A DNA stretch of 64,000 nt from Yinghuangia seranimata (GTDB taxonomy: Bacteria; Actinomycetota; Actinomycetes; Streptomycetales; Streptomycetaceae), in NCBI RefSeq assembly GCF_029953285.1, contig NZ_JASAOI010000031.1:62001-126000 (forward strand). The letters run 5' to 3'. Positions 1-64,000 of this stretch are shown one piece after another. Both the position numbers and the translations under genes were made by a program. The notes under the pieces were generated by a model, which worked only from the letters and a program-made list of their open reading frames with translations, searched no databases and was not told where the DNA came from. Within the stretch, counting starts at the first letter, position 1. Each line of letters begins with the position of its first letter.

Positions 1-330
1 CGCGGTGAGCGCGGACGCGGCGGCCAGCAGGAGCGCGCCGGCGAGGAAGACGCGGCGCCTGCCGAGGATGTCGGCGAGGCTTCCGGCGGTCAGCTGGGTG
101 GCGGACAGGCCCAGGCTGATGCTGCTGAGGATCCAGGCGGGTCCGGTTGGCCCGGCGTCCAGATGTCGGACGGTGTCGGGAAGCACGGCGAACGGCGCCG
201 TGTAGGTCATCAGGACGAGCAGGGTCGCGGCGACGACGACGGCCAGGGTGACGCCGGGTGCGCGGCGGCCTGACGTCTGGGCGGCGGAGTCGGTGGCGGT
301 GGTGCGGGCGGGGACGGCGGTGGCGGACAT
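1..330 (-). CDS. MFS transporter, N-terminal part (truncated by window edge)
   Basis: 110 codons are visible, starting at ATG 330 with AGGAAT as a plausible ribosome site. After a polar, Thr/Ala-rich start there is a hydrophobic helix (about residues 30-50). It is followed by the first-loop signature of drug/H+ antiporter-type major facilitator proteins: an SLGLSATQLTAGSLADILGRRR-like stretch, including the conserved D-x-x-G-R-R-R loop between helices 2 and 3. Family knowledge says these are 12-14 helix proton-driven exporters; the substrate cannot be told. The gene is divergent from an HxlR-type regulator, and the shared intergenic region carries two mirror-image palindromes. This suggests that the regulator represses the transporter until a compound is sensed, which is inference. 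Confidence 0.85.
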   Translation of the reverse strand, partial: MSATAVPARTTATDSAAQTSGRRAPGVTLAVVVAATLLVLMTYTAPFAVLPDTVRHLDAGPTGPAWILSSISLGLSATQLTAGSLADILGRRRVFLAGALLLAAASALTA

Positions 331-392
331 CTGGATTCCTCGGGTGCGTGGCGGAAGGCGCGAGGGACAGGAGTGCCGCACCTCGGCCCGTG

Positions 393-457
393 TTGGTTCA
401 TTCATTGAACCGAGGCGACGGGACGACTGTAGCACCAAAGTTCAATGAATGAACCAA
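393..457. promoter_or_regulatory. Twin mirror-image operators between MFS gene and HxlR regulator
   Basis: TTGGTTCATTCATTGAAC at 393-410 is the exact reverse complement of GTTCAATGAATGAACCAA at 440-457. Each copy is itself a dyad (GTTCA-N5-TGAAC). Centres are 44 bp apart, about four helical turns. The right copy precedes the regulator's TAGGCT -10 box (465-470); the left copy lies upstream of the transporter. Both lie in an AT-rich island. They are probably the binding sites of the adjacent HxlR-type repressor. Confidence 0.75.
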
Positions 458-476
458 GGCGGGGTAGGCTCGTCTC

Positions 477-1025
477 ATGGCACTCGGAAAGGACTACGCG
501 GGCCAGGACTGCGCCCTCGCCCGCGCCCTCGAACTCGTCGGCGAGCGGTGGACCCTCCTCGTCGTGCGCGACGTCTTCTACGGCGTCCGGCGCTTCAGCG
601 ACTTCCAGGCCCACCTCGATATTCCCCGGGCCGTCCTCACCGCACGGCTGTCCGCCCTCGTGGACGGAGGCGTGCTCGAGCGCCGCCGCTACCAGGACTC
701 ACCGCCGCGCGACGAGTACGTGCTCACCGAGGCCGGCGTCGCCCTGTGGCCGGCCGTCTACGCGCTCGCCCAGTGGGCCGTCGCGTTCCTCCCCACCGCG
801 GCCGGCGCCATCCGCGAGTTCGCCCACGTCACCTGCGACGCCGTCGTCGACCCCGCGGGCCTGTGCGCGGTGTGCGGACGCGTCCCGCCGGCCACCGAGC
901 TCGAGACCCGGCCCGGGCCCGGCATGGCGACCTATCACCGCGACGACCCGGTCAGCGTCGCGCTCCGCCGCCCCCACCGGCTCATCGAACCGCTCCAGCC
1001 GGCACTGGCCGAAGCCCGCGCCTGA
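477..1025 (+). CDS. HxlR-family winged-helix transcriptional regulator
   Basis: This is a 182-residue DNA-binding regulator. The N-terminal 95 residues fit the HxlR/DUF24 winged helix: an early Cys in QDCALARALELVGERWTLL, a recognition region around RRFSDFQAHLDIPRAVLTARL, and a wing ending ERRRYQD...YVLTEAG. The C-terminal about 80 residues contain a Cys pair (CAVCGR) that could bind metal or respond to redox; family members often act as redox or electrophile sensors. The start is ATG 477, preceded by TAGGCT (465-470) with only six bases between, so the transcript is probably leaderless. The operator at 440-457 would overlap the -35 region and imply autorepression. The gene diverges from the MFS exporter, its likely target. 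Confidence 0.88.
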   Translation: MALGKDYAGQDCALARALELVGERWTLLVVRDVFYGVRRFSDFQAHLDIPRAVLTARLSALVDGGVLERRRYQDSPPRDEYVLTEAGVALWPAVYALAQWAVAFLPTAAGAIREFAHVTCDAVVDPAGLCAVCGRVPPATELETRPGPGMATYHRDDPVSVALRRPHRLIEPLQPALAEARA

Positions 1026-1161
1026 CCACCGCCCCGAAGCCGGCATCCCGTCCGCGCCCGGCCGCAGCCCTGAGCCAATAGGGTGTGCACCGGCGGCCGG
1101 GCCAGGCCGCCGGGCCGCCGTGCCACGGCGGCGCGACGACGCGGCGGAGGAGTCGTTGGGC

Positions 1162-2742
1162 GTGAAGGCTGCGGGACTGCGGGCGTTCGTCGCGGTCGGG
1201 GTTCTCCTCGCGCTCTATGTCGCCCTGTCGCTCCCGTTCGTCGTCGCGGCCCTGTTCATCGGGCTGCTCGTCGGCGGCACCGACCTGTTCGCGTCCGGGC
1301 AGGCCGTCATCGTCGCCGAGCTCGTCATCGTGCTCGTCGCCCTGGTCATCGAGGTCGCCGGCCCGCGCCGCCTGCCCGCCGGAGTCTCCGTCGGACCCCG
1401 CGACCAGCCGCGGCTGTGGGCCCTGGTGCGCGCCACCGCCCGCGAACTCAACGTCCCCGAGCCCGACGGCATCGTGCTCACCGGCGGCACCGCGGTCGGC
1501 GTGCGCGCCGTCCGCCGCCCCGGGATAACCCTGCACAAGCACCTCGTCCTCGGCTCCGCCGTGCCCGGAGCGCTCACCGAACCGCAACTGCGCGCCGTCA
1601 TCGCCTGCGCGCTCGCCGGACTGCGCCGCCGCAGGCCCCCGCTGCCCGACCAACTCGCGCTGCACGGCCTCGACATGGTCGCCGGGCTCGCCGAATCCGC
1701 GCGCTACCGCAGCGCGCTCGGCGACGCGGCCGCCGCCTTCGCCGAGCGCTACGAGTCCATCTGCGCGCCCGTCGTCGACCTGCAGGAACGCGTCCAGGAC
1801 CGGTACGCCGCGAACGTCTACGGCACCGACGCCGTCGCCGACGGCCTCGACGCGCTGCGCCGCGTCCGCACCGCGTGGGGCTGGTACCGCCGCGGCTACC
1901 TCAGCGCCGGACTGGCCTCCGGCTGCGTCTCCGCCGACCCCCTCGGCGACTTCAAGGCGCTCCTCGCCGACCCGGTACGCGCCGCCGCACTGGCCGAACT
2001 CCCGCCCGGCGAACCGCCGCACCCGCTCGCCGCCCGCGCCGACCGGCTGCGCCGGCGTCCGCTGGACGGCACCCTCCCGCTGCGCGGCGGCGAGGCCGGC
2101 ATCGCCCTCGGCCTGGACGACCCGCGCCGCGTCAGCGCCCACCTGCACGCCTACCTGATCGCCACCGACGACGAAGGCCTCGCCGCGAGCGGCGCGTTCG
2201 AGGTGCTGGACGGCATGACCTCGCTCGACCGCGAGGCCTTCCTGCGCCAGGTCAGCGGCTACCGCGCCGCGTACCGCGGGTCGCGCATCGCCCCCGCCGC
2301 CCGGCAGGCGGGCGCCGAACTCCCGGTCACCCTCGGCGGCGTGCTCGGCCTCCTCGTCGAAGGACGCGGCGAGACGCTCTCCCGCGAGTACGCCAACCGC
2401 AACGCGCACCGGCGCCCCGCGTCGGCCGCCACGGACGCGGGCGGCCCCGACGCCGTCGACCCCGCGGTGACCGCCCTCGCCGCGCTGCTCGCCTGCGCCT
2501 GGGTCGACTCCGGGCGCGCCCGCTGGAAACTGACCTGGTCCGGCCACGACGAGGTCACCGCCCACGACGGCACCCCCCTCGACCTGCCGGGACTCGCCGC
2601 CCGCGCGCTCGCCGGGCCGGAAGGCGCCCGCGAGCTGCGCACCGCGATCACCAGCGCCGGGGTGTCCCTCTACTACGAGGCCAAGCTCCCCGTCTCCTTC
2701 GCCGCCGCCACCGAGCGCGAGACGGCCGTCGGCCACCGCTAG
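1162..2742 (+). CDS. M48-like membrane protein lacking the zinc motif (pseudo-peptidase)
   Basis: 526 residues from GTG 1162, chosen because GGAGGAG lies nine bases upstream. Two hydrophobic helices (about 8-38 and 48-66) precede a cytoplasmic region. The layout follows M48/HtpX-type peptidases: an ARELNVPEPDGIVL-type strand, a strand like the 'LVLG...L' segment, then 'LTEPQLRAVIACALAGLRRRR'. At residues 148-153 the catalytic HExxH is replaced by ACALAG. The region that would hold the third ligand (DRYAANVYGTDAVADGL) also lacks the usual glutamate. The end of the M48 domain, with a PHPLAARADRLRR block like the family's 'HPPLAERI', is preserved. The fold is thus probably retained without proteolysis. 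No operon partner is evident. The role is unknown. Confidence 0.7.
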   Translation: MKAAGLRAFVAVGVLLALYVALSLPFVVAALFIGLLVGGTDLFASGQAVIVAELVIVLVALVIEVAGPRRLPAGVSVGPRDQPRLWALVRATARELNVPEPDGIVLTGGTAVGVRAVRRPGITLHKHLVLGSAVPGALTEPQLRAVIACALAGLRRRRPPLPDQLALHGLDMVAGLAESARYRSALGDAAAAFAERYESICAPVVDLQERVQDRYAANVYGTDAVADGLDALRRVRTAWGWYRRGYLSAGLASGCVSADPLGDFKALLADPVRAAALAELPPGEPPHPLAARADRLRRRPLDGTLPLRGGEAGIALGLDDPRRVSAHLHAYLIATDDEGLAASGAFEVLDGMTSLDREAFLRQVSGYRAAYRGSRIAPAARQAGAELPVTLGGVLGLLVEGRGETLSREYANRNAHRRPASAATDAGGPDAVDPAVTALAALLACAWVDSGRARWKLTWSGHDEVTAHDGTPLDLPGLAARALAGPEGARELRTAITSAGVSLYYEAKLPVSFAAATERETAVGHR

Positions 2743-3050
2743 GGCCTGGTGGAAGACCCGCTGGGCGCGCGACGCCTGGCACCGCGCCTTGGGGCATTGC
2801 GCGGGTGGGCTGTCAGCGCCCGGCGTCCTCCGAGTACGACCGAGTCCGGAAGCGAAGGCAGCCGTGCATGGTGGCCGTTCCCGTGGTGCTTCTCGGCCGA
2901 ACGCCGGGGGGAGCCTTGCGATGCACGGCACGAGAAACCGCGTGCCGTCCGACGCGGGTCATGGCCGTCGGGCGTTCTTCACGGACCTCCTCGCGTGGTC
3001 GCCCGTCCGGTGATTCGGGTCGCCGCGTCCGGCCGCTATAGCCTGGAGGC
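2743..3050. other. 308-base intergenic stretch
   Basis: No convincing gene is seen; the short open frames here lack the strong third-position G/C bias of the neighbours. At the right end a TATAGC -10 box (3037-3042) lies eight bases before the GTG of the RNase HII gene. The rest shows no clear hairpin or operator. Confidence 0.5.
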
Positions 3051-3965
3051 GTGCCCATCCCCAAGCAGTCCCGCGCCACCGCGGCCGAGCCCGTCGCGCG
3101 GACCGGGGCGGACGAGCCCGGCACCGCCGCGACGAGCGTGGCCGAGGCCGCACCGGCGCCCGCGCGGAAGCCCGCTGCCGCGGCCGCGAAGACCGCGGTG
3201 AAGAAGGCCGCCGCCAAGCAGGCCGTCAAGAGGACCGCCAAGGCGGCGGTGAAGAAGACCGCCAAGAAGGCCGCGAAGAAGGCCCGCCCGGCCGGGCCGA
3301 CCGATGTGATCGAACGCGAACTGATCGCCGCGGGCGCGCAGGTGGTCGCGGGCGTCGACGAGGTCGGTCGCGGCGCGTGGGCGGGTCCGCTGGTGGTCGG
3401 CGCGGCGGTGTCCGCGAGCACGCCGCCGCCTGTGGGGCTGACCGACTCCAAGCTGCTCACCGCGCGCAGGCGCGAGGAACTCGCGCCCGCGGTCGCGGAG
3501 TGGGCGATCGCTTACGCGTACGGCGCGGCCTCGCCGGAGGAGATCGACGCGCTCGGGATGACCGCCGCGCTGCGGCTCGCGGCGGTGCGCGCGCTGGAGG
3601 CGCTGCCGGTCCGTCCGGACGCCGTCGTCCTCGACGGCAGCCACGACTTCCTGGGCGCGCCGTGGCAGGTGCGCACCGTCGTCAAGGGCGACAGCACCTG
3701 CGTCGGCGTCGCCGCCGCGTCGGTCCTGGCGAAAGTCCATCGGGACGCGATGATGGCCGAACTCGGCACAACACACCCCCAGTTCGCATTCTGCGACAAC
3801 GCCGGCTACCCGTCGCCGACGCACCGTGCGGCGCTGGAGGAGCTCGGGCCCACGCCGTACCACCGGATGTCCTGGGCATACATGGACGACCTGCCTCGCT
3901 GGCGGCACCTGAAGCGGGTGCGCAGCGAGCTCGAGGACGCCGGACAGACCGCGTTGGACTTCTGA
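3051..3965 (+). CDS. rnhB: Ribonuclease HII with lysine/alanine-rich N-terminal tail
   Basis: This enzyme removes ribonucleotides and RNA primers from RNA:DNA hybrids. The catalytic core (about residues 84-304) has the hallmark [14 protein letters not shown] block with D103 and E104. The other metal-binding acids are D195 in the LDGSHD motif and D232 in the SVLAKVHRD motif. What stands out is an extra N-terminal part of about 80 residues. From about residue 40 to 78 it is almost only Ala, Lys, Val and Thr ([20 protein letters not shown] and onward), resembling histone H1 tails and the HrdB spacer in this window. Typical actinobacterial RNase HII is about 230 residues. GTG 3051 follows a TATAGC -10 box by eight bases, so a leaderless message is likely. 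An internal start nearer residue 84 has no better ribosome site. Confidence 0.93.
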
Positions 3966-4085
3966 CGGCCCGGCGTCGCACGGGGTGCGGCGCCGTTGCC
4001 GCGGCCGGGGCGTGGGAGGCGACGCGCGTCACGGTTCCCTATAGCGGCTCCCGCGATCCGGTGGGCGGGCGGTAGTTTTCCCCGC

Positions 4086-5018
4086 GTGACTGCCTCGATA
4101 CCTCCCGGCTGGTACGACGACCCTTCCGCGCCCGGCATGGAGCGCTGGTGGGACGGCAACCAGTGGACCGAATCCTCGCGCCCGCGGTCCGACGCGCCCA
4201 GCGTCCCGCCCGCCCCTGCCTCGGCTCCCGGCTTCGGCGCCGAGCCGATGCCGCCGGGCGGCATCGGCGGGCCCGGTGCGCCGCCGCCGTTCCCGCCGGG
4301 TTACGGGCCCTACCCGCCGATGGGGCCGCCGCCCGCGCAGAAGCGCAACCGCGGGCTGGTCCTCGGCCTGGTGGCGCTGCTGGTGGTCGGTGGCCTGATC
4401 GCGATCCTGGTGTTCGCGCTGGGCGGCGGCGGGGGCGGCGGCACCGCGACGTCGGGCCGGCTCGCGGACCCGACGACGGGTGTCTCGGTCCCGCAGATCA
4501 AGGGCTGGGAGCACACCGACAAGCACTCGCCGACGCACCAGATCAAGGACCGCATCCCGTGCTCGGACGAGAGCAGCAACCCGTCCCTCGGGCCGTCCGA
4601 CAGCCCTTCGGACAGCAGCGACGAGTCCGAGTCGCACTGCTACCTCGGTGAGATCGAGGTCGGCGCGATCCCCGGCAAGTCCTTCGACAGCGCGGTCAGC
4701 AAGATGAGCACCAGCGCGGCGAAGAACAGCGGTTTCAAGATCACGAAGACCACGCGTGACGAGCGCATCAAGATCGACGGCAAGGACGCGCACATCCTCG
4801 TCTACGAGGTGGAGGACAAGAAAGGCAGCGCCAAGCGCTCCGCCACGGTGCAGTTCATCGTCATCGACGCCAGCGTCGAGGACGGCGGCAGCAAGGCGTA
4901 CCCGATCGTCTTCACCGGCGTCGACCACGACTCCAAGGCGCCGGACAAGTCCGTGCTCGACACGGTCCGCAACGGCATCAAGGTCGGCCAGCCGACGCCG
5001 ACCGACAGCGCGTCTTGA
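4086..5018 (+). CDS. DUF2510 membrane-anchored protein
   Basis: 310 residues from GTG 4086. The N-terminus is a DUF2510 motif (PPGWYDDP...MERWWDGNQWTE), a short Trp-rich module common in actinobacterial membrane proteins. It is followed by a Pro/Gly-rich linker, one hydrophobic helix (about residues 91-114), a glycine run and an exported domain of about 190 residues. That domain contains an acidic Ser/Asp/Glu patch and two cysteines (IPCSDES and SHCYLGE) that could pair. It resembles PsbP/MspA-like 'unknown exported' C-termini, but I do not recognise it. A TAGTTT -10 box (4073-4078) seven bases before GTG suggests leaderless transcription. Function unknown; a cell-envelope role is inferred from topology. 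Confidence 0.85.
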   Translation: MTASIPPGWYDDPSAPGMERWWDGNQWTESSRPRSDAPSVPPAPASAPGFGAEPMPPGGIGGPGAPPPFPPGYGPYPPMGPPPAQKRNRGLVLGLVALLVVGGLIAILVFALGGGGGGGTATSGRLADPTTGVSVPQIKGWEHTDKHSPTHQIKDRIPCSDESSNPSLGPSDSPSDSSDESESHCYLGEIEVGAIPGKSFDSAVSKMSTSAAKNSGFKITKTTRDERIKIDGKDAHILVYEVEDKKGSAKRSATVQFIVIDASVEDGGSKAYPIVFTGVDHDSKAPDKSVLDTVRNGIKVGQPTPTDSAS

Positions 5019-5048
5019 CCGTATCCGGACCTTGCACAGCGGCGGGGC

Positions 5049-5081
5049 ACGGGTGATCGGGCGTACAGTTCGGTCACCCGT
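5049..5081. other. Nested inverted repeats after the DUF2510 gene
   Basis: ACGGGTGA (5049-5056) pairs with TCACCCGT (5074-5081). An alternative pairing, GGCGTAC (5060-5066) with GTACGCC (5080-5086), overlaps it. It could be a weak terminator or a site for the downstream fusion gene. Confidence 0.3.
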
Positions 5082-5211
5082 ACGCCGTCCCGTCCTCGCG
5101 TGCGAGACGCCGCGAACGGGTAACTTCCTGGGCTGAGGGATCCGCCGGAGACCCTCATGCGCCGTCCGGGGTGCCCCGCACCGCCCGCGGTCGGCAGAGA
5201 TCATTTGGGGG

Positions 5212-7794
5212 GTGACCGTGCGTCTTGGGGACCGCCTGCAATGTCCGGGCTACGCCGTGGTCGGCGTGGAGACCACCGGGCTGTCGCCGCACCGCCACCG
5301 CATCGTCGAGATCGCGGTGGCCCTGTGCGACACCGACGGGCAGGTGACCGACTTCTTCACGACGCTGCTCAACCCGGACGCCCCCGTCGGGGACTTCCAG
5401 ACGCACGGCCTCTTCGACGACGACGTCGTGGACGCCCCGGCGTTCGGCGACATCGCGCCGTGGCTGGTCGGCCTGCTGCGGCAGCGCGTCGTCGTCGCCC
5501 ACAACGCGCGGTTCGAGCTCGGCTTCCTCGAGCGCGAGTTCCAGCGGCGCCGGCACCCGACCGTGCCGCCGCTGACGATGCTGTGCACGATGCGCGAGGC
5601 CCCGGAGTACCTGCCCGAGGCGCCGCGCTTCACGCTGATGGCGTGCTGCGAGGCCGCCAGCGTCCCCGTCGACTCGGGGTACGGGGCGGCGGCCAAGGCG
5701 ATGGGCGCGGCCCGGCTGCTGGCCTACTACCTGGAGCAGGGCGCGGGCGAGGCGCGCCACTGGCAGCAGGCCCGCACGGTCGCCGCGTCGCTGAACTGGC
5801 CGCGCCGCAAGGCCGACCACGCGCCGCGGGTGTTCTCCCGCGACGACGCGCACGCCGCGCGGCGGGCCCGCGAGGAGGCCGAGCAGGCGCGTCGCCGCGT
5901 TGCCGTGTCCTACCTGGAGAAGGCGCGCGCCTCCGGCCCGCCGACCGGTGTCGGGGAGGGCCCGGACAGCTACCTCGCGGTCCTCGACGCCGCGCTCGAG
6001 GACCGGGTGATCACCCCGGAGGAGGCCACCGACCTGGCCGAACTCGCGGTGACGCTGGGCATCTCCGAGGAGCAGCGCAAGGACCTGGACCGGCTGTACG
6101 TGACCACGCTCGCCGCCTCCATGGTCGCGGCGGGCCCGGTCATCGACCGTGAGGAGCGCGCCGACCTCACGCGCGTCGCCGCCCAGCTCGGCATCCCCCG
6201 GATCGCGCTCGACGAGATCATCGCGATGGCCCGCGACACCGCCCACGACCAGGGCGCCGGTCCCGGTGCCGCCCGCATCCTCGCGACCGGGCGCGCTCTG
6301 CTGCGCGGGCAGCACGTGCTGTTCCACGGCTATCTGGCGGTCTCCCGCTCGGAGTTGGAGCAGCGGATGGCGCGCGCCCGCCTGGAGCTCGCGTCCGGGA
6401 TCCACGACCACGTCGACGTCCTGGTGGTCGCCGACCCCGACGAGTCGGCGGACCGCACCTACTGGGCGCGGCAGCGCGGCATCCGCGTGCTCATCGAGCC
6501 GGTGTTCCTGGCGCTGCTGTCCGACCTGGAGCGCGAGAGCGGCTCGGCCGCGGACGCGGCCTCCCGGGTCGCCGCCGCGGGTGCGCTGGCGCATGTGGGG
6601 GCGCCCGCGGGAGCGGCCGCGGCGGCGTCCGGCGGCGTCCCGGGGCCGCGTACGACGAGCGGGTTCCTCCTGCCGCGACCGGGCAGTTCCGGCCATACTC
6701 CGCCGCAGACGGCCGGCCTTCCGCCGTACGGCACGGACGACACCCCGACCGGGCCGGTCACCGGCGACGCCGGGATCGGCGAGGACGAGACCGAGGCCGG
6801 GACGGTGCCGATCCCGCCGATTCCTCCTCCGCCGTCGCCCGAGGTGACGGCCGCCATCAGCTCGGCGGGTACGGAGGTCCCGACGATGTCCGAGGCGCCG
6901 CTGCCCGGTGTGCCGGCCAAGCCGACCGAGCCGCCCGCCCTGACGCAGGGCGTTCCCGTCGGCGGGGCCGGGACCGGCGGCGCTCCGCTGCCGCGGACCA
7001 CCGCGTCGCCGGTGCCCGGCACGCTGCCGGCCGATCCCGTCGGCAAGTCGCCGGACGGCCCCGGCCGCCCGGTTCCGCCGAAGCCGGCCGCGCCGCCGCC
7101 CGGGACGATCGCGGCCCCGGCGGCCGCCAAGACCGCGCCCGTCGCGGCCCCGGCGGCCGCCAAGACGGCGCCTGTCGTGACCCCGCAGACGCCTGTCCAG
7201 CCCTCCGTCCCGGCGGCCGCCCAGCCGCCCGCCGAGCCGGTCGAGGAGCCCCGCGCGCTGCAGCGCGGCCAGGCCGTCACCATCGACGAACTCGGGACGT
7301 TCACCGGCGCGCTGCGCGTCGAGGCGGCGTGGTGGGGTCCGGAGGAGGTCGACGCCGACGTCATCGTGCTGGTGCTCGACGACGACCGCCGCGTGGGCGC
7401 CGACGAGGACCTGGTCTTCTACAACCAACCGGTGCACCCGAGCGGCGCCGTCCGCCTCGCGGGCAAGGTGCAGGACGGCAAGCCGGGTTCGGACTCGGTG
7501 GACATCGACGTCACCTCGCTCGAGCCGGGAAGGGTCCGGGTGCTCGTTGCGTTGACGCTGGACACGGGCTCGGGGGTCACCTTCTCCCAAGTCCCGGTCG
7601 CCGTCGGTATCGTCGACCCTGTCACACGGCGCCGCCTGGCCGACTTCCGGCTTACGGGCGGGGAGGAGACCGTGATGATCCTCACCGAGGTGTACCGTCG
7701 CGGGGACTCGTGGCGGCTGCGCACGGTGGGGCAGGGGTACGCGGAAGGTCTGGCGGCCCTGGTGACCGAATACGGAGTGGTGGTGGACGAATGA
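5212..7794 (+). CDS. Exonuclease-like / TerB-like / BRCT-like / TerD fusion protein
   Basis: 860 residues. Residues about 10-175 have the DnaQ exonuclease fold, but the catalytic set is broken. The first acid of D-x-E is glycine (VVGVETTG, E20 kept), the second motif HNARFELGF (97-105) has Glu for Asp, and the H-x-x-x-D motif is replaced by YGAAAKAMG (from 157). Residues about 250-337 form an all-helical TerB-like module. About 360-445 resemble a BRCT domain (LRGQHVLFHGYL ... VLVVADPDESADRTYWARQRGIRV). A Pro/Ala-rich linker with an 11-residue tandem repeat follows. Residues about 680-860 are a clear TerD domain with the acidic DDDRRVGADEDLVFYNQ calcium-binding loop. TerD proteins belong to tellurite/stress and membrane-linked surveillance systems. 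GTG 5212 is used; GTG 5218 is possible. Confidence 0.85.
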   Translation: MTVRLGDRLQCPGYAVVGVETTGLSPHRHRIVEIAVALCDTDGQVTDFFTTLLNPDAPVGDFQTHGLFDDDVVDAPAFGDIAPWLVGLLRQRVVVAHNARFELGFLEREFQRRRHPTVPPLTMLCTMREAPEYLPEAPRFTLMACCEAASVPVDSGYGAAAKAMGAARLLAYYLEQGAGEARHWQQARTVAASLNWPRRKADHAPRVFSRDDAHAARRAREEAEQARRRVAVSYLEKARASGPPTGVGEGPDSYLAVLDAALEDRVITPEEATDLAELAVTLGISEEQRKDLDRLYVTTLAASMVAAGPVIDREERADLTRVAAQLGIPRIALDEIIAMARDTAHDQGAGPGAARILATGRALLRGQHVLFHGYLAVSRSELEQRMARARLELASGIHDHVDVLVVADPDESADRTYWARQRGIRVLIEPVFLALLSDLERESGSAADAASRVAAAGALAHVGAPAGAAAAASGGVPGPRTTSGFLLPRPGSSGHTPPQTAGLPPYGTDDTPTGPVTGDAGIGEDETEAGTVPIPPIPPPPSPEVTAAISSAGTEVPTMSEAPLPGVPAKPTEPPALTQGVPVGGAGTGGAPLPRTTASPVPGTLPADPVGKSPDGPGRPVPPKPAAPPPGTIAAPAAAKTAPVAAPAAAKTAPVVTPQTPVQPSVPAAAQPPAEPVEEPRALQRGQAVTIDELGTFTGALRVEAAWWGPEEVDADVIVLVLDDDRRVGADEDLVFYNQPVHPSGAVRLAGKVQDGKPGSDSVDIDVTSLEPGRVRVLVALTLDTGSGVTFSQVPVAVGIVDPVTRRRLADFRLTGGEETVMILTEVYRRGDSWRLRTVGQGYAEGLAALVTEYGVVVDE
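7111..7176 (+). repeat. Two tandem 33-bp units in the TerD fusion linker
   Basis: Units 7111-7143 and 7144-7176 are nearly identical and each encodes AAPAAAKTAPV. They lie in the low-complexity linker before the TerD domain and are likely to vary in copy number between strains. Confidence 0.8.
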
Positions 7795-7966
7795 CGCGGT
7801 AGCGACCTCCCGACCGCCGCGACCGCTCCGCTCGTTTCCGGCGGGCGCCCACCCGGGTCCGGCCGGTGTCCGGCACCCGCTCCGCCCGCCCGTCCCTGTG
7901 TGACCCACCCGCCCACACCGACCCGGTCTGTGCACGCCCGGGGCGGCTTTGATAAGACTGGCGACC

Positions 7967-8710
7967 ATGCCGCGTGTGTTTTCCGGGGAACCGGACGCCG
8001 ACCTGTCCGGGGCGTCCCCGCGTACCTCCGCCTCCGGGCACTCCGGACCCACGACAGACGACCACACCGTTCCCCAACTCACGACTGCGAATCCGGTGAC
8101 GACAGCAAAGTCCGCGGCACCCAAGCCGTCCGCTCCCCGTAACCCCGTCCACGCCTCGGGCGTCCCCAAGCCCGGGCCGCCGCGCCCTGCCGCGCCGAAG
8201 CCCGGCCCCCCGCGTCCGCAGGCCGCGGTGCCCGCACCGGCCGCTCCCGTGGAGCGGACCGAACCGACCCCCAAGCCCGCTGCCGGCGGGGCGTCCGTCC
8301 CGGCCGCGCGCCAGGAGACGCAGCCGTCCGGCCCCGACATCCGCCTGGTGTCCGCCACGCCGGAGACCGCGCTGGACGTCGCGGACGAGACCGTGGACTC
8401 GCTGCTCGACCAGGGCACCGCGCCCGACTCGATCCTCGTGCTGACCACCGGTGAAGCGCACCCGTGGCAGCAGCACGAGGAGTCGTTCGGCGCGGAGCAG
8501 TACTGGCGCCAGTTCACGGAGGGCCGCGACGTGTTCTACGCACCGGCCCTGAACGACCGTCAGCTCCGTCGCGACACCGTCGTGCTCGTCGTCAACGGCT
8601 TCGCCGACCAGGCGCGCTCGACCGACGCGATCGTGTCCGCGCTCGGCGCGGGCCGCGCGGTGATCGTGTGCGGCGACCTCGACCAGGTCCGGGCGCTCAC
8701 CGGACTCTGA
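7967..8710 (+). CDS. Pro-rich protein with UvrD C-terminal-like domain
   Basis: 247 residues from ATG 7967; TAAGAC lies eight bases upstream, so the message may be leaderless. The first about 120 residues are low complexity (Pro/Ala/Lys). The remainder (about 125-247) looks like the last part of a UvrD/Rep-type superfamily 1 helicase: a 'HPWQQHEESFGAEQYWRQ' region, then 'RRDTVVLVVNGFADQAR...ALGAGRAVIVCGDLDQVRAL', comparable to the final motif where helicases end '...sRAr..LvvcGd'. No Walker A or motor domain is present, so it cannot be a helicase alone. It could be a protein-protein adaptor or a domain remnant. It sits downstream of the TerD fusion. Assignment of the domain is by eye only. 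Confidence 0.6.
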   Translation: MPRVFSGEPDADLSGASPRTSASGHSGPTTDDHTVPQLTTANPVTTAKSAAPKPSAPRNPVHASGVPKPGPPRPAAPKPGPPRPQAAVPAPAAPVERTEPTPKPAAGGASVPAARQETQPSGPDIRLVSATPETALDVADETVDSLLDQGTAPDSILVLTTGEAHPWQQHEESFGAEQYWRQFTEGRDVFYAPALNDRQLRRDTVVLVVNGFADQARSTDAIVSALGAGRAVIVCGDLDQVRALTGL

Positions 8711-8836
8711 TCGCGGAAACCGCCGCGGAGGACCGCCCGGTGCGCACGATGCGGCCGGGCGGCTCGACGCTGCCTACCACAGGCGGGGTTGCGGCGACGC
8801 AGTCCACGGACGACCCGCACACGCGGGCCGGAAGTC

Positions 8837-8939
8837 GGCTACGGTTCCTTCCCATGTCGGAATCGTCTTCGGTGGCCCGGCAACCGGGCCCGTTCTCGGC
8901 CGAACCCAGTGGGCTACGGTTCCCTTCCATGTCCGAATC
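8837..8939 (+). repeat. Imperfect direct repeat duplicating a leaderless promoter and start codon
   Basis: The 28-base segments 8837-8864 and 8912-8939 match at 25 of 28 positions and lie 75 bases (25 codons) apart. Each contains TACGGT followed eight bases later by ATG (8854 and 8929), then codons for S-E-S. Both ATGs are in frame with the same gene. Copies differ at three bases. Confidence 0.85.
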
Positions 8940-9303
8940 CCCGTCTATAGCCCAGCTGCTCGACCGCTTCCTGAGCGATCAGGAAGACCGGTTGACCCTC
9001 CAGCAGTACCGCGCGTGCAGCACCGTCGTGGACATGCTGGCCGCGTACCTCAACCGCTATGCGTTCGCGACGCTCAACGTCGTGGACCGCAAGGAGTGGG
9101 ACGAGGCGTACGAGGCCGGGGACACCGAGGCGTTCTGCAACCTGTTCGGCGTCCGCAAACTGGTCATCGGGATCAAGCCGTTCCACGGCGAGCACCTCAG
9201 GGGGCGTCTCCGCGCTCCTGAGATGGTCCAGGAGCATGCTCTGACGGTCACCTCCGAGCTCGCCGACTGGCTGGCGTCCGAGGGCCTGTCCGGCGGCGCG
9301 TGA
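8854..9303 (+). CDS. Small protein of unknown function with two alternative starts
   Basis: I do not recognise this gene. From ATG 8854 it encodes 149 residues, from ATG 8929 124. The extra 25 residues (MSESSSVARQPGPF...) are a diverged copy of the start of the shorter form. The shorter form begins with helical segments (SIAQLLDRFLSDQEDRLTLQQYRACSTVVDMLAAYLNRYA) that look like the N-terminal helical part of a SAM/core-binding fold. Then come acidic and hydrophobic blocks ending ELADWLASEGL. There is one Cys at CNLFGV. Neither start has a ribosome site; both have a TACGGT -10-like box eight bases upstream. The shorter product is preferred because the 5' extension is low complexity. No catalytic motif is seen. 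Confidence 0.65.
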   Translation: MSESSSVARQPGPFSAEPSGLRFPSMSESPSIAQLLDRFLSDQEDRLTLQQYRACSTVVDMLAAYLNRYAFATLNVVDRKEWDEAYEAGDTEAFCNLFGVRKLVIGIKPFHGEHLRGRLRAPEMVQEHALTVTSELADWLASEGLSGGA

Positions 9304-9643
9304 GGCGATCTGCGGCCCGTTGAGGGCCGCGCGGGCCGCACCCTGAGGCGAGACCGACGCGGCGCGTCTCGCCGCCCGTTCCTGACGTCCAGTCAGAGGC
9401 GGTGTGCGGAACCGCGATCCGAGCCTGCCCCGCGGCGGCCGCGGCGGACCGCCCGAGTCGGGCCGTGCCGCGTGCCCTCGTCGTGCCCCGGTCCGAGCGA
9501 CGGCCCGGCGCGCGTGACCGTTCGACGGCTCGGCGGCGAACTGCCGCTGGGTGCACACCTCGTGGAGCGTCGGCACGGTCGCGAGGACGGCACGCGGCGC
9601 TGATCCGTGCCCGGCGGGATTCCGGTCCCGCGCGGGTCTGGCG
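9304..9643. other. 340-base convergent intergenic region
   Basis: It separates a plus-strand and a minus-strand gene. Apart from the terminator-like inverted repeat at 9347-9373 I see no gene or operator; open frames here lack codon bias. Confidence 0.5.
9347..9373. terminator. Weak hairpin between convergent genes
   Basis: GGCGAGAC (9347-9354) pairs with GTCTCGCC (9366-9373) around an 11-base loop. There is no T-run. It may terminate the small gene ending at 9303. Confidence 0.4.
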
Positions 9644-10549
9644 TCAGGACCAGGCGGTCAGGGGCGGGGCCACGTCCGACAGGTAGCGCACCGACGCGGT
9701 CGCGTGCAGGGCGGGAACATCGCCTGCCGCGATGCTTCCCGGTTCTTCCACGCGTCTTGGCGCGGACGGGAGTTCGACCGCGCGGGCGACCGCCACCAGT
9801 TCACCGCCACCCGCCACGCGGACCGGCGGGGCCGACGACGCGGCGGGCGCTGCTGCGGGTGCCGGGTTCGCGACGATCGCCGCAGCGGCGGGACGTTGCG
9901 GCCTGCTCGGCGTGACCCGGCTGGGACGGGTGCCGCGCCGCCGGGTTCCGGCGGCCCGGGACGGATCGCGCGGCGTTTTCCGCGCGCTCTGGACAACGCC
10001 CGCCGTCGTGCCCGGTACGCGGACCGGCACCGGGGTGCGTCCTTCGCGGCCGTCGCCGACCACCTGCCAGCCGTCCTCCGCCAGGACGACCGCCGCGCCG
10101 CAGCGCAGGCCGTGCAGCTCGCAGGCGTCGCGCAGGCCCCACATCCACCGGCCGTCGTCCGGCTCCCAGCCGCGCGAGCCGTCGCGGCACAGCAGCAGCA
10201 CGGTGGTGCGCACCGGTGCCGGGCGGCGCAGGTCGTCCGGGACGATCATGCGCAGGTTGGCCAGGATCACGTTGCGGCACTGCCAGCCGTCCGGCTCGCC
10301 GTCTCCGGTGTCGAGCGGGAACGAGGCGCTGGCCACCGGCCGCCCTTCCGCGTCCAGGACGGCGACGACCGCGGTGCCGGCCTCGGGCCGGTGCAGTTCG
10401 TGGAGCCGCGCGACGAGTCGGCGCGGATCGCGCAGCAGCGGCACCCCGGAGGCCTGCCACGCGGCGGGGTCGAGCAGGCGCACCGGCTCGGCGGCGATGC
10501 TTCTGGTCAGCGGGGTCCGGACGGCTGAGGCGGTGGCGGCGGTGGGCAC
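9644..10549 (-). CDS. Conserved hypothetical protein, function unknown
   Basis: 301 residues from GTG 10549, with a good ribosome site (GAAGGAGG ending about four bases upstream). The N-terminal half (about 20-175) looks globular, with a 'LLRDPRRLVARLHELHRPEAGTAVVAVLDAEGRPVASASF' segment and further beta-rich strands (VRTTVLLLCRDGSRGWEPDDGRWMWGLRDACELHGLRCGAAVVLAEDGWQVV). This pattern, strand-turn-strand with a final 'W-x-V-V', recalls a JAB/RadC-like or DUF4192-neighbour fold, but I cannot assign it. The C-terminal about 120 residues are Ala/Pro/Arg-rich and probably disordered. It stands alone, with a lower-GC promoter region upstream that contains a perfect palindrome. Confidence 0.7.
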   Translation of the reverse strand: MPTAATASAVRTPLTRSIAAEPVRLLDPAAWQASGVPLLRDPRRLVARLHELHRPEAGTAVVAVLDAEGRPVASASFPLDTGDGEPDGWQCRNVILANLRMIVPDDLRRPAPVRTTVLLLCRDGSRGWEPDDGRWMWGLRDACELHGLRCGAAVVLAEDGWQVVGDGREGRTPVPVRVPGTTAGVVQSARKTPRDPSRAAGTRRRGTRPSRVTPSRPQRPAAAAIVANPAPAAAPAASSAPPVRVAGGGELVAVARAVELPSAPRRVEEPGSIAAGDVPALHATASVRYLSDVAPPLTAWS

Positions 10550-10907
10550 GGCCCTCCTTCGGTCCGGGGGCGGGCCCGGTCAGCGCGGACCCCGCCGTCA
10601 GCCGATGTAGTCGCGCGCACGCCGAACCAGGGCTATCGGACCACAAAGTGATTCGATGCCTGAAGATCGCCAGGGCGCTAAGTCGATTCTCGCGTGTGTG
10701 TGGGAGGACCGGCAACACGCGGGCGTGATCGGCTGCATAGGAAATGCAGGTTTCACGTCCCTGTCATCTGTGCGCCGGGCGGAAGCCGCATGCTCCGGAT
10801 CAATCGGAATTGATAAGGAAAGCGTCATTTGCGGCAAATTCCCGAGCGTGCTCACGCCGACAGCCCCGCCTGCGGGTCGGCGTCGACCGTGGTCCTGGCG
10901 CCGCCGC
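10550..10907. other. 358-base lower-GC intergenic region with a palindrome
   Basis: This is one of the least GC-rich stretches of the window. It probably carries the promoter of the gene ending at 9644 and the transcript end of recQ. It contains the perfect palindrome at 10799-10814. No open frame with coding bias is seen. Confidence 0.6.
10799..10814. promoter_or_regulatory. Perfect palindrome ATCAAT-N4-ATTGAT
   Basis: ATCAAT (10799-10804), CGGA, ATTGAT (10809-10814). It is AT-rich inside a GC-rich genome and lies about 250 bases upstream of the minus-strand gene starting at 10549. It could be a TetR/LacI-type operator; the regulator is unknown. Confidence 0.5.
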
Positions 10908-13079
10908 TCAGGCTTCGACGGCGAGGACGAACGGCAGGACCTCCTGGGCGCCGGCCTGCCGCAGCAGCCGGGCCGCGACCGTGATGGTCCAACCCGTGTC
11001 CGCCCGGTCGTCGACCAGGAGGACGGGCGCCCCGAGGCCGCGCACGGCCTCCGCCAGCTCCGGCGGGACGGTGAACGCGCCCGACAGCGCTCGCAGCCGC
11101 TGCGCGCTGTTGCTGCGGGCCGGGGCCGGCACCGCCCCGGGCGCGTACTCGATCCGCCCCAGCAGCGGCAGCCGCCCGACCTGGGAGAGCCGGGCCCCGA
11201 GGCTGTCGACGAGCGTGCCGTGCGTGCGCGAGGCGAGGGTGACCACGCCCCCGGGCCTGCGCTCCCATCCCCAGGTCGCCAGGACCTGGACGACGGCGGC
11301 GAACACGTCGTCGGGCACCGGGCCGTCCGCCGCGTCGGGGGCCAGCAGCGGCCGCAGCCTGTTGCCCCACCCGATGTCGGACAGACGGCCCAGCGCCCGC
11401 CCCGTCCCGGCCTGCTCGCCGGCCGGGATGCGGCCCTTGAGCTCGACCCCGGCCTCGCTCATGCCGGTCGGCCACATGAGGCGGGGCTTGAGATCGACGC
11501 CGGGGCGGCCGAGTTCGGCGCGCGCGGCCTCGAGCGCGGCCGGGTCGACGCGGTCGTCGTAGCGCGGTCCGGCGCACGCGTCGCAGCGGCCGCACGGCCC
11601 GGCCTGCTCGTCGTCGAGCTGGCGGCGCAGGAACTCCAGTCGGCAGCCCTTCGTCGCCACGTAGTCCCGCATTGCCTGCTGCTCCTGGGCGCGGGCCTGG
11701 GCGACGCGGTCGTAGCGCCCCGCGTCGTACCGCCACGGCTGGCCGGTGGCGATCCAGCCGCCCTTGACCCGGCGGGCGGCGCCGTCCACGTCGAGCACCT
11801 TGAGCATGAGCTCGAGGCGGTTGCGGCGCAGGTCCACGCGCGGCTCCAGGGCGGCGGTGGACAGTGGGCGCCCCGCCTCGGCGAGAACGTTCAGCGTGCG
11901 GTGGACCTGGTCCTCGGGCGGGAAGCCGAGGGAGGCGAAGTAGCGCCAGATCGCCTCGTCCTCCCGGCCAGGGAGCAGGAGGACGTCGGCGCGCTCGACG
12001 GCGCGGCCCGCGCGGCCGATCTGCTGGTAGTAGGCGATGGGCGACTGCGGCGCGCCGAGGTGGATGACGAAGCCCAGGTCGCCCTTGTCGAAGCCCATGC
12101 CGAGGGCCGAGGTCGCGACCAGGGCCTTGACCCGGTTGGCCAGCAGGTCGGCCTCGGCGGCCTGCCGCTCCGCGTCCTCGGTCTTGCCGGAGTAGGCGGC
12201 CACCGTGTGGCCGCGGGCGCGCAGGTAGGCGGTGACCTCCTCGGCCGCCGCGACCGTGAGGGTGTAGATGATGCCGGAGCCCGGGAGCTCGTTGAGGTGG
12301 GTGTCGAGCCAGGCGAGCCGGTGCGCCGCGTCGGGCAGGCGCAGCACGCCGAGGGTGAGGCTCTCGCGGTCCAGCGAGCCGCGCAGGACCATGGCGTCGG
12401 TGTTGTCGGCGCCGGTGCCGAGCTGCTCGGCCACGTCCGCCGTGACGCGCGCGTTGGCGGTGGCGGTGGTGGCGAGGACCGGCACCCCGTAGGGGAGGTC
12501 GCCCAGCAGGGTGCGAAGCCTGCGGTAGTCGGGGCGGAAGTCGTGGCCCCAGTCGGAGACGCAGTGCGCCTCGTCGACCACGAGCAGGCCGCAGGTGGCG
12601 GCGAGCTTGGGGAGCACGGTGTCGCGGAAGTCGGGGTTGTTGAGGCGCTCGGGGCTGACGAGCAGGACGTCGACGTTTCCGTCGGCGACCTCGGCCTGCA
12701 CCGCGTCCCAGTCGTCCATGTTGGCGGAGTTGATCGTGCGTGCGCGGATGCCCGCTCGGGCGGCGGAGTCGATCTGGTTGCGCATGAGCGCGAGCAGCGG
12801 CGACACGATGACGGTCGGGCCCGCGCCGCGTGCCCGCAGCAGCGCGGTCGCCACGAAGTAGACCGCGGACTTGCCCCAGCCGGTGCGCTGCACGACCAGC
12901 ACCCGGCGCCGCTCCGCGACCAGGGCGTGGACCGCGCGCCACTGGTCCTCGCGCAGCCGCGCGGAGTCGCCCGCCAGGCCCCGCAGCACCGCGTCCGCCT
13001 CGGCGCGGAGCGCGGCCGCGTCGGGGTGTGCGGAAGCGTCGGAGGGGCCTGGGCCTGGGGTGCCGGCTGCGGTGGTCAT
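10908..13079 (-). CDS. recQ: RecQ-family ATP-dependent DNA helicase with C-terminal PRTase-like segment
   Basis: 723 residues from ATG 13079; AAAGGAG four bases upstream decides this start over an upstream in-frame ATG at 13109. It is a superfamily 2 helicase that unwinds recombination and repair intermediates 3'->5'. It has Walker A TGWGKS (66-71), DEAHCVSDWGHDFRP (from 170), TTATAN, and motif V/VI regions ALGMGFDKGD and QQIGRAGR. A RecQ zinc site follows (GCRLEFLRR...CGRCDAC). Beyond the usual core, the last about 100 residues end in VLLVDDRADTGWT (about 686-698). This matches the PRPP-binding loop of type I phosphoribosyltransferases and is followed by a helix and a VLPFVLA strand. No HRDC domain is seen. 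It is monocistronic, divergent from the aldo/keto reductase. Confidence 0.93.
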   Translation of the reverse strand: MTTAAGTPGPGPSDASAHPDAAALRAEADAVLRGLAGDSARLREDQWRAVHALVAERRRVLVVQRTGWGKSAVYFVATALLRARGAGPTVIVSPLLALMRNQIDSAARAGIRARTINSANMDDWDAVQAEVADGNVDVLLVSPERLNNPDFRDTVLPKLAATCGLLVVDEAHCVSDWGHDFRPDYRRLRTLLGDLPYGVPVLATTATANARVTADVAEQLGTGADNTDAMVLRGSLDRESLTLGVLRLPDAAHRLAWLDTHLNELPGSGIIYTLTVAAAEEVTAYLRARGHTVAAYSGKTEDAERQAAEADLLANRVKALVATSALGMGFDKGDLGFVIHLGAPQSPIAYYQQIGRAGRAVERADVLLLPGREDEAIWRYFASLGFPPEDQVHRTLNVLAEAGRPLSTAALEPRVDLRRNRLELMLKVLDVDGAARRVKGGWIATGQPWRYDAGRYDRVAQARAQEQQAMRDYVATKGCRLEFLRRQLDDEQAGPCGRCDACAGPRYDDRVDPAALEAARAELGRPGVDLKPRLMWPTGMSEAGVELKGRIPAGEQAGTGRALGRLSDIGWGNRLRPLLAPDAADGPVPDDVFAAVVQVLATWGWERRPGGVVTLASRTHGTLVDSLGARLSQVGRLPLLGRIEYAPGAVPAPARSNSAQRLRALSGAFTVPPELAEAVRGLGAPVLLVDDRADTGWTITVAARLLRQAGAQEVLPFVLAVEA

Positions 13080-13263
13080 GCGCTCCTTTCTAGTCGGTGT
13101 GCCGGACAAACCGGGAATCCGCGCCGCGCGGCAGTGGAGAAACGTTCAGGCTCGGCCGTCGGCTGTGGATTTCCGGTGCCGGGGCTTGGCCGGCGGCGCG
13201 CGGCGCGGAAGTGTGGGCGGAAAGCGGGCGAAACGCCGGCGGAGGGCTACCGGGGAGGACCAG

Positions 13264-14250
13264 GTGCGCTATCTCGACGTCGAGGGGTTCCCGAGGATCA
13301 GTCGGATCGGCCTGGGCACGTGGCAGTTCGGCTCGCGGCAATGGGGCTACGGCGACGCGTACGACACGGTGACCGCCCGCGCGCTGGTCGGCCGCGCCCT
13401 CGAACTCGGCGTGACGCTCTTCGACACCGCCGAGGTCTACGGCCGCGGCGCCAGCGAGCGGATCCTCGGCGAAGCGCTCGGCTCGGAGGCGTCGCGGGTG
13501 GTCGTCGCCACGAAGTTCGCGCCGGTCCTGCCCCTCGCCCCGATAACGCGCGCGCGGGCGCGCGCGAGCCTCGGCCGGCTCGGCGTCGAGCGGATCAGCC
13601 TCTATCAGGCGCACTTCCCGAACCCGCTGTTCGGCATGGACACGGTCATGCAGGGCCTCGCCGAACTGCGGGACCAGAAGCTCGTGGACGAGGTCGGGGT
13701 CAGCAACTACGACCTGGCGCGGTGGCGGCGGGCCGAGCACGCCCTCGGCCACCGGGTGCTGAGCAACCAGGTCGAGTTCAGCCTCGTCCGGCCGGGGCCG
13801 GCGCGGGACCTCGTGCCGTGGGCCGCGGAGCACGGCCGGGTGGTGATCGCGTACAGCCCGCTGGGCCAGGGGCTGCTCGGGTGCCGGTACGACGCGTACA
13901 ACCCGCCTTCCGGATTCCGGGCCCGGCGGCCGCTGTTCCGGCCGGACAACCTGCGGCGGGCCACTCCGCTGCTCGAACTCCTGCAGGAGGTCGCGGCCGT
14001 GCACGGCGCCTCGCCCGGCCAGGTCGCGCTGGCGTGGGTGCTGCGGCACGGGCCGGTGGTCGCCATTCCGGGCGCGTCGAGCGTCGAGCAGCTGGAGCAG
14101 AACGTCGCGGCGGCGGAACTGGATCTGACGGACGACGAGTTCGCGGCGCTGAGCGAGTGCGCGGCGGCGTTCTCGCCGCTCCGGAGGGTCGGGCATTTTC
14201 CCGTCAAAGGCGGGTCGGCGCCATTCCCCGGCAGGGTGAACTCTCCCTGA
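13264..14250 (+). CDS. Aldo/keto reductase
   Basis: 328 residues from GTG 13264, preceded by GGGGAGGA. It is an NADPH-dependent oxidoreductase of the TIM-barrel AKR superfamily. The catalytic tetrad is visible: D54 and Y59 (FDTAEVYG), K84 (VVATKF) and H117 (SLYQAHFPNP). The cofactor-binding C-terminal region is also present (GHRVLSNQVEFSL ... IAYSPLGQGLL ... IPGASSVEQLEQNVAAAELDLTDDEFAAL). It resembles the AKR subgroup annotated as voltage-channel beta-like or pyridoxal reductase-like, acting on aldehydes or keto-sugars; the true substrate is not predictable. Its neighbours give no pathway. It diverges from recQ, with 184 bases between. Confidence 0.92.
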   Translation: MRYLDVEGFPRISRIGLGTWQFGSRQWGYGDAYDTVTARALVGRALELGVTLFDTAEVYGRGASERILGEALGSEASRVVVATKFAPVLPLAPITRARARASLGRLGVERISLYQAHFPNPLFGMDTVMQGLAELRDQKLVDEVGVSNYDLARWRRAEHALGHRVLSNQVEFSLVRPGPARDLVPWAAEHGRVVIAYSPLGQGLLGCRYDAYNPPSGFRARRPLFRPDNLRRATPLLELLQEVAAVHGASPGQVALAWVLRHGPVVAIPGASSVEQLEQNVAAAELDLTDDEFAALSECAAAFSPLRRVGHFPVKGGSAPFPGRVNSP

Positions 14251-14331
14251 TATCCACGGATTTAATGGCGCATTTTGGGTTGTCCACAGGCCGTTTCGCG
14301 TCGAGCTTGCGATTGGCCCACGCTCATGGGC

Positions 14332-15405
14332 ATGAGCGACATCGCCCTGAACCCGATGACCAATCAGACCGTGATCAACGTCTCGACCCCGGCCGACCTG
14401 ATCGAGGCCGTCCCCTACCTGCTCGGCGCCCAGCCCACGAACAGCCTGGTGATGGTGGGCATCCAGCCCGGCCCGAACGGCCGCGTCGCGCCGGTGCTGC
14501 GCGTCGACCTGCCGAACCGCACCCGGTTCGCGCAGGCCGCCGAGCGCTTCACCGGCGTGCTGATGCGGCACGGCGCGGTCGCGGCCTCGCTGATCGTGCA
14601 CGCCGACGCCGCGCCGCCCGAGGGGGACGCGCGCGACTACTACCGCCCGCTCTACCGGGCGATCGGGGCCGTCAGCAGGAGGGAGGGCCTGCGGCTCTTC
14701 GAGGCCGTGTGTGTAGCGGACGGCAGGTTCTGGTCCTACTTATGCGAGGGCTTCAGCTGCTGCCCCGAGGAGGGGCGGCCCGTGCCGGCCGGAGGCGACT
14801 CGGTCGTGGCGGCGGCCGCCGTGAGCGTAGGACTGCCGCCTCCGGTCCCGCTCGCCGACCTCGCCGAGCGGATCCGACCGCCGGAGGGCGACGAACAGGC
14901 CGCGGTGGAGGCCGCGTTCCGTGAGTGCAGGGCGCGCCTGCGGGCCCGCGCGCACGAGGACCACGGCGCGGTGGCCGGCCTGCGCCACGAGTCCATCGCG
15001 CTGCTCCAGGCGGCGCGCTCCCGGTTCCGCAAGGGCGACCGGGAGCTGACCAGCGCCGAAGCGGCCCGCCTGGTCTGCGGCATGCACGACCTCCAGGTCC
15101 GCGACCACGCGATGTCGTGGCAGGACGACAGGGGCGGCGGCCTGCTGGCGCTGTGGACCGGCCTCGCGCGCCTCTCGCCCGCCCCCGACTCGGCCGTTCC
15201 GCTGACGCTGGCGGCGTGGATCGCCTGGACCACCGAACAGCCCGCGTTCGCGCGCGTCGCGGTCAACCGCGCGCTGTACGACGACCCCGACTACACGATG
15301 GCCGGCCTGCTGCGCACGGCCGTCAACAGCTCGCTCAGCCCCGAGGAGTCCCGACGGGCGTTGTTCCCCAACGGCCGCGCCCCGCGGTTCAGGACGGAGA
15401 TGTGA
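14332..15405 (+). CDS. DUF4192 domain protein
   Basis: 357 residues from ATG 14332 (ATG 14326 is two codons earlier). The sequence matches the actinobacterial DUF4192 family: it opens with 'INVSTPADLIEAVPYLLGAQPTNSLVMVGI', continues with an alternating strand-helix region rich in Val/Ala, and has the family's WSYLCEGFSCCPEEGRPV block (Cys-Cys within about residues 143-146). The C-terminal half contains 'AAWIAWTTEQPAFARVAVNRALYDDPDYTMAGLL', resembling tetratricopeptide-like helices. Function is unknown in all members that I know of. The stop overlaps a possible start of a short downstream frame (ATGTGATG), and the debranching-like gene begins 345 bases later. Confidence 0.9.
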   Translation: MSDIALNPMTNQTVINVSTPADLIEAVPYLLGAQPTNSLVMVGIQPGPNGRVAPVLRVDLPNRTRFAQAAERFTGVLMRHGAVAASLIVHADAAPPEGDARDYYRPLYRAIGAVSRREGLRLFEAVCVADGRFWSYLCEGFSCCPEEGRPVPAGGDSVVAAAAVSVGLPPPVPLADLAERIRPPEGDEQAAVEAAFRECRARLRARAHEDHGAVAGLRHESIALLQAARSRFRKGDRELTSAEAARLVCGMHDLQVRDHAMSWQDDRGGGLLALWTGLARLSPAPDSAVPLTLAAWIAWTTEQPAFARVAVNRALYDDPDYTMAGLLRTAVNSSLSPEESRRALFPNGRAPRFRTEM

Positions 15406-15752
15406 TGCGTACCTTCCGAAGCGCCCTGCTGCCACACGCCCTGCTCGCCGACCCGCTGCTGCGAAGCCCGCTGACCGAGGCGCTCCGGCGGGGCCGGGAC
15501 GCCGCGCTGTCACGGCTGCGCGCCCTGCCCGCGTCGACCGCGCAGGGGTGGCGGACGGGGGTGGCGTGGGCCCGCCCGCGGCTGACGGATGTGCGTTCGC
15601 GTGTGCTCTCGCGTGACCCCGGCGGCCTCCGCGCGTTGGCCCTGCGAACGGGCACGCGGATCCGGACGTGCCTCAAGCCCGGCTCGGGGGCGGTCCTGTG
15701 GCCTCCGTGGGCGGCGACGCGAAGGCGGCAGGCCGGCGAGGAGCTTTCAGGT
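15405..15752 (+). other. Coding-like but unterminated frame between DUF4192 and debranching gene
   Basis: Of the 115 codons from ATG 15405, over 85% end in G or C, as in real genes here. A GGACGGAG ribosome site lies just upstream, and the ATG overlaps the DUF4192 stop. The frame begins MRTFRSALLPHALLADPLLR and is Arg/Leu/Ala-rich. It has no stop near 15750 but runs on out of frame across the next gene (open to 17318). It may be a small gene whose stop was lost, a frameshifted remnant, or chance. I recognise no family. The end given here is only where the next gene starts. Confidence 0.3.
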
Positions 15753-17724
15753 GACCGGGACAAGAGCGCCGCACCCGCTCGCGCACGACGCGTTGATCTG
15801 CGTCGACGCTCCGGGCATGGCGGTCTGTCCGCAGGACGGGCAGCTGCGCGGCCGGGGCGTGACGGGCCTGTTCCACGACGGCCGCAGGCTGCTGGCCCGC
15901 TCCCTGCTGACGGTCGGCGGGACCGAACCGGAGCCGATCTCCTCGCAGGTGGTGGGCGCGGGGACGGCGCGGTTCCTGGCGATGCACCGGTTCGTCGCGG
16001 ACCCGACGCCGGATCCGGCGCTCGTGGTGGACCGCACCCGTCAGGCGGACGGCCGCGAGCGGGTGGTGGTGCGGAACACGGCGGCGCGGCCGGTGCGCGT
16101 GCCGGTCGAGCTGAGCCTGGGGACGGACCTGGCGGGTCTGGGCGAGCTGCGCCTCGGCCGGCGCGGTCCGGACCTGCCGGCCCGGGTGTGCCCCGGCGGG
16201 CTGAGCTGGACGGCGCCCGACGGGTGGGGGGTGCGCGCGACCGCGAACCCCGCGCCCGAGACCGCGCTGGCGGCGACCGGCCTGCTCCGCTGGGACATCA
16301 CGCTGGAGCCGGCCGCGTCGTGGGCGGTCGAGCTGCGGGTCACCGGGGAGCCGGCCGGCGCAAGGGTCGGCCACGCGGCGGGCCACGGGATTCCGGCGCC
16401 GAGGGCCCCGCTGGGGCCGCCGCCCTGGTCGGAGGCCCGGGTGCGGTGCGACGACGTCCGGGTCACCGCCTGGGTCAGGCAGAGCCTGATGGACCTGCGC
16501 GGGCTGCTGATCGCGGACCCCGAGCACCGCACGGTGCCGATGCCGGCGGCGGGCGCGCCGTGGCAGCTTACGCCGACCGGCCGCGACAGCGTGTGGACCG
16601 CGCGGATGCTGCTGCCGCTGGGCACCCGCCTGGCCGCCGGCACGCTGCGGATGCTGGCCGACCGGCAGGGCGTCCGGCACGATCCGGTGACCGGCGAGGA
16701 ACCGGGCAAGATCCCGCACTCGCTCGGCCCGGGCGGCCGGGCCCCCCGGTGGGACTGCGCGGGCTCCACGGCGCTGTACGTCACGTTGATGGGCGAGGCG
16801 CGCCTGTGGGGGCTGACCGACAGCGAGGTGGAGCCGCTGCTCCCGCACGCGCGGCGCGCCCTGGACCATCTGGCGGGCCTGCTGGAGGCGCACGAGGACG
16901 GGATCGTGCGCCTGGGCCCCGGGGGCCCGGCGCCGTGCGAACTGCAGGGGCAGGTCTACCAGGCGGCGTCGCACGGCGCGGCCCTGCTGCGGGAGGAGGA
17001 CGCGGAGGCGGCGGAGCTGTGGGCGGAACGCGCCGCGAAGTTGGCCGCGCGGTTCCGGCAGCGGTTCCGGACGGAGGACGGCGCGGGCGCCTACTACGCG
17101 GCGGCGCTGGACCGGGAGGGGCGGCCCGTCCCGGTCCCGAACTCCGCGATGGGGCAGCTGCCGGGTACCGGGATCCTGGACGAGGACGGCTGCGCGGACG
17201 TGGCCCGGCGGCTCTTGAGCCCCGACCTCAACTGCGGGTGGGGGTTGCGTGGCGTCGGTTCCCGCACGCCGGGCTACCACCCGCTGGCGGTGCGCGGGGG
17301 AGTGGTGCGTGCGCATGAGACCTGCGTGGCCGTGGCGGGCCTGGCCGTGAGCGGGCAGGCCGACGCGGCGTACGAGCTCCTGTCCGGACTCCTTGAGGCC
17401 GCACCGCACTTCGGCTACCGGATGCCGGAGATGCACGCGGGCGAGCAGCGGGTTCCGGGGCACGGGCCGGTGGCCCATCCGCTCGCGTGCCGGCCGCTGG
17501 CCCGGTCGGCGGCGGCCGTGCTGCCCGCGCTGGTGGCACTGGCCGGCGTGCGCCCTGACGCGCGGGAGGGCAGGGTGACGGTGCGCCCGCCCGCCGCGCC
17601 CGCGTTCGGCGAACTGGAGCTCGCCGACCTGCGGATCGCCGGCCACCCGTTCACCGTCCGGGTGAACCGTCAGGGGCAGGCCGTGGTGGAGGAGGCCCCG
17701 GACGGGCTGCAGTTGGCGGTGTAG
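15751..17724 (+). CDS. Glycogen debranching-like protein (GDE N-terminal type / (alpha/alpha)6 barrel)
   Basis: 657 residues from GTG 15751 with GAGGAG about seven bases upstream. Residues about 15-210 match the glycogen-debranching-enzyme N-terminal-like beta domain (GQLRGRGVTGLFHDGRRLLARS ... FVADP ... VVRNTAARPVRVPVELSLGTDLAGL). From about 235 on it is an alpha/alpha barrel like amylo-alpha-1,6-glucosidase/trehalase-type hydrolases (RQSLMDLRGLL ... DSVWTARMLLPLGTRLAAGTLRML ... QVYQAASHGAALL ... MGQLPGTGIL ... GYHPLAVRGGVVRAHETCVAVAGL ... FGYRMPEMHAG). Such proteins act on alpha-glucans or oligosaccharides. The candidate acids are E in RAHET and D in RDSVWT. Substrate is not determined. It stands alone, or is loosely linked to the DUF4192 gene. 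Confidence 0.85.
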   Translation: MTGTRAPHPLAHDALICVDAPGMAVCPQDGQLRGRGVTGLFHDGRRLLARSLLTVGGTEPEPISSQVVGAGTARFLAMHRFVADPTPDPALVVDRTRQADGRERVVVRNTAARPVRVPVELSLGTDLAGLGELRLGRRGPDLPARVCPGGLSWTAPDGWGVRATANPAPETALAATGLLRWDITLEPAASWAVELRVTGEPAGARVGHAAGHGIPAPRAPLGPPPWSEARVRCDDVRVTAWVRQSLMDLRGLLIADPEHRTVPMPAAGAPWQLTPTGRDSVWTARMLLPLGTRLAAGTLRMLADRQGVRHDPVTGEEPGKIPHSLGPGGRAPRWDCAGSTALYVTLMGEARLWGLTDSEVEPLLPHARRALDHLAGLLEAHEDGIVRLGPGGPAPCELQGQVYQAASHGAALLREEDAEAAELWAERAAKLAARFRQRFRTEDGAGAYYAAALDREGRPVPVPNSAMGQLPGTGILDEDGCADVARRLLSPDLNCGWGLRGVGSRTPGYHPLAVRGGVVRAHETCVAVAGLAVSGQADAAYELLSGLLEAAPHFGYRMPEMHAGEQRVPGHGPVAHPLACRPLARSAAAVLPALVALAGVRPDAREGRVTVRPPAAPAFGELELADLRIAGHPFTVRVNRQGQAVVEEAPDGLQLAV

Positions 17725-17781
17725 CGTGGCGTCGGCCATACGCTCTCGAATGGGTGGTGCCAGGTTTCGCCGGGGCGGCTG

Positions 17782-17807
17782 TTTATCGTCAGGCAGACGA
17801 CTAAGAT
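17782..17807 (+). promoter_or_regulatory. Operator/promoter of the Nudix regulator
   Basis: TCGTC (17786-17790) and GACGA (17796-17800) form a dyad around AGGCA. It is flanked by TTTA on the left and TAAG on the right. TAAGAT (17802-17807) is a -10 box six bases from the ATG, so the transcript is probably leaderless. The dyad sits in the promoter spacer, as expected for autorepression by an NrtR-like protein. Confidence 0.6.
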
Positions 17808-17813
17808 CGACTC

Positions 17814-18518
17814 ATGTCGCCCACCGACGCCTCGCAGTTCCCGCCGTTCGGGGTCACCGTCGACCTTGTCGTGCTCACGGTCCGGGACCACACGCTCAAC
17901 GCCCTGACGATCCGCCGCGGCGAACCGCCGTTCCAGGGTCAGTGGGCGCTGCCCGGCGGCTTCGTCCGGCCGGACGAGGGTCTGGAGGCGGCGGCCGCGA
18001 GAGAGTTGGCGGAGGAGACCGGTCTCGACCAACTCCCGGTGCACCTGGAGCAGTTGGCGACCTTCGGCGACCCGGGCCGGGACCCGCGCATGCGCGTCGT
18101 CAGCGTCGCGTACCTCGTGCTCGCGCCGGACCTGCCCGCGCCGCGCCCCGGCGGCGACGCGGCCGGCGCGCGATGGTCGCCGGCCGCGGAGTTGGCGGAC
18201 GGCTCGCGGCTCGCGTTCGACCACACGCGGATCCTCGAGGAGGGCGTCGAGCGGGCCCGCGCCAAGATCGAGTACTCGTCGCTGGCCGCGGCGTTCTGCC
18301 CGGAGGAGTTCACCGTCGGCGAGCTGCGGCGGGTCTACGAGGCCGTGTGGGGCGTCGCGCTGGACCCGCGGAACTTCCACCGCAAGGTCACCGGCACGCC
18401 CGACTTCCTGGTGCCGACCGGCGGCACGACCACGCGCCAGGGCGGCCGCCCCGCGCAGCTGTTCCGGCGCGGCTCGGCGGAGAAGCTCAACCCGCCGATG
18501 CTGCGGCCCGAGCCGTAG
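17814..18518 (+). CDS. NrtR-like regulator (Nudix domain plus winged helix)
   Basis: 234 residues. The N-terminal Nudix domain has the box GGFVRPDEGLEAAAARELAEETGL (from residue 48), which keeps the R-E-x-x-E-E core of active hydrolases. The C-terminal about 80 residues form a winged helix (YSSLAAAFCPEEFTVGELRRVYEAVWGVALDPRNFHRKVTGTPDFL), the fold of NrtR repressors. NrtR proteins sense ADP-ribose or related NAD metabolites and control NAD or pentose genes. Here no such gene is adjacent, so the targets lie elsewhere or the gene is only autoregulated. The start ATG 17814 follows a TAAGAT box, and a dyad lies between the promoter elements. Whether the Nudix box is catalytic cannot be judged from sequence. 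Confidence 0.88.
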   Translation: MSPTDASQFPPFGVTVDLVVLTVRDHTLNALTIRRGEPPFQGQWALPGGFVRPDEGLEAAAARELAEETGLDQLPVHLEQLATFGDPGRDPRMRVVSVAYLVLAPDLPAPRPGGDAAGARWSPAAELADGSRLAFDHTRILEEGVERARAKIEYSSLAAAFCPEEFTVGELRRVYEAVWGVALDPRNFHRKVTGTPDFLVPTGGTTTRQGGRPAQLFRRGSAEKLNPPMLRPEP

Positions 18519-18527
18519 AAGCGCGCC

Positions 18528-18995
18528 TCACTCGGCGTCGAGGTCGTCCCACGGCAGTTCGAGCAGTTGCTCCAGCTCCTGGGAGAACCGCCGCGTGCGC
18601 TCGTCGCCCAGGCCGCCCAGCGGCGTGAGGAGCCGGTCGAGCAGGTCGTGGACGACCGTGATGGCCCGGTCGGTCGACGCCCGGCCGTGCTCGGTCAGCG
18701 ACAGGCGCACCGCGCGCGTGTCCACCGTGTCGCGGGTCCGCTCGATGAACCCGTCGGCCTCGAGCGCGCGGGCCAGCTTGGAGACGTACAGCGCCTCCAG
18801 GCCGGTGTGGTCGGCCAGTTCGCGCTGGCTGGGGCGCAGCCCGGCGCGCTCGATGCCGTACAGCGACGCCAGCAGGGAGTACTGGGCGTGCGTGAGCCCG
18901 AGCGGGGCCAGTGCGCGGTCGACCGCGACGCGCCACTTCATGGACAGGCGCCACACCAGGAAGCCGGGCGTGGGGCCGGCGGCTGCTGAGCTCAT
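18528..18995 (-). CDS. MarR-family transcriptional regulator
   Basis: 155 residues. It is a typical MarR winged-helix dimer: the N-terminal dimerisation helix (FLVWRLSMKWRVAVDRALAPLGLTHAQYSLLASLYG), a recognition helix in RPSQRELADHTGLEALYVSKLARALEADGFIERT, and a wing DTRAVRLSLTEHGRA. These proteins repress drug-efflux or oxidative-stress genes. No target gene is adjacent, so it may only regulate itself or a distant gene. The stop lies nine bases from the convergent Nudix stop. Upstream, TAGCGT lies seven bases before ATG 18995 (leaderless), and the -35 to start region contains CGGATA repeats that are probably its operators. Confidence 0.9.
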   Translation of the reverse strand: MSSAAAGPTPGFLVWRLSMKWRVAVDRALAPLGLTHAQYSLLASLYGIERAGLRPSQRELADHTGLEALYVSKLARALEADGFIERTRDTVDTRAVRLSLTEHGRASTDRAITVVHDLLDRLLTPLGGLGDERTRRFSQELEQLLELPWDDLDAE

Positions 18996-19040
18996 ACCGG
19001 ATACGCTACGCGGATATTAAGTACATGGCTACTATCCGGT
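18996..19040 (-). promoter_or_regulatory. Inverted repeats in the marR promoter
   Basis: ACCGGATA (18996-19003) and TATCCGGT (19033-19040) are perfect inverted copies 29 bases apart. A third CGGATA lies at 19011-19016. They flank the presumed promoter of the minus-strand MarR gene and are the best candidates for its autoregulatory operator. Confidence 0.6.
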
Positions 19041-19058
19041 GGAGGGCGGCATGAAAGC

Positions 19059-19081
19059 GGTGCCGCGGGGTCCGCGGCACC
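19059..19081 (-). terminator. Strong GC hairpin downstream of the 19096-19560 gene
   Basis: GGTGCCGCGG (19059-19068) and CCGCGGCACC (19072-19081) form a perfect 10-bp stem with a 3-base loop, 15 bases past the stop of the minus-strand gene. Confidence 0.7.
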
Positions 19082-19095
19082 CTCGTTCGTCCCGG

Positions 19096-19560
19096 TCAGT
19101 CCTGGCCGCCCAGGTCCAGCGACACCGCGTCGTACGCGAGCTGCGTGTCGCGCCGCCGGTGGCTGCCCCACTGCTTGAGCAGCGCCCGGATCCGGGGCCG
19201 TACCGCGTTCAGCCGTGACGGGTCCTCCTCGGCCTCGGACGCCCAGGCGCTCAGCTCGTCGACCGTGTCGCTCAGCTTCCCGTGCTCGCGGCGCAGTCGG
19301 GTGACCGCGCAGGCCAGTCTCGGATCGCTGCGCCGGACCTCGTCGTACAGCCCGTTCGGGCCCTCGGTGGCGGCGATGTGCTCGCGCAGTTCGTCGCGCA
19401 GCTGCCGCAGGCCCGAGCGGAGCTGCTCGACCCAGTCGGCGGGTGCCGACGCGGACAAACCGCCGCGCAGCTGGGCCAGGGTGTCGACGGCCCGTGGGGG
19501 CGGGGCGGTCGGGGTGCCTGGTACGCCTGGATACATGGGGGCTGGGTACATGGGGGACAT
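19096..19560 (-). CDS. Helical hypothetical protein
   Basis: 154 residues from ATG 19560 with GGAGG five bases upstream. After a Pro/Tyr-rich start (MYPAPMYPGVPGTP) it is almost wholly helical, with heptad-like Leu/Arg/Glu patterns (LRSGLRQLRDELREHIAATEGPNGLYDEVRRSDPRLACAVTRLRREHGKLSDTVDELSAWAS). It ends QWGSHRRRDTQLAYDAVSLDLGG. The H-x-x-x-E/H spacing (LREHIAATE ... RREHGKL) recalls hemerythrin-like or four-helix iron proteins, but the ligand set is incomplete to my eye. Function is not assigned. The hairpin downstream ends its transcript; it diverges from the ABC exporter operon. Confidence 0.75.
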   Translation of the reverse strand: MSPMYPAPMYPGVPGTPTAPPPRAVDTLAQLRGGLSASAPADWVEQLRSGLRQLRDELREHIAATEGPNGLYDEVRRSDPRLACAVTRLRREHGKLSDTVDELSAWASEAEEDPSRLNAVRPRIRALLKQWGSHRRRDTQLAYDAVSLDLGGQD

Positions 19561-19758
19561 GCCGGCCTCCGGGCGCGATCGTGGTCGGTCTTTCGATGGT
19601 CCCTCCGTCGCGCGAGCTCTGTCCAGACTTGAACTTCTCCTTTGCTATTCAGATTCTTCGCCGCTTATGCGGCATGGATCCGAAGAAAAGCGTATTCGTC
19701 CATGTACCGTGCGAAATGTCCGCAGGTCCGCGGGCATCCCGGCGCGAGGGACGTGGCG

Positions 19759-21096
19759 ATGATCGAGGCCCAGGGGCTCACGCGGAAGTACGGCGGCGCG
19801 GTCGCCGTCGACCGGCTCTCGTTCACGGTGCACCCCGGCCAGGTCACCGCGCTCGTCGGACCCAACGGTGCGGGCAAGTCGACCGCGCTGCGGCTCATGC
19901 TGCAGCTCGAGCGCGGGCGCGGGCGCACGCTCTTCGGCGGCCGCCGCTACCGCGACCTCAGGCACCCCGTCCACGAGGTCGGCGCGTGGCTGGGCAACCG
20001 CCCCTCCGAACCGCGCCGCCGGGCCCGCACCGAACTGAGGGTGCTCGCCGCGGCGTACCGCATCAAGCGCGCTCGCGTCGACGAGGTGCTCGACCTGGTC
20101 GGGCTCGCCCCGGTCGCGGGCGTCCGGGTCGGGGCGCTGTCCGCGGGCGCCCTGGGCCGGCTCGGGCTGGCCGGCGCGCTGCTCGGCGACCCCCACACCC
20201 TGGTCCTCGACGAGCCCTCCGCGGGCCAGGACCCCGAAGGCGTGCGCTGGATGCGCGAGTTCCTGCGCGCCTACGCCACCCAGGGCCGCACCGTGCTGGT
20301 CGCCGGACACGGCCTGACCGAGCTCGCCGACAGCGCCGACCGCGTCCTCGCCCTCGCGCGGGGCCGGCTGGTCGCCGACCAGTCCGCCGCCGACTTCAGG
20401 ACCCGCGCCGAAGGGCCCGAGGTCTATGTCCGCACGCCCCAGGTCGACCGGCTCACCGACCTGCTGCGCTCCGAGGGCCTCCTCGTGCACCAGCACGGCG
20501 GCGCGGTGCTCACCGTGACCGGCGCGGACCGCGCGCGGATCGGCGAGATCGCCTTCCGCGGCGGCGTGCTGATCCACGAACTCGCGCAGCGCGAGGCCAG
20601 CCTGGCCGACGCGTCGTGCGCGCTGGCCGCCGCGATCCGCGTCGCCACGGCGGAACGCGCCGCCCGGGCCGCGCGGGCGGAGGAAGAGGCGCGCGCCGCG
20701 AAGTCCCGGCGTGTGCGGGGCAGGGCGGCCCGGCGTGCCGTCCCCGCCGTGGCCGAGCCGCAGGCCGACCAGTACGTCGGCGAGAAGACCCAGCCGTTCC
20801 GGATCACCGACCCCGTCGAGGGCGTCCTGCCGTTGAGCTTCGGGCCGGTGACGACACGGAACGGGGGAGTGGTTCCGGACGGCGCGCCCGCACACACGGA
20901 CCCGTTCGTGATCGAAGGCGCCCTGTTCACCTCGGCGACCGTTCCGACCCCGGCCCCCTCCCCGTCGACGCCCGCCGCGCACCGCCGCCCCAAGCGCCGC
21001 CGCTGGCTGAGCCGCCAGCAGCCCGAGGCGCCCGAGCCGACCGTCGAAACCCCGGGCCCCGCCCGGCGGACGTTCGCCGACGAGGTCAACGCGTGA
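19759..21096 (+). CDS. ABC transporter ATP-binding protein with long C-terminal tail
   Basis: 445 residues from ATG 19759 (GAGGG eight bases upstream; GTG 19753 is too close to it). The first about 215 residues are an ABC ATPase of the multidrug/bacteriocin exporter (CcmA-like) type: Walker A GPNGAGKS (34-41), a signature LSAGALGRL (about 127), in which LSGGQ has become LSAGA, Walker B TLVLDEPS (about 147) and H-loop VAGHGL. Residues about 290-445 are a tail rich in Ala/Arg, then Pro/Ser-rich and basic, probably disordered and cytoplasmic. The next large gene is the partner permease. The AT-rich stretch 19610-19730 upstream likely carries the promoter. Confidence 0.92.
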   Translation: MIEAQGLTRKYGGAVAVDRLSFTVHPGQVTALVGPNGAGKSTALRLMLQLERGRGRTLFGGRRYRDLRHPVHEVGAWLGNRPSEPRRRARTELRVLAAAYRIKRARVDEVLDLVGLAPVAGVRVGALSAGALGRLGLAGALLGDPHTLVLDEPSAGQDPEGVRWMREFLRAYATQGRTVLVAGHGLTELADSADRVLALARGRLVADQSAADFRTRAEGPEVYVRTPQVDRLTDLLRSEGLLVHQHGGAVLTVTGADRARIGEIAFRGGVLIHELAQREASLADASCALAAAIRVATAERAARAARAEEEARAAKSRRVRGRAARRAVPAVAEPQADQYVGEKTQPFRITDPVEGVLPLSFGPVTTRNGGVVPDGAPAHTDPFVIEGALFTSATVPTPAPSPSTPAAHRRPKRRRWLSRQQPEAPEPTVETPGPARRTFADEVNA

Positions 21097-21341
21097 CCGA
21101 GCGGCCCCGCGCGGCACCGGCCGAACACACCGGTGAAGCCCGGGCCGGCGGGCGGACCGCCGTCGCAGCCGTCGGGCTTCCTCGAGCGCGGCGTGAGGCA
21201 CGGGCCGGGTGCCGCGTGCACGCAGCCGCTGCGGTCCTCAGGGCCCGCCCGACGAGATCCATGTCGCCCGCCGCCCGTCGCCGGTGCCGTGGGCGCCTCG
21301 TCCTTCCGTCCGTTCCCCTCATCCGCGAGGTGACCGCGTGA
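21093..21341 (+). CDS. Possible small ORF bridging the ABC genes
   Basis: 82 residues if translated from GTG 21093. Its start overlaps the ATPase stop (GTGA) and its stop overlaps the permease start (GTGA), the layout of translationally coupled genes. The product is Arg/Ala-rich (VTERPRAAPAEHTGEARAGG...PLIREVTA) with no membrane segment or known motif, and the codon bias weakens after the first 20 codons. It may be a decayed gene or a translated linker that carries ribosomes to the permease. It could equally be chance in this GC-rich DNA. Confidence 0.35.
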   Translation: MTERPRAAPAEHTGEARAGGRTAVAAVGLPRARREARAGCRVHAAAAVLRARPTRSMSPAARRRCRGRLVLPSVPLIREVTA

Positions 21342-22102
21342 GTGCCATCCGCTACGAGCTGGCCCGGCTGCGTACCGTCCGAACCACGTGGCTCGCCGCG
21401 TTCGGCGTGCTCGCTCTCGGGGCCGCGGCGACCTGGGTCGAGGCGCGTGACTTCAACGCGGTGCCGGCGCGGGCCGGGGAGGCCGCGCAGTTGATCACGT
21501 CGGGGGCCGGTGCTTCGACGCCGTTGGCGGTGATGGCCGTCGTGTTCCTCGCGGTGCGTTCCTGCACCCGCGAGCACCGCGCGGTGTCTCTGCCGTCGCT
21601 GCTGATCGCCCTGCCGCGGCGCACCCGTTCGCTGGTCGGCAAGGCCCTGGTCACCGCGCTGGTGGCGGCGGGGGTCGCGGTGGCCGGGCTCGTGGTCAAC
21701 GCGTCGGTCGCGGCGGCCGAGTTCGGCCCCGGGTTCCAGTCGCTGGTGTGGGACCAGGTCCCCGCGCCGCGGCTGCTCGCCGGGTACGTCGGCTACGTCG
21801 TGCTCGCGGCGCTGTTCGGCCTGGGCGTCGGCGTCGTGACGCGGGGGTCGGCGGCCGCCGCCGTCGCGCTGGTCGCGCTGCCGTTGGCCGTGGAGCCGTT
21901 GGCGGCGCGGGCCGCCGAGCTCGCCGTGCCCGCGCCGTACCGGGACTGGGTGCGCTACCTGCCGTTCAACGCGGCCGACCGCATGCTCGCGATCGGGGGC
22001 GGCGGGGGGCTGTCTCCGACGGCCGGCGCGCTGACCTTCGGGGCCTGGACGCTGGCGGCGCTGTTGCTCGCCGTCGTCGTCTTCGCGCGCCGGGACGCCT
22101 GA
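21338..22102 (+). CDS. ABC transporter permease (ABC-2 type)
   Basis: 254 residues from GTG 21338 with GAGG seven bases upstream. It begins with a cytoplasmic N-terminus (MSAIRYELARLRTVRTTW) typical of ABC-2 permeases. About six hydrophobic segments follow: near residues 17-34, 60-76, 100-125, 145-175, 180-200 and 228-250. Together with the ATPase it should form an exporter of a small molecule, lipid or peptide. The substrate is unknown, as no biosynthetic or immunity gene is adjacent. Confidence 0.88.
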   Translation: MSAIRYELARLRTVRTTWLAAFGVLALGAAATWVEARDFNAVPARAGEAAQLITSGAGASTPLAVMAVVFLAVRSCTREHRAVSLPSLLIALPRRTRSLVGKALVTALVAAGVAVAGLVVNASVAAAEFGPGFQSLVWDQVPAPRLLAGYVGYVVLAALFGLGVGVVTRGSAAAAVALVALPLAVEPLAARAAELAVPAPYRDWVRYLPFNAADRMLAIGGGGGLSPTAGALTFGAWTLAALLLAVVVFARRDA

Positions 22103-22281
22103 CGACAACCAGTGCAAAGGCGATGTAACGGCATGCAGCGGGCGATTCAGCACGAGTGGACCAGCCCCCGTCCCACGGACGAGGGACGCCGACGCAAGGC
22201 CGATCACCCTTTCGTGTTTTTTTCAGCCGGGAACGCCGGAACGGCTCAAGCCCGACGCGCGCCGCGCCGAGATGAAGGAGC

Positions 22282-23175
22282 GTGAGTATCGCTCCCCACC
22301 ACACCATGCCCGCCGCGGGCGCGGCCGCCGTCGCGCCGCCGGCCGACCCGTACCGGGTCGCCGTCGCGGATCTCCCCAAGACCGGTGCGGAGGCCCTGCC
22401 CCCGCAGCACTACGCGTGGGACGGCGGCGACCTCGTCGAGCCCATGCGCGTCCGCAAGCCCGGCGGCGGCCGCGGCCGCGGCCTGCACGGCCAACTCGTC
22501 CAGCAGCTCGGCCAGATGATCGTCGCCGGCGAGGTCGGCGCCGAACGCCCGCTGGTTCCCGAGGAGATCGGGCAGCGGTTCGAGGTCTCGCGCACGGTGG
22601 TCCGCGAGTCCCTGCGGGTGCTGGAGGCCAAGGGCCTGGTCAGCGCCCGCCCGAACGTCGGTACGCGGGTGCGTCCCGTCGCAGACTGGAACCTCCTCGA
22701 CCCCGATGTCATCGAGTGGCGCGCCTGCGGGCCGCAGCGCGACGCGCAGCGCCGTGAGCTGTTCGAACTGCGCTGGGGAATCGAGCCGTTGGCCGCGCAC
22801 ATGGCGGCTTGCCGCAACCACCCCGAGGTGGTCCGGCGGCTGACCGAGGTCGTCGTGATCATGCAGCGCGCGGTCGCGCAGCCCGACCCGCTGACGTTCG
22901 GCCGCGCCGACGCCGAGTTCCACGGCCTGCTGCTCCAGGTCGCGGGCAACCGCATGCTCGAACACCTCGCGGGCATCGTGGCGTCCGCGCTCCAGGTGTC
23001 CGGCGGCCACACCGCCGGCTGCGAACACCTGTCCGACGCCTCGGTGTCGCTGCACTCGCGCCTGGTCGACGCGGTCGCCGCGGGCGACGGCGAGGGCGCG
23101 GAGTCCGCGATGCGCTCGCTGCTCGCGGTGCACCCCGAGGTGGAACGCCTGTTCCCGGCTCCCCGGGAAGGTTGA
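22282..23175 (+). CDS. GntR/FadR-family transcriptional regulator
   Basis: 297 residues from GTG 22282. The first about 70 residues are a low-complexity extension. The winged helix follows (LHGQLVQQLGQMIVAGEVGAERPLVPEEIGQRFEVSRTVVRESLRVLEAKGLVSARPNVGTRV), then an FCD-type all-helical ligand domain with the metal-binding His/Asp pattern (ADAEFHGLLLQVAGN ... HSRLVDAVAAGD). FadR-type regulators respond to carboxylates such as gluconate, lactate or acyl-CoA. No metabolic gene is next to it. The start is uncertain: AAGGAG is only one base from GTG 22282, so translation may begin at ATG 22306 or further in. A 7-T tract lies at 22216-22222 upstream. Confidence 0.88.
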   Translation: MSIAPHHTMPAAGAAAVAPPADPYRVAVADLPKTGAEALPPQHYAWDGGDLVEPMRVRKPGGGRGRGLHGQLVQQLGQMIVAGEVGAERPLVPEEIGQRFEVSRTVVRESLRVLEAKGLVSARPNVGTRVRPVADWNLLDPDVIEWRACGPQRDAQRRELFELRWGIEPLAAHMAACRNHPEVVRRLTEVVVIMQRAVAQPDPLTFGRADAEFHGLLLQVAGNRMLEHLAGIVASALQVSGGHTAGCEHLSDASVSLHSRLVDAVAAGDGEGAESAMRSLLAVHPEVERLFPAPREG

Positions 23176-23413
23176 CAGATCGTCAGGACGGCGGCGTCGG
23201 CGGCCCGTTCCCGGGGTAACCATGCACTACCCGGACGGTGCTCCGCCGGCGCCGACCCGCCCGAAGGCGCCCGGTTCGGACACCGCATTGGTACACAGAG
23301 AGTCGTGCCAATCACTCCCGGTGAGACGGCAGACGTGATTACCCTCGTTGTCTGACTCGTTTTCGGACCGGTCCACCACAGGCGTTCGGGCGGACCGAGG
23401 CGACAGGTGGGGA

Positions 23414-25102
23414 ATGGCGGCAGTGACCGACGACATGGTGCGGGACGGCCCATCAGAAGCGTCCGACACGTTCGAGACGGCGGTGCTCGACGCCCTGGGC
23501 GGCGAATCCGCCGTGGCGTTCGCGCTCTACGACAGAGACCTGCGCTATCTGCGGATCAGTGAGGCGCTGGCCCGGCTCAACCGGGTGCCCGCCGCCGACC
23601 ATCTCGGCCGCCGCCCCACCGAGTTGCTGCCCGAGGGGCTCGCGCGGGAGATCGAGAAGACCATCGCGATGGTGTTCGCGCACGGCCTGCCGTACACCGA
23701 GACCGACATCGTCCTGTCGCCGCCCGACTGGTACGAGACCCGGCACCACGAGGCCCGCTGGGTACCGGTCCCCGGCGCGGACGGCGGCGTGGAGGCGGTG
23801 CTGGCGATCGTGTCGGACGTGACCGAGCACCGACACCGCGAGGAGTTGCTGCGGTCCAGCCAGTGGCGCACGTCCCGGCTGCAGCTGATGACCGCGCGCC
23901 TGGCCGGCGCGCTGACCGTCGCCGAGGTGGAGGCGGCGGTCAGCGAACTCGGCCGCAGCATCGACGCCGACGAGTCCGAGTTGCGGCTCCTCGACGACGT
24001 CGCACCGGTGTTCCCGTGGCCGAACGTCCCGGGGCCGGGCGTGAACCGGCGGCTGCGCGTGCTGCCTCCGGAGTGGCCGAACGCGCTGCTGACCGCGGTG
24101 CGCGAGGGCACGCCGATGTACCTGGGCGCGGCACCGGAGCACGACCCGAAGGAGTCCTCGCCGGTGCCGGCGATGCGCCGGGCGCGCACCGCGTCACCGC
24201 TCACGCGCCGCTCCTCGGTGGTCCTGCCGCTGCTGGGCTCGGGAGCGCCGATGGGCGTGATCCGGTTCGCGTTCCACGACTCGCGTGCCTTCGGCCCGGA
24301 CGACAGGGTCTTCCTGGAGGCGTTCGCCGGGCAGTGCGCGCTCGCCGTCGAGCGGTCGCGGCTGTACGAGCGGGAGCACCGCACCGCGGTCGCCCTGCAG
24401 CGCAGCCTGCTGCCGGACCGGCTGCCGATCGTGGACGGCGCCGAGTTCGGTTTCCGCTACCTGCCCGGCGCCCCCGACTACGAGGTGGGCGGCGACTGGT
24501 ACGACGTCTTCAAGCTGCTGGACGGCCGGGTGGCGATCGTCGTCGGCGACGTGATCGGCAAGGGGCTGACCGCCGCCGCCGGCATGGGCCGGGTGCGGGC
24601 CGCGCTGCGCGCCCTGGCGTTCACCGACCCCGACCCGGTGGCAGTGCTGACGGGGCTGGACCGCCTGTTCACCGCGACCGAGGACGACGAGTCGCTGACC
24701 ACGCTCATCTACGGCGTGATCGACCCGGAGACCGGCATCCTGGACCTCGTCGACGCCGGCCATCTGCCGGTGATCATCGTCTCCGCGTACGGCAAGGCCA
24801 AGCTGGCCGACGCGGGGCCCGCCTCCACGCCGCTGGGCGTCGTGGAGCCGCGCACCAAGCACACGATGCGCCTGGACCCGGGCGACATCCTCGTCGGATT
24901 CTCCGACGGGCTGATCGAGAACCGGGCGCGCGGCATCGACGAGGGCCTCGAGCAGATGCTCGAAGTGGCCCGGAACGCCACGGGAGGTTTGGAATCGCTC
25001 TTGTCGAGCATCCTTGAACGTCTGCTGGACGGTCAGGACCGCGACGACGACGTGACGATCCTGGGGGTCAGGATCGTCGAGTCGCAGGGGTCCGCGGGCT
25101 GA
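23414..25102 (+). CDS. PAS-GAF-PP2C (SpoIIE-type) serine phosphatase
   Basis: 562 residues from ATG 23414; GTG 23423 has better spacing to GGGGA and a TTG at 23348 is also open. It has a PAS domain (about 25-140: LRYLRISEALARLNRVPAADHLGRRPTELLPEG), a short helical link, a GAF domain (about 150-320) and a PP2C/SpoIIE catalytic domain (about 335-560). The catalytic domain has VGGDWYDVF, VGDVIGKGLTAAAGMGRVRAALR and DDDVTILGVR, which carry the metal-binding aspartates. Such enzymes dephosphorylate anti-anti-sigma factors in partner-switching pathways. No anti-sigma or STAS gene is adjacent. It lies just upstream of the principal sigma gene and may share its control region only by position. Confidence 0.92.
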   Translation: MAAVTDDMVRDGPSEASDTFETAVLDALGGESAVAFALYDRDLRYLRISEALARLNRVPAADHLGRRPTELLPEGLAREIEKTIAMVFAHGLPYTETDIVLSPPDWYETRHHEARWVPVPGADGGVEAVLAIVSDVTEHRHREELLRSSQWRTSRLQLMTARLAGALTVAEVEAAVSELGRSIDADESELRLLDDVAPVFPWPNVPGPGVNRRLRVLPPEWPNALLTAVREGTPMYLGAAPEHDPKESSPVPAMRRARTASPLTRRSSVVLPLLGSGAPMGVIRFAFHDSRAFGPDDRVFLEAFAGQCALAVERSRLYEREHRTAVALQRSLLPDRLPIVDGAEFGFRYLPGAPDYEVGGDWYDVFKLLDGRVAIVVGDVIGKGLTAAAGMGRVRAALRALAFTDPDPVAVLTGLDRLFTATEDDESLTTLIYGVIDPETGILDLVDAGHLPVIIVSAYGKAKLADAGPASTPLGVVEPRTKHTMRLDPGDILVGFSDGLIENRARGIDEGLEQMLEVARNATGGLESLLSSILERLLDGQDRDDDVTILGVRIVESQGSAG

Positions 25103-25200
25103 TGTGACGCCCGCCACCGAGGGGACGCGTAACACTTCGCCGCCCAGCCCGATGAGTACGAAGGTGGCAGCCTTCAGGAATACCGGCGAGTGCCAGAATG

Positions 25201-25215
25201 CTGTGTTGCACACAG
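25201..25215. promoter_or_regulatory. Palindrome CTGTGT-TGC-ACACAG upstream of hrdB
   Basis: A perfect 6-bp dyad with a 3-base centre, 112-126 bases before the sigma-factor start, in the expected promoter region. It could be an operator or a small RNA hairpin in the leader. Confidence 0.45.
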
Positions 25216-25326
25216 TCGCTGCACGGCCGGGCCTCCTGCACACTGCCCCCGCCTGAGTGTCGTTCGCCAGGCGGCGAGCGACTGGACTCATGTCGAACGC
25301 CGTCCAGATCCGTCGAGAGGTTGTTT

Positions 25327-26892
25327 GTGTCGGCCAGCACATCCCGTTCGCTTCCCCCGGAGATCGCCGATTTCGTCAACGTGAAGGCGTTGATCGAGCG
25401 GGGTGAGGCTCAGGGGTCCATCGCCAGCGACGAGATTCGCCAGGCGTTCGAGGCCGACCAGATCCCGGCCACCCAGTGGAAGAACGTCCTACGCAGCCTC
25501 AACCAGGTCCTTGACCAGGAGGGTGTGGACATCGTGGTTAACGCCGCCGATTCCGCGGCTCCCAAGCGCACCCGTAAGAGCGTGGCGGCGAAGAGCACCG
25601 CCAAGCGCACATCCACAAAGACCGTCGTCTCGGGCACCGCGCCCCGGGCCGCGGTACCGGCGTCCGCGGCCCCGGGCGCGGACGACGCCGCCGAGCCGGG
25701 CAGGCCCGCGGCGAAGACGGCGGCGGTCAAGAAGACCGCGGCGAAGTCGGCGGCGGCCCCGGCGGCGAAGAAGGCCGCGGCGAAGAAGACCGCGGCCCCG
25801 GCGGCGAAGAAGGCCGCGGGCAAGGACGGCGAGCCCGAGCTCGACGCCGAGGACCTGACCGACGAGCTCGAGCCGCCGGCCGACCCGGCGGCGGCGACGG
25901 AGCCGGAGGACGAGAACCAGGGCTTCGTCCTGTCCGACGACGACGAGGACGACGCGCCGGCCCAGCAGGTGGCCGTCGCGGGTGCCACGGCGGACCCGGT
26001 CAAGGACTACCTCAAGCAGATCGGCAAGGTGCCGCTCCTCAACGCGGAGCAGGAGGTCGAGCTCGCCAAGCGCATCGAGGCCGGCCTGTTCGCGGAGGAC
26101 AAGCTCAACTCCGGCGAGAAGCTGGCTCCGAAGCTCAAGATCGAGCTGGAGATCATCGCCGAGGACGGCCGCCGCGCCAAGAACCACCTGCTCGAGGCGA
26201 ACCTGCGCCTCGTGGTGTCGCTGGCCAAGCGCTACACCGGCCGCGGCATGCTCTTCCTGGACCTGATCCAGGAGGGCAACCTCGGTCTGATCCGCGCGGT
26301 CGAGAAGTTCGACTACACCAAGGGCTACAAGTTCTCCACGTACGCCACGTGGTGGATCCGCCAGGCGATCACCCGCGCCATGGCCGACCAGGCGCGGACC
26401 ATCCGCATCCCGGTCCACATGGTCGAGGTCATCAACAAGCTGGCCCGTGTGCAGCGCCAGATGCTCCAGGACCTGGGCCGCGAGCCCACCCCGGAGGAGC
26501 TGGCCAAGGAACTCGACATGACCCCGGAGAAGGTCATCGAGGTCCAGAAGTACGGCCGCGAGCCGATCTCGCTGCACACCCCGCTCGGCGAGGACGGCGA
26601 CAGCGAGTTCGGTGACCTGATCGAGGACTCCGAGGCGGTCGTCCCGGCGGACGCGGTCAGCTTCACGCTGCTGCAGGAGCAGCTGCACTCGGTGCTCGAC
26701 ACGCTGTCCGAGCGCGAGGCGGGCGTGGTCTCCATGCGCTTCGGCCTGACCGACGGCCAGCCGAAGACGCTGGACGAGATCGGCAAGGTCTACGGGGTCA
26801 CCCGTGAGCGCATCCGCCAGATCGAGTCGAAGACGATGTCGAAGCTGCGGCACCCGTCGCGTTCCCAGGTGCTGCGCGACTACCTGGACTGA
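25327..26892 (+). CDS. hrdB: Principal RNA polymerase sigma factor (sigma-70, HrdB/SigA type)
   Basis: 521 residues from GTG 25327, with GAGAGG upstream. The opening [16 protein letters not shown] and the [14 protein letters not shown] block are those of Streptomyces HrdB. Residues about 129-168 are a Lys/Ala repeat spacer ([20 protein letters not shown]), followed by an acidic segment. Then come regions 1.2 ([16 protein letters not shown]), 2 ([60 protein letters not shown], the -10 recognition and melting region), 3 and 4 ([39 protein letters not shown], the -35 helix-turn-helix). It directs transcription of housekeeping genes. It is single, and a strong terminator follows. Confidence 0.98.
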
Positions 26893-26936
26893 TCCGGCCG
26901 CCGAAACCGGTCCGGACGATCCGGACGAGCGGTGTA

Positions 26937-26971
26937 CGAGGGCCCGGAGGCTTCCCGCCTCCGGGCCCTCG
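26937..26971 (+). terminator. Strong terminator after hrdB
   Basis: A perfect 15-bp stem, 26937-26951 with 26957-26971, around the loop TTCCC. It starts 45 bases past the hrdB stop. Confidence 0.85.
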
Positions 26972-27133
26972 CGCGTGTCCGGACGGCCCGCGCACGGGCC
27001 CTCCTTCACTCGGTCTTCACTCGATCGGGCGACGAGGAGGGGCACCGGTTGCAGCCCGGTGCCGATGGCCGTTCCCTGAAAGTAGTTGGTCGGGGACCGA
27101 GCGTGTTCGGCGAGGTGGGGACGGAGGCTTGTG

Positions 27134-28048
27134 GTGACGACAGCGGGGAGTGCGGGCGCGGGCGGGAACCGGGAGTCGGCGCGGGGCGCGGCGGCCGGGC
27201 GGGTACGGCGGAGGAGGCGGGCCGCGGCGGGCGTCGCCGGGGCGCTGCTGGCGCTGGCGGGCGCGGGTGCGGTGCCGGGCCCGGTGTGGGCCGCGGACAG
27301 CGCGCCGCAGGGCCCGCCGAAGGTCATTGTCGGCGGCTCGCCGGCCGACACCGAGACGCATCCGTGGATCGTCGCGCTGTCGAGCCGGAAGACGTACGGC
27401 TCGGCGCGCTCGGGGCAGTTCTGCGCGGGCACGCTGATCGCCCCGGACAAGGTGCTGACGGCCGCGCACTGCATGTTCGACGAGAACGGCCGGCCCGCGA
27501 AGCGGTCCGACCTGAAGGTCGTCCAGGGCCGTACCGACCTGCGCACGAGCGCGGGCCGCGAGGTCGCGGTGGCGTCCTCGTACACCAATCCGACGTTCGA
27601 CCTGGCCGAGGTGTCGCGGGACTGGGCGGTGCTGACGCTCGCCGAGCCGCTGTCCACGGGGGTGCTGCCGATGGTGGGCGCGGGCGAGGACGTGTACGCG
27701 GAGGACACCCCGGCGACCGTGCTGGGCTGGGGCGACACGACGGGCCGCGGGGACTACTCGTCGGTGCTGCGGCAGGTGGACGTCCCGATCACGTCGGACG
27801 CCACGTGCCGCACCGCGTACCCGGGCGGCGCCATGGGCTCCTACGACCAGGCCTCGATGGTGTGCGCGGGCCTGCGCCAGGGCGGCAAGGACGCGTGCAG
27901 CGCGGACAGCGGCGGCCCGCTGCTGATCGACGGGCGGCTGGCCGGGATCGTGTCGTGGGGGGACGGGTGCGCGCTGCCGCGCAAGCCAGGCGTCTACACG
28001 CGGGTGTCGGCGTTCGCCGCGGACATCCGCAAGGCGGCCGGGATGTGA
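27134..28048 (+). CDS. Secreted trypsin-like serine protease (S1)
   Basis: 304 residues from GTG 27134 (GGAGG six bases upstream; the GTG at 27131 is too close). The N-terminus has a basic cluster RVRRRRR at 23-29, then a hydrophobic core and an AlaAsp cleavage site near 54-55, so it is exported. A short propeptide ends before VIVGG (about 64-68), the activation site. The catalytic triad is His in LTAAHC (about 112), Asp in DWAVLTL (about 162) and Ser in SADSGGPL (about 258). Cysteines pair as in chymotrypsin. The base of the specificity pocket lies in the unusual CSADSGGP, where trypsins have CQGDSGGP. The Arg-rich n-region hints at Tat or strong Sec targeting. It lies between hrdB and DUF7455, as in Streptomyces. 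Confidence 0.93.
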   Translation: MTTAGSAGAGGNRESARGAAAGRVRRRRRAAAGVAGALLALAGAGAVPGPVWAADSAPQGPPKVIVGGSPADTETHPWIVALSSRKTYGSARSGQFCAGTLIAPDKVLTAAHCMFDENGRPAKRSDLKVVQGRTDLRTSAGREVAVASSYTNPTFDLAEVSRDWAVLTLAEPLSTGVLPMVGAGEDVYAEDTPATVLGWGDTTGRGDYSSVLRQVDVPITSDATCRTAYPGGAMGSYDQASMVCAGLRQGGKDACSADSGGPLLIDGRLAGIVSWGDGCALPRKPGVYTRVSAFAADIRKAAGM

Positions 28049-28122
28049 GGCGCCGCGGCACTGTGAGGCAACTCACCCCGCGCGATGCTCCACGGGTGTT
28101 GCGGAAGGGGCCGTAGAGACCA

Positions 28123-28156
28123 CAGTGGCGGCCACCGCATGGGGTGGCCGCCACTG
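28123..28156. terminator. Bidirectional terminator between trypsin gene and DUF7455
   Basis: A perfect 14-bp stem, 28123-28136 with 28143-28156, and a 6-base loop, between convergent genes. Confidence 0.85.
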
Positions 28157-28231
28157 CTGCGATCCATCAGGGTGCTTCAGGAAGCGCACAAACGGGGTCT
28201 CGTCGGGTTGTCGAAGGGGTACGTCTCAAGG

Positions 28232-28462
28232 TCAGCGTTCGTCCTCCGGCGCGTTGGCCGGAGTCGCCGTCAGGCGGTCGGTTTCATCCTGTATCTCGAC
28301 CGCGACCTTGCGCAGCTCGGGCTCGAACTTGCGTGCGTGGTGAGCGCAGAACAGCAGCTCTCCACCGCTGGCCAGGACGACCCGGAGGTATGCCTGTGCG
28401 CCGCACCGGTCACAACGGTCGGCGGCCGTCAACGGACTGGCGGGAGTCAGAACCGAATTCAC
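28232..28462 (-). CDS. DUF7455 zinc-ribbon-like small protein
   Basis: 76 residues from GTG 28462 with AGAGG five bases upstream. It has the compact pattern CDRCGAQAY ... LLFCAHHARKFEPEL: two CxxC/CxxH halves that should bind one zinc. It ends in a polar tail. Members of this family sit between the principal sigma gene and parE across actinobacteria. The exact role is unknown; small zinc ribbons of this kind often bind RNA, ribosomes or polymerase, but that is inference. The upstream region has a GATGTT-CAC-AACATC palindrome. Confidence 0.9.
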   Translation of the reverse strand: MNSVLTPASPLTAADRCDRCGAQAYLRVVLASGGELLFCAHHARKFEPELRKVAVEIQDETDRLTATPANAPEDER

Positions 28463-28496
28463 GTCGCCTCTTCTCTACTCGACGAGGACTGCTTCC

Positions 28497-28511
28497 GATG
28501 TTCACAACATC
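28497..28511 (-). promoter_or_regulatory. Palindrome GATGTT-CAC-AACATC upstream of DUF7455
   Basis: A perfect 15-bp dyad with 6-bp arms, 35-49 bases upstream of the DUF7455 start. It could cover the promoter and would suit a dimeric repressor. Confidence 0.5.
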
Positions 28512-28687
28512 AAACCAGCCTCGAACGTTCCCGGGGGTGATCGTGTCACGTTCCACCCCGGTTGGGCACACCCCATTTTCTCTTACTTCGTACGAGGGTC
28601 CCTCCGTGATGTGCGTCTCGGTGTGGTCTCTGTTGCTTAAGGACGTGCCCCGGCGCGGATCGGTTCATGCCATCACTCGATCGTGAA

Positions 28688-28703
28688 TCGAACACGGGTT
28701 CGA
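28688..28703 (+). promoter_or_regulatory. SOS-type (LexA) box upstream of parE
   Basis: TCGAAC-ACGG-GTTCGA is a perfect palindrome matching the Gram-positive/actinobacterial LexA consensus CGAAC-N4-GTTCG. It ends eight bases before the presumed -10 box TAGGCT (28712-28717), so it overlaps the -35 region. It could make parE DNA-damage responsive. Confidence 0.7.
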
Positions 28704-28897
28704 GACTCGGGTAGGCTGTAGCGGCGAGCCGTCGCCGGACGGTCACCCCGCCCCGGTAGCCTTGCGTCGGCGCGGCGCGGGTGATCACCGGGGGAGCGGG
28801 CGAAACGACCCGTGGTGGGACCTGCCGCGCGGCGCGCCAACAGCAAACTGCACTCGGAAAAGCCGACGCACCCAACGACTCAGGGGAGTTGCACCGC

Positions 28898-31009
28898 GTG
28901 ACCGCCCAGACGACTGCGCAGTCGACCGCGCTGCTGGCGGGCGAGCCCGACCACTCCAACTACACGGCACGGCACCTGCTGGTCCTCGAAGGACTGGACG
29001 CGGTGCGCAAGCGGCCCGGCATGTACATCGGTTCGACCGACAGCCGCGGCCTCATGCACTGCCTGTGGGAGATCATCGACAACTCGGTCGACGAGGCGCT
29101 CGCCGGCTACGGGACCCGCATCGACGTGGTCCTTCACGACGACGGATCGGTCGAAGTGCGCGACCAGGGACGGGGTATCCCCGTCGACGTCGAGCCCAAG
29201 ACCGGCCTTTCCGGCGTCGAGGTCGTCATGACCAAACTGCACGCCGGAGGCAAGTTCGGCGGCGGTTCGTACGCCGCGTCCGGCGGCCTGCACGGCGTCG
29301 GCGCCTCCGTCGTCAACGCCCTCTCGTCGCGGCTCGACGTGGAGGTCGACCGCGGCGGAGCGACACACAGCGTGAGCTTCCGGCGCGGCACGATCGGCCA
29401 GTTCGCCGCCGCCGGGCCGGACGCGAAGTTCACGCCGTCGGGAGGACTGCGCAAGGGCGGCAAGGTGCCGCGCGCGCGAACCGGAACGCGTGTGCGTTAC
29501 TGGGCCGACCGGCAGATCTTCCTCAAGGACGCCAAACTCGATCTTGAACTGCTGCACAATCGGGCGCGGCAGACCGCATTTCTCGTCCCCGGGCTCACTC
29601 TCGTTGTTCGCGATGAGCGAAATCCGGGAGCGGTCGACGAGCAGACGTTCCACTACTCCGGCGGGATCAGCGAGTTCTGTGAATTCCTCGCCCCCGACCG
29701 GCCGATTTGCGACGTTATCCGCATCACCGGCGAGGGCACCTTCAAGGAGACCGTTCCGGTTCTCGACGACCAGGGCCACATGGTCCCGACCGAGGTCCAG
29801 CGCGACCTCGGCGTGGACGTCGCGCTGCGCTGGGGCACCGGATACGACACAAGTGTGCGGTCGTTCGTCAACATCATCGCCACCCCGAAGGGCGGCACGC
29901 ACATCGCCGGCTTCGAGCAGGCGCTGCGCAAGACCGTGAACGACGCGCTCCGCACGGCGAAGCTGCTGCGGGTGTCCGAGGACGACATCACCAAGGACGA
30001 CGCCCTCGAGGGGCTGACCGCGGTGGTGACGGTGCGGCTGGCCGAACCGCAGTTCGAGGGCCAGACCAAGGAGGTGCTCGGCACCTCCGCCGCGGCGCGC
30101 ATCGTCGGCAACGTCGTCTCGCGCGAGCTCAAGGCCTTCCTGGGCACCGCCAACCGGGCGCACAAGGCACAGGCCCGCGCGATCCTGGAGAAGGCCGTCT
30201 CGGCGGCACGCACCCGCATCGCCGCGCGCCAGCACAAGGACGCGCAGCGACGCAAGACCGCGCTGGAGACCTCGGCGCTGCCGGCGAAGCTGGCCGACTG
30301 CCGCAGCGACGACGTGGACCGCAGCGAGCTGTTCATCGTCGAGGGCGACAGCGCGCTGGGCACCGCGAAGCTGGCGCGCGACTCGGAGTACCAGGCGCTG
30401 CTGCCGATCCGCGGCAAGATCCTGAACGTCCAGAAGGCGTCCGTCTCGGACATGCTCAAGAACACCGAGTGCGCCGCGATCATCCAGGTCATAGGGGCGG
30501 GCTCGGGCCGTACGTTCGACATCGACCAGGCCCGCTACGGCAAGATCATCTTCATGGCGGACGCGGACGTCGACGGCTCGCACATCCGCACCCTGCTGCT
30601 GACCCTCTTCCAGCGCTACATGCGGCCGATGATCGAGGCGGGGCGGGTGTTCGCGGCGGTGCCGCCGCTGCACCGCATCGAGCTGTCGAACCCGAAGAAG
30701 GGCCAGGAGAAGTACCACTACACGTACTCCGACAGCGAGATGAAGCAGACGCTCCTCGAGTTCCAGCGCAAGGGCGTCCGCTACAAGGAGCCCGTGCAGC
30801 GCTACAAGGGCCTCGGTGAGATGGACGCGGACCAGCTCGCGGAGACCACGATGGACCCGCGCCGCCGCACGCTGCGCCGCATCAACCTCGGCGACCTCGA
30901 GGCCGCCGAGCGGGTGTTCGACCTGTTGATGGGCAACGAAGTGGCGCCGCGCAAGGAGTTCATCACCAACTCCTCGCAGCTGCTGGACCGGTCGCGCATC
31001 GACACCTGA
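28898..31009 (+). CDS. parE: DNA topoisomerase IV subunit B (GyrB/ParE family)
   Basis: 703 residues from GTG 28898, with AGGGGAG about nine bases upstream; an earlier in-frame ATG at 28781 has no ribosome site. It is the ATPase and TOPRIM subunit of the decatenating type IIA topoisomerase. The GHKL ATPase has EIIDNSVDEALAGY, DQGRGIPVD and GLHGVGASVVNALS. The transducer domain is central, and the TOPRIM region has FIVEGDSALGTAK...LLPIRGKILN and MADADVDGSHIRTLLL. The end (QRYKGLGEMDADQLAETTMDP) is conserved. It lacks the insert of E. coli GyrB. Its partner, parC, lies 4 kb away. A LexA-type box lies in its promoter. A strong terminator follows. Confidence 0.97.
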   Translation: MTAQTTAQSTALLAGEPDHSNYTARHLLVLEGLDAVRKRPGMYIGSTDSRGLMHCLWEIIDNSVDEALAGYGTRIDVVLHDDGSVEVRDQGRGIPVDVEPKTGLSGVEVVMTKLHAGGKFGGGSYAASGGLHGVGASVVNALSSRLDVEVDRGGATHSVSFRRGTIGQFAAAGPDAKFTPSGGLRKGGKVPRARTGTRVRYWADRQIFLKDAKLDLELLHNRARQTAFLVPGLTLVVRDERNPGAVDEQTFHYSGGISEFCEFLAPDRPICDVIRITGEGTFKETVPVLDDQGHMVPTEVQRDLGVDVALRWGTGYDTSVRSFVNIIATPKGGTHIAGFEQALRKTVNDALRTAKLLRVSEDDITKDDALEGLTAVVTVRLAEPQFEGQTKEVLGTSAAARIVGNVVSRELKAFLGTANRAHKAQARAILEKAVSAARTRIAARQHKDAQRRKTALETSALPAKLADCRSDDVDRSELFIVEGDSALGTAKLARDSEYQALLPIRGKILNVQKASVSDMLKNTECAAIIQVIGAGSGRTFDIDQARYGKIIFMADADVDGSHIRTLLLTLFQRYMRPMIEAGRVFAAVPPLHRIELSNPKKGQEKYHYTYSDSEMKQTLLEFQRKGVRYKEPVQRYKGLGEMDADQLAETTMDPRRRTLRRINLGDLEAAERVFDLLMGNEVAPRKEFITNSSQLLDRSRIDT

Positions 31010-31036
31010 TCCGTCCGGCCGGCGTCGGCCGCCTGG

Positions 31037-31071
31037 AAGGGCCCGGAACCCGTGTGGTTCCGGGCCCTTTT
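31037..31071 (+). terminator. Terminator after parE
   Basis: A 14-bp stem, 31037-31050 with 31056-31069, loop CGTGT, ending in four T residues. Confidence 0.88.
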
Positions 31072-31252
31072 GCACGTCTTCCGGGCGAAGCGGCCGCGCT
31101 CGCCGCGCATTTCATCCGATCGTGTGAATCGGCTGCGGCCCCGGCGTCGCGTTCCGGGCGTACTGCCCATGCTGAAGACCGGTCCGCCCCGACTTCCCCG
31201 AGGGTGCGACGCGCACGACCGGCGGGCGGACACCGGACGAGGAGAGCTTTTC

Positions 31253-31665
31253 GTGACCACCAGTTCGTACCGAGAACGGGAGTACGGGCGGGCACCAGTG
31301 GACCGGGGTCCCGTGCCGGTCGCGCGTTCCGGGCGCCACGCGCGCCCCGAGGACCCGCGCGGGGACGTCTACCTCCAGGTGCAGGCGAGCCCCGAGTTCC
31401 AGGAGATCCGCCGCCGCTACCGCGACTTCGCCTTCCCCATGTCGGCCCTGTTCCTGGCCTGGTACCTGGCGTACGTCCTCGCCTCGACCATGGCCCGCGA
31501 CCTGATGGCCCGGCGCATCGTCGGCGAGTTCAACGTCGCCCTGGCCTTCGGGCTCGCCCAGTTCGCCTCGACGTTCGTGTTCACCTGGCTGTACGCGCGG
31601 CACGCGGTCCGCAAGCGCGACCGCGCGGCGTTGGACCTGCGCTGGGTGACCCAGGAGCGCTTCCG

Positions 31666-31669
<4 letters not shown>
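31253..31669 (+). CDS. DUF485 membrane protein
   Basis: 138 residues from GTG 31253, with GAGGAG about eight bases upstream. The N-terminal about 55 residues are polar. Then come two hydrophobic helices (about 65-80 and 95-120) in the DUF485 pattern (FAFPMSALFLAWYLAYVLAS ... GEFNVALAFGLAQFASTFVFTWLYARHA). DUF485 proteins are small partners of solute:sodium symporters of the acetate type. The stop overlaps the symporter start (GTGA), so the two are translationally coupled and probably form one complex. Confidence 0.93.
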
Positions 31670-33291
<1,622 letters not shown>

Positions 33292-33301
33292 GCGCCGGTC
33301 C

Positions 33302-34210
33302 TCACAGCGCGGGCGTGGGGGTGACCAGCCGCGGGCGCATGCTCAGCGGGTTGCCGAGCCCCTTGCCGCAGCTCTCGGGGCGGGCGGGCTCCTCGGCGGC
33401 GGCGGTGACCTCCACCGTCCACGTGCGGCCGTCGGTGTGCGCGATGCGGACGGTCCACGCGTGCTCGCCGTGCTCCTCGGTGGCGTCGACGCGCAGGGCG
33501 TCGGCGGAGGTCTCGCCGGTGTCCTCGCGTACGGCGATCTCGGCGGCCTGCTCGGGGCGCGACCAGGTGGACCGGCCGCGGCAGCCGTCGACGACCATGG
33601 CGCCGCCGCGGGCCGCGTCGAGGGCGGCCAGCGCGGAGTCGGCGTCCAGGCGCCCGTAGACGTATCCGTGGGGCAGGACGACGGCGGTCGGGGCGAACCG
33701 GTGCCCGCCCAGGTGGGTGGCCTCCCAGACGGCGTCGGGGGCGCGCCCCGCGAGGGCCTCGGCGAGCGGCCGGCCCTCGGTGGCGCAGCAGCGGTCGCGC
33801 TTGCCGTTGGTGCACACCAGCGCGAGCGGTTCGGTCCACGCGGTGCCGAGCGCGGGTTCCGCGGGGCCGGCCAGCGCCGCGAAGTCGAGGGCGAGCAGCT
33901 CGCCGAGCGAGTCCACCGTGAGCCGCCGGGCCCAGGTCGCGCCGGGTTCGGTCCAGACGAGGAACGCGGTGCGGCGTGCGACCGTCTCGGTGGTGCGTCC
34001 GGGACGGCGGATCAGTGTCGCGCGGAAGCCCGCCGCGGCGGCCTGCCGCTCGAGGGCGCCGCCGAGTTCCGGGTCGATGCCCCGGGTGCCGGTGAGCGCC
34101 TTCGCGGCCCACGGGCCGGGGTGCTCGACGAGCAGCCAGCCGGGGCTCGTGGGCGCGGAGCCGGCCATCGGCTCGGCGTACCGCCAGGACAGTTCGGTGC
34201 ACGTTTCCAC
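33302..34210 (-). CDS. Sucrase/ferredoxin-like protein
   Basis: 302 residues from GTG 34210, where the protein begins METCTELSWRYAEPMAGSA like its homologues. It belongs to the thioredoxin-fold sucrase/ferredoxin (Suc_Fer-like) family, whose bacterial members are [2Fe-2S] or thioredoxin-like redox proteins. Candidate ligands are Cys residues in LVCTNGKRDRCCATEGRPLA (about 155-175), plus His in LGGHRFAPTAVVLPHGYVYGR. It opens with a W-LLVEHPGPWAAKAL motif and ends with a low-Cys C-terminus containing CGKGLGNP. Function in actinobacteria is not known. It converges with the symporter gene, ten bases apart. Confidence 0.88.
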   Translation of the reverse strand: METCTELSWRYAEPMAGSAPTSPGWLLVEHPGPWAAKALTGTRGIDPELGGALERQAAAAGFRATLIRRPGRTTETVARRTAFLVWTEPGATWARRLTVDSLGELLALDFAALAGPAEPALGTAWTEPLALVCTNGKRDRCCATEGRPLAEALAGRAPDAVWEATHLGGHRFAPTAVVLPHGYVYGRLDADSALAALDAARGGAMVVDGCRGRSTWSRPEQAAEIAVREDTGETSADALRVDATEEHGEHAWTVRIAHTDGRTWTVEVTAAAEEPARPESCGKGLGNPLSMRPRLVTPTPAL

Positions 34211-34306
34211 GGATGTGTACCGTACATGGTCAACTTTTCGGGCGGACCGGCGTCGCGGGGGCATCTCGATCGTTGCCGGTGTCGGTCCGGGATCTTCCGG
34301 GAGGAA

Positions 34307-34333
34307 CCGGTCGGCGGAGATCGCGCCGACCGG
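34307..34333. promoter_or_regulatory. 10-bp inverted repeat in a divergent promoter region
   Basis: CCGGTCGGCG (34307-34316) pairs with CGCCGACCGG (34324-34333) around a 7-base centre. It lies between the sucrase/ferredoxin gene and the HD gene. TACGGT (34354-34359) to its right is a candidate -10 box for the latter. Confidence 0.45.
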
Positions 34334-34395
34334 CCGCGGTGATCGCGGAGGGCTACGGTGGTGGGAACGAACCGAGACCGGGGGAGTGGACCGGC

Positions 34396-34857
34396 ATGGA
34401 CGTGAAACACGCATTCACCCTCGACGACGCCGTCGTGCTCGCCCGCCGCGCGCACGCGGGCCAGCTCGACAAGGGCGGCAAGCCGTACATCACCCACCCG
34501 CTGCGCGTGATGCGCCGGGTCGAGGGCGAGTGGGCGCAGATGGCCGCGGTGCTGCACGACGTCATCGAGGACACCGCGGTCTCCGCGGCGGACCTGCGTG
34601 CCGAGGGCTGCCCCGAGCGGGTCATCGAGGCCGTGATCGCGCTGTCCAAGCTGCCCGGCGAGCCGCTGGAGGCCAGCATGGCCCGCGCCGCCGCGGATCC
34701 GATCGCCCTGGTGGTCAAGCGCGCCGATATCGCCGACAACCGCTCGGAGGCCCGGCTCGGCCAGCTCGACGAGGTCACCCAGGTGCGGCTGCGCGCCAAG
34801 TACACGCGTTCGATCGAGCTGTTGGAGCAGTACGCCGCCGACTACGCGACCCACTGA
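34396..34857 (+). CDS. Small HD hydrolase, Mesh1/RelA-like
   Basis: 153 residues from ATG 34396, with GGGGGAG about nine bases upstream. It is a compact HD-domain protein with the RelA/SpoT hydrolase pattern: ARRAHAGQLDKGGKPYITHPLRVM (first His), AAVLHDVIEDT (the HD pair and ED), and VVKRADIADNRSEARL (distal Asp). Family knowledge places Mesh1-type enzymes in (p)ppGpp or related nucleotide hydrolysis; the metal-binding H-HD-D set is present. No synthetase domain exists. It would act as a small alarmone hydrolase, or alternatively in nucleotide or NADPH pool cleaning. It converges with parC; a strong terminator lies between. Confidence 0.9.
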   Translation: MDVKHAFTLDDAVVLARRAHAGQLDKGGKPYITHPLRVMRRVEGEWAQMAAVLHDVIEDTAVSAADLRAEGCPERVIEAVIALSKLPGEPLEASMARAAADPIALVVKRADIADNRSEARLGQLDEVTQVRLRAKYTRSIELLEQYAADYATH

Positions 34858-34885
34858 CCCCGAGACGTCACCAAGGTAGAACGGC

Positions 34886-34918
34886 GACGCGCCCCCGCCG
34901 CGGAGGCGGGGGCGCGTC
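34886..34918. terminator. Bidirectional terminator between HD gene and parC
   Basis: A 14-bp perfect stem, 34886-34899 with 34905-34918, around GCGGA. Confidence 0.88.
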
Positions 34919-34931
34919 ATCGTTCACGCCG

Positions 34932-37397
34932 TCAGGCGCCGGCGGGGCCGCCGATCACCGTGAGGGGCTTCGCGAGCGGCGCGCCCGAACCGTCGCGGCG
35001 CCGGTCGATCTCGGGGAGTTCGACGGGAGCGCCGGTCGCGTTGGCGGCGCGCGCCGGGGCGGGGCCCGCCCACGCGAGGGCCAGTGCGGACTCGCCCTTG
35101 AGGAACCGCTGGCAGCGCACGCCGCCGGTGGCCCGGCCCTTGCGCGGGTACTCGGCGAACGGGGTGACCTTGGCGGTGCCGTGCTCGGCCCCGAACAGCG
35201 CGTCGCCGCTGAACGCCGCGACCGTGACGACCACCGCGTCGGCGGCGGGGTCGACGGCGGTGAACGAGATCACCGAGCGGCCGTCGGCGAGCTTGATGCC
35301 CGCCATGCCTCCCGCCGGGCGGCCCTGCGGCCGCACGAGGGACGCCTGGTAGCGCAGCAGCTGGGCGTCGTCGGTGATGAACACCAGGTCCTCGTCGCCG
35401 GTGCGCAGTTCGACGGCGCCGACGACGCGGTCGCCCTCCTTGAGGGCGATGACCTCGAGCTCGTCCTTGTTCGGCGGGTAGTCCGGGGTGACCCGCTTGA
35501 CGACGCCCTGCAGCGTGCCGAGCGCGAGCCCTGGGGAGTCGGCGGACAGCGTCGTCAGGCACAGGACGGTCTCGTCCGCCTCCAGGCCGACGAACTCGCT
35601 GACCGGTGCCCCTCCGGACAGGTTCGGCGCGGTGTGGGACGGCGGCAGCGCCGGCAGGTCGACGACGTTGAGCCGCAGCAGCCGCCCGGTGCTGGTGACC
35701 ACGCCGAGCTCGGCGCGCACCGTGGTGGCGACCGTCGAGACGATCAGGTCGTGCTTGTGCCGGGCGCCCTCGGTCGGCAGCGGGTCGGCGCCGGGGGTGC
35801 GCGCCAGGAGGCCCGTGGAGGACAGCAGGACGTGGCACGGGTCGTCGGTGACCTCCAGCGGCACCGCGGTCGCGGGGGCGCCGGCCGACTCGAGCAGCAC
35901 CGTGCGGCGCGGCGTGCCGTACTTCTTGGACACGGCGGCCAGTTCGTCGGAGACGATCTTGCGCAGCAGCTGGTCGGACTCGAGGATCCGGGTGAGCTCC
36001 TCGATCTCGGCGGTGAGCTTGTCGCGTTCCGCCTCCAGCTCGATGCGGTCGAAGCGGGTGAGGCGGCGCAGCGGGGTGTCGAGGATGTAGGTGGCCTGGA
36101 TGTCGGAGAGCCCGAAGGCCTCGATCAGGCGTTCCTTGGCCTGCGCCGCGTTGTCGCTGCTGCGGATGAGCTCGATCACGCGGTCGATGTCGATGAGCGC
36201 GACGAGCAGGCCCTCGACCAGGTGCAGCCGCTCCTGGCGCTTGCGGCGGCGGAACTCGCTGCGCCGGCGCACCACCTCGAAGCGGTGGTCGAGGTAGACC
36301 TCGAGGAGTTCCTTGAGGCCGAGGGTGAGCGGCTGTCCGTCGACGAGGGCGACGTTGTTGATGCCGAAGGTCTCCTCCATCGGCGTCAGCTTGTACAGCT
36401 GCTCGAGGATGGCCTCGGGGTTGAAGCCGTTCTTGACCTCGATGACCAGGCGCAGGCCGTGCGCGCGGTCGGTGAGGTCCTTGAGGTCGGCGACGCCCTG
36501 GAGCTTCTTGGCCTGGACCAGCTCCTTGATCTTGGAGATGACCTTCTCGGGGCCGACGTTGTACGGGAGTTCGCTCACCACGATGCCCTTGCGGCGGTTG
36601 GTGACCGTCTCGATGGTGGCGGTGGCGCGGATCTTGAACGTTCCGCGGCCGCTCTCGTACGCGTCGCGGACGCCGGACAGGCCGACGACCCGGCCGCCCG
36701 TGGGCAGGTCGGGGCCGGGGATGTGCTTCATGAGGTCGTCGAGGGTGGCGTGCGGCCGGCGGATCAGCTCGCGCGCGGCGGCGACGACCTCGACGAGGTT
36801 GTGCGGCGGCATGTTCGTGGCCATGCCGACCGCGATGCCGGTGGTGCCGTTCACCAGGAGGTTGGGGAACGAGGCGGGCAGGACGTGCGGTTCGCGCTCC
36901 TGGCCGTCGTAGTTGGGGCCGAAGTCGACGGTGTCCTCGTCGATCGACTCGACCATGAGCATCGCGGCGGGCGACAGGCGGCACTCGGTGTAGCGCATCG
37001 CGGCGGGCGGGTCGTCGTTGCCCAGCGAGCCGAAGTTGCCGTGCCCGTCGACCATGGGCAGTCGCATCGAGAACGGCTGCGCCATGCGGACGAGCGCGTC
37101 GTAGATCGCGGTGTCGCCGTGCGGGTGGAGGCGGCCCATGACGTCGCCGACGACGCGCGCGCACTTGACGAAGCCGCGGTCGGGGCGCAGGCCCATCTCG
37201 TTGGCCTGGTACAGGATGCGGCGGTGGACCGGCTTGAGGCCGTCGCGGGCGTCCGGCAGGGCGCGCGAGTAGATGACCGAGTACGCGTATTCGAGGAACG
37301 AGCCCTGCATCTCGTCGACGACGTCGATGTCGAGGATGCGTTCCTCGAAGTCGTCGGGCTGGTCCTGGCCAGGCGTCTTCGTGCTGCGGCGGGCCAT
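34932..37397 (-). CDS. parC: DNA topoisomerase IV subunit A (GyrA/ParC family)
   Basis: 821 residues from ATG 37397. It is the DNA-cleaving subunit partnering the ParE of this window. The N-terminal core has LKPVHRRILYQANEMGLRPDRGFVKCARVVGDVMGRLHPHGDTAIYDALVRMAQ and catalytic Tyr136 in AAMRYTECR. At the quinolone-determining positions equivalent to E. coli GyrA S83/D87 it has Thr96 and Asp100. A coiled-coil tower (LRRLTRFDRIELEAERDKLTAEIEELTRILES) follows. A C-terminal beta-pinwheel of about 300 residues ends with a Pro/Ala-rich tail and lacks a clear GyrA box (QRRGGKG), which supports ParC over GyrA. It converges with the HD gene. Confidence 0.96.
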   Translation of the reverse strand: MARRSTKTPGQDQPDDFEERILDIDVVDEMQGSFLEYAYSVIYSRALPDARDGLKPVHRRILYQANEMGLRPDRGFVKCARVVGDVMGRLHPHGDTAIYDALVRMAQPFSMRLPMVDGHGNFGSLGNDDPPAAMRYTECRLSPAAMLMVESIDEDTVDFGPNYDGQEREPHVLPASFPNLLVNGTTGIAVGMATNMPPHNLVEVVAAARELIRRPHATLDDLMKHIPGPDLPTGGRVVGLSGVRDAYESGRGTFKIRATATIETVTNRRKGIVVSELPYNVGPEKVISKIKELVQAKKLQGVADLKDLTDRAHGLRLVIEVKNGFNPEAILEQLYKLTPMEETFGINNVALVDGQPLTLGLKELLEVYLDHRFEVVRRRSEFRRRKRQERLHLVEGLLVALIDIDRVIELIRSSDNAAQAKERLIEAFGLSDIQATYILDTPLRRLTRFDRIELEAERDKLTAEIEELTRILESDQLLRKIVSDELAAVSKKYGTPRRTVLLESAGAPATAVPLEVTDDPCHVLLSSTGLLARTPGADPLPTEGARHKHDLIVSTVATTVRAELGVVTSTGRLLRLNVVDLPALPPSHTAPNLSGGAPVSEFVGLEADETVLCLTTLSADSPGLALGTLQGVVKRVTPDYPPNKDELEVIALKEGDRVVGAVELRTGDEDLVFITDDAQLLRYQASLVRPQGRPAGGMAGIKLADGRSVISFTAVDPAADAVVVTVAAFSGDALFGAEHGTAKVTPFAEYPRKGRATGGVRCQRFLKGESALALAWAGPAPARAANATGAPVELPEIDRRRDGSGAPLAKPLTVIGGPAGA

Positions 37398-37607
37398 GCT
37401 GCGGCGGGCTCCTTAGGCTTGAGGCGGTCGCGCCCATTGTGTCCCCCCGGTACGACACTCGGGTGCAGCGACCCGGTACCGCGCGGGGGATCGTCCGGGT
37501 TTGCGGGCATGACCGGCACTCGTACGGGGAAAGGGACGGTGCTCGGCCGATCGGGTTACCCGTCGGAGACGAGTATCCGACGACAGCAATCCGGACAGGG
37601 GAGCGCC

Positions 37608-37853
37608 ATGGACGACCCGCAGATCCTCGACCGCATCCGTTCGATGGTCGACACCGAGCACGCGCTGCGCGAGCAGCTCGCGACGGGGAAGATCACCGCC
37701 GAGGAGGAGCAGCAACTGCTGCACGCCATCGAGGTGGAGCTCGACCAGTGCTGGGACCTGCTGCGGCAGCGCCGGGCGCGCCGGGACGCGCGCGAGGACC
37801 CGAACACCGCGGCGGTGCGGCCGGCCCGTGAGGTCGAGGGCTACCAGCAGTAG
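37608..37853 (+). CDS. DUF2630 family small protein
   Basis: 81 residues from ATG 37608 with ACAGGGGAG upstream. It is an alpha-helical hairpin with a regular heptad pattern (DPQILDRIRSMVDTEHALREQLATGKITAEEEQQLLHAIEVELDQCWDLLRQRRARRDAREDP), the DUF2630 signature. It has no catalytic motif and one conserved Cys. Members are cytoplasmic and of unknown function. It diverges from parC and precedes the M16 peptidase pair. Confidence 0.9.
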   Translation: MDDPQILDRIRSMVDTEHALREQLATGKITAEEEQQLLHAIEVELDQCWDLLRQRRARRDAREDPNTAAVRPAREVEGYQQ

Positions 37854-38042
37854 CGGGCCGCGCGGGGCCTGTCGGGCCCGTGTACGGCCGGGTGCGGGGT
37901 TTGTTCCCGAATTCGCCGGACGCGAACGGCGGCTTCAGCGCCCTGGCCGTGTCGTTCCCCTCAGTAAGGTGGCTTGCGGGCCGCCGTCGCGGCCCCTCGC
38001 TCCGGTCGCGCGTCGGCCGCGAGGCGTCTGCGGAGAGGACGG

Positions 38043-39428
38043 ATGGGCATGGCTGGTCTGGCCGGGACATTCACAGCGACCGAGCACCGGCTCGCCAACG
38101 GGCTGCGTGTGGTGTTGTCCGAGGACCACATCGACCCGGTCGCCGCGGTGTGCCTGTGGTACGACGTGGGCTCGCGGCACGAGGTGCCGGGGCGTACCGG
38201 TCTCGCCCACCTTTTCGAGCACCTGATGTTCCAGGGCTCGGCGAACGTGCACGGGAACCAGCACTTCGAGTTCGTGCAGTCGGCCGGCGGTTCGCTCAAC
38301 GGCACCACGAGCTTCGAGCGCACGAACTACTTCGAGACCATGCCCGCGCACCAGGTCGAGCTGGCGCTGTGGCTGGAGGCCGACCGGATGGGCGGCCTGC
38401 TGCAGGCGCTCACCGAGGAGAGCCTGGACAACCAGCGCGACGTGGTGAAGAACGAGCGGCGCCAGCGGTACGACAACGTGCCGTACGGCACCGCGTGGGA
38501 GCGCCTGGTGGCGATGGCCTTCCCGGCCGGCCACCCGTACCACCACATGCCGATCGGCTCGATGGAGGACCTGGACGCCACGACGCTCGCGGACTGCCAG
38601 GAGTTCTTCCGCACGTACTACGCGCCGAACAACGCCGTGCTCACCGTGGTCGGCGACATCGACCCGGAGCAGACGCTCGCGTGGATCGAGAAGTACTTCG
38701 GCACGATCCCGGCGCACGACGGCAAGCCGACCCCCGCGGACGGCACGCTGCCGCCGGTGATCGGCGGCGAGCTGCGCGAGACGGTCTACGAGGACGTCCC
38801 GTCGCGCTCGCTGATGGCGGCCTACCGGCTGCCGGTCGACGGCACCCGTGAGGCGGACGCCGCGGACCTGGCGCTGACCGTGCTCGGCGAGGGCGAGAGC
38901 TCGCGGCTGAACACGCGCCTGGTGCGGCACGACGAGCTCGCGGTGTACGCCGGGTTCGGCATCATGCGGCTGGCCGGTGCGCCGTCGGTGGCGCTGCTGG
39001 ACGTGAAGGCGTCGGGCGAGGCGCGGAACGAGGACGTGGACGCGGCGGTCAACGAGGAGCTCGCGCGGTTCGCCGCCGAGGGCCCCACGGCGGCCGAGCT
39101 GGAGCGCGCGCAGGCGCAGATCGAGCGCGGCTGGCTGGACCGCATGGCGACGGTGGGCGGCCGGGCCGACGAACTGTGCCGGTACGCGGTGCTGTTCGGC
39201 GACGCGTCGCTGGCGTTCACCGCGCTCGACCGGGTCCTGGAGGTCACCGCGGAGGAGGTCCGCGCGGTCGCCGCCGAGCGCCTGCTCCCGGACAACCGCG
39301 CCGTGCTGGTCTACGAACTGTCCGACGAGGACAGCGACGACGACACCGACGGCGACGACACCGACACGACCGACCAGAACGACCGCGGCGACAGCAACGC
39401 GGACGACGCCGAGGGGCAGGCCGCCTGA
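38043..39428 (+). CDS. M16 zinc metallopeptidase (active subunit)
   Basis: 461 residues from ATG 38043 (ATG 38049 is also possible). It is an insulinase-type (M16B) protease with the inverted zinc motif HLFEH (56-60, Glu59 as base) and the distal Glu (VVKNE, about 138). A second domain follows. The C-terminus ends with an acidic Asp/Thr tail (DEDSDDDTDGDDTDTTDQN). These proteases act as heterodimers of an active subunit and an inactive partner. The next gene is that partner, starting on the last base of this stop (TGATG). The substrate is unknown; processing of peptides or targeting sequences is the family role. Confidence 0.94.
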   Translation: MGMAGLAGTFTATEHRLANGLRVVLSEDHIDPVAAVCLWYDVGSRHEVPGRTGLAHLFEHLMFQGSANVHGNQHFEFVQSAGGSLNGTTSFERTNYFETMPAHQVELALWLEADRMGGLLQALTEESLDNQRDVVKNERRQRYDNVPYGTAWERLVAMAFPAGHPYHHMPIGSMEDLDATTLADCQEFFRTYYAPNNAVLTVVGDIDPEQTLAWIEKYFGTIPAHDGKPTPADGTLPPVIGGELRETVYEDVPSRSLMAAYRLPVDGTREADAADLALTVLGEGESSRLNTRLVRHDELAVYAGFGIMRLAGAPSVALLDVKASGEARNEDVDAAVNEELARFAAEGPTAAELERAQAQIERGWLDRMATVGGRADELCRYAVLFGDASLAFTALDRVLEVTAEEVRAVAAERLLPDNRAVLVYELSDEDSDDDTDGDDTDTTDQNDRGDSNADDAEGQAA

Positions 39429-40789
39429 TGACCGAGACCACGATGGTGTTCCACCCGCGCCCGTCGGCCGGCCCGGAGAAGGCGTGGACGTTCCCGGCGC
39501 CGACCCGCACCCGCCTGGCCAACGGCCTGTCGGTACTGCGCGTACACCGCCCGGGTCAGCAGGTGGTCGCCGCCGAACTGCTGCTCGACGCGCCGCTGGA
39601 CGCCGAGCCGGAAGGCATCGACGGCGTCGCCACGATCATGGCGCGGGCGCTCAGCGAGGGCACCGACACCATGGACGCCGAGACCTTCGCGGCCGAACTG
39701 GAGCGCTGCGGCGCCACGATGGACGCGGGCGCCGACCACGCCGGCGTGCAGGTGTCGCTGGACGTGCCGGCGTCGCGCCTGGAGCGCGCGCTGGGCCTGA
39801 TGTCCGACGCGGTGCGCGCCCCCGCGTTCCCCGCCGACGAGGTCGACCGCCTGGTGCGCCAGCGCCTGGACGAGATCGTCCACGAGCTGGCGAGCCCCGC
39901 CCGCCGCGCCGCGATCGCGCTGTATGCGGAGCTGTTCGACGCGGCGGCGCGCGTGTCCCGGCCGCGCGCCGGGTCCGCGGAGACCGTCGCGCGCGTTGAG
40001 CGGGACGCCGTCGTCGACTTCTTCACCAAGCACGTGCGTCCGGCCACCGCGACGCTGGTGATCGTCGGCGACCTGGACGGCGTCGACCTGGACGGCATCC
40101 TGGAGCGCACGCTCGGCACGTGGACGGGCAGCGACGCGCCCGCGAGCACGGTGAAGCACGACGCGGCGGACGACAGCGCCCGCGTGGTCGTCGTGCACCG
40201 GCCGGGCAGCGTGCAGACGCAGGTGCTCGCCGGGCGGCTCGGCGCCGACCGGCACGACCCGGCGTGGCCGGAGCTGAGCATCGGCACCTACTGCCTCGGC
40301 GGCACGCTGACGTCGCGCCTGGACAAGGTGCTGCGCGAGGAGAAGGGCTACACGTACGGCATCCGCGCGCTCAACCAGCCGCTGCGCTCGGGCGCGCTGC
40401 TGGCCGTCACCGGCTCGGTCGAGACGGACGTGACCGGGCCCGCGCTGGCGGACATGGTCACCGTCCTGACGACGCTCGCCGCCGAGGGGCTGGCCGACGA
40501 CGAGCGGGACGCCGCGGTGCAGAACCTCGTCGGGGTGGCGCCGCTGAAGTACCAGACGTCGCGCTCCGTGGCCGACTCGATCGCGGACGTGGTCGCGCAG
40601 CGGCTGCCCGACGACTACCTGCCCGGCCTGTACGCGCGGCTGGCCGAGGTGGCCACCGGTGACGCGTCGGACGCCGTGGTGGCGGGCTTCGACCCCTCGC
40701 GCCTGGTCGTGGTGCTGGTCGGCGACGCGACGGTGATCCGCGAGCCGCTGGAGGGCCTGGGCCTGGGCCCGGTCACCGTGGTCGAGTAG
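39428..40789 (+). CDS. M16 peptidase-like protein, inactive partner subunit
   Basis: 453 residues from ATG 39428, overlapping the previous stop. It has the M16 fold, but where the active subunit has HxxEH this one reads GVATIMARALSEGT, so no zinc site. It keeps the partner-side substrate-binding Arg/Tyr motif (LREEKGYTYGIRA). Together with the upstream gene it forms a coupled pair expected to be a heterodimeric or heterotetrameric M16B protease. A double hairpin follows. Confidence 0.93.
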   Translation: MTETTMVFHPRPSAGPEKAWTFPAPTRTRLANGLSVLRVHRPGQQVVAAELLLDAPLDAEPEGIDGVATIMARALSEGTDTMDAETFAAELERCGATMDAGADHAGVQVSLDVPASRLERALGLMSDAVRAPAFPADEVDRLVRQRLDEIVHELASPARRAAIALYAELFDAAARVSRPRAGSAETVARVERDAVVDFFTKHVRPATATLVIVGDLDGVDLDGILERTLGTWTGSDAPASTVKHDAADDSARVVVVHRPGSVQTQVLAGRLGADRHDPAWPELSIGTYCLGGTLTSRLDKVLREEKGYTYGIRALNQPLRSGALLAVTGSVETDVTGPALADMVTVLTTLAAEGLADDERDAAVQNLVGVAPLKYQTSRSVADSIADVVAQRLPDDYLPGLYARLAEVATGDASDAVVAGFDPSRLVVVLVGDATVIREPLEGLGLGPVTVVE

Positions 40790-40860
40790 TTCCGGCGTCC
40801 CGGGGGCGGGGCCGCACGGCCCCGCCCGCACGGCAAGCGCCAACTCCTGGCAAAGTAGTT

Positions 40861-40911
40861 CCCAAGGATGACTTGGGTGCGCCTCCGCCGTCGCCCGAAC
40901 GGCGGAGGCGC
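40861..40911 (+). terminator. Double hairpin after the M16 pair
   Basis: CCCAAG-GATGA-CTTGGG (40861-40877) is followed directly by a 13-bp stem, 40879-40891 with 40899-40911. The pair of hairpins probably ends the M16 transcript before the P-type ATPase promoter. Confidence 0.75.
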
Positions 40912-40981
40912 GCTGCTACCCGGGTCGGATCATGAACCCTGGTTTGTACGCCAGCCTTTCCAGCCGCATACGGTGAGGTCC

Positions 40982-43387
40982 ATGACGCAGGAGACGCAGA
41001 CCGACGACGCGCCGGAGCACACCGCCGTGCTCGACATCAGCCGCGGGCTGTCCGCCGCCGACGTCGCCGAACGCGTCGCGCGCGGCGAGGTCAACGACGT
41101 TCCGGTGCGCTCCAGCCGCTCCGTCGGCGAGATCGTCCGCAGCAACGTCTTCACGCGCTTCAACGCGATCATCGGCGTGCTCTTCCTGATCATCCTGGCG
41201 GTCGGCCCGATCCAGGACGGCCTGTTCGGGTTCGTGATCATCGCCAACACCGGCATCGGCATCGTCCAGGAGATGCGCGCCAAGCGCACCCTGGACCGCC
41301 TCGCGGTGATCGGCGAAGCCAAGCCGCGGGTGCGCCGCGACGGGAACGCCGTCGCGATTTCGGCCGCCGAGATCGTGCTCGACGACGTCATCGAACTCGG
41401 CTCGGGCGACAAGGCGGTCGTCGACGGCGTCGTCGTCGAGGCGGCTGGCCTGGAGGTCGACGAGTCGCTGCTCACCGGCGAGGCCGACCCCGTGCTGAAG
41501 AAGCCCGGCGACCCGGTCATGTCCGGCTCGTTCGTGGTGGCAGGCAACGGCGCCTTCCGCGCCACCCGGGTCGGCAAGGACGCCTACGCGGCGCAGCTGA
41601 TGGAGGAGGCCAGCCGCTTCACGCTGGTCGCGTCCGAACTGCGCGGCGGCATCAGCACGATCCTCAAGTACGTCACCTGGGTGCTCATCCCCGCCGCGAT
41701 CGCGCTGGTCATCAGCCAGTACCGGATCAACGAGGACGACATCCCCGAGGCGATCCGCCGAATGGTCGCGGGCGTCGTCCCGATGGTCCCCGAGGGCCTC
41801 GTGCTGCTGACCTCGCTGGCCTTCGCCGTCGGCGTCGTCCGCCTCGGCCGCCGCCAGTGCCTGGTGCAGGAGCTGCCCGCGATCGAGGGCCTGGCCCGCG
41901 TCGACGTCGTGTGCCTGGACAAGACCGGCACGCTGACCGAGGGCGGCATGAACGTCACCGAGGTCCGCTGCCTCGACGACGCGCTCCCGGTCCGCGCCGC
42001 GCTCGGCGCGCTCGGCACCACCGACAAGCGGCCCAACGCGAGCCTCCAGGCGATCATCGACGACTGCCCGGCGCCGACCGGCTGGACCGAGGTCGCCACC
42101 ATCCCGTTCTCCTCGGCGCGCAAGTACTCGGGCGCGACGTTCGAGGTCGCCGGCGAGCGGCAGAGCTGGCTGCTCGGCGCGCCGGAGGTGCTCGCGCTGC
42201 CCGGCACGCCGATCCTGGCCGACGCCGAGGAGCTCGGCACGCACGGCCTGCGCGTGCTGCTGCTGGTCCGCACCGGGGCGCCGGTCGAGGACCTGTCGGC
42301 GCCGTACGACGCGGCCGCCGCGCACCCCGCCGCGCTCGTCGTCCTGGAGCAGCGGCTGCGCCACGACGCCGCCGACACGCTCGCCTACTTCGCCGACCAG
42401 GGCGTCGCCACGAAGGTGATCTCCGGCGACAACGCCGTCTCGGTGGGCGCGGTCGCCGCCAAGCTCGGCATCCCCGGTGCCGAGCATCCCGTCGACGCGC
42501 GCACGCTGCCGACCGACAAGGCCGAGCTGGCCGAGGTCCTGGAGAAGAACACCGTCTTCGGGCGCGTCACCCCGCAGCAGAAGCGCGACATGGTCGCGGC
42601 GCTGCAGTCCAAGGGCCACACCGTGGCGATGACCGGCGACGGCGTCAACGACGTGCTCGCGCTCAAGGACGCCGATATCGGCGTGGCGATGGGCTCGGGC
42701 AGCGAGGCGGCCCGCGGCGTCGCGCAGATCGTGCTGCTGAACAACAGCTTCGCGTCGCTGCCGTCGGTGGTCGGCGAGGGCCGACGGGTCATCGGCAACA
42801 TCGAGCGGGTCTCGAACCTGTTCCTGACCAAGACGGCGTACGCGGTGCTACTGGCGATCCTCGTGGTGATCGTCAACGTGCCCTACCCGTTCCTGCCGCG
42901 CCACCTGACGCTGCTGGCCTGGTTCACGATCGGCACCCCGGCGTTCTTCCTGGCGCTCGCGCCGAACAAGGAGCGGGCCCGCACCGGGTTCGTGAACCGC
43001 GTCCTGCGGACGGCGGCGCCGGCAGGTGTGATCGCGGGTGCGGCCTGTTTCACCGCGTACCTGATCGCCCGGAACTACTACGGCGCCACCGAGGCCACCC
43101 GCAGCGCCGAGACGTCGATCGCCACGCTGACGCTGTTCCTGGTCGCGCTGTGGGTCCTGGCGATCATCGCGCGCCCGTACACGTGGTGGCGGATCGCGCT
43201 GGTCCTGGCGATGGCGGCGGGCTTCGCCCTGGTGATCACGGTTCCGGCGTTCCAGAAGTTCTTCGACCTCAAGCTGGTCGGCACGACGATGCCGTGGACC
43301 GCGGTGGGCATCGCGGTGGTCGCGTCGGCGCTGATCGAGGTCGTGTGGCGGCTCATCGGACGCCGCAACCTGGCGGTCGACGCGTAG
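40982..43387 (+). CDS. Cation-transporting P-type ATPase (CtpE-like)
   Basis: 801 residues from ATG 40982, with TACGGT (40969-40974) seven bases upstream and also GAGG. It is a P-type ATPase with the actuator motif LTGEAD (about 165; Glu kept, but Ser of TGES is Ala), M4 motif MVPEGL (about 268-273), phosphorylated Asp in CLDKTGTLTEGG (D313) and hinge TGDGVNDVLALKDADIGVAMG. About ten helices, with no N-terminal metal-binding domains. The PEGL and TGEAD motifs match mycobacterial CtpE, a calcium-uptake ATPase. Calcium is therefore the best guess, but another divalent ion is possible. It converges with the PsuG-like gene, one base apart. Confidence 0.93.
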   Translation: MTQETQTDDAPEHTAVLDISRGLSAADVAERVARGEVNDVPVRSSRSVGEIVRSNVFTRFNAIIGVLFLIILAVGPIQDGLFGFVIIANTGIGIVQEMRAKRTLDRLAVIGEAKPRVRRDGNAVAISAAEIVLDDVIELGSGDKAVVDGVVVEAAGLEVDESLLTGEADPVLKKPGDPVMSGSFVVAGNGAFRATRVGKDAYAAQLMEEASRFTLVASELRGGISTILKYVTWVLIPAAIALVISQYRINEDDIPEAIRRMVAGVVPMVPEGLVLLTSLAFAVGVVRLGRRQCLVQELPAIEGLARVDVVCLDKTGTLTEGGMNVTEVRCLDDALPVRAALGALGTTDKRPNASLQAIIDDCPAPTGWTEVATIPFSSARKYSGATFEVAGERQSWLLGAPEVLALPGTPILADAEELGTHGLRVLLLVRTGAPVEDLSAPYDAAAAHPAALVVLEQRLRHDAADTLAYFADQGVATKVISGDNAVSVGAVAAKLGIPGAEHPVDARTLPTDKAELAEVLEKNTVFGRVTPQQKRDMVAALQSKGHTVAMTGDGVNDVLALKDADIGVAMGSGSEAARGVAQIVLLNNSFASLPSVVGEGRRVIGNIERVSNLFLTKTAYAVLLAILVVIVNVPYPFLPRHLTLLAWFTIGTPAFFLALAPNKERARTGFVNRVLRTAAPAGVIAGAACFTAYLIARNYYGATEATRSAETSIATLTLFLVALWVLAIIARPYTWWRIALVLAMAAGFALVITVPAFQKFFDLKLVGTTMPWTAVGIAVVASALIEVVWRLIGRRNLAVDA

Positions 43388-43388
43388 C

Positions 43389-44579
43389 TCAGCGGCGCTC
43401 CCGGTGTTCGGCGGACACGAGGGCGGCGGCGATCTCGGCGGCCAGGGCCGCGGTGCGTGGGCCGCGCTCGTCGTCGGCCGGGACCGGTTGGGCGAAGAGC
43501 ACGCCGCGGTCGGCGAGCCCCAGGGCGTCGCATGCGCGGATGAGCCGGGCGGCCTCGTCGGGGTGGTCGACCCGCCACTCCAGGGTGTGGTCGGAGTCGG
43601 CCGGCCGACCGGGGAAGCGGTCGGTGCCGTAGCCGACGACCGGCACGTTCAGCGACGCCAGGCGGTCGAGGGTGGCGCCGACGTCGAAGAGCGGCGCGAC
43701 CCCCGAGCAGACGAGCGCGACGCCGCAGCGTGACAGGGCCTCCAGGTCGGCGGACGCGTCCCACGCCTCGCGGGCGCCGGGGCGCGCCCCGCCCAGGCCT
43801 CCGGCGGCCAGCACGCGGATGCCCGCGAGCCGGGCCAGGTGTGCCGCGGCGCCGACGGTCGTGGCCGCGTCGCGCCCGGCCGCCACGGCCGGGGCCAGGT
43901 CGCGCAGGCCGGCCTTGGCGAGCCCTCCGGCGGCCGCGACGTGATCCAGGGCGGCGGCGTCCAAGCCGATCCGCACCCGGCCTCCGATCACCGCGATCGC
44001 CGCCGGGACCGCGCCCGCGGCGCGTACGGCGGCCTCGGTCCGGCGGAGTGCCCCCAGGGGGTCGGGCCGGTGCGTGGCCCGGCACACGGCGGTGCTCGCC
44101 AGCGCGACCACCGGGCGTCCCGCCGCCAGTGCCGCCGCGACCTCGGGGAGGACCTCCACCGGGTGCGCGGCGCCGCTGCCGCCGGGCTCGCGCACCGAGG
44201 GGCGCGCATGCGGACTGCTCGGGGCGGGCGGGCGCCGGGCGCTCGGGAAGGGCGGACGAGGCGGGCCCTCGAACGCGGGCGGCGGAGGGCGACGCGCGGG
44301 CGGGAGCCGCACGGCGTCCGCGTGGGGTGCCGGCCGCACCGGCGCTCCGGGGCCCGTGGGCTCGTCGCGGGCCGGGGCGGCGGCCCGGCCCTGCGCGCGG
44401 GCGTCCGCGGCGGTCCTGGCGGCCCCGGGGCCGTTCCCGCCGACATCCCCCGGCTCGTCGCCGGAAACGGTGTCAGGGCCGTCCCTGGACGGTGCCGCGG
44501 CATGCTCCCGCGGCCCGTCCCCGGGCGGCGGCACGGGCCGGGCGGACACTCCGGGTGCCCCGGGCACTCCGATGATCAT
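43389..44579 (-). CDS. PsuG-like protein lacking the catalytic lysine
   Basis: 396 residues from ATG 44579. The first about 130 are Pro/Ala-rich and probably disordered, so a later start is possible. The rest is clearly related to pseudouridine-5'-phosphate glycosidase (PsuG/IndA): GAVPAAIAVIGGRVRIGLD, GRDAATTVGAAAHLARLAGIRVLAAGGLGGARPGA, DASADLEALSRCGVALVCSG, and VPVVGYGTDRFPG. But the E-S-T-x-x-x-H start has become ALASTAVCRAT. The Schiff-base Lys of 'CAGAKSILD' is replaced (CSGVAPLFDVG), and the last about 60 residues of the family are missing. It is therefore probably not a glycosidase. The N-terminal tail and loss of catalytic residues suggest a binding or regulatory role. Confidence 0.72.
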   Translation of the reverse strand: MIIGVPGAPGVSARPVPPPGDGPREHAAAPSRDGPDTVSGDEPGDVGGNGPGAARTAADARAQGRAAAPARDEPTGPGAPVRPAPHADAVRLPPARRPPPPAFEGPPRPPFPSARRPPAPSSPHARPSVREPGGSGAAHPVEVLPEVAAALAAGRPVVALASTAVCRATHRPDPLGALRRTEAAVRAAGAVPAAIAVIGGRVRIGLDAAALDHVAAAGGLAKAGLRDLAPAVAAGRDAATTVGAAAHLARLAGIRVLAAGGLGGARPGAREAWDASADLEALSRCGVALVCSGVAPLFDVGATLDRLASLNVPVVGYGTDRFPGRPADSDHTLEWRVDHPDEAARLIRACDALGLADRGVLFAQPVPADDERGPRTAALAAEIAAALVSAEHRERR

Positions 44580-44657
44580 GGCGTGGCGCGGCCTCCCCAA
44601 GGCGTCGCCGGCCGCGGCCCCCGGTGGACGGGCCGCGCTGCACGGACCCGGCGGCGC

Positions 44658-44996
44658 TTACCCGCGCGGCTGGTACAGCACCGCGGCCCAGCCGTCGGGG
44701 CCCACCACCTGGGCGCGCACCTCGTGCGGCCCCTCGACGGGCTCGGCGACCTTGAACCCGGCCTCGCGCAGCGGCGCCAGCGCGGCCTCCAGGTCGGCGA
44801 CCTTCACCATCACCGACGCGCCCTCGCCCTCGCGGTCGGTGCCCGACAGCGCGATGCGGTTGCCGTTGAGGTCGAACTGCGCCCAGCGGTCGCCGTCCAC
44901 GAACGTCGGCTCGGTGCCCAGCACCGCGCGCATGAACGCCACGGCGGCGGTCATGTCGGCGACGGGGAATGCGGCGGACAGGCCCAGGGCGGACAT
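44658..44996 (-). CDS. VOC/glyoxalase-fold protein
   Basis: 112 residues from ATG 44996, with GGAGG six bases upstream. A single beta-alpha-beta-beta-beta module pair of the vicinal oxygen chelate superfamily: LGLSAAFPVADMTAAVAFMRAVLG (strand then helix), FVDGDRWAQFDLNGNRIALSG, then VKVADLEAALAPLREAGFKVAEPVEGPHEVRAQVVGPDGWAAVLYQPRG. The typical metal His/Glu ligands are not obvious, so it may be a binding or resistance-type member. The operator-like palindrome at 45043-45059 lies between its likely promoter elements. Confidence 0.85.
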   Translation of the reverse strand: MSALGLSAAFPVADMTAAVAFMRAVLGTEPTFVDGDRWAQFDLNGNRIALSGTDREGEGASVMVKVADLEAALAPLREAGFKVAEPVEGPHEVRAQVVGPDGWAAVLYQPRG

Positions 44997-45042
44997 GGCG
45001 ACCTCCAACGTGAGTGACCGGTGTATGGCGGTTCGGACTACG

Positions 45043-45059
45043 TCTGATGGTCTATCAGA
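45043..45059 (-). promoter_or_regulatory. Palindrome TCTGAT-N5-ATCAGA upstream of the VOC gene
   Basis: Perfect 6-bp arms around GGTCT in AT-rich DNA, 47-63 bases upstream of the VOC start. On the minus strand a TAGTCC -10-like box lies just downstream. It suits a TetR- or ArsR-type operator. Confidence 0.5.
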
Positions 45060-45099
45060 TACGTTGCCGTGTCGGGCCGGTCGCGCGCGGTGACACCGA

Positions 45100-46113
45100 T
45101 CACGACGGGAACTGGTCGGCGGACACGTCGGTCTTCGACGCGTTGCCGCCCGCGACCGCGTACAGCGTCAGCGTGTACGCCATGTACTGCGACCCCTTCG
45201 TCTCGAAGTCCAGGGTCTCGTCGAAACGTTGGAACCGGCAGTCCCGGCTGAAGCGCTTGCCGTCCGGGTCCCAGTCCGTGCCGGTCGTGTAGTACGCCGT
45301 CAGCTTGCCGTCGGGAATGCCGTCGACGGTCACCGTCGCGCCGGCGCGCACGTACAGCTCGCGCACGATCGTGTCGCCCTTGGTGAGCTCGACCACGGCG
45401 TCCCCGGCGCCGTCGGCGTTCTTCACGGTCAGCTCGCCGGGCCCGCCGCGCCGGCCGCCGCCCAGGCTGCCGTTCGCACCGCGCCGGCCGGGCTCGTCCT
45501 GCCGCTCGGGGACGAACGACCCGACCCGGTACGCCCCGTCCACGGCCGCGAGCGCGGCCGCCGCGTCGCGCACCGCCTGCGCGCCGGGCAGGTTCGACGC
45601 CCGGGGGATGCCGGACGCCCCCGTGCATAGCCGCCCCGAACGCGCCGATCCGGAAAGGCCGTCGAGGTCCTTCTCCAGGCCCGACAACGCCGCCGTCAGC
45701 GTCCGGGCGCCGGCCTCGGCAGCCTCGGGCGGTGTGACGGCCGCCAGTGCGGTCCGCGCCGCGCCGGCGCGCCGGGCGGCGTCCGTGAACGCCGAGGCGA
45801 GCGCCTGCGGCGTTCCCGCGGCCTCGACCGCGGCCATTCCCGGGGCGATCTGCGCGTCGACGGCGGCCAACGCCGCGCGGAACTCCTCGGGGCCGACGCG
45901 CGCGACCGAGGCCGGCGCGGACGACGGCGACGAGGGCGACGGCGACGCCGGCGTATCGGGCGCGCTGTCCGCGGGGGCGACCGACGCACCGCTCGGCGAC
46001 GGCGTGGTCCCCGAGGCCCGCACCCCGCCCTGGCCGCATCCGGCCGCCGCGAGAACGGCGACGCATGCGACAGCGACCCACGGCGTCCTCGGTCGTGCGG
46101 ACATGCCCGGCAT
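45100..46113 (-). CDS. Lipoprotein with low-complexity segment
   Basis: 337 residues. The start MPGMSARPRTPWVAVACVAVLAAAGCGQ has a lipobox LAAAGC (Cys26), so it should be lipid-anchored outside the membrane. A Ser/Pro-rich linker (about 35-70) leads to a helical domain (about 75-150). A central segment follows with GRLCTGASGIPRASNLP and then a basic Gly/Arg-rich loop (RGANGSLGGGRRGG). The C-terminal about 110 residues are a beta-rich domain (TVKNADGAGDAVVELTKGDTIVRELYVRAGATVTVDGIPDGKLTAYYTTG). The family is unknown; a cell-wall or binding function is likely from location. Confidence 0.85.
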   Translation of the reverse strand: MPGMSARPRTPWVAVACVAVLAAAGCGQGGVRASGTTPSPSGASVAPADSAPDTPASPSPSSPSSAPASVARVGPEEFRAALAAVDAQIAPGMAAVEAAGTPQALASAFTDAARRAGAARTALAAVTPPEAAEAGARTLTAALSGLEKDLDGLSGSARSGRLCTGASGIPRASNLPGAQAVRDAAAALAAVDGAYRVGSFVPERQDEPGRRGANGSLGGGRRGGPGELTVKNADGAGDAVVELTKGDTIVRELYVRAGATVTVDGIPDGKLTAYYTTGTDWDPDGKRFSRDCRFQRFDETLDFETKGSQYMAYTLTLYAVAGGNASKTDVSADQFPS

Positions 46114-46423
46114 CGTGCCCCCCGTGGTCTCGACCCGACCGCCCCTTCCACGCTAGCCACAGCCGGAGCCTGCCGCTGCGGGACGGCCCGGGAACTCCCG
46201 TGCCCCGCAGCGGTGATGGCCACCGCGCGACGTCGCAGGCCGGGCGGCACTTTAGTGCGTACGACCATCGCCCCCGACGGGGTGGTCCCCGGCGAGGCCG
46301 GGGGCGCGACGGCGGTCCGGCCGACAGCCGCGCCCACGACGCACCGTCACGTGCCGCGCACCACGCGCGGGGGCGCGCCGGGCTCCTCGCTGAACCGCCC
46401 GGCCGTGGCTTAGTGTCGGCAGC
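46114..46423. other. 310-base divergent region before the acyltransferase gene
   Basis: It holds a 10-bp inverted repeat (CCGCTGCGGG 46173-46182 with CCCGCAGCGG 46204-46213) and a TAGTGT -10 box (46411-46416). A 52-codon GC3-rich frame at 46257-46413 has no ribosome site and is not called as a gene. Confidence 0.5.
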
Positions 46424-49195
46424 GTGGAGCCGACCGAGCCGCACCCCTCGGCGCCCGGCACCCCGCCGACCGGGCGGGTGCCCGCGCCCCCGGCCTTTCC
46501 CGAGCACTGGGAGGCCGACGTCGTGCTGCGCGACGGCGCGACCGCCCACCTGCGCCCGGTGGGGCCGCACGACGCCGACCGGCTCGTCGCGTTCTACGCA
46601 CGGGTCTCCGACGAGTCGAAGTACCTGCGGTTCTTCACGCCGTACCCGCGGCTGTCCGAGCGCGACGTGCGGCACTTCACCAACCACGACTGGGTCGACC
46701 GTGTAGGGCTCGGCCTGTTCGTCGGCGACGAGATGGTGGCGATCGTCCGCTACGACCGCATCGGCCCGGACGGCCGCGCGGTGAAGACCGGCCCGCACGG
46801 GCGCTCGTCGACCGCAGAGGTCGCCTTCCTGGTGCAGGACGACCAGCAGGGCCGGGGCGTCGCGTCCGTCCTCCTCGAGCACATCGCCGACGTCGCCCGC
46901 GAGCGCGGCATCCGCCGGTTCGTCGCGGACGTCCTGCCGTCCAACCGGCGCATGATGAAGGTCTTCACCGAGGCCGGGTACACGCAGCAGTCCGCCTTCG
47001 AGGACGGCGTCGTGCGCCTCAACCTCGACCTCGCGCCGACCGACACCTCCACGGCCGTCATGCTCGCCCGCGAGCACCGCGCCGAGGCCCGGTCCACCGC
47101 GCGGCTGCTCAATCCGCGGTCCGTCGCGGTGATCGGCGCCGGCCGCAACGAGGGCACGGTCGGCAACACGCTGCTGCGCAACCTGGCCGCCAGCGGCTTC
47201 ACCGGTCCCGTGTACGCGGTCAACCCCAAGGCCGGCGACGAGCCGATCGAGGGCGTGCCCGTCTACCGCACCGTGCTCGACGCCCCGGGCGAGGTCGACC
47301 TCGCGATCGTCGCGGTGCCCGCCCCGGCCGTGCAGCGGGTCGTCGAGGAGTGCGGCCGCCACGGCGTGCGCGGACTGGTCGTCATCTCCTCGGGATTCGC
47401 CGAAACCGGCCCCGAAGGCCGTGCGTTGCAGCGCCGCCTGGTGCGCACCGCGCGCGCCCACGGGATGCGCGTGATCGGCCCGAACTGCCTGGGGATCCTC
47501 AACACCGACCCGGACGTCAGCGTCAACGCGAGCCTGTCGCCGCGCATGCCGCGCCGCGGCCGGGTGGGCATGTTCGCGCAGTCCGGCGCGCTCGGCATCG
47601 CGATCCTGGAGTCGACGGTCAACCGCGGCATCGGCCTGTCCACGTTCGTGTCCGCGGGCAACCGCGCCGACGTCTCCGGCAACGACCTCCTGCAGTACTG
47701 GGAGGACGACCCGGCGACCGACGTGGTTCTGCTGCACCTCGAATCGCTGGGCAACCCACGCAAGTTCACCCGCCTCGCGCGCCGTGTCGCGCGCCGCAAG
47801 CCGGTCGTCGCCGTGAAGAGCGCGCGGCACGCGCAGGGCGTCCCGCTCGGGCACGCCGCCCGCGCGCTGACCCTGCCGGACCAGGCCGTCGACTCGCTGT
47901 TCCGGCAGGCCGGCGTCATCCGTGTGCCGACCGTCGCGGAGATGTTCGACGTCGCCCAACTCCTCGCCTACCAACCGCTTCCCGCGGGCGACCGGGTCGC
48001 GATCGTCGGCAACTCCGACTCGCTCGGACTGCTCGCGCAGGACGCCTGCACGAGCGCCGGCCTCGTGCCGCTGCGGCCGGTCGACCTGACCACGTCGGCG
48101 ACCGCCGAGGACTTCCGCAAGGCCCTCGGCGACATGCTGGCGTCACCCGAATCCGACGCCGTGGTCACGGTGTTCATCCCGCCGCTGACCACGTCGGGCG
48201 ACGAGGTCGCGGCCGTCATCGCCGAGATGGCCGAACGCGCCGCCGAGGTCGGCAAGCCGCTGCTGGCCACCTACCTCGCGCACGAGGGCCTGCCCACCCA
48301 GCTGCGCCGCCTGGACGTCGACGGCGTCCCCGCGCTCGGCTCCGTGCCCTCCTACCCGGCGCCCGAGAACGCCGTGCGCGCGCTCGCCGAGGTCGTCCGC
48401 TACGCGGCCTGGCGCCGCCGCCCGGCAGGCGACGTCGTCGAGTTCGAGGACGTCCGGCCCGACACCGCGCGCGCCCTGGTCCGCGCCCGGCTCGGCGCCG
48501 CCGACGCGGCCGGGCTGTCGCCCGGCGAGGCCGCCGAACTCCTCGGCTGCTACGGCATCCACCCGCTCCCGGCCGTCCGCGTCGACAACGAGGACGCCGC
48601 GGTCGCCGCCGCCGAGCGGATCGGCTACCCGGTCGTGCTCAAGACCATCGCCGAACACCTGCGGCACCGCGTCGACCTCGACGGCGTACGCCTCGACCTG
48701 GGCACCGAGGTCGGCCTGCGGCGCGCGTTCCGGCGGATGGCGGCGCGCCTCGGCGGACCCGACCAGGCGCGGCTCGTGGTGCAGCAGATGGCGCCGCGCG
48801 GCGTCGCGACCACGGTGGGCCTGACGTACGACGAGTCCTTCGGCGCGCTGCTGCGCTTCGGCCTCGCCGGCCCGGCGTCCGAGCTGCTCGGGGACGTCGC
48901 GCACCGCGTCGTCCCCGCGACCGACCAGGACGTCGCCGACCTGGTCCGCGACATCCGCGCGGCGCCGGTGCTGTTCGGCTACCGCGGCGCGCCGCCGGTC
49001 GACGTCGAGGCGTTGGAGGAACTGCTGCTGCGCCTGTCGCAGTTGGCCGACGACCTGCCGCAGGTCACGTCGGTGACGCTCGACCCGGTCGTGGTCACGG
49101 GGGAGGGCCTGCGGGTCCTCGACGCGCGCGTGCGGCTCTCGCGGCCGCCGATGCGGACGGACCTGGGGCCGCGGGCGATGCGCGACCCGCACTGA
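46424..49195 (+). CDS. pat: Pat-like GNAT acetyltransferase fused to acyl-CoA synthetase (ADP-forming-like) domains
   Basis: 923 residues from GTG 46424, with TAGTGT (46411-46416) seven bases before it, so the message is leaderless. An N-terminal GNAT domain (about 35-185; LVQDDQQGRGVASVLLEHI and VLPSNRRMMKVFTEAGY, the acetyl-CoA loop) is followed by the CoA-binding Rossmann (about 215-310), ligase domain (about 320-600) and ATP-grasp (about 670-900) of ADP-forming acyl-CoA synthetases. In the ligase domain the catalytic His block is changed (GHAARAL instead of SHTGALAG), so synthetase activity is doubtful. In Streptomyces such proteins acetylate acetyl-CoA synthetase. The long order GNAT first is the actinobacterial type. 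Confidence 0.9.
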   Translation: MEPTEPHPSAPGTPPTGRVPAPPAFPEHWEADVVLRDGATAHLRPVGPHDADRLVAFYARVSDESKYLRFFTPYPRLSERDVRHFTNHDWVDRVGLGLFVGDEMVAIVRYDRIGPDGRAVKTGPHGRSSTAEVAFLVQDDQQGRGVASVLLEHIADVARERGIRRFVADVLPSNRRMMKVFTEAGYTQQSAFEDGVVRLNLDLAPTDTSTAVMLAREHRAEARSTARLLNPRSVAVIGAGRNEGTVGNTLLRNLAASGFTGPVYAVNPKAGDEPIEGVPVYRTVLDAPGEVDLAIVAVPAPAVQRVVEECGRHGVRGLVVISSGFAETGPEGRALQRRLVRTARAHGMRVIGPNCLGILNTDPDVSVNASLSPRMPRRGRVGMFAQSGALGIAILESTVNRGIGLSTFVSAGNRADVSGNDLLQYWEDDPATDVVLLHLESLGNPRKFTRLARRVARRKPVVAVKSARHAQGVPLGHAARALTLPDQAVDSLFRQAGVIRVPTVAEMFDVAQLLAYQPLPAGDRVAIVGNSDSLGLLAQDACTSAGLVPLRPVDLTTSATAEDFRKALGDMLASPESDAVVTVFIPPLTTSGDEVAAVIAEMAERAAEVGKPLLATYLAHEGLPTQLRRLDVDGVPALGSVPSYPAPENAVRALAEVVRYAAWRRRPAGDVVEFEDVRPDTARALVRARLGAADAAGLSPGEAAELLGCYGIHPLPAVRVDNEDAAVAAAERIGYPVVLKTIAEHLRHRVDLDGVRLDLGTEVGLRRAFRRMAARLGGPDQARLVVQQMAPRGVATTVGLTYDESFGALLRFGLAGPASELLGDVAHRVVPATDQDVADLVRDIRAAPVLFGYRGAPPVDVEALEELLLRLSQLADDLPQVTSVTLDPVVVTGEGLRVLDARVRLSRPPMRTDLGPRAMRDPH

Positions 49196-49206
49196 GCCGC
49201 GGGCCG

Positions 49207-49238
49207 CGGCGGTACGCCCCGATCCGGACGTACCGCCG
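49207..49238 (+). terminator. Hairpin after pat
   Basis: A 10-bp stem (49207-49216 with 49229-49238) around a 12-base loop, 11 bases past the stop. Confidence 0.7.
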
Positions 49239-49761
49239 TGGGCCCGGCCGCTGCGACGCCGATGCCACCCCGAGCCGTGGCACCCGCGCCGCCGCTGCGG
49301 CCTCCGGCCGACCCTGTCGTCATGCCCCTCCGCGCACGCCCTCCACGTGGCGGCGCATCATGCCGACCGGCCCGCCCGGACCGACCGCCCCCACGCCGGG
49401 TTTCCCCGATCCCGCCGACGCGGATGCGGTGCTCGTGCCGGCCGGCGGGGTTTCACCGCGAACGGTGCGTCCCTGTTCTCCCCGTCCGTCCTGCACACCG
49501 CACAGTCAACAGGTTCACGCCAGTCCGGGGGAGGGCGCGCAGAGGGCGCGCGGTTGCGCTTCGCGCGTGGGGGTCCGCGATCGTGCCCCTCCGTCACCCG
49601 TACGGGGACTGTCAAGACATCGACAAAGAGTCACAGCGTCGATGCTTTGCGTTGCGGATCGGCCTGGTGGCCGCGCCGCCGGGAGGGCGCGGCCGTGCGC
49701 GGCAACGCGCGACGGGGCACGGATGGCGCACACGTGCCGCCGAAGATGCCAGGATGGGGGC
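49239..49761. other. 523-base intergenic region before the DUF5998 gene
   Basis: No gene is convincing. At 49618-49644 a CATCGAC...GTCGATG inverted repeat (13-base spacing) lies in a lower-GC patch. CAGGAT (49750-49755) precedes the DUF5998 ATG by six bases. Confidence 0.5.
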
Positions 49762-50349
49762 ATGGCGAAGACCACCACCTCGACCCAGGGCCTGCGTACG
49801 GCCATCGAGCGCAGCGGCTACTACCCGAGCCTCGTCGCCGACGCGGTCGAGTCCACGATCGGGACCGAGCAGGTCGACGCGTTCCTGGTGCACCAGGAGA
49901 CCACGTTCGACTCCAACGAGGTCCGGCGGCACGTGACCGTCCTCGTGCTCACCCCCGGCCGGTTCCTGGTCAGCCACACGGACGAGCACGCTCCCGACGA
50001 CACCTCGCCGACCCCGTACGCGACCACGTCCACCGAGACCGTGCGCGTCGACCGGATCGAGTCGGTCGTCGTCAGCCGCGTCGTCGGCAACCCCGCCGAG
50101 TACGTGCCCGGCGCGCCGCCGCGCGAGGTCGTCCTGACCATCGGCTGGGGCGCGGTGGGCCGCATCGACCTGGAGCCGGCCGGCTGCGCGGACCCGAACT
50201 GCGACGTCGACCACGGCTACACCGGCGCGATGACCGCGGACGACCTGTCGCTGCGCGTCAGCGAGGCCGCCGACGGTCCCGACGCGGTCGAGCGCACGCT
50301 CGCGTTCGCGCGCAGACTGTCCGAAGCCATCGCCGGCTCCGGCCGGTGA
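49762..50349 (+). CDS. DUF5998 family protein
   Basis: 195 residues from ATG 49762. It opens TQGLRTAIERSGYYPSLVADAVESTIGTEQVDAFLVHQETTFDSNEVRRHVTVLVLTPGRFLVSHTDEHAPD, the DUF5998 pattern. A beta-rich C-terminal half follows (RIESVVVSRVVGNPAEYVPGAPPREVVLTIGWGAVGRIDLEPAGCADPNCDVDHGY) with a C-x4-C-x2-DH cluster that may bind metal. Function unknown. CAGGAT lies six bases before the ATG, which suggests a leaderless message. The stop overlaps the next start (GTGA), so it is translationally coupled to the phosphodiesterase. Confidence 0.9.
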   Translation: MAKTTTSTQGLRTAIERSGYYPSLVADAVESTIGTEQVDAFLVHQETTFDSNEVRRHVTVLVLTPGRFLVSHTDEHAPDDTSPTPYATTSTETVRVDRIESVVVSRVVGNPAEYVPGAPPREVVLTIGWGAVGRIDLEPAGCADPNCDVDHGYTGAMTADDLSLRVSEAADGPDAVERTLAFARRLSEAIAGSGR

Positions 50350-51509
50350 GCGCCGCCGCCTGGCATCCGGAACCGCCGCCCGTACCCGTCCCGCGCTACG
50401 GCACCGGGGCGCTGTCCGACCTGCTCCCGTCCGTCGCCGCGTCGCTGGGGATGCCCGGCGAGCGGAACGTCCTCGGGCTGCGCGAGACCGAGCGCGCCGT
50501 GGTGTTCCTGGTCGACGGCATGGGCTGGGAGCTGCTCAAGGCGCACCCCGACTGGGCGCCGTTCCTGACCTCGCTGATCCCCGGCGCGTGGGGCGGCCGC
50601 GGCGAGCCGCTGACCGCGGGCTTCCCCGCGACCACGGCGACCAGCCTCGCGTCGTTCGGCACCGGCCTGCCGCCGGGCGGGCACGGCCTGCTCGGGTACA
50701 CGGTCGCGATCCCGGGTGACGCGCGGCTGATGAACCAGCTGCGCTGGGATCCGTACGTGCCGCCGCGCGAGTGGCAGCCGCATCCGCCGCTCATGGAGCG
50801 CGCCGCCGCGGCCGGCATCAGGGTCGCGCAGGTGTCCGACCCGATGTTCGAGCGCACGCCGCTCACCCAGGTGGCGCTGCAGGGCGGGCGGTACGTCGGC
50901 GTGCAGGGCGGCCCGGTGCGCATGCAGGGCGTGGTGGAGCAGCTCAAGCAGCCGGGCCCGGTGCTCGTGTACACGTACCTGAGCGAGCTGGACAAGGCCG
51001 GCCACGGCCACGGCGTCGACTCGGACGCGTGGCGCGTGGAGCTGTCCCGTGTGGACGGCCTGGTGCGCCTGCTGGCGGAACAACTCCCGCCGGGGAGCTC
51101 GCTGTACGTCACGGCGGACCACGGGATGATCGACATCCCGATGGAGGACCGCATCGACGTCGACACCGACCCGGAGCTGTCCGCCGGTGTCGCGCTGCTG
51201 GGCGGCGAGGGCCGGGCGCGGCACGTGTACGCGCTGCCGGGCGCGGTGTCCGACGTCGTCGCCATCTGGCAGGACGTGCTGGCCGACAGCTGCTGGGTGC
51301 TCTCGCGCGACGAGGCCATCGAGGCGGGCTGGTTCGGCGAGGTCGAGGAGCGCGTCTACCACCGCATCGGCGATGTGGTGGCCGCCCCGTGGGCGGACGT
51401 CGCCATCATCGCGACGCGCAGGGAGCCCAACGAGTCGCGCATGGTGGGGCTGCACGGCTCGATGACGCCGGTGGAGCAGCTCGTCCCGCTGCTCGAAGTG
51501 CACGCCTAG
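50346..51509 (+). CDS. Alkaline phosphatase superfamily / nucleotide pyrophosphatase-like phosphodiesterase
   Basis: 387 residues from GTG 50346, coupled to DUF5998. It is a type I phosphodiesterase/nucleotide pyrophosphatase with two-metal chemistry. First-metal Asp lies in VVFLVDGMGWELL, nucleophile Thr in GFPATTATSLASF, Asp/His pair in LSELDKAGHGHGVD, and Asp-His in YVTADHGMID. No signal peptide, so it is cytoplasmic. It probably hydrolyses a nucleotide sugar or nucleoside phosphodiester; the substrate is not predictable. Coupling to DUF5998 suggests a joint pathway. Confidence 0.92.
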   Translation: MSAAAWHPEPPPVPVPRYGTGALSDLLPSVAASLGMPGERNVLGLRETERAVVFLVDGMGWELLKAHPDWAPFLTSLIPGAWGGRGEPLTAGFPATTATSLASFGTGLPPGGHGLLGYTVAIPGDARLMNQLRWDPYVPPREWQPHPPLMERAAAAGIRVAQVSDPMFERTPLTQVALQGGRYVGVQGGPVRMQGVVEQLKQPGPVLVYTYLSELDKAGHGHGVDSDAWRVELSRVDGLVRLLAEQLPPGSSLYVTADHGMIDIPMEDRIDVDTDPELSAGVALLGGEGRARHVYALPGAVSDVVAIWQDVLADSCWVLSRDEAIEAGWFGEVEERVYHRIGDVVAAPWADVAIIATRREPNESRMVGLHGSMTPVEQLVPLLEVHA

Positions 51510-51549
51510 AACGCCCGGAGCACCTGGAACATCTGGAAGAACGACGCGT

Positions 51550-51586
51550 AAGGGCGCCTCCCGGCCGAGACCGGGGAGGCGCCCTT
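51550..51586. terminator. Terminator after the phosphodiesterase
   Basis: A 13-bp stem (51550-51562 with 51574-51586) around an 11-base loop. It also serves the convergent micro-protein gene. Confidence 0.82.
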
Positions 51587-51611
51587 CACGGTTGTGGCAC
51601 GAGTCCGCGGC

Positions 51612-51698
51612 TCAGGCCTGCTTGCGGCGCTTCAGCAGGACGGAGGCCAGACCGGCGACGATGGCGACCGGCAGGACGATCTTGAAAAGCTTGCCCAT
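51612..51698 (-). CDS. 28-residue membrane micro-protein
   Basis: From ATG 51698 it reads MGKLFKIVLPVAIVAGLA then SVLLKRRKQA and stops: a single hydrophobic helix (about 7-22) flanked by positive charges at both ends (K at 3 and 6; KRRK near the C-terminus). A G-rich ribosome site (GAGGGGG) lies about ten bases upstream on the minus strand. Codons follow the host bias, and the gene is isolated between terminator and sulfurtransferase. Similar 25-30 residue basic single-helix proteins exist in many Streptomyces genomes, but their function is unknown. Its short length hides it from usual gene calls. Confidence 0.7.
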   Translation of the reverse strand: MGKLFKIVLPVAIVAGLASVLLKRRKQA

Positions 51699-51947
51699 GG
51701 TGGCGAACCCCCTCGAATGGTCGACGCCGGGCGTGACTGGAAATCCGCCCGTGCCGACACCGCTGCGTTTGCGTGACGCGGTATCAACTCCCGGACGGGC
51801 CCGGCGGTTCCGACTCTACGTGATGAGATCCGCTGCGGCGGCGCGGGCTGCGGCGGGCACACCGCGGAGCGAAGTCCCGTGGCCGGGTCGCGCGAAACGC
51901 TTGACCGGGTGCCGCGGCAGGCTCTCGGCGGGGGCAGGATGGTGCCT

Positions 51948-52784
51948 GTGAACCCTGTGATCGACACCACCGAACTGGCCGCCGCGCTCGCCTCGCCGAA
52001 CCCGCCGGTCGTGCTGGACATCCGCTGGAAGCTGGGCGGCCCGCCCGGCCACCCCGCGTACCTGGAGGGGCACGTCCCGGGTGCGCACTACGCCGACATG
52101 GAGGCCGACCTGTCGGCCGAGCCCGGCGTGGACGGCCGCCACCCGCTGCCCGACCCCGACGCGTTCACGGCCGCGATGCGCCGCTTCGGCATCTCCACGG
52201 ACACGGACGTGGTCACGTACGACGGCGCGGAGGGTGTCGGCGCGGCGCGCGCCTGGTGGGTGCTGCGCTACTTCGGCCACACCCGGGTGCGCGTCCTGGA
52301 CGGCGGCTACCGCGCCTGGCAGGCGGCCGGCCTGCCCGTCGAGACCGCCGAACCGGTGACCGGCACAGGGGACTTCACCGCGAAGCCGGGCGGGATGCCG
52401 CTGCTCGACGCCGTGCAGGCCGCCGAGTACGGCCAGGCCGACGACGCGGTCCTGATCGACGTGCGCGCCGTCGAGCGCTTCCGCGGCGAGACCGAGCCGG
52501 TCGACCCGGTCGCCGGGCACATCCCCGGCGCGGTCAACGCGCCCGAGCCGGGCACGCTCGACGACGACAACCTCTTCCTGCTGGCCGCCGCGGCGCTGCG
52601 CGCCCGCTACGAGGCCGTCGGCGCCCTCCCCGGGGTGAGGGTCGGGGCCTACTGCGGATCGGGCGCCACGGCGGCGCACGCGGTCCTGGCGATGGAGCTG
52701 GCCGGCATCGAGGCGGCGCTGTACGCGCCGTCGTGGAGCGGCTGGATCACCGACCCGAGCCGCCCGGTGGCGACCGGCGAATGA
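51948..52784 (+). CDS. Sulfurtransferase (tandem rhodanese domains)
   Basis: 278 residues from GTG 51948, with CAGGAT (51935-51940) seven bases upstream; ATG 51939 is also in frame. Two rhodanese domains are seen. The first (VVLDIRWKL ... HVPGAHYADMEADLS ... DVVTYDGAEGVGAARAWWVLRYFGH) has no Cys in the loop and is structural. The second ends YCGSGATAAH, with the catalytic Cys that carries persulfide. Such enzymes transfer sulfane sulfur from thiosulfate or 3-mercaptopyruvate to cyanide or thiols. The order matches 3-mercaptopyruvate/thiosulfate sulfurtransferases of Streptomyces. Confidence 0.92.
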   Translation: MNPVIDTTELAAALASPNPPVVLDIRWKLGGPPGHPAYLEGHVPGAHYADMEADLSAEPGVDGRHPLPDPDAFTAAMRRFGISTDTDVVTYDGAEGVGAARAWWVLRYFGHTRVRVLDGGYRAWQAAGLPVETAEPVTGTGDFTAKPGGMPLLDAVQAAEYGQADDAVLIDVRAVERFRGETEPVDPVAGHIPGAVNAPEPGTLDDDNLFLLAAAALRARYEAVGALPGVRVGAYCGSGATAAHAVLAMELAGIEAALYAPSWSGWITDPSRPVATGE

Positions 52785-52848
52785 CGCCCTGAGGGAACAC
52801 CGGGGACACCAGGGAGCGGTCGGGGGAGCGGCACACGCCAGGCCGGCG

Positions 52849-53139
52849 TCAGATGGCCGTCCAGTGCGTCGCCTCTGACCGCCCCGCCGCCGTGAAGGCG
52901 ACGAACCCCACGAGCCCCGACGGCAGATCCGCCACGGCGAACCGGCCGAGGTCGTCGGTGAGGACCGTGCGGACGCCCTCGGCGTGCCGAACCTCCAGGC
53001 ACACCCTGCGGGGCACGGTGAGCTGTCCGAGGATGCGGCGCCGCGGTCCGGTCCGGAAGACCTCGACGACCACCTTCAGCGTGGCCGCGTCGAACGTCAG
53101 CACCTGAGGCGGATCGTCGGCGACGCCCCAGCCCGTCAC
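52849..53139 (-). CDS. Carboxypeptidase-regulatory-like domain, C-terminal half (split gene)
   Basis: 96 residues from GTG 53139. The sequence VLTFDAATLKVVVEVFRTGPRRRILGQLTVPRRVCLEVRHAEGVRTVLTDDLGRFAVADLPSGLVGFVAF is the beta-sandwich found in the C-terminal half of small Streptomyces proteins that usually accompany ECF sigma genes. Here the GTG overlaps the stop of a short upstream frame (GTGA). It could be read by re-initiation, or a single base change may have split one gene. No ECF sigma gene is adjacent. Confidence 0.7.
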   Translation of the reverse strand: MTGWGVADDPPQVLTFDAATLKVVVEVFRTGPRRRILGQLTVPRRVCLEVRHAEGVRTVLTDDLGRFAVADLPSGLVGFVAFTAAGRSEATHWTAI

Positions 53140-53309
53140 GGCTCCCGGTGGTGCGGCGGCTGCGGCGGCGCGGGGACCGGCAGGCGCTCCGCCACGTCCC
53201 GCGAGAAGCGCGCGAGCCACGGGTCTACCGCGCCGAACAGCACGCGGACCTCGGCGAGCAGTACGCGCTCGTCCTGATGGCCGACCCGATCCGTTGTCCC
53301 AACGCCCAT
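53136..53309 (-). CDS. Short N-terminal half of the split carboxypeptidase-regulatory-like gene
   Basis: 57 residues from ATG 53309 with a GTGGGGGA ribosome site. The stretch DERVLLAEVRVLFGAVDPWLARFSRDVAERLPVPAPP matches the helical N-terminal part expected before the domain at 52849-53139 in intact relatives. It ends in TGA overlapping the next GTG by four bases. Either two coupled mini-genes or one gene broken by a frameshift. Confidence 0.6.
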   Translation of the reverse strand: MGVGTTDRVGHQDERVLLAEVRVLFGAVDPWLARFSRDVAERLPVPAPPQPPHHREP

Positions 53310-53586
53310 TCCCCCACCGTCCCCGGAGCAGTGACCGGAGCAATCGCCAGAGCGACACAGAGCACCGTTGCGGACACAGTAGGCCCCGCATGTTACGTGG
53401 GGAAGCGATCAGGGATTTTTGCGGCGTGCCCCCGGACGTCGGCTGACGGGCCGCGATAAATCCGGCGATGTCCGCCGATCAGGTCGGGACGGCAGTCCGC
53501 CTGACGCCCGGTCAGATCACCTCGGACCCCGGACACACGTGTGGGGTGGCGCACCGCGCCACCCCACCAGGTCTCACGGACAGCCG

Positions 53587-54594
53587 CTACTCGCGCTTCT
53601 TGCGGCGGCTGCCGAACACGATCTCGTCCCAGCTCGGCACCGTCGCGCGCCGGCCGGGGCGCACGCCGTCGGCCTCCGCCTGCCGGTCGGTGGCGCCGAT
53701 CAGGCGGTCGCGGTGCGGGCCCACGACGCGCGGCACGAGCACGTTCTCGTACGCCGAACCCGCCGACGGGGCGGCACCGGCGGCGGCCGCCGCGGCGGGC
53801 GGGGCCTCCGGCTCGTCGTCGTCGTCCGGCACCGGGGCCGGACGGGGCCGCTCGCCGCCGATCGCCGGTACGTCGATGCGCATCGGCTCGCGCGGGCCGG
53901 CGCCGGCCGACTCGCCGCGCAGCCCGGGCACCGCGTCCAGCAGGCTGGTGATCGCGTCGTCCCCGGTGTTGCGGGGGAGCGAGGCCAGCCGCGGGCGGAA
54001 CGGGAACGGGGTTTCGGGTGCGCCGGTGTGCTCGCCGACGAGCGAACGCGCCTCGTCGTCGTTCGTGGTGACGAGGCGGCGGGGCGGGTCGAAGCTCCAA
54101 CTGGCCGAGTGCATCTCGCCTTCGGCGCGGTAGAGCAGCAGGATCTCCCAGCTGCCGTCGTCGCGCCGCCACGAGTCCCACTGCACCGAGTCGGACTCGG
54201 CGCCGCGCAGGTGAAGGCGCTCGGTGACGATCTCGCCGAGCAGCGGTCCGGCGGACTCGCCCTGGCGGCGGATGGGGGTCTTGCGGGCGCGCTCGGCCAT
54301 GAAGGCGCGCTCGGCGAGCACGGGTCCTTCGAAGCGGCGGACACGGTCCACGGGGATGCCGGCCAGTTGCGCGACCTCTTCGGCTGTCGCGCCTGCCCTT
54401 ATACGCGCCTGGATGTCACGCGGCCGGAGCTGGCTCTCGACCTCGATCTCGATCTGGCCGAGCCGGGCCCGGTCGCCGCGCACGGCGGCGCGCAGGCGCT
54501 CGTCGATGGCAAGGCTGAACTCGGTACCGTCGGCAGCCTTCAGCACCAGCCGTGTGCCGTCGTTGCTGACGGCCACGACACGCAGTTCGGGCAT
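53587..54594 (-). CDS. sepH: Septation protein SepH (DUF3071)
   Basis: 335 residues from ATG 54594, with GGGAGG six bases upstream. It is a cell-division protein that in Streptomyces binds FtsZ and promotes its assembly during sporulation septation. The DUF3071 N-terminus has MPELRVVAVSNDGTRLVLKAADGTEFSLAIDERLRAAVRGD, then a helix-turn-helix-like ATAEEVAQLAGIPVDRVRRFEGPVLAERAFM (about 72-105). It continues to a Trp-rich block VQWDSWRRDDGSWEILLLY. The C-terminus is Pro/Asp/Ala-rich and ends VPSWDEIVFGSRRKK, a conserved tail. It stands as a single gene. Confidence 0.92.
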   Translation of the reverse strand: MPELRVVAVSNDGTRLVLKAADGTEFSLAIDERLRAAVRGDRARLGQIEIEVESQLRPRDIQARIRAGATAEEVAQLAGIPVDRVRRFEGPVLAERAFMAERARKTPIRRQGESAGPLLGEIVTERLHLRGAESDSVQWDSWRRDDGSWEILLLYRAEGEMHSASWSFDPPRRLVTTNDDEARSLVGEHTGAPETPFPFRPRLASLPRNTGDDAITSLLDAVPGLRGESAGAGPREPMRIDVPAIGGERPRPAPVPDDDDEPEAPPAAAAAAGAAPSAGSAYENVLVPRVVGPHRDRLIGATDRQAEADGVRPGRRATVPSWDEIVFGSRRKKRE

Positions 54595-55082
54595 GGGGAC
54601 CTCCCGGGTGGTGCCTGCCGACGTCACCTGCGTCGATGCTCCCGTTACGAGTGTGACTTGCCCAGTGGCGGCGTGCCACAACCTGACCGATTTGTCCCGG
54701 CGTGTCGGATATTCGTACCGATCACACCGTTATGTCGTGGTTGCTCCCTGAGTGGCGGTTCCAGAGGAATCAGCCGCTGGAGTGCGGTATCTGATTTGCG
54801 GGTGTCCGATCACGTACGATCGGTCGCTTCCCCCCTCCACGCAGGTCATTCCGGAACCTCGCGTGAACAGTACTCCATTTGGGGGCGCGGCCGGGCCGCA
54901 CCGCGCCGTAACGACGCGTCCACATCCGGGCGAAATATTTCGGCCGCCCCCGGTGAGCTTCCTCACAAGATCGCCGGAAACGGAACCCGCGAGGTGGTGC
55001 CGGTGGTCTGAGACAGCAGAAGAGTCCTGGCAAGTCGTGATTCACCCCCTTTGCGCCGGGACCGGCGCGAACGAGGAGTGTG

Positions 55083-55946
55083 ATGCACGACAGGCCCGAC
55101 CAACCCGGCACCGCCGAACGGGAACGCCAGCGCAGGCGCGTCGATCTGAACGGTACTCAGGTGGCGGCCAGCGCGCTCGCGGCGGTCTCGTCGGCGTTCC
55201 TGCTGTCCACCCTCGGCGTCGCCGGCACGGTGATCGGCGCGGCCATCGCGAGCGTCGTGGCGACCGTCGGAAGTGCGGTGTACGTACACGTGTTCAGGCG
55301 CACGGGAGACCAACTCCGCGACGCGCGCGCCTACATCGCGACACCGTCGAACGCGGTGTCGAACGCGCCGCTGCCGCCCGACCTGGAGAAGACCCGTGTG
55401 CTGCCTGTGTTCGACCCGAACACCTATGGCACCCAAGCCCCGTCGGCGCCGACCGCCGAACCGGCCCGTGGCAGAACGTGGTTGGTCCGCTCGGCCGTCG
55501 CCGCGCTGGCCGTGTTCGCCATCGCCATGACCGCGATCACCGTCGTCGAGGTGGGCACCGGGCGGTCGTTCGCGAGCCTGTTCGGGAACGGCAACGACCG
55601 GCCGTCCATCACCCAGATCGGCGGAGGAGGCGGCTCCGGGCACCAGCAGCAGGACGACGGCACGCGCGAGAACAAGACGCCGCGGGAAGGCTCCACGCCC
55701 TCGCAGGGCGAGGACAAGCCGACGTCCAGCGGCACGCCAACGTCGCCGACCCGGGGCCCCGACCCCACGGGCAGCGCGAGCCCGCCGCCGCCCACCAGCG
55801 CGCCGCCGACGTCGGCGCCTCCGACGTCGCCGACCACCTCCCCGCCGACGAGCAGCGCGCCGCCGACGGGGCAGGCCGACTCCCCGTCCACCGGCGGCCG
55901 CCAGAGCGGACAGCCGGACGCGCCGGACGGGGCGCGGAACGGCTGA
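55083..55946 (+). CDS. Hypothetical membrane protein with Pro/Thr/Ser-rich exterior
   Basis: 287 residues from ATG 55083 with GAGGAG upstream. Two hydrophobic helices near the N-terminus (about 26-46 and 48-70, VAASALAAVSSAFLLSTLGVAGTVIGAAIASVVATVGSAVYVHVF) are followed by a short cytoplasmic loop. Then comes a third helix (about 138-160) and a C-terminal stretch of about 120 residues almost only Pro, Ser, Thr, Gly and Asp (repeats of PPTSAPPTSP). The layout suggests an envelope protein with a flexible outer tail. I do not recognise the family. A terminator shared with the FAD oxidase follows. Confidence 0.8.
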   Translation: MHDRPDQPGTAERERQRRRVDLNGTQVAASALAAVSSAFLLSTLGVAGTVIGAAIASVVATVGSAVYVHVFRRTGDQLRDARAYIATPSNAVSNAPLPPDLEKTRVLPVFDPNTYGTQAPSAPTAEPARGRTWLVRSAVAALAVFAIAMTAITVVEVGTGRSFASLFGNGNDRPSITQIGGGGGSGHQQQDDGTRENKTPREGSTPSQGEDKPTSSGTPTSPTRGPDPTGSASPPPPTSAPPTSAPPTSPTTSPPTSSAPPTGQADSPSTGGRQSGQPDAPDGARNG

Positions 55947-55954
55947 GACCACCG

Positions 55955-55981
55955 CCTGACGGCCGCCTCGCGGCCGTCAGG
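55955..55981. terminator. Bidirectional terminator
   Basis: A 12-bp perfect stem, 55955-55966 with 55970-55981, loop CTC. It overlaps the stop codon of the FAD oxidase. Confidence 0.85.
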
Positions 55982-57287
55982 CGCCCAGCACCCGCCGCAG
56001 GTAGTCGTTGCCGAACCGGCGGTCCGGGTCGACCCGGTCGCGCAGCGCGGTGAACTCCTTGAAGTGCGGGTAGACCTCGGCGAAGTACTCGGCGTCGCGC
56101 GTGTGCAGCTTGCCCCAGTGCGGCCGCCCCTGATGCGCCGTCATGATCTTCTCGACGGCGGTGAAGTACCGCTCGTGCGGAGTGCCGCGGAACATGTGCA
56201 CCGCGATGTACGCGCTGTCGCGCCCGCTCGCGGTCGACAGCCACATGTCGTCCGACGGCGCGATGCGCACCTCCACGGGGAACGACACCTTCTCGTCCCC
56301 GTTGTTGACCAGCTGGTGCACCTCGCGCAGCGCGGACGTGAGCGCCTCGCGCGGAAGCGCGTACTCCATCTCCACGAACCGCACCCGGCGCGGGCTGGTG
56401 AACACCTTGAACGACGTGTCGGTGTAGCTGCGCGCCGACAGCGCCTTGCTGGAGATCCGTGCGATGGTGGGAATCGCCTTGGGCGCGGCCTTGCCGACCT
56501 TGCAGGCGAGCCCGAACACGCCGTTCGACAGCAGCTCGTCGTCCAGCAGGAAGCGGGCACGGGACAGCGGCTTGGCGGGTCCCGCGCTGCGGTTGTTGCG
56601 CTTCACATTGCAGTTGTCGGTGTGCGGGAACCAGTAGAACTCGAAGTGCTCGTTGTCCGTGGACAGTTCGTCGAAGCGCGAGAGCACCTCGTCGAGGCCC
56701 ATCGGCTCCTCGTGCGCCTCCAGCAGGAACGAGGGCTCCACCGCGAACGTGAGCGCGGTGACGATGCCCAGCGAGCCGAGGCCGACCCGCGCGCCGGCGA
56801 ACAGCTCGGCGTTCTCGTCCGCGGAGCAGGTGACGATCTCGCCGTCCGCGAGCACGATCTCCATCCCGCGGATCTGGCCGGACAGCGCGCCCGACGCGCG
56901 GCCCGTCCCGTGCGTGCCGGTGCCGGTCGCGCCAGCGAGGCTCTGCACGGCGATGTCGCCCATGTTGGTGAGCGCGAGCCCGCGCTGCGCGAGCATCGTG
57001 TTGAAGTCTTCCAGGCGGGTCCCGGAGGCGACGGTCACGGTGCCGGCCTCGGCGTCCACCGCCTGTATGCCGGTCAGCCCCTCGGGCCGCACCAGCACAC
57101 CGTCGGTGACCGCGACCGAGGTGAACGAGTGGCCGGCGCCTACGGCCTTCACCCGCAGCCCGTCCTCGGCCGCGCGGCGTACCAGCGCGGAAACCTCTTC
57201 GGCGGAACGGGGTGTGACCACACGCCGGGGCCGGGCGGACTGGTTGCCGGCCCAGTTCTTCCAGGACGTGGGGGTGGACGTGCTCAC
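55977..57287 (-). CDS. FAD-linked sugar-lactone/alditol oxidase (D-arabinono-1,4-lactone oxidase type)
   Basis: 436 residues from GTG 57287 with TTGGAGGAC upstream. It has a PCMH-type FAD domain with AVGAGHSFT (His that likely binds FAD covalently) and [10 protein letters not shown]. The ALO domain follows, with the end motif HWGKLH. These flavoproteins oxidise sugar lactones (arabinono- or gulonolactone) or sugar alcohols and pass electrons to oxygen, giving H2O2. The substrate is unproven. It is divergent from ferrochelatase, with 150 bases between. Confidence 0.93.
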
Positions 57288-57437
57288 GAGGTCCTCCAAG
57301 GGGCGGAGGCGGACCGGTGCCGGGGGCCTCCTGCATGGGATGCCCGGACATTACCCGTCGGTCACCTGGCACGGGAAGACCCGTTCCGACCGAGTGGTGG
57401 GCGGATCTGCGGCGGGAGCAGTGGGAGGATCGGACCC

Positions 57438-58562
57438 ATGCACGACGCGCACGCCACCTCCGCGGACCCGGCGCCCTTCGACGCGCTGCTCCTGCTGTCC
57501 TTCGGCGGCCCCGAGGGGCCCGACGAGGTCATCCCGTTCCTGGAGAACGTCACCCGCGGGCGCGGCGTCCCGCCCGAGCGGCTGGCGGAAGCGGGCGCGC
57601 ACTACACGCTGTTCGGGGGCGTGAGCCCGATCAACGCGCAGAACCGCGAGCTGATCGCCGCGATCGAGAAGGAGTTCGCCGCGCACGGGCCGGCGCTGCC
57701 CGTGTACTGGGGCAACCGCAACTGGCGGCCCTACCTCGACGACACCCTTCGCCGGATGACCGAGGACGGGGTGCGCCGCGCGGCCGTCCTGGTGACCAGC
57801 GCATATGCGTCCTACTCCGGCTGCGGGCAGTACCACGAGAACCTGATCGCCGCGCGGGCGAAGGCCGGCCCGCAGGCGCCGCGGCTGGACAAGCTGCGCC
57901 ACTACTTCAACCACCCCGGCTTCGTGGAGCCCCTGGTCGACCACACGCTTGAGGCGCTGGCGCGGCTGCCCGAGGCCGTGCGCGAGGGCGCGCGCCTGGT
58001 GATGACGACGCACTCGGTGCCCACGGTGACGGCCGCGACCTCCGGGCCCGGCGGGAACGCCTATGTGACGCAGCACCAGGAGACCGCCCGCCTGGTCGCC
58101 GAGGGCGTCGCCGAGGCGCTCGGCCGTGAGCATGCGTGGGACCTCGTCTTCCAGAGCCGCAGCGGCCCGCCCCAGGTGCCGTGGCTGGAGCCCGACGTCA
58201 ACGACCACCTGGCGGCCTTGCACGCGGACGGTGTCCCGGCCGCGGTCCTGGTGCCGATCGGGTTCCTGTCCGACCACATGGAGGTCGTCTACGACCTCGA
58301 CACCGAGGCCGCCCGCACCGCCGCCGACCTGGGCCTGCCCGTCACCCGCGCGGCGACCACCGGGGCCGACCCGCGGTTCGCCGCCGCCGTCCGCGAACTG
58401 CTGCTCGAGCGTGCCGCCGCGCTCCGCGGCGGGACGCCGGCCCGCTGCGCGCTCGGCGCCCTCGGCGCGAGCCACGACGTCTGCCCGGTCGGCTGCTGCC
58501 CCGATCCGCGCGGTACGGGCGACGGGCGCCGCGGCGAGGCGCTGCTGGACGCCCCTCGCTGA
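57438..58562 (+). CDS. cpfC: Ferrochelatase (coproporphyrin III type)
   Basis: 374 residues from ATG 57438, with GAGGAT seven bases before it (leaderless). It inserts iron into coproporphyrin III in the heme route of Gram-positive bacteria. Motifs: [67 protein letters not shown] (active-site His), [22 protein letters not shown], and [21 protein letters not shown] (active Glu). The C-terminus holds CPVGCCP, which with the Cys at about 334 could bind a [2Fe-2S] cluster, as in actinobacterial enzymes. It lies 42 bases before the IMPase gene. Confidence 0.95.
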
Positions 58563-58604
58563 CACGGCCGCGCGGGCCGCCCGGCCTGCTGACAGGATGG
58601 CCGG

Positions 58605-59408
58605 GTGACCACCAAGCACCTGGAAGCGGAAACCGCGGACCTGCTCGAGCTCGCGCTGTCGGCCGCCCGTGTCGCGGGCGGCATGCTGCTCGTCGACCGG
58701 CCCGCCGACCTGGGGGTCGCCGCGACCAAGAGCAGCCCCACCGACGTCGTCACCGAGATGGACACGGCCGCCGAGAAGCTCATCGTCGACTTCCTGCGCG
58801 CCCGCCGCCCGCACGACGGGTTCCTCGGCGAGGAGGGCGCGGGCGAGGCCGGGGAGAGCGGGATCCGCTGGGTCGTCGACCCGATCGACGGCACCGTGAA
58901 CTACCTGTACGGGCTGCCGGCCTGGTGCGTGTCCATCGCCGCGGAGGACGCCGACGGCGCGATCGTCGGTGTCGTCGAAGTCCCCACGCAGCGCGAGACG
59001 TTCCACGCGGTGCGCGGCGGCGGGGCGTTCCGCAACGGGGTCGCGGTGCGCGCCAACACGGGCATCCCCATGGACCGCGCGCTGGTGGCCACCGGCTTCG
59101 GGTACACGGTGGAGCGCCGTACGCGGCAGGCGGAAGTGGTGCGGCAGCTGCTGCCGGCGGTGCGTGACATCCGCCGCTACGGCTCGGCCGCGATCGACCT
59201 GTGCGCGCTGGCGTGCGGCCGGGTGGACGCCTACTACGAGCGGGGCCTCAACCCGTGGGACGTGGCCGCGGGCGGGCTGATCGCCGCCGAGGCGGGTGCC
59301 TCGGTCGGCGTGCTGCGGGTCGAGGACGACGGGTCGAACCTCGTGGTCGGCGCGGCCTCGCCGCTGTACGAGGAGCTCGCCGCGACGCTCGAACAACTCG
59401 GCGCCTGA
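58605..59408 (+). CDS. Inositol monophosphatase family protein
   Basis: 267 residues from GTG 58605, with CAGGAT (58593-58598) six bases before it, so leaderless. It is a Mg2+-dependent sugar phosphatase (IMPase/FIG superfamily). Motifs: GEEGAG (metal Glu), WVVDPIDGTVNYLYG (metal Asp residues and phosphate loop), and NPWDVAAGGLIAAEAG (third Asp). Substrates may be inositol phosphate, histidinol phosphate or NADP. The spacing to the ferrochelatase (42 bases) allows separate transcription. Confidence 0.93.
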   Translation: MTTKHLEAETADLLELALSAARVAGGMLLVDRPADLGVAATKSSPTDVVTEMDTAAEKLIVDFLRARRPHDGFLGEEGAGEAGESGIRWVVDPIDGTVNYLYGLPAWCVSIAAEDADGAIVGVVEVPTQRETFHAVRGGGAFRNGVAVRANTGIPMDRALVATGFGYTVERRTRQAEVVRQLLPAVRDIRRYGSAAIDLCALACGRVDAYYERGLNPWDVAAGGLIAAEAGASVGVLRVEDDGSNLVVGAASPLYEELAATLEQLGA

Positions 59409-59466
59409 CTGACCGCCGCGGCGGCCCCTCGTATCGCGGTGGCGGGGTGGTCCCGCAAACAACAAC

Positions 59467-59500
59467 CCCCCGGCCGACGCCCGGTCGCGTCCGCCGGGGG
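59467..59500 (+). terminator. Hairpin after the IMPase gene
   Basis: CCCCCGGC (59467-59474) with GCCGGGGG (59493-59500) around an 18-base loop; weak. Confidence 0.4.
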
Positions 59501-59596
59501 AGCGGCACCCCCGTGGTCCTGCTGTCGGTTCCTGTGCGCATCCTGTGCGCGTGCGCGCAGCGGTGTGCGCGGGCTGTGCTTCGTGCCCGGGTCGGG

Positions 59597-59770
59597 TCAG
59601 GCGCTCTCGGGCAGCACCTGCACGCCGTGGTCCGAGGCCATCCGCACCAGGTCCTGAAGCTCCTCCTGCTGAACTTCGACCAGGAAGTCGTCGCCGTTGT
59701 CGAAGGCCTGTTTCAAGGCCTGTTCCGTCTCTCGTATCCGACGCAGCACATCGGCGGTGAACTCGTCCAT
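59597..59770 (-). CDS. 57-residue conserved small protein
   Basis: From ATG 59770 it reads MDEFTADVLRRIRETEQALKQAFDNGDDFLVEVQQEELQDLVRMASDHGVQVLPESA in pattern: an acidic two-helix hairpin with no Cys and no membrane segment. The amphipathic helices and the position between IMPase and the two-component genes recall a small gene found at this place in Streptomyces. Function is not known. Confidence 0.75.
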   Translation of the reverse strand: MDEFTADVLRRIRETEQALKQAFDNGDDFLVEVQQEELQDLVRMASDHGVQVLPESA

Positions 59771-60075
59771 GTGGGGCCCCAAGTGACTCGAATGGTCGCC
59801 GGTTTGGGTTGTCCTACCCCTGGTCCCACGCCCCGAAAACCGCCGGAGCGTGTGCAGGTGTGAGCCTCGTCGCACTCCGCTGCGGGGCGAATCCGAAGGG
59901 TGCGGCATATCGGGCGGCGGGTGCGCTTACCGACGCTTTACCGGGCCCCGGGGGAAGATGGAGGCACCGTCGGCGCCGCCCCTCGAGGCACGGCGAACGC
60001 CCGGCCGCGGGCGGCGGCCGACGGTCCAAACTCGGTAAAAAAGTCGAATCAGTAAAAAGTCGAAAGGGACACGCG
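59771..60075. other. 305-base divergent region before the response regulator
   Basis: GC-rich except at the right end, where the A-rich repeats (60035-60064) precede AAAGGGA, the response regulator's ribosome site. No gene is seen. Confidence 0.5.
60035..60064 (+). repeat. A-rich direct repeats before cutR
   Basis: GTAAAAAAGTCGAA (60035-60048) and GTAAAAAGTCGAA (60052-60064). These are A-tracts rare in this genome, placed 12-40 bases before the response regulator start. They could bind the regulator itself or affect translation. Confidence 0.6.
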
Positions 60076-60741
60076 GTGCGGGTTCTGGTGGTCGAGGACG
60101 AGCAGCTCCTTGCCGACGCGGTGGCGACCGGCCTGCGTCGTGAGGCCATGGCCGTCGACGTCGTGTACGACGGCGAGGCCGCGCTGGAGCGCGTCGCCGT
60201 CAACGACTACGACGTCGTGGTGCTCGACCGCGACCTGCCGCTCGTGCACGGGGACGACGTGTGCCGTGCGGTGATCGACACCGGCCTGCCGACCCGGATC
60301 CTGATGCTGACCGCGTCCGGCGACGTCAGCGACCGCGTCGAGGGCCTGGAGCTGGGCGCCGACGACTACCTGCCGAAGCCGTTCGCGTTCAGCGAGCTGA
60401 CCGCCCGGGTCCGCGCGCTGGGCCGACGCGCCGTGACGGCGCTGCCGCCGGTCCTGGAGCGGGCCGGCATCAGGCTCGACCCGAACCGCCGCGAGGTGGT
60501 GCGCGACGGCCTGCCGATCCACCTCTCGCCGAAGGAGTTCGCGGTGCTCGAGGTGCTGATGCGCGCCGACGGCTCCGTCGTCTCGGCCGAACAAATGCTC
60601 GAAAAGGCGTGGGACGAGAACACCGACCCGTTCACGAACGTCGTCCGCGTCACCGTCATGACGCTGCGCCGCAAGCTCGGCGAGCCCGCGGTGATCATGA
60701 CGGTGCCCGGCGCCGGGTACCGCATCGGCGACGCCGCGTGA
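60076..60741 (+). CDS. cutR: Response regulator, OmpR type (CutR-like)
   Basis: 221 residues from GTG 60076 with AAAGGGA seven bases upstream. The receiver domain (1-115) has the acid pocket VVEDEQ (E8, D9), phospho-acceptor Asp51 (VVVLDRDLP), Thr in LMLTASG and Lys in YLPKPF. The OmpR winged helix (about 130-221) has RREVVRDGLPIHLSPKEFAVLEVLM and TMTLRRKLGEPAVIMTVPGAGYRIG. The stop overlaps the kinase start (GTGA). By position next to ferrochelatase/IMPase and by the RR-HK order it matches CutR of Streptomyces, a system tied to copper and secretion stress. The symbol is inference. Confidence 0.9.
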   Translation: MRVLVVEDEQLLADAVATGLRREAMAVDVVYDGEAALERVAVNDYDVVVLDRDLPLVHGDDVCRAVIDTGLPTRILMLTASGDVSDRVEGLELGADDYLPKPFAFSELTARVRALGRRAVTALPPVLERAGIRLDPNRREVVRDGLPIHLSPKEFAVLEVLMRADGSVVSAEQMLEKAWDENTDPFTNVVRVTVMTLRRKLGEPAVIMTVPGAGYRIGDAA

Positions 60742-62105
60742 ACGACAAACCGCACGCAGCACCCCGGCCCTCCACCGGGTCCGCCCCCCAGCGCCCGCAG
60801 CACCCGCCCCGCCCCACCCGCCCGCCGCGACCCGGCGCGCCGCCCAAGCCCACCCGGGCCCCGTCGGCGCGTCGCCTGGTGCTGGGCGCCGACCCGGGCA
60901 CGGGCTACTCGTCGCGGATGAGCTACGCGCCGGACTGGCTGCGCCCGTCGATCCGCATGCGGCTGACCGCGCTGTACGGCGGCATGTTCCTGATCGCCGG
61001 CGTGCTGCTGCTGGGCAGCGTGTACCTGCTGGTCGGCCGGCAGCTCGCCGACCAGCAGCCGCCGCGCATCGAGTTCAAGAGCGACGTGGTCATCCGCAAC
61101 GCCGCCGGCGACCAGATCTCGCCGGACGCGTTCCAGCAGATGCTCCAGCAGCAGCAGGTCAGCAACCGCGACCTGGTGCTGCACTCGCTGCTGCAGCAAT
61201 CGCTGCTCGCGCTCATGCTGCTGTCCGTCATCGCCTTCGGCTTCGGCTACCTGATGGCCGGGCGCGTGCTGAGCCCGCTCGGGCGCATCACGGCGGCCGC
61301 GCGTGCGGTCGCGGGCACCGGCGGCTCGGGGCTGCACCGGCGCATCGACCTGGACGGTCCGGACGACGAGCTGAAGGAACTCGCCGACACGTTCGACGAG
61401 ATGCTGGAGCGCCTGGACCGCGCGTTCGATTCACAACGCAAGTTCGTCGCCAACGCGTCGCATGAGCTACGCACCCCGCTGGCGATCAACCGCACGCTCC
61501 TGGAGGTCGCGCTCGGCGACCCCCAAGTGTCACCGGACCTCCGCGAGCTCGGCGACAAGCTGCTGGCCACCAACGAGCGCAGCGAGCGGCTCATCGAGGG
61601 CCTGCTGCTGCTCGCCCGCAGCGAGAACGAACTGACCGACCGCAAGCCGGTCGACCTGGCCGAGGTCGCGGGGCGCACGATGGAGCAGCTGACCGGCGAG
61701 GCGGGCGAGCGCGGTGTCCAGCTGCGCGGCGACTTCGGTGACGCCACGGTGTCCGGCAACCTCGTGCTGCTGGAGCGGGTCACACTGAACCTCGCGCAGA
61801 ACGCGGTGCGCTACAACGTGCCCGACGGCTGGGTGGAGATGTCGACGTCCACCGTGGACGGCACCGCGCTGCTCACCGTGGCCAACAGCGGCCCGGTGAT
61901 CCCGCCGGACAACGTCGAGGCGTTGTTCGAGCCGTTCCGCAGGATGCGCGGGGACCGCACCGAGAGCGACAAGGGCGTCGGCCTGGGGTTGTCGATCGTG
62001 CGGTCGGTCGTGCGCGCGCACGGCGGCTGGATCGAGGCGGAGCCGCGCCCCGAGGGCGGCCTGATCGTGCGGATCGGCTTCACCGGCGAGACCGCGGCGG
62101 CCTGA
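60738..62105 (+). CDS. cutS: Sensor histidine kinase (CutS-like)
   Basis: 455 residues from GTG 60738, coupled to cutR. A Pro-rich N-terminal tail (1-60) is followed by TM1 (about 79-98), an outer loop of about 50 residues (99-150), TM2 (153-174), HAMP (175-235), HisKA with phospho-His242 (ANASHELRTP), and HATPase_c with the N-box NLAQNAVRYN, GLGLSIVRSVVRAHGG. The outer loop contains no Cys. As I recall, Streptomyces CutS has a conserved pair of outer cysteines, so this sensor may use a different signal, or it is another orthologous kinase. Confidence 0.9.
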   Translation: MNDKPHAAPRPSTGSAPQRPQHPPRPTRPPRPGAPPKPTRAPSARRLVLGADPGTGYSSRMSYAPDWLRPSIRMRLTALYGGMFLIAGVLLLGSVYLLVGRQLADQQPPRIEFKSDVVIRNAAGDQISPDAFQQMLQQQQVSNRDLVLHSLLQQSLLALMLLSVIAFGFGYLMAGRVLSPLGRITAAARAVAGTGGSGLHRRIDLDGPDDELKELADTFDEMLERLDRAFDSQRKFVANASHELRTPLAINRTLLEVALGDPQVSPDLRELGDKLLATNERSERLIEGLLLLARSENELTDRKPVDLAEVAGRTMEQLTGEAGERGVQLRGDFGDATVSGNLVLLERVTLNLAQNAVRYNVPDGWVEMSTSTVDGTALLTVANSGPVIPPDNVEALFEPFRRMRGDRTESDKGVGLGLSIVRSVVRAHGGWIEAEPRPEGGLIVRIGFTGETAAA

Positions 62106-62180
62106 GCCGGGCCGTACCCGTCCGACGGCCGGTGCGAAAAAATCATTGGCCACGTAATACGACGTACCTGTAGTGCACGG

Positions 62181-62233
62181 TTGCCCGCACCGCCCTCGAC
62201 AACCTACGGTGTCGTAAGTTACGACATCGTAGG
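62181..62233 (+). promoter_or_regulatory. Promoter with 31-bp palindromic operator for the desaturase gene
   Basis: TTGCCC (62181-62186), an 18-base spacer and TACGGT (62205-62210) form a promoter. The -10 lies inside a 31-base palindrome (62203-62233) with one mismatch (62209/62227) around G62218; its core TGTCGTAAGTTACGACA (62210-62226) is perfect. Such long dyads suit TetR-type fatty-acid regulators. A TACG-A-CGTA half-site lies upstream at 62158-62166. Confidence 0.8.
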
Positions 62234-62366
62234 AACGCGTTGCGCCCCCATGCCGGACGGCGTGCGGCCGACGCAGCCCTGTGCCCGAGCACCCTGTGCC
62301 CGAGTTGTCGAAAGCCGCTGCGTCCCCTTGCTGCGCTTGTCGCCGTACCCACGCTTGGAGTCCCCC

Positions 62367-63317
62367 GTGACCTTGACCGCGCCCGAACCGACCGGGATCG
62401 CCCTGCTGCAGGAGCTCGAGCAGGTCGTCGCCGTCGAACTCGACCGGCACCTGGCCGTCGCCAAGGAGTGGTTCCCGCACGAGTACGTGCCGTGGTCCCG
62501 CGGCCGGGACTTCGACGGCGTGATGGGCGGCGAGGCGTGGCGCCCCGAGGAGTCCGGGCTCACGGACGTCGGCCGGATCTCGCTGACGCTGAACCTGCTC
62601 ACCGAGGACAACCTGCCGAGCTACCACTTCGAGATCGCCAACATGTTCGGCCGGGACGGCGCGTGGGGCACCTGGGTGCACCGCTGGACCGCCGAGGAGG
62701 GCCGGCACGGCATCGCGATCCGCGACTACCTGATGGCCACGCGTGCGGTCGACCCGGTGGCGCTCGAGCGCTCGCGCATGGAGCACATGGAGGCGGGCTA
62801 CCAGGGCGACCACATGGACAACCCGCTCCACGTCGTCGCCTATGTGACGTTCCAGGAGCTGGCCACCCGCGTCTCGCACCGGAACTCCGGCAAGGAGTGC
62901 GGCGACCCGCTGGCCGAGCAGCTGCTCGCCAAGATCGCGACCGATGAGAACCTGCACATGATCTTCTACCGCAACCTGCTGAAGGCGGCGTTCGAGCTGG
63001 CGCCCGACCAGGCGATGCGCGCGGTGACCGACATGGTGACGGGCTTCCGCATGCCGGGCCACGGCATGTCCGGCTTCGAGCGGGCGTCCCTGAAGATCGC
63101 CGTGGGCGGCGTCTACAACCTGCGCATCCACAACGACGACGTCCTGCAGCCGGTGCTCCGCAACCTCAAGGTGATGGAGCGCACCGACTTCGGCCCGGAG
63201 GGCGAGCAGGCCCGCGAGGAGCTCGCGGTGTTCCTGGAGCTGCTGGGCGAGAAGGCCGCGCAGTTCGACGAGCGGCTCGCGGCGCGCCAGGCCCGCGTGG
63301 CGGCGCGGCGCGGCTGA
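62367..63317 (+). CDS. Acyl-ACP desaturase (soluble di-iron, stearoyl-type)
   Basis: 316 residues from GTG 62367 with TTGGAG six bases upstream. It is a four-helix di-iron enzyme inserting a double bond into acyl chains. Iron ligands: Glu in TEDNLPSYH, EEGRH (TAEEGRHG), Glu in TFQELATRVSHRN, and DENLH (ATDENLHMIFY). Length and motif spacing match FAD/ferredoxin-dependent DesA-type proteins of actinobacteria. The nearby long palindrome in its promoter suggests repression by a lipid-sensing regulator located elsewhere. It converges with the ABC permease, with a huge hairpin between. Confidence 0.93.
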   Translation: MTLTAPEPTGIALLQELEQVVAVELDRHLAVAKEWFPHEYVPWSRGRDFDGVMGGEAWRPEESGLTDVGRISLTLNLLTEDNLPSYHFEIANMFGRDGAWGTWVHRWTAEEGRHGIAIRDYLMATRAVDPVALERSRMEHMEAGYQGDHMDNPLHVVAYVTFQELATRVSHRNSGKECGDPLAEQLLAKIATDENLHMIFYRNLLKAAFELAPDQAMRAVTDMVTGFRMPGHGMSGFERASLKIAVGGVYNLRIHNDDVLQPVLRNLKVMERTDFGPEGEQAREELAVFLELLGEKAAQFDERLAARQARVAARRG

Positions 63318-63386
63318 CCCGCGACGACCCGGAGGGCCCCCTCCCGCCGTGCGGCGGGAGGGGGCCCTCCGGGTCGTCGCGGGTCA
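63315..63386. terminator. Perfect 34-bp bidirectional hairpin that includes both stop codons
   Basis: Arms 63315-63348 and 63353-63386 are exact reverse complements, separated by the loop GTGC. The first three bases of each arm (on its own strand) are the TGA stop codons of the desaturase and the permease. Confidence 0.93.
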
Positions 63387-64000
63387 GGAGCGGGTGCCCC
63401 AGGCGTCCTTGAGGGACACCTTGCCGCCGGTACGGAGCACGGCACCCTCGTACATGCGCGCGGCGGCGCCCACGAGGCCGAACAGGGCCAGTACCGACAG
63501 GGCCGCGGCGAGCAGGTTCTGCCACACCGCCAGGTCCCCGCCGGCGGTCTGGATGGGCTGCAGCATGGCCGAGAACGGCGGGATGTAGGCCAGCACGCGC
63601 GCGAACGTGTTGTCGGACTGGCCGAGCGAGATCGCGATGAAGAAGGACGAGATCAGCACCGTCGTCATCGGCGTGATGACGTTCTGCAGGTCCTCCATGC
63701 GCGACACGCGTGAGGCGGCCGCCGCGAACATGCACGCGTAGATGGCGTAGCCCAGCACGAACCACGCGACGACCAGCACCGCCGGGTACACCATGGCGGC
63801 GGTCAGGTCGATCGTGCCGACCGCGCTGGCCGCGGTCAGGCCGACCGTGGCGGTCAGCGCCATCTGCAGCAGGCCCAGCAGCCCGATCCCGATGATCTTG
63901 CCGGTGAGCAGCGCGCGGGCCGGGACGGTCGCCATCAGGATCTCGACGATGCGGCTGGACTTCTCCTCCACGACGCCGTTGGCGACCCACATGCAGAAGA
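63384..64000 (-). CDS. ABC transporter permease (ABC-2/NatB type), 3' part
   Basis: The C-terminal 204 residues are in the window; the start lies beyond 64000. The visible part begins FCMWVANGVVEEKSSRIVEILMATVPARALLTGKIIGIGLLGLLQMALT, the 'EKSSR.VE.L' signature of ABC-2 exporters of the Na+ efflux NatB type. About five helices follow, ending in a cytoplasmic tail LKDAWGTRS. The ATPase gene should lie upstream, outside the window. Substrate unknown. Confidence 0.9.
   Translation of the reverse strand, partial: FCMWVANGVVEEKSSRIVEILMATVPARALLTGKIIGIGLLGLLQMALTATVGLTAASAVGTIDLTAAMVYPAVLVVAWFVLGYAIYACMFAAAASRVSRMEDLQNVITPMTTVLISSFFIAISLGQSDNTFARVLAYIPPFSAMLQPIQTAGGDLAVWQNLLAAALSVLALFGLVGAAARMYEGAVLRTGGKVSLKDAWGTRS

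Follow-up and report, generated by a model that had tools for sequence, protein, structure and literature searches.

Genes and features of the psuG locus

The window, i.e. the whole 64,000-nucleotide stretch of DNA that was analysed, contains on its minus strand a degenerate psuG ORF of 396 aa (43389..44579). The ORF list and translation place its stop codon at 43389 and its ATG at 44579; an in-frame TTG is situated upstream, at 44600. The translated sequence matched PF04227 (Indigoidine_A/PsuG) with an E value of 4e-66. The match covered residues 153–399 of the 403-aa form that begins at the TTG and positions 1–246 of the 291 in the profile, and its score of 223.8 bits places the protein in the family, for which the curated cut-off is 25.2. 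The E. coli PsuG chains 4gim (E 2.2e-39) and 4gij (E 8e-39) were matched with phmmer. The assignment of the core to the pseudouridine-5′-phosphate glycosidase family, made in the original prediction, is thus borne out.

The PsuG-like core comprises 256 aa (43389..44159, minus strand; PF04227 E 9.1e-67), counted from a GTG at 44159, and resembles PsuG in alignments and in predicted fold. It is preceded by an extension of 140 aa (44160..44579, minus strand) that is rich in Pro, Ala, Gly and Arg, has a G+C content of 83.8% and was modelled at low confidence (14 ten-residue blocks with pLDDT 34–59, 13 of them below 55). A Pro-rich tail of 130 residues had been described for this protein. A Pro-rich stretch is indeed present, but it is 140 residues long and N-terminal, and the word 'tail' is misleading.

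The gene is flanked by a convergent P-type ATPase gene (40868..43387, plus strand; TIGR01494 above its cut-off) and, on the other side, by a gene for a glyoxalase-like protein that adjoins it on the minus strand (44658..45008; PF00903, 23.6 bits with a cut-off of 20.6). Beyond a lipoprotein-like ORF (45100..46113, minus strand) lies a divergent gene, termed here pat, that encodes a GNAT acetyltransferase/acyl-CoA ligase-like fusion (46424..49195, plus strand). Its identification rests on synteny and on NCBIfam matches below the curated cut-offs; synteny also supports that of the ATPase, and the glyoxalase gene occupies the same position in a second genus. The lipoprotein-like ORF has a lipobox-like AAGC, as judged by eye; it gave no Pfam match, and no match at E 1e-8 at the locus in the four relatives examined.

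The window derives from a draft genome of 9.8 Mb in 113 contigs (G000), which was compared with two other genomes of its genus, that of the sister species (G001) and a third (G018), and with four genomes of the second genus. A box of 17 bases, GCCATGATCATCGGAGT, which contains the ATG of the window ORF (44566..44582, minus strand) and has the palindromic core ATGATCAT, is identical between the two genera upstream of psuG. Of 122 genomes searched for exact matches, five (the window genome and the four of the second genus) contain it once each and the remaining 117 do not; a search that allowed one mismatch covered eight genomes. The sister species is without the box, and no glyoxalase gene was matched in the 20 kb around its psuG. 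The box may serve as a start region, as an operator or as both. No other single observation argues as strongly as its perfect conservation that something is still being made or regulated at this place.

In the second genus, the ATG of the box opens an extension of 33 codons (33 aa) in frame with psuG, if the same ATG is used there; counted to a shared PEV motif, the extension in the window is 104 codons longer. Over 40 codons from this ATG, differences between genomes of the second genus at codon positions 1, 2 and 3 numbered 0, 0 and 3 in one pair, 3, 2 and 9 in two pairs, 9, 5 and 12 in two pairs, and 7, 7 and 9. This pattern suggests, though not clearly, that the stretch after the ATG is coding. 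It was also considered that translation may begin only at the GTG at 44159, with the Pro-rich stretch non-coding; the box and its ATG, common to the second genus, and the distribution of differences over codon positions speak, though not clearly, against this.

Loss of K166, E31 and C-terminal residues

In E. coli PsuG, Lys166 forms an iminium with open-chain ribose 5-phosphate, assisted by Glu31, according to excerpts of PMC7722734. The same excerpts name Thr131 and Thr139; the ATGG threonine is residue 130 by the count used here, and the numbers disagree. In an alignment of the window protein with E. coli PsuG (native numbering being, by our own count, the chain number minus 23), E31 was replaced by Ala (44097..44099), K166 by Ala (43695..43697), H137 by Arg (43782..43784) and the ATGG threonine by Ala (43803..43805), all on the minus strand. 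The corresponding codons, in the sister gene and in the window, are GAG and GCG for E31, AAG and GCG for K166, CAC and CGC for H137, and ACC and GCC for the threonine. K93 (43914..43916, minus strand), S147, D149 (43746..43748, minus strand) and the GG motifs are retained. D149 belongs to the metal site. An Ala is likewise found at the K166 position in chain 4gim, an engineered mutant.

No lysine is placed at the nucleophile position by the alignment, and the predicted loss of the Schiff-base lysine is confirmed. K93 was tried as the missing lysine and rejected, since it is present in the window protein. Four E. coli residues had been singled out for alignment, and they divide evenly, E31 and K166 being replaced and K93 and D149 retained. 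The claim that the E-S-T start of the family had been replaced holds for the glutamate; serine and threonine are still present, as A-S-T. Because the iminium lysine and the assisting glutamate are both replaced, it is close to certain, as judged from the sequence, that the protein has lost catalysis and cannot be a PsuG glycosidase that operates by the Lys166 iminium mechanism.

The short C-terminus that had been noted was also observed. The core has 256 aa, compared with 304 in the sister PsuG, and approximately 45–50 residues are missing at the C-terminus relative to full-length PsuGs. The end of the window protein resembles the natural last helix (0.9% of 2000 shuffles scored as high) more than it does the helix before the gap (30%). 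For this reason, the shortening is likely to derive from an internal in-frame deletion (junction at approximately 43455..43472, minus strand, from alignments) rather than from simple truncation. A frameshift was considered as its origin and rejected, as the DNA alignment showed no clear frameshift.

A PsuG-like fold is predicted for the core. The AlphaFold2 model of the window protein has a mean pLDDT of 67.6, disordered N-terminus included; 16 of the 26 ten-residue blocks of the core have pLDDT values of 82–94, and the others 61–75. A Foldseek search with this model returned 19 PDB chains with E values of at most 0.001; among the matches were E. coli PsuG, the Arabidopsis homologue, AlnA and TM1464 of T. 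maritima, with E values from 6e-25 to 4e-19. PF04227 and the predicted fold are thus common to the window protein, E. coli PsuG/YeiN (4gij–4gim) and the Arabidopsis pseudouridine 5′-monophosphate glycosylase (8k05–8k07). The E. coli enzyme differs in having K166, E31, H137 and the ATGG threonine, which are replaced here, in having the C-terminal residues that are missing here, and in being without the 140-residue extension. Since the fold prediction is made from relatives, it says little about stability. The model of the sister PsuG (mean pLDDT 90.4) has three C-terminal helices (238–255, 259–273 and 277–302); that of the window protein ends in a single long helix (374–395), and two of the three are not seen. 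The blocks that hold the E31, H137 and K166 positions have pLDDT values of 64, 67 and 74 in the window protein vs 91, 84 and 91 in its sister.

Losses were also counted at 77 positions that are invariant in 39 intact PsuGs, a set which comprises the 37 top-scoring PF04227 loci from family and order-wide searches, the G001 PsuG and a second PsuG of the window genome (see below), and which, being chosen largely by PF04227 score, leans to conserved copies. The window protein keeps 49 of these positions and has lost 28, of which 16 are substituted and 12 missing. Eleven of the 12 are in the C-terminal region (the TPF/YLL motif and conserved Asn residues); the twelfth is a Phe at core position 184. 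When each of the 39 other PsuGs was left out in turn, it kept 77 of the resulting 77–82 invariant positions. The G001 PsuG, which keeps all 77 by construction of the set, kept 77 of 82 when left out.

Orthology, synteny and a second psuG copy

In the sister species, a full-length PsuG, the single PF04227 match in that genome, is encoded between the counterparts of the ATPase and pat genes, and it retains the E, T, H and K of the catalytic positions. Identity between the window and G001 is 64% for PsuG, 88% for the ATPase and 87% for Pat. The PsuGs of the four genomes of the second genus are 69–71% identical to that of G001. In three of these genomes (G004, G030 and G037), pat, glyoxalase and psuG lie together, with the ATPase gene 4–6 kb further on. 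The PsuG of G018, the remaining genome of the window's genus, is a different one (46% identity to the window protein), and none of the pat, glyoxalase or ATPase neighbours was found in the 20 kb around it.

A tree of 66 proteins grouped the window protein with that of G001 (support 100/95), inside a clade with the second genus (100/98). The end branches were 1.3 for the window protein and 0.23 for G001; the program issued a warning about meeting long branches and flagged the place of the long rows, the window's included, as unsure. Tree and locus together identify the PsuGs of G001, G004, G030 and G037 as orthologues of the window copy. The second genus shares the start box too, and the PsuGs of G001 and the second genus keep the catalytic residues, which the window copy does not.

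The presence of a second, intact psuG in the genome had been put forward as something to be checked, and a second, full-length psuG was found on contig C21. It encodes a protein of 303 aa (PF04227 E 1.5e-112) in which the catalytic residues are present, and it is followed by a gene for a PfkB-family kinase (PF00294). The pair, together with a divergent ORF (9521–10432) that resembles a LysR-type regulator by eye, occupies positions 7573–10432 of locus L003. The pseudouridine-kinase model PRK09850 scored 24.7 of 540 bits on the kinase, far below its cut-off; other sugar-kinase models scored above PRK09850, and these too were below cut-off. The kinase is therefore only putatively psuK-like, on the basis of its PfkB family and its position. 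Among G000, G001, G018, G004 and G030, it was matched at E 1e-15 in G000 only, which suggests that the psuG–kinase pair arrived, or was kept, in the window's lineage alone. The C21 PsuG has a long branch, to which the program's warning also applies, and its origin is unsure.

PsuG is patchily distributed in the family, with a PF04227 match in 87 of the 121 genomes sampled. A second, shortened match was found in none of the other genomes of that sample, save for a 40-residue fragment in G082. PF04227 was matched in 329 of 391 genomes in an order-wide search, and a protein search gave matches in 221 of 297; several genomes in these searches had two or three matches, and further degenerate psuG copies may exist in other genomes. 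A contig search with the window protein yielded 593 pattern matches and no relative; the G001 PsuG yielded 49 loci of 55–66% identity. Matches to plasmid records (44 with the window protein and 66 with the C21 protein) were all below 60%.

Faster nonsynonymous change and GC-ward losses

Rates of change were estimated with our own implementation of a codon model, on five-taxon and eight-taxon sets, with the neighbouring ATPase, Pat and M16 peptidase genes as controls. Nonsynonymous changes per codon amounted to 0.38 (five taxa) and 0.40 (eight taxa) on the window branch and to 0.12 and 0.10 on the G001 branch. It is apparent that nonsynonymous change in the window psuG has been 3–4 times faster than in its sister. 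The ω of psuG was 0.18 and 0.21 (five and eight taxa) on the window branch and 0.07 elsewhere, a 2–3-fold increase as a point estimate; for the neighbours on the window branch, it was 0.08 (ATPase), 0.04 (Pat) and 0.07 (M16). Pairwise, the pN/pS-based ω between the window and G001 was 0.41 for psuG, 0.24 for the ATPase, 0.16 for Pat and 0.27 for M16; two further codon comparisons (d2 and d4) concerned frames that probably do not represent genes and were set aside. Parsimony counts of third-position changes were alike (26/80 in the window, 28/82 in G001), whereas at the first and second positions the window (26/167 and 25/187) exceeded G001 (10/151 and 8/170) by factors of 2.4 and 2.8.

A separate ω for the window branch was weakly favoured over a single ω (LRT 3.5 for five taxa, 6.6 for eight). 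LRT values near 3–4 are not telling, since controls reach them too: Pat gave 3.8 on the window branch, in the opposite direction, and on the G001 branch psuG gave 3.0 and M16 3.6. An ω of 1 over the whole window branch was rejected (LRT 10.7 and 10.8 for five and eight taxa). A second formulation, which used 256 codons with the poorly aligned end included, gave an ω of 0.11 vs 0.04, with LRTs of 3.0 against one ω and 13.5 against ω = 1. The window-branch value would fit a mixture of functional and relaxed time. A gene that had been functional during part of the branch would lead to rejection of ω = 1, and so would constraint that persists; since the test rejects full neutrality for the branch as a whole, room is left for a retained non-catalytic role.

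The changes have a marked direction. At sites conserved in four relatives, AT to GC changes occurred at 32 of 124 in the window psuG and 4 of 97 in that of G001, and GC to AT changes at 16 of 310 and 11 of 306, respectively. AT to GC changes in the window's neighbours were few (ATPase 11/561, Pat 11/428, M16 4/253). When protein columns were grouped into G, A, R and P vs all others, a grouping chosen after the trend had been seen, the window had changed in 5 of 64 and 30 of 89 columns (p 1.6e-4) and G001 in 7 of 66 and 6 of 65 (p 1). Changes that end in G, A, R or P made up 20 of 35 in the window and 3 of 13 in G001. The four changed active-site codons fit this GC-ward trend. G+C contents at codon positions 1, 2 and 3 are 0.86, 0.61 and 0.94 in the window psuG and 0.80, 0.54 and 0.95 in that of G001. 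G+C content across the window, 0.73 on average, is highest in the gene and its extension (0.86 at 44151–44450), which hold 15 of the 25 most G+C-rich 300-base windows.

Mutation has been reported, in excerpts of PMC2936535, to be AT-biased in bacteria generally, and GC-ward drift would thus need a bias in fixation. We interpret the GC-ward losses as relaxed constraint under a GC-favouring fixation process, which is assumed.

No disruption of the frame was found over the 396 codons, and all length changes are in frame (about 104 codons gained at the N-terminus, one codon lost, and about 45 to 50 lost at the C-terminus). In simulations of neutral change at equilibrium G+C of 0.75–0.95, 235 core codons stayed open in 40–85% of cases after 60 or 120 changes and in 30–75% after 215; at G+C of 0.5–0.6, they stayed open in 7–52%. 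An open frame was for this reason rejected as more than a weak sign of function at this G+C content.

Probable erosion and its alternatives

We consider it probable that the resident psuG, made redundant by the C21 pair, has lost catalysis and is eroding. The gene would have been inherited at a fixed place, in the order pat–glyoxalase–psuG–ATPase. The C21 psuG and its PfkB-family kinase would then have taken over pseudouridine breakdown and released the resident gene from selection, after which AT-containing codons (such as those for E, K, H, T, I, F and Y) would have been replaced through drift, for the most part by Ala, Arg, Pro and Gly codons. We infer that any product of the gene does nothing. 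In the original prediction, the protein was seen as a repurposed fold. Erosion is preferred, because the losses are dispersed over the protein and GC-ward, much of the C-terminal helical region is gone, and a full-length PsuG is encoded at this locus in the sister species. Nor was there positive support for the suggested ligand, a pseudouridine or ribose-phosphate derivative.

The main alternative, rather unlikely but worthy of consideration, is that the protein is glycosidase-dead and yet translated and kept for a non-catalytic role. Sensing of ribose 5-phosphate or pseudouridine-phosphate, membership of an oligomer with the C21 PsuG, and regulatory partnership with PsuG and the kinase can be proposed as such roles. 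Translation would then begin at the conserved start and give the protein a novel Pro-rich and disordered N-terminus, which we likewise regard as doubtful. The rejection of ω = 1, the frame-preserving length changes, the intact start box, the 16 core blocks of high pLDDT and the retention of K93 and D149 are consistent with such a role; the dispersal of losses that track base composition, the two C-terminal helices not seen in the model and the lower pLDDT around E31, H137 and K166 are not, and the 121 family genomes gave no sign of a kept shortened family, the G082 fragment aside. Among the matches listed from the open-licence PubMed Central literature, no description of a non-catalytic PsuG was found; if the window protein were kept, it would be one.

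A new enzyme on the PsuG fold that employs other residues, in the manner of the prealnumycin C-glycosynthase AlnA (4ex8, 4ex9), is very improbable. AlnA, an active C-ribosylating enzyme according to excerpts of PMC7722734, belongs to the same fold family; the match of the predicted fold of the window protein to AlnA (4ex8, E 1.3e-20) falls only slightly short of that to PsuG, and a fast branch could reflect adaptation. However, the window gene has no recognised biosynthetic cluster among the neighbours examined, its losses look compositional, and the Lys166 iminium on which PsuG chemistry depends in those excerpts has no lysine here. A sequencing or assembly error that makes an intact gene look broken can hardly be the explanation. 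The draft state of the genome (113 contigs) and the position of the locus at the G+C peak, where reads can be poor, would favour it, but the substitutions are dispersed, no frameshift occurs over 396 codons and third-position divergence equals that of the sister.

Taken as erosion, the locus represents a modest case: a resident metabolic gene that seems to have been caught in the course of erosion, with a second copy in the same genome and, in the sister species, a full-length orthologue at the corresponding locus. More generally, erosion in a window with 73% G+C need not close the frame, and the gene can pass for a purposefully rewritten enzyme, since the codons of lost catalytic residues drift towards Ala, Arg and Pro. 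Another G+C peak was observed in the window at 6851–7350, where 300-base windows reach 0.84.
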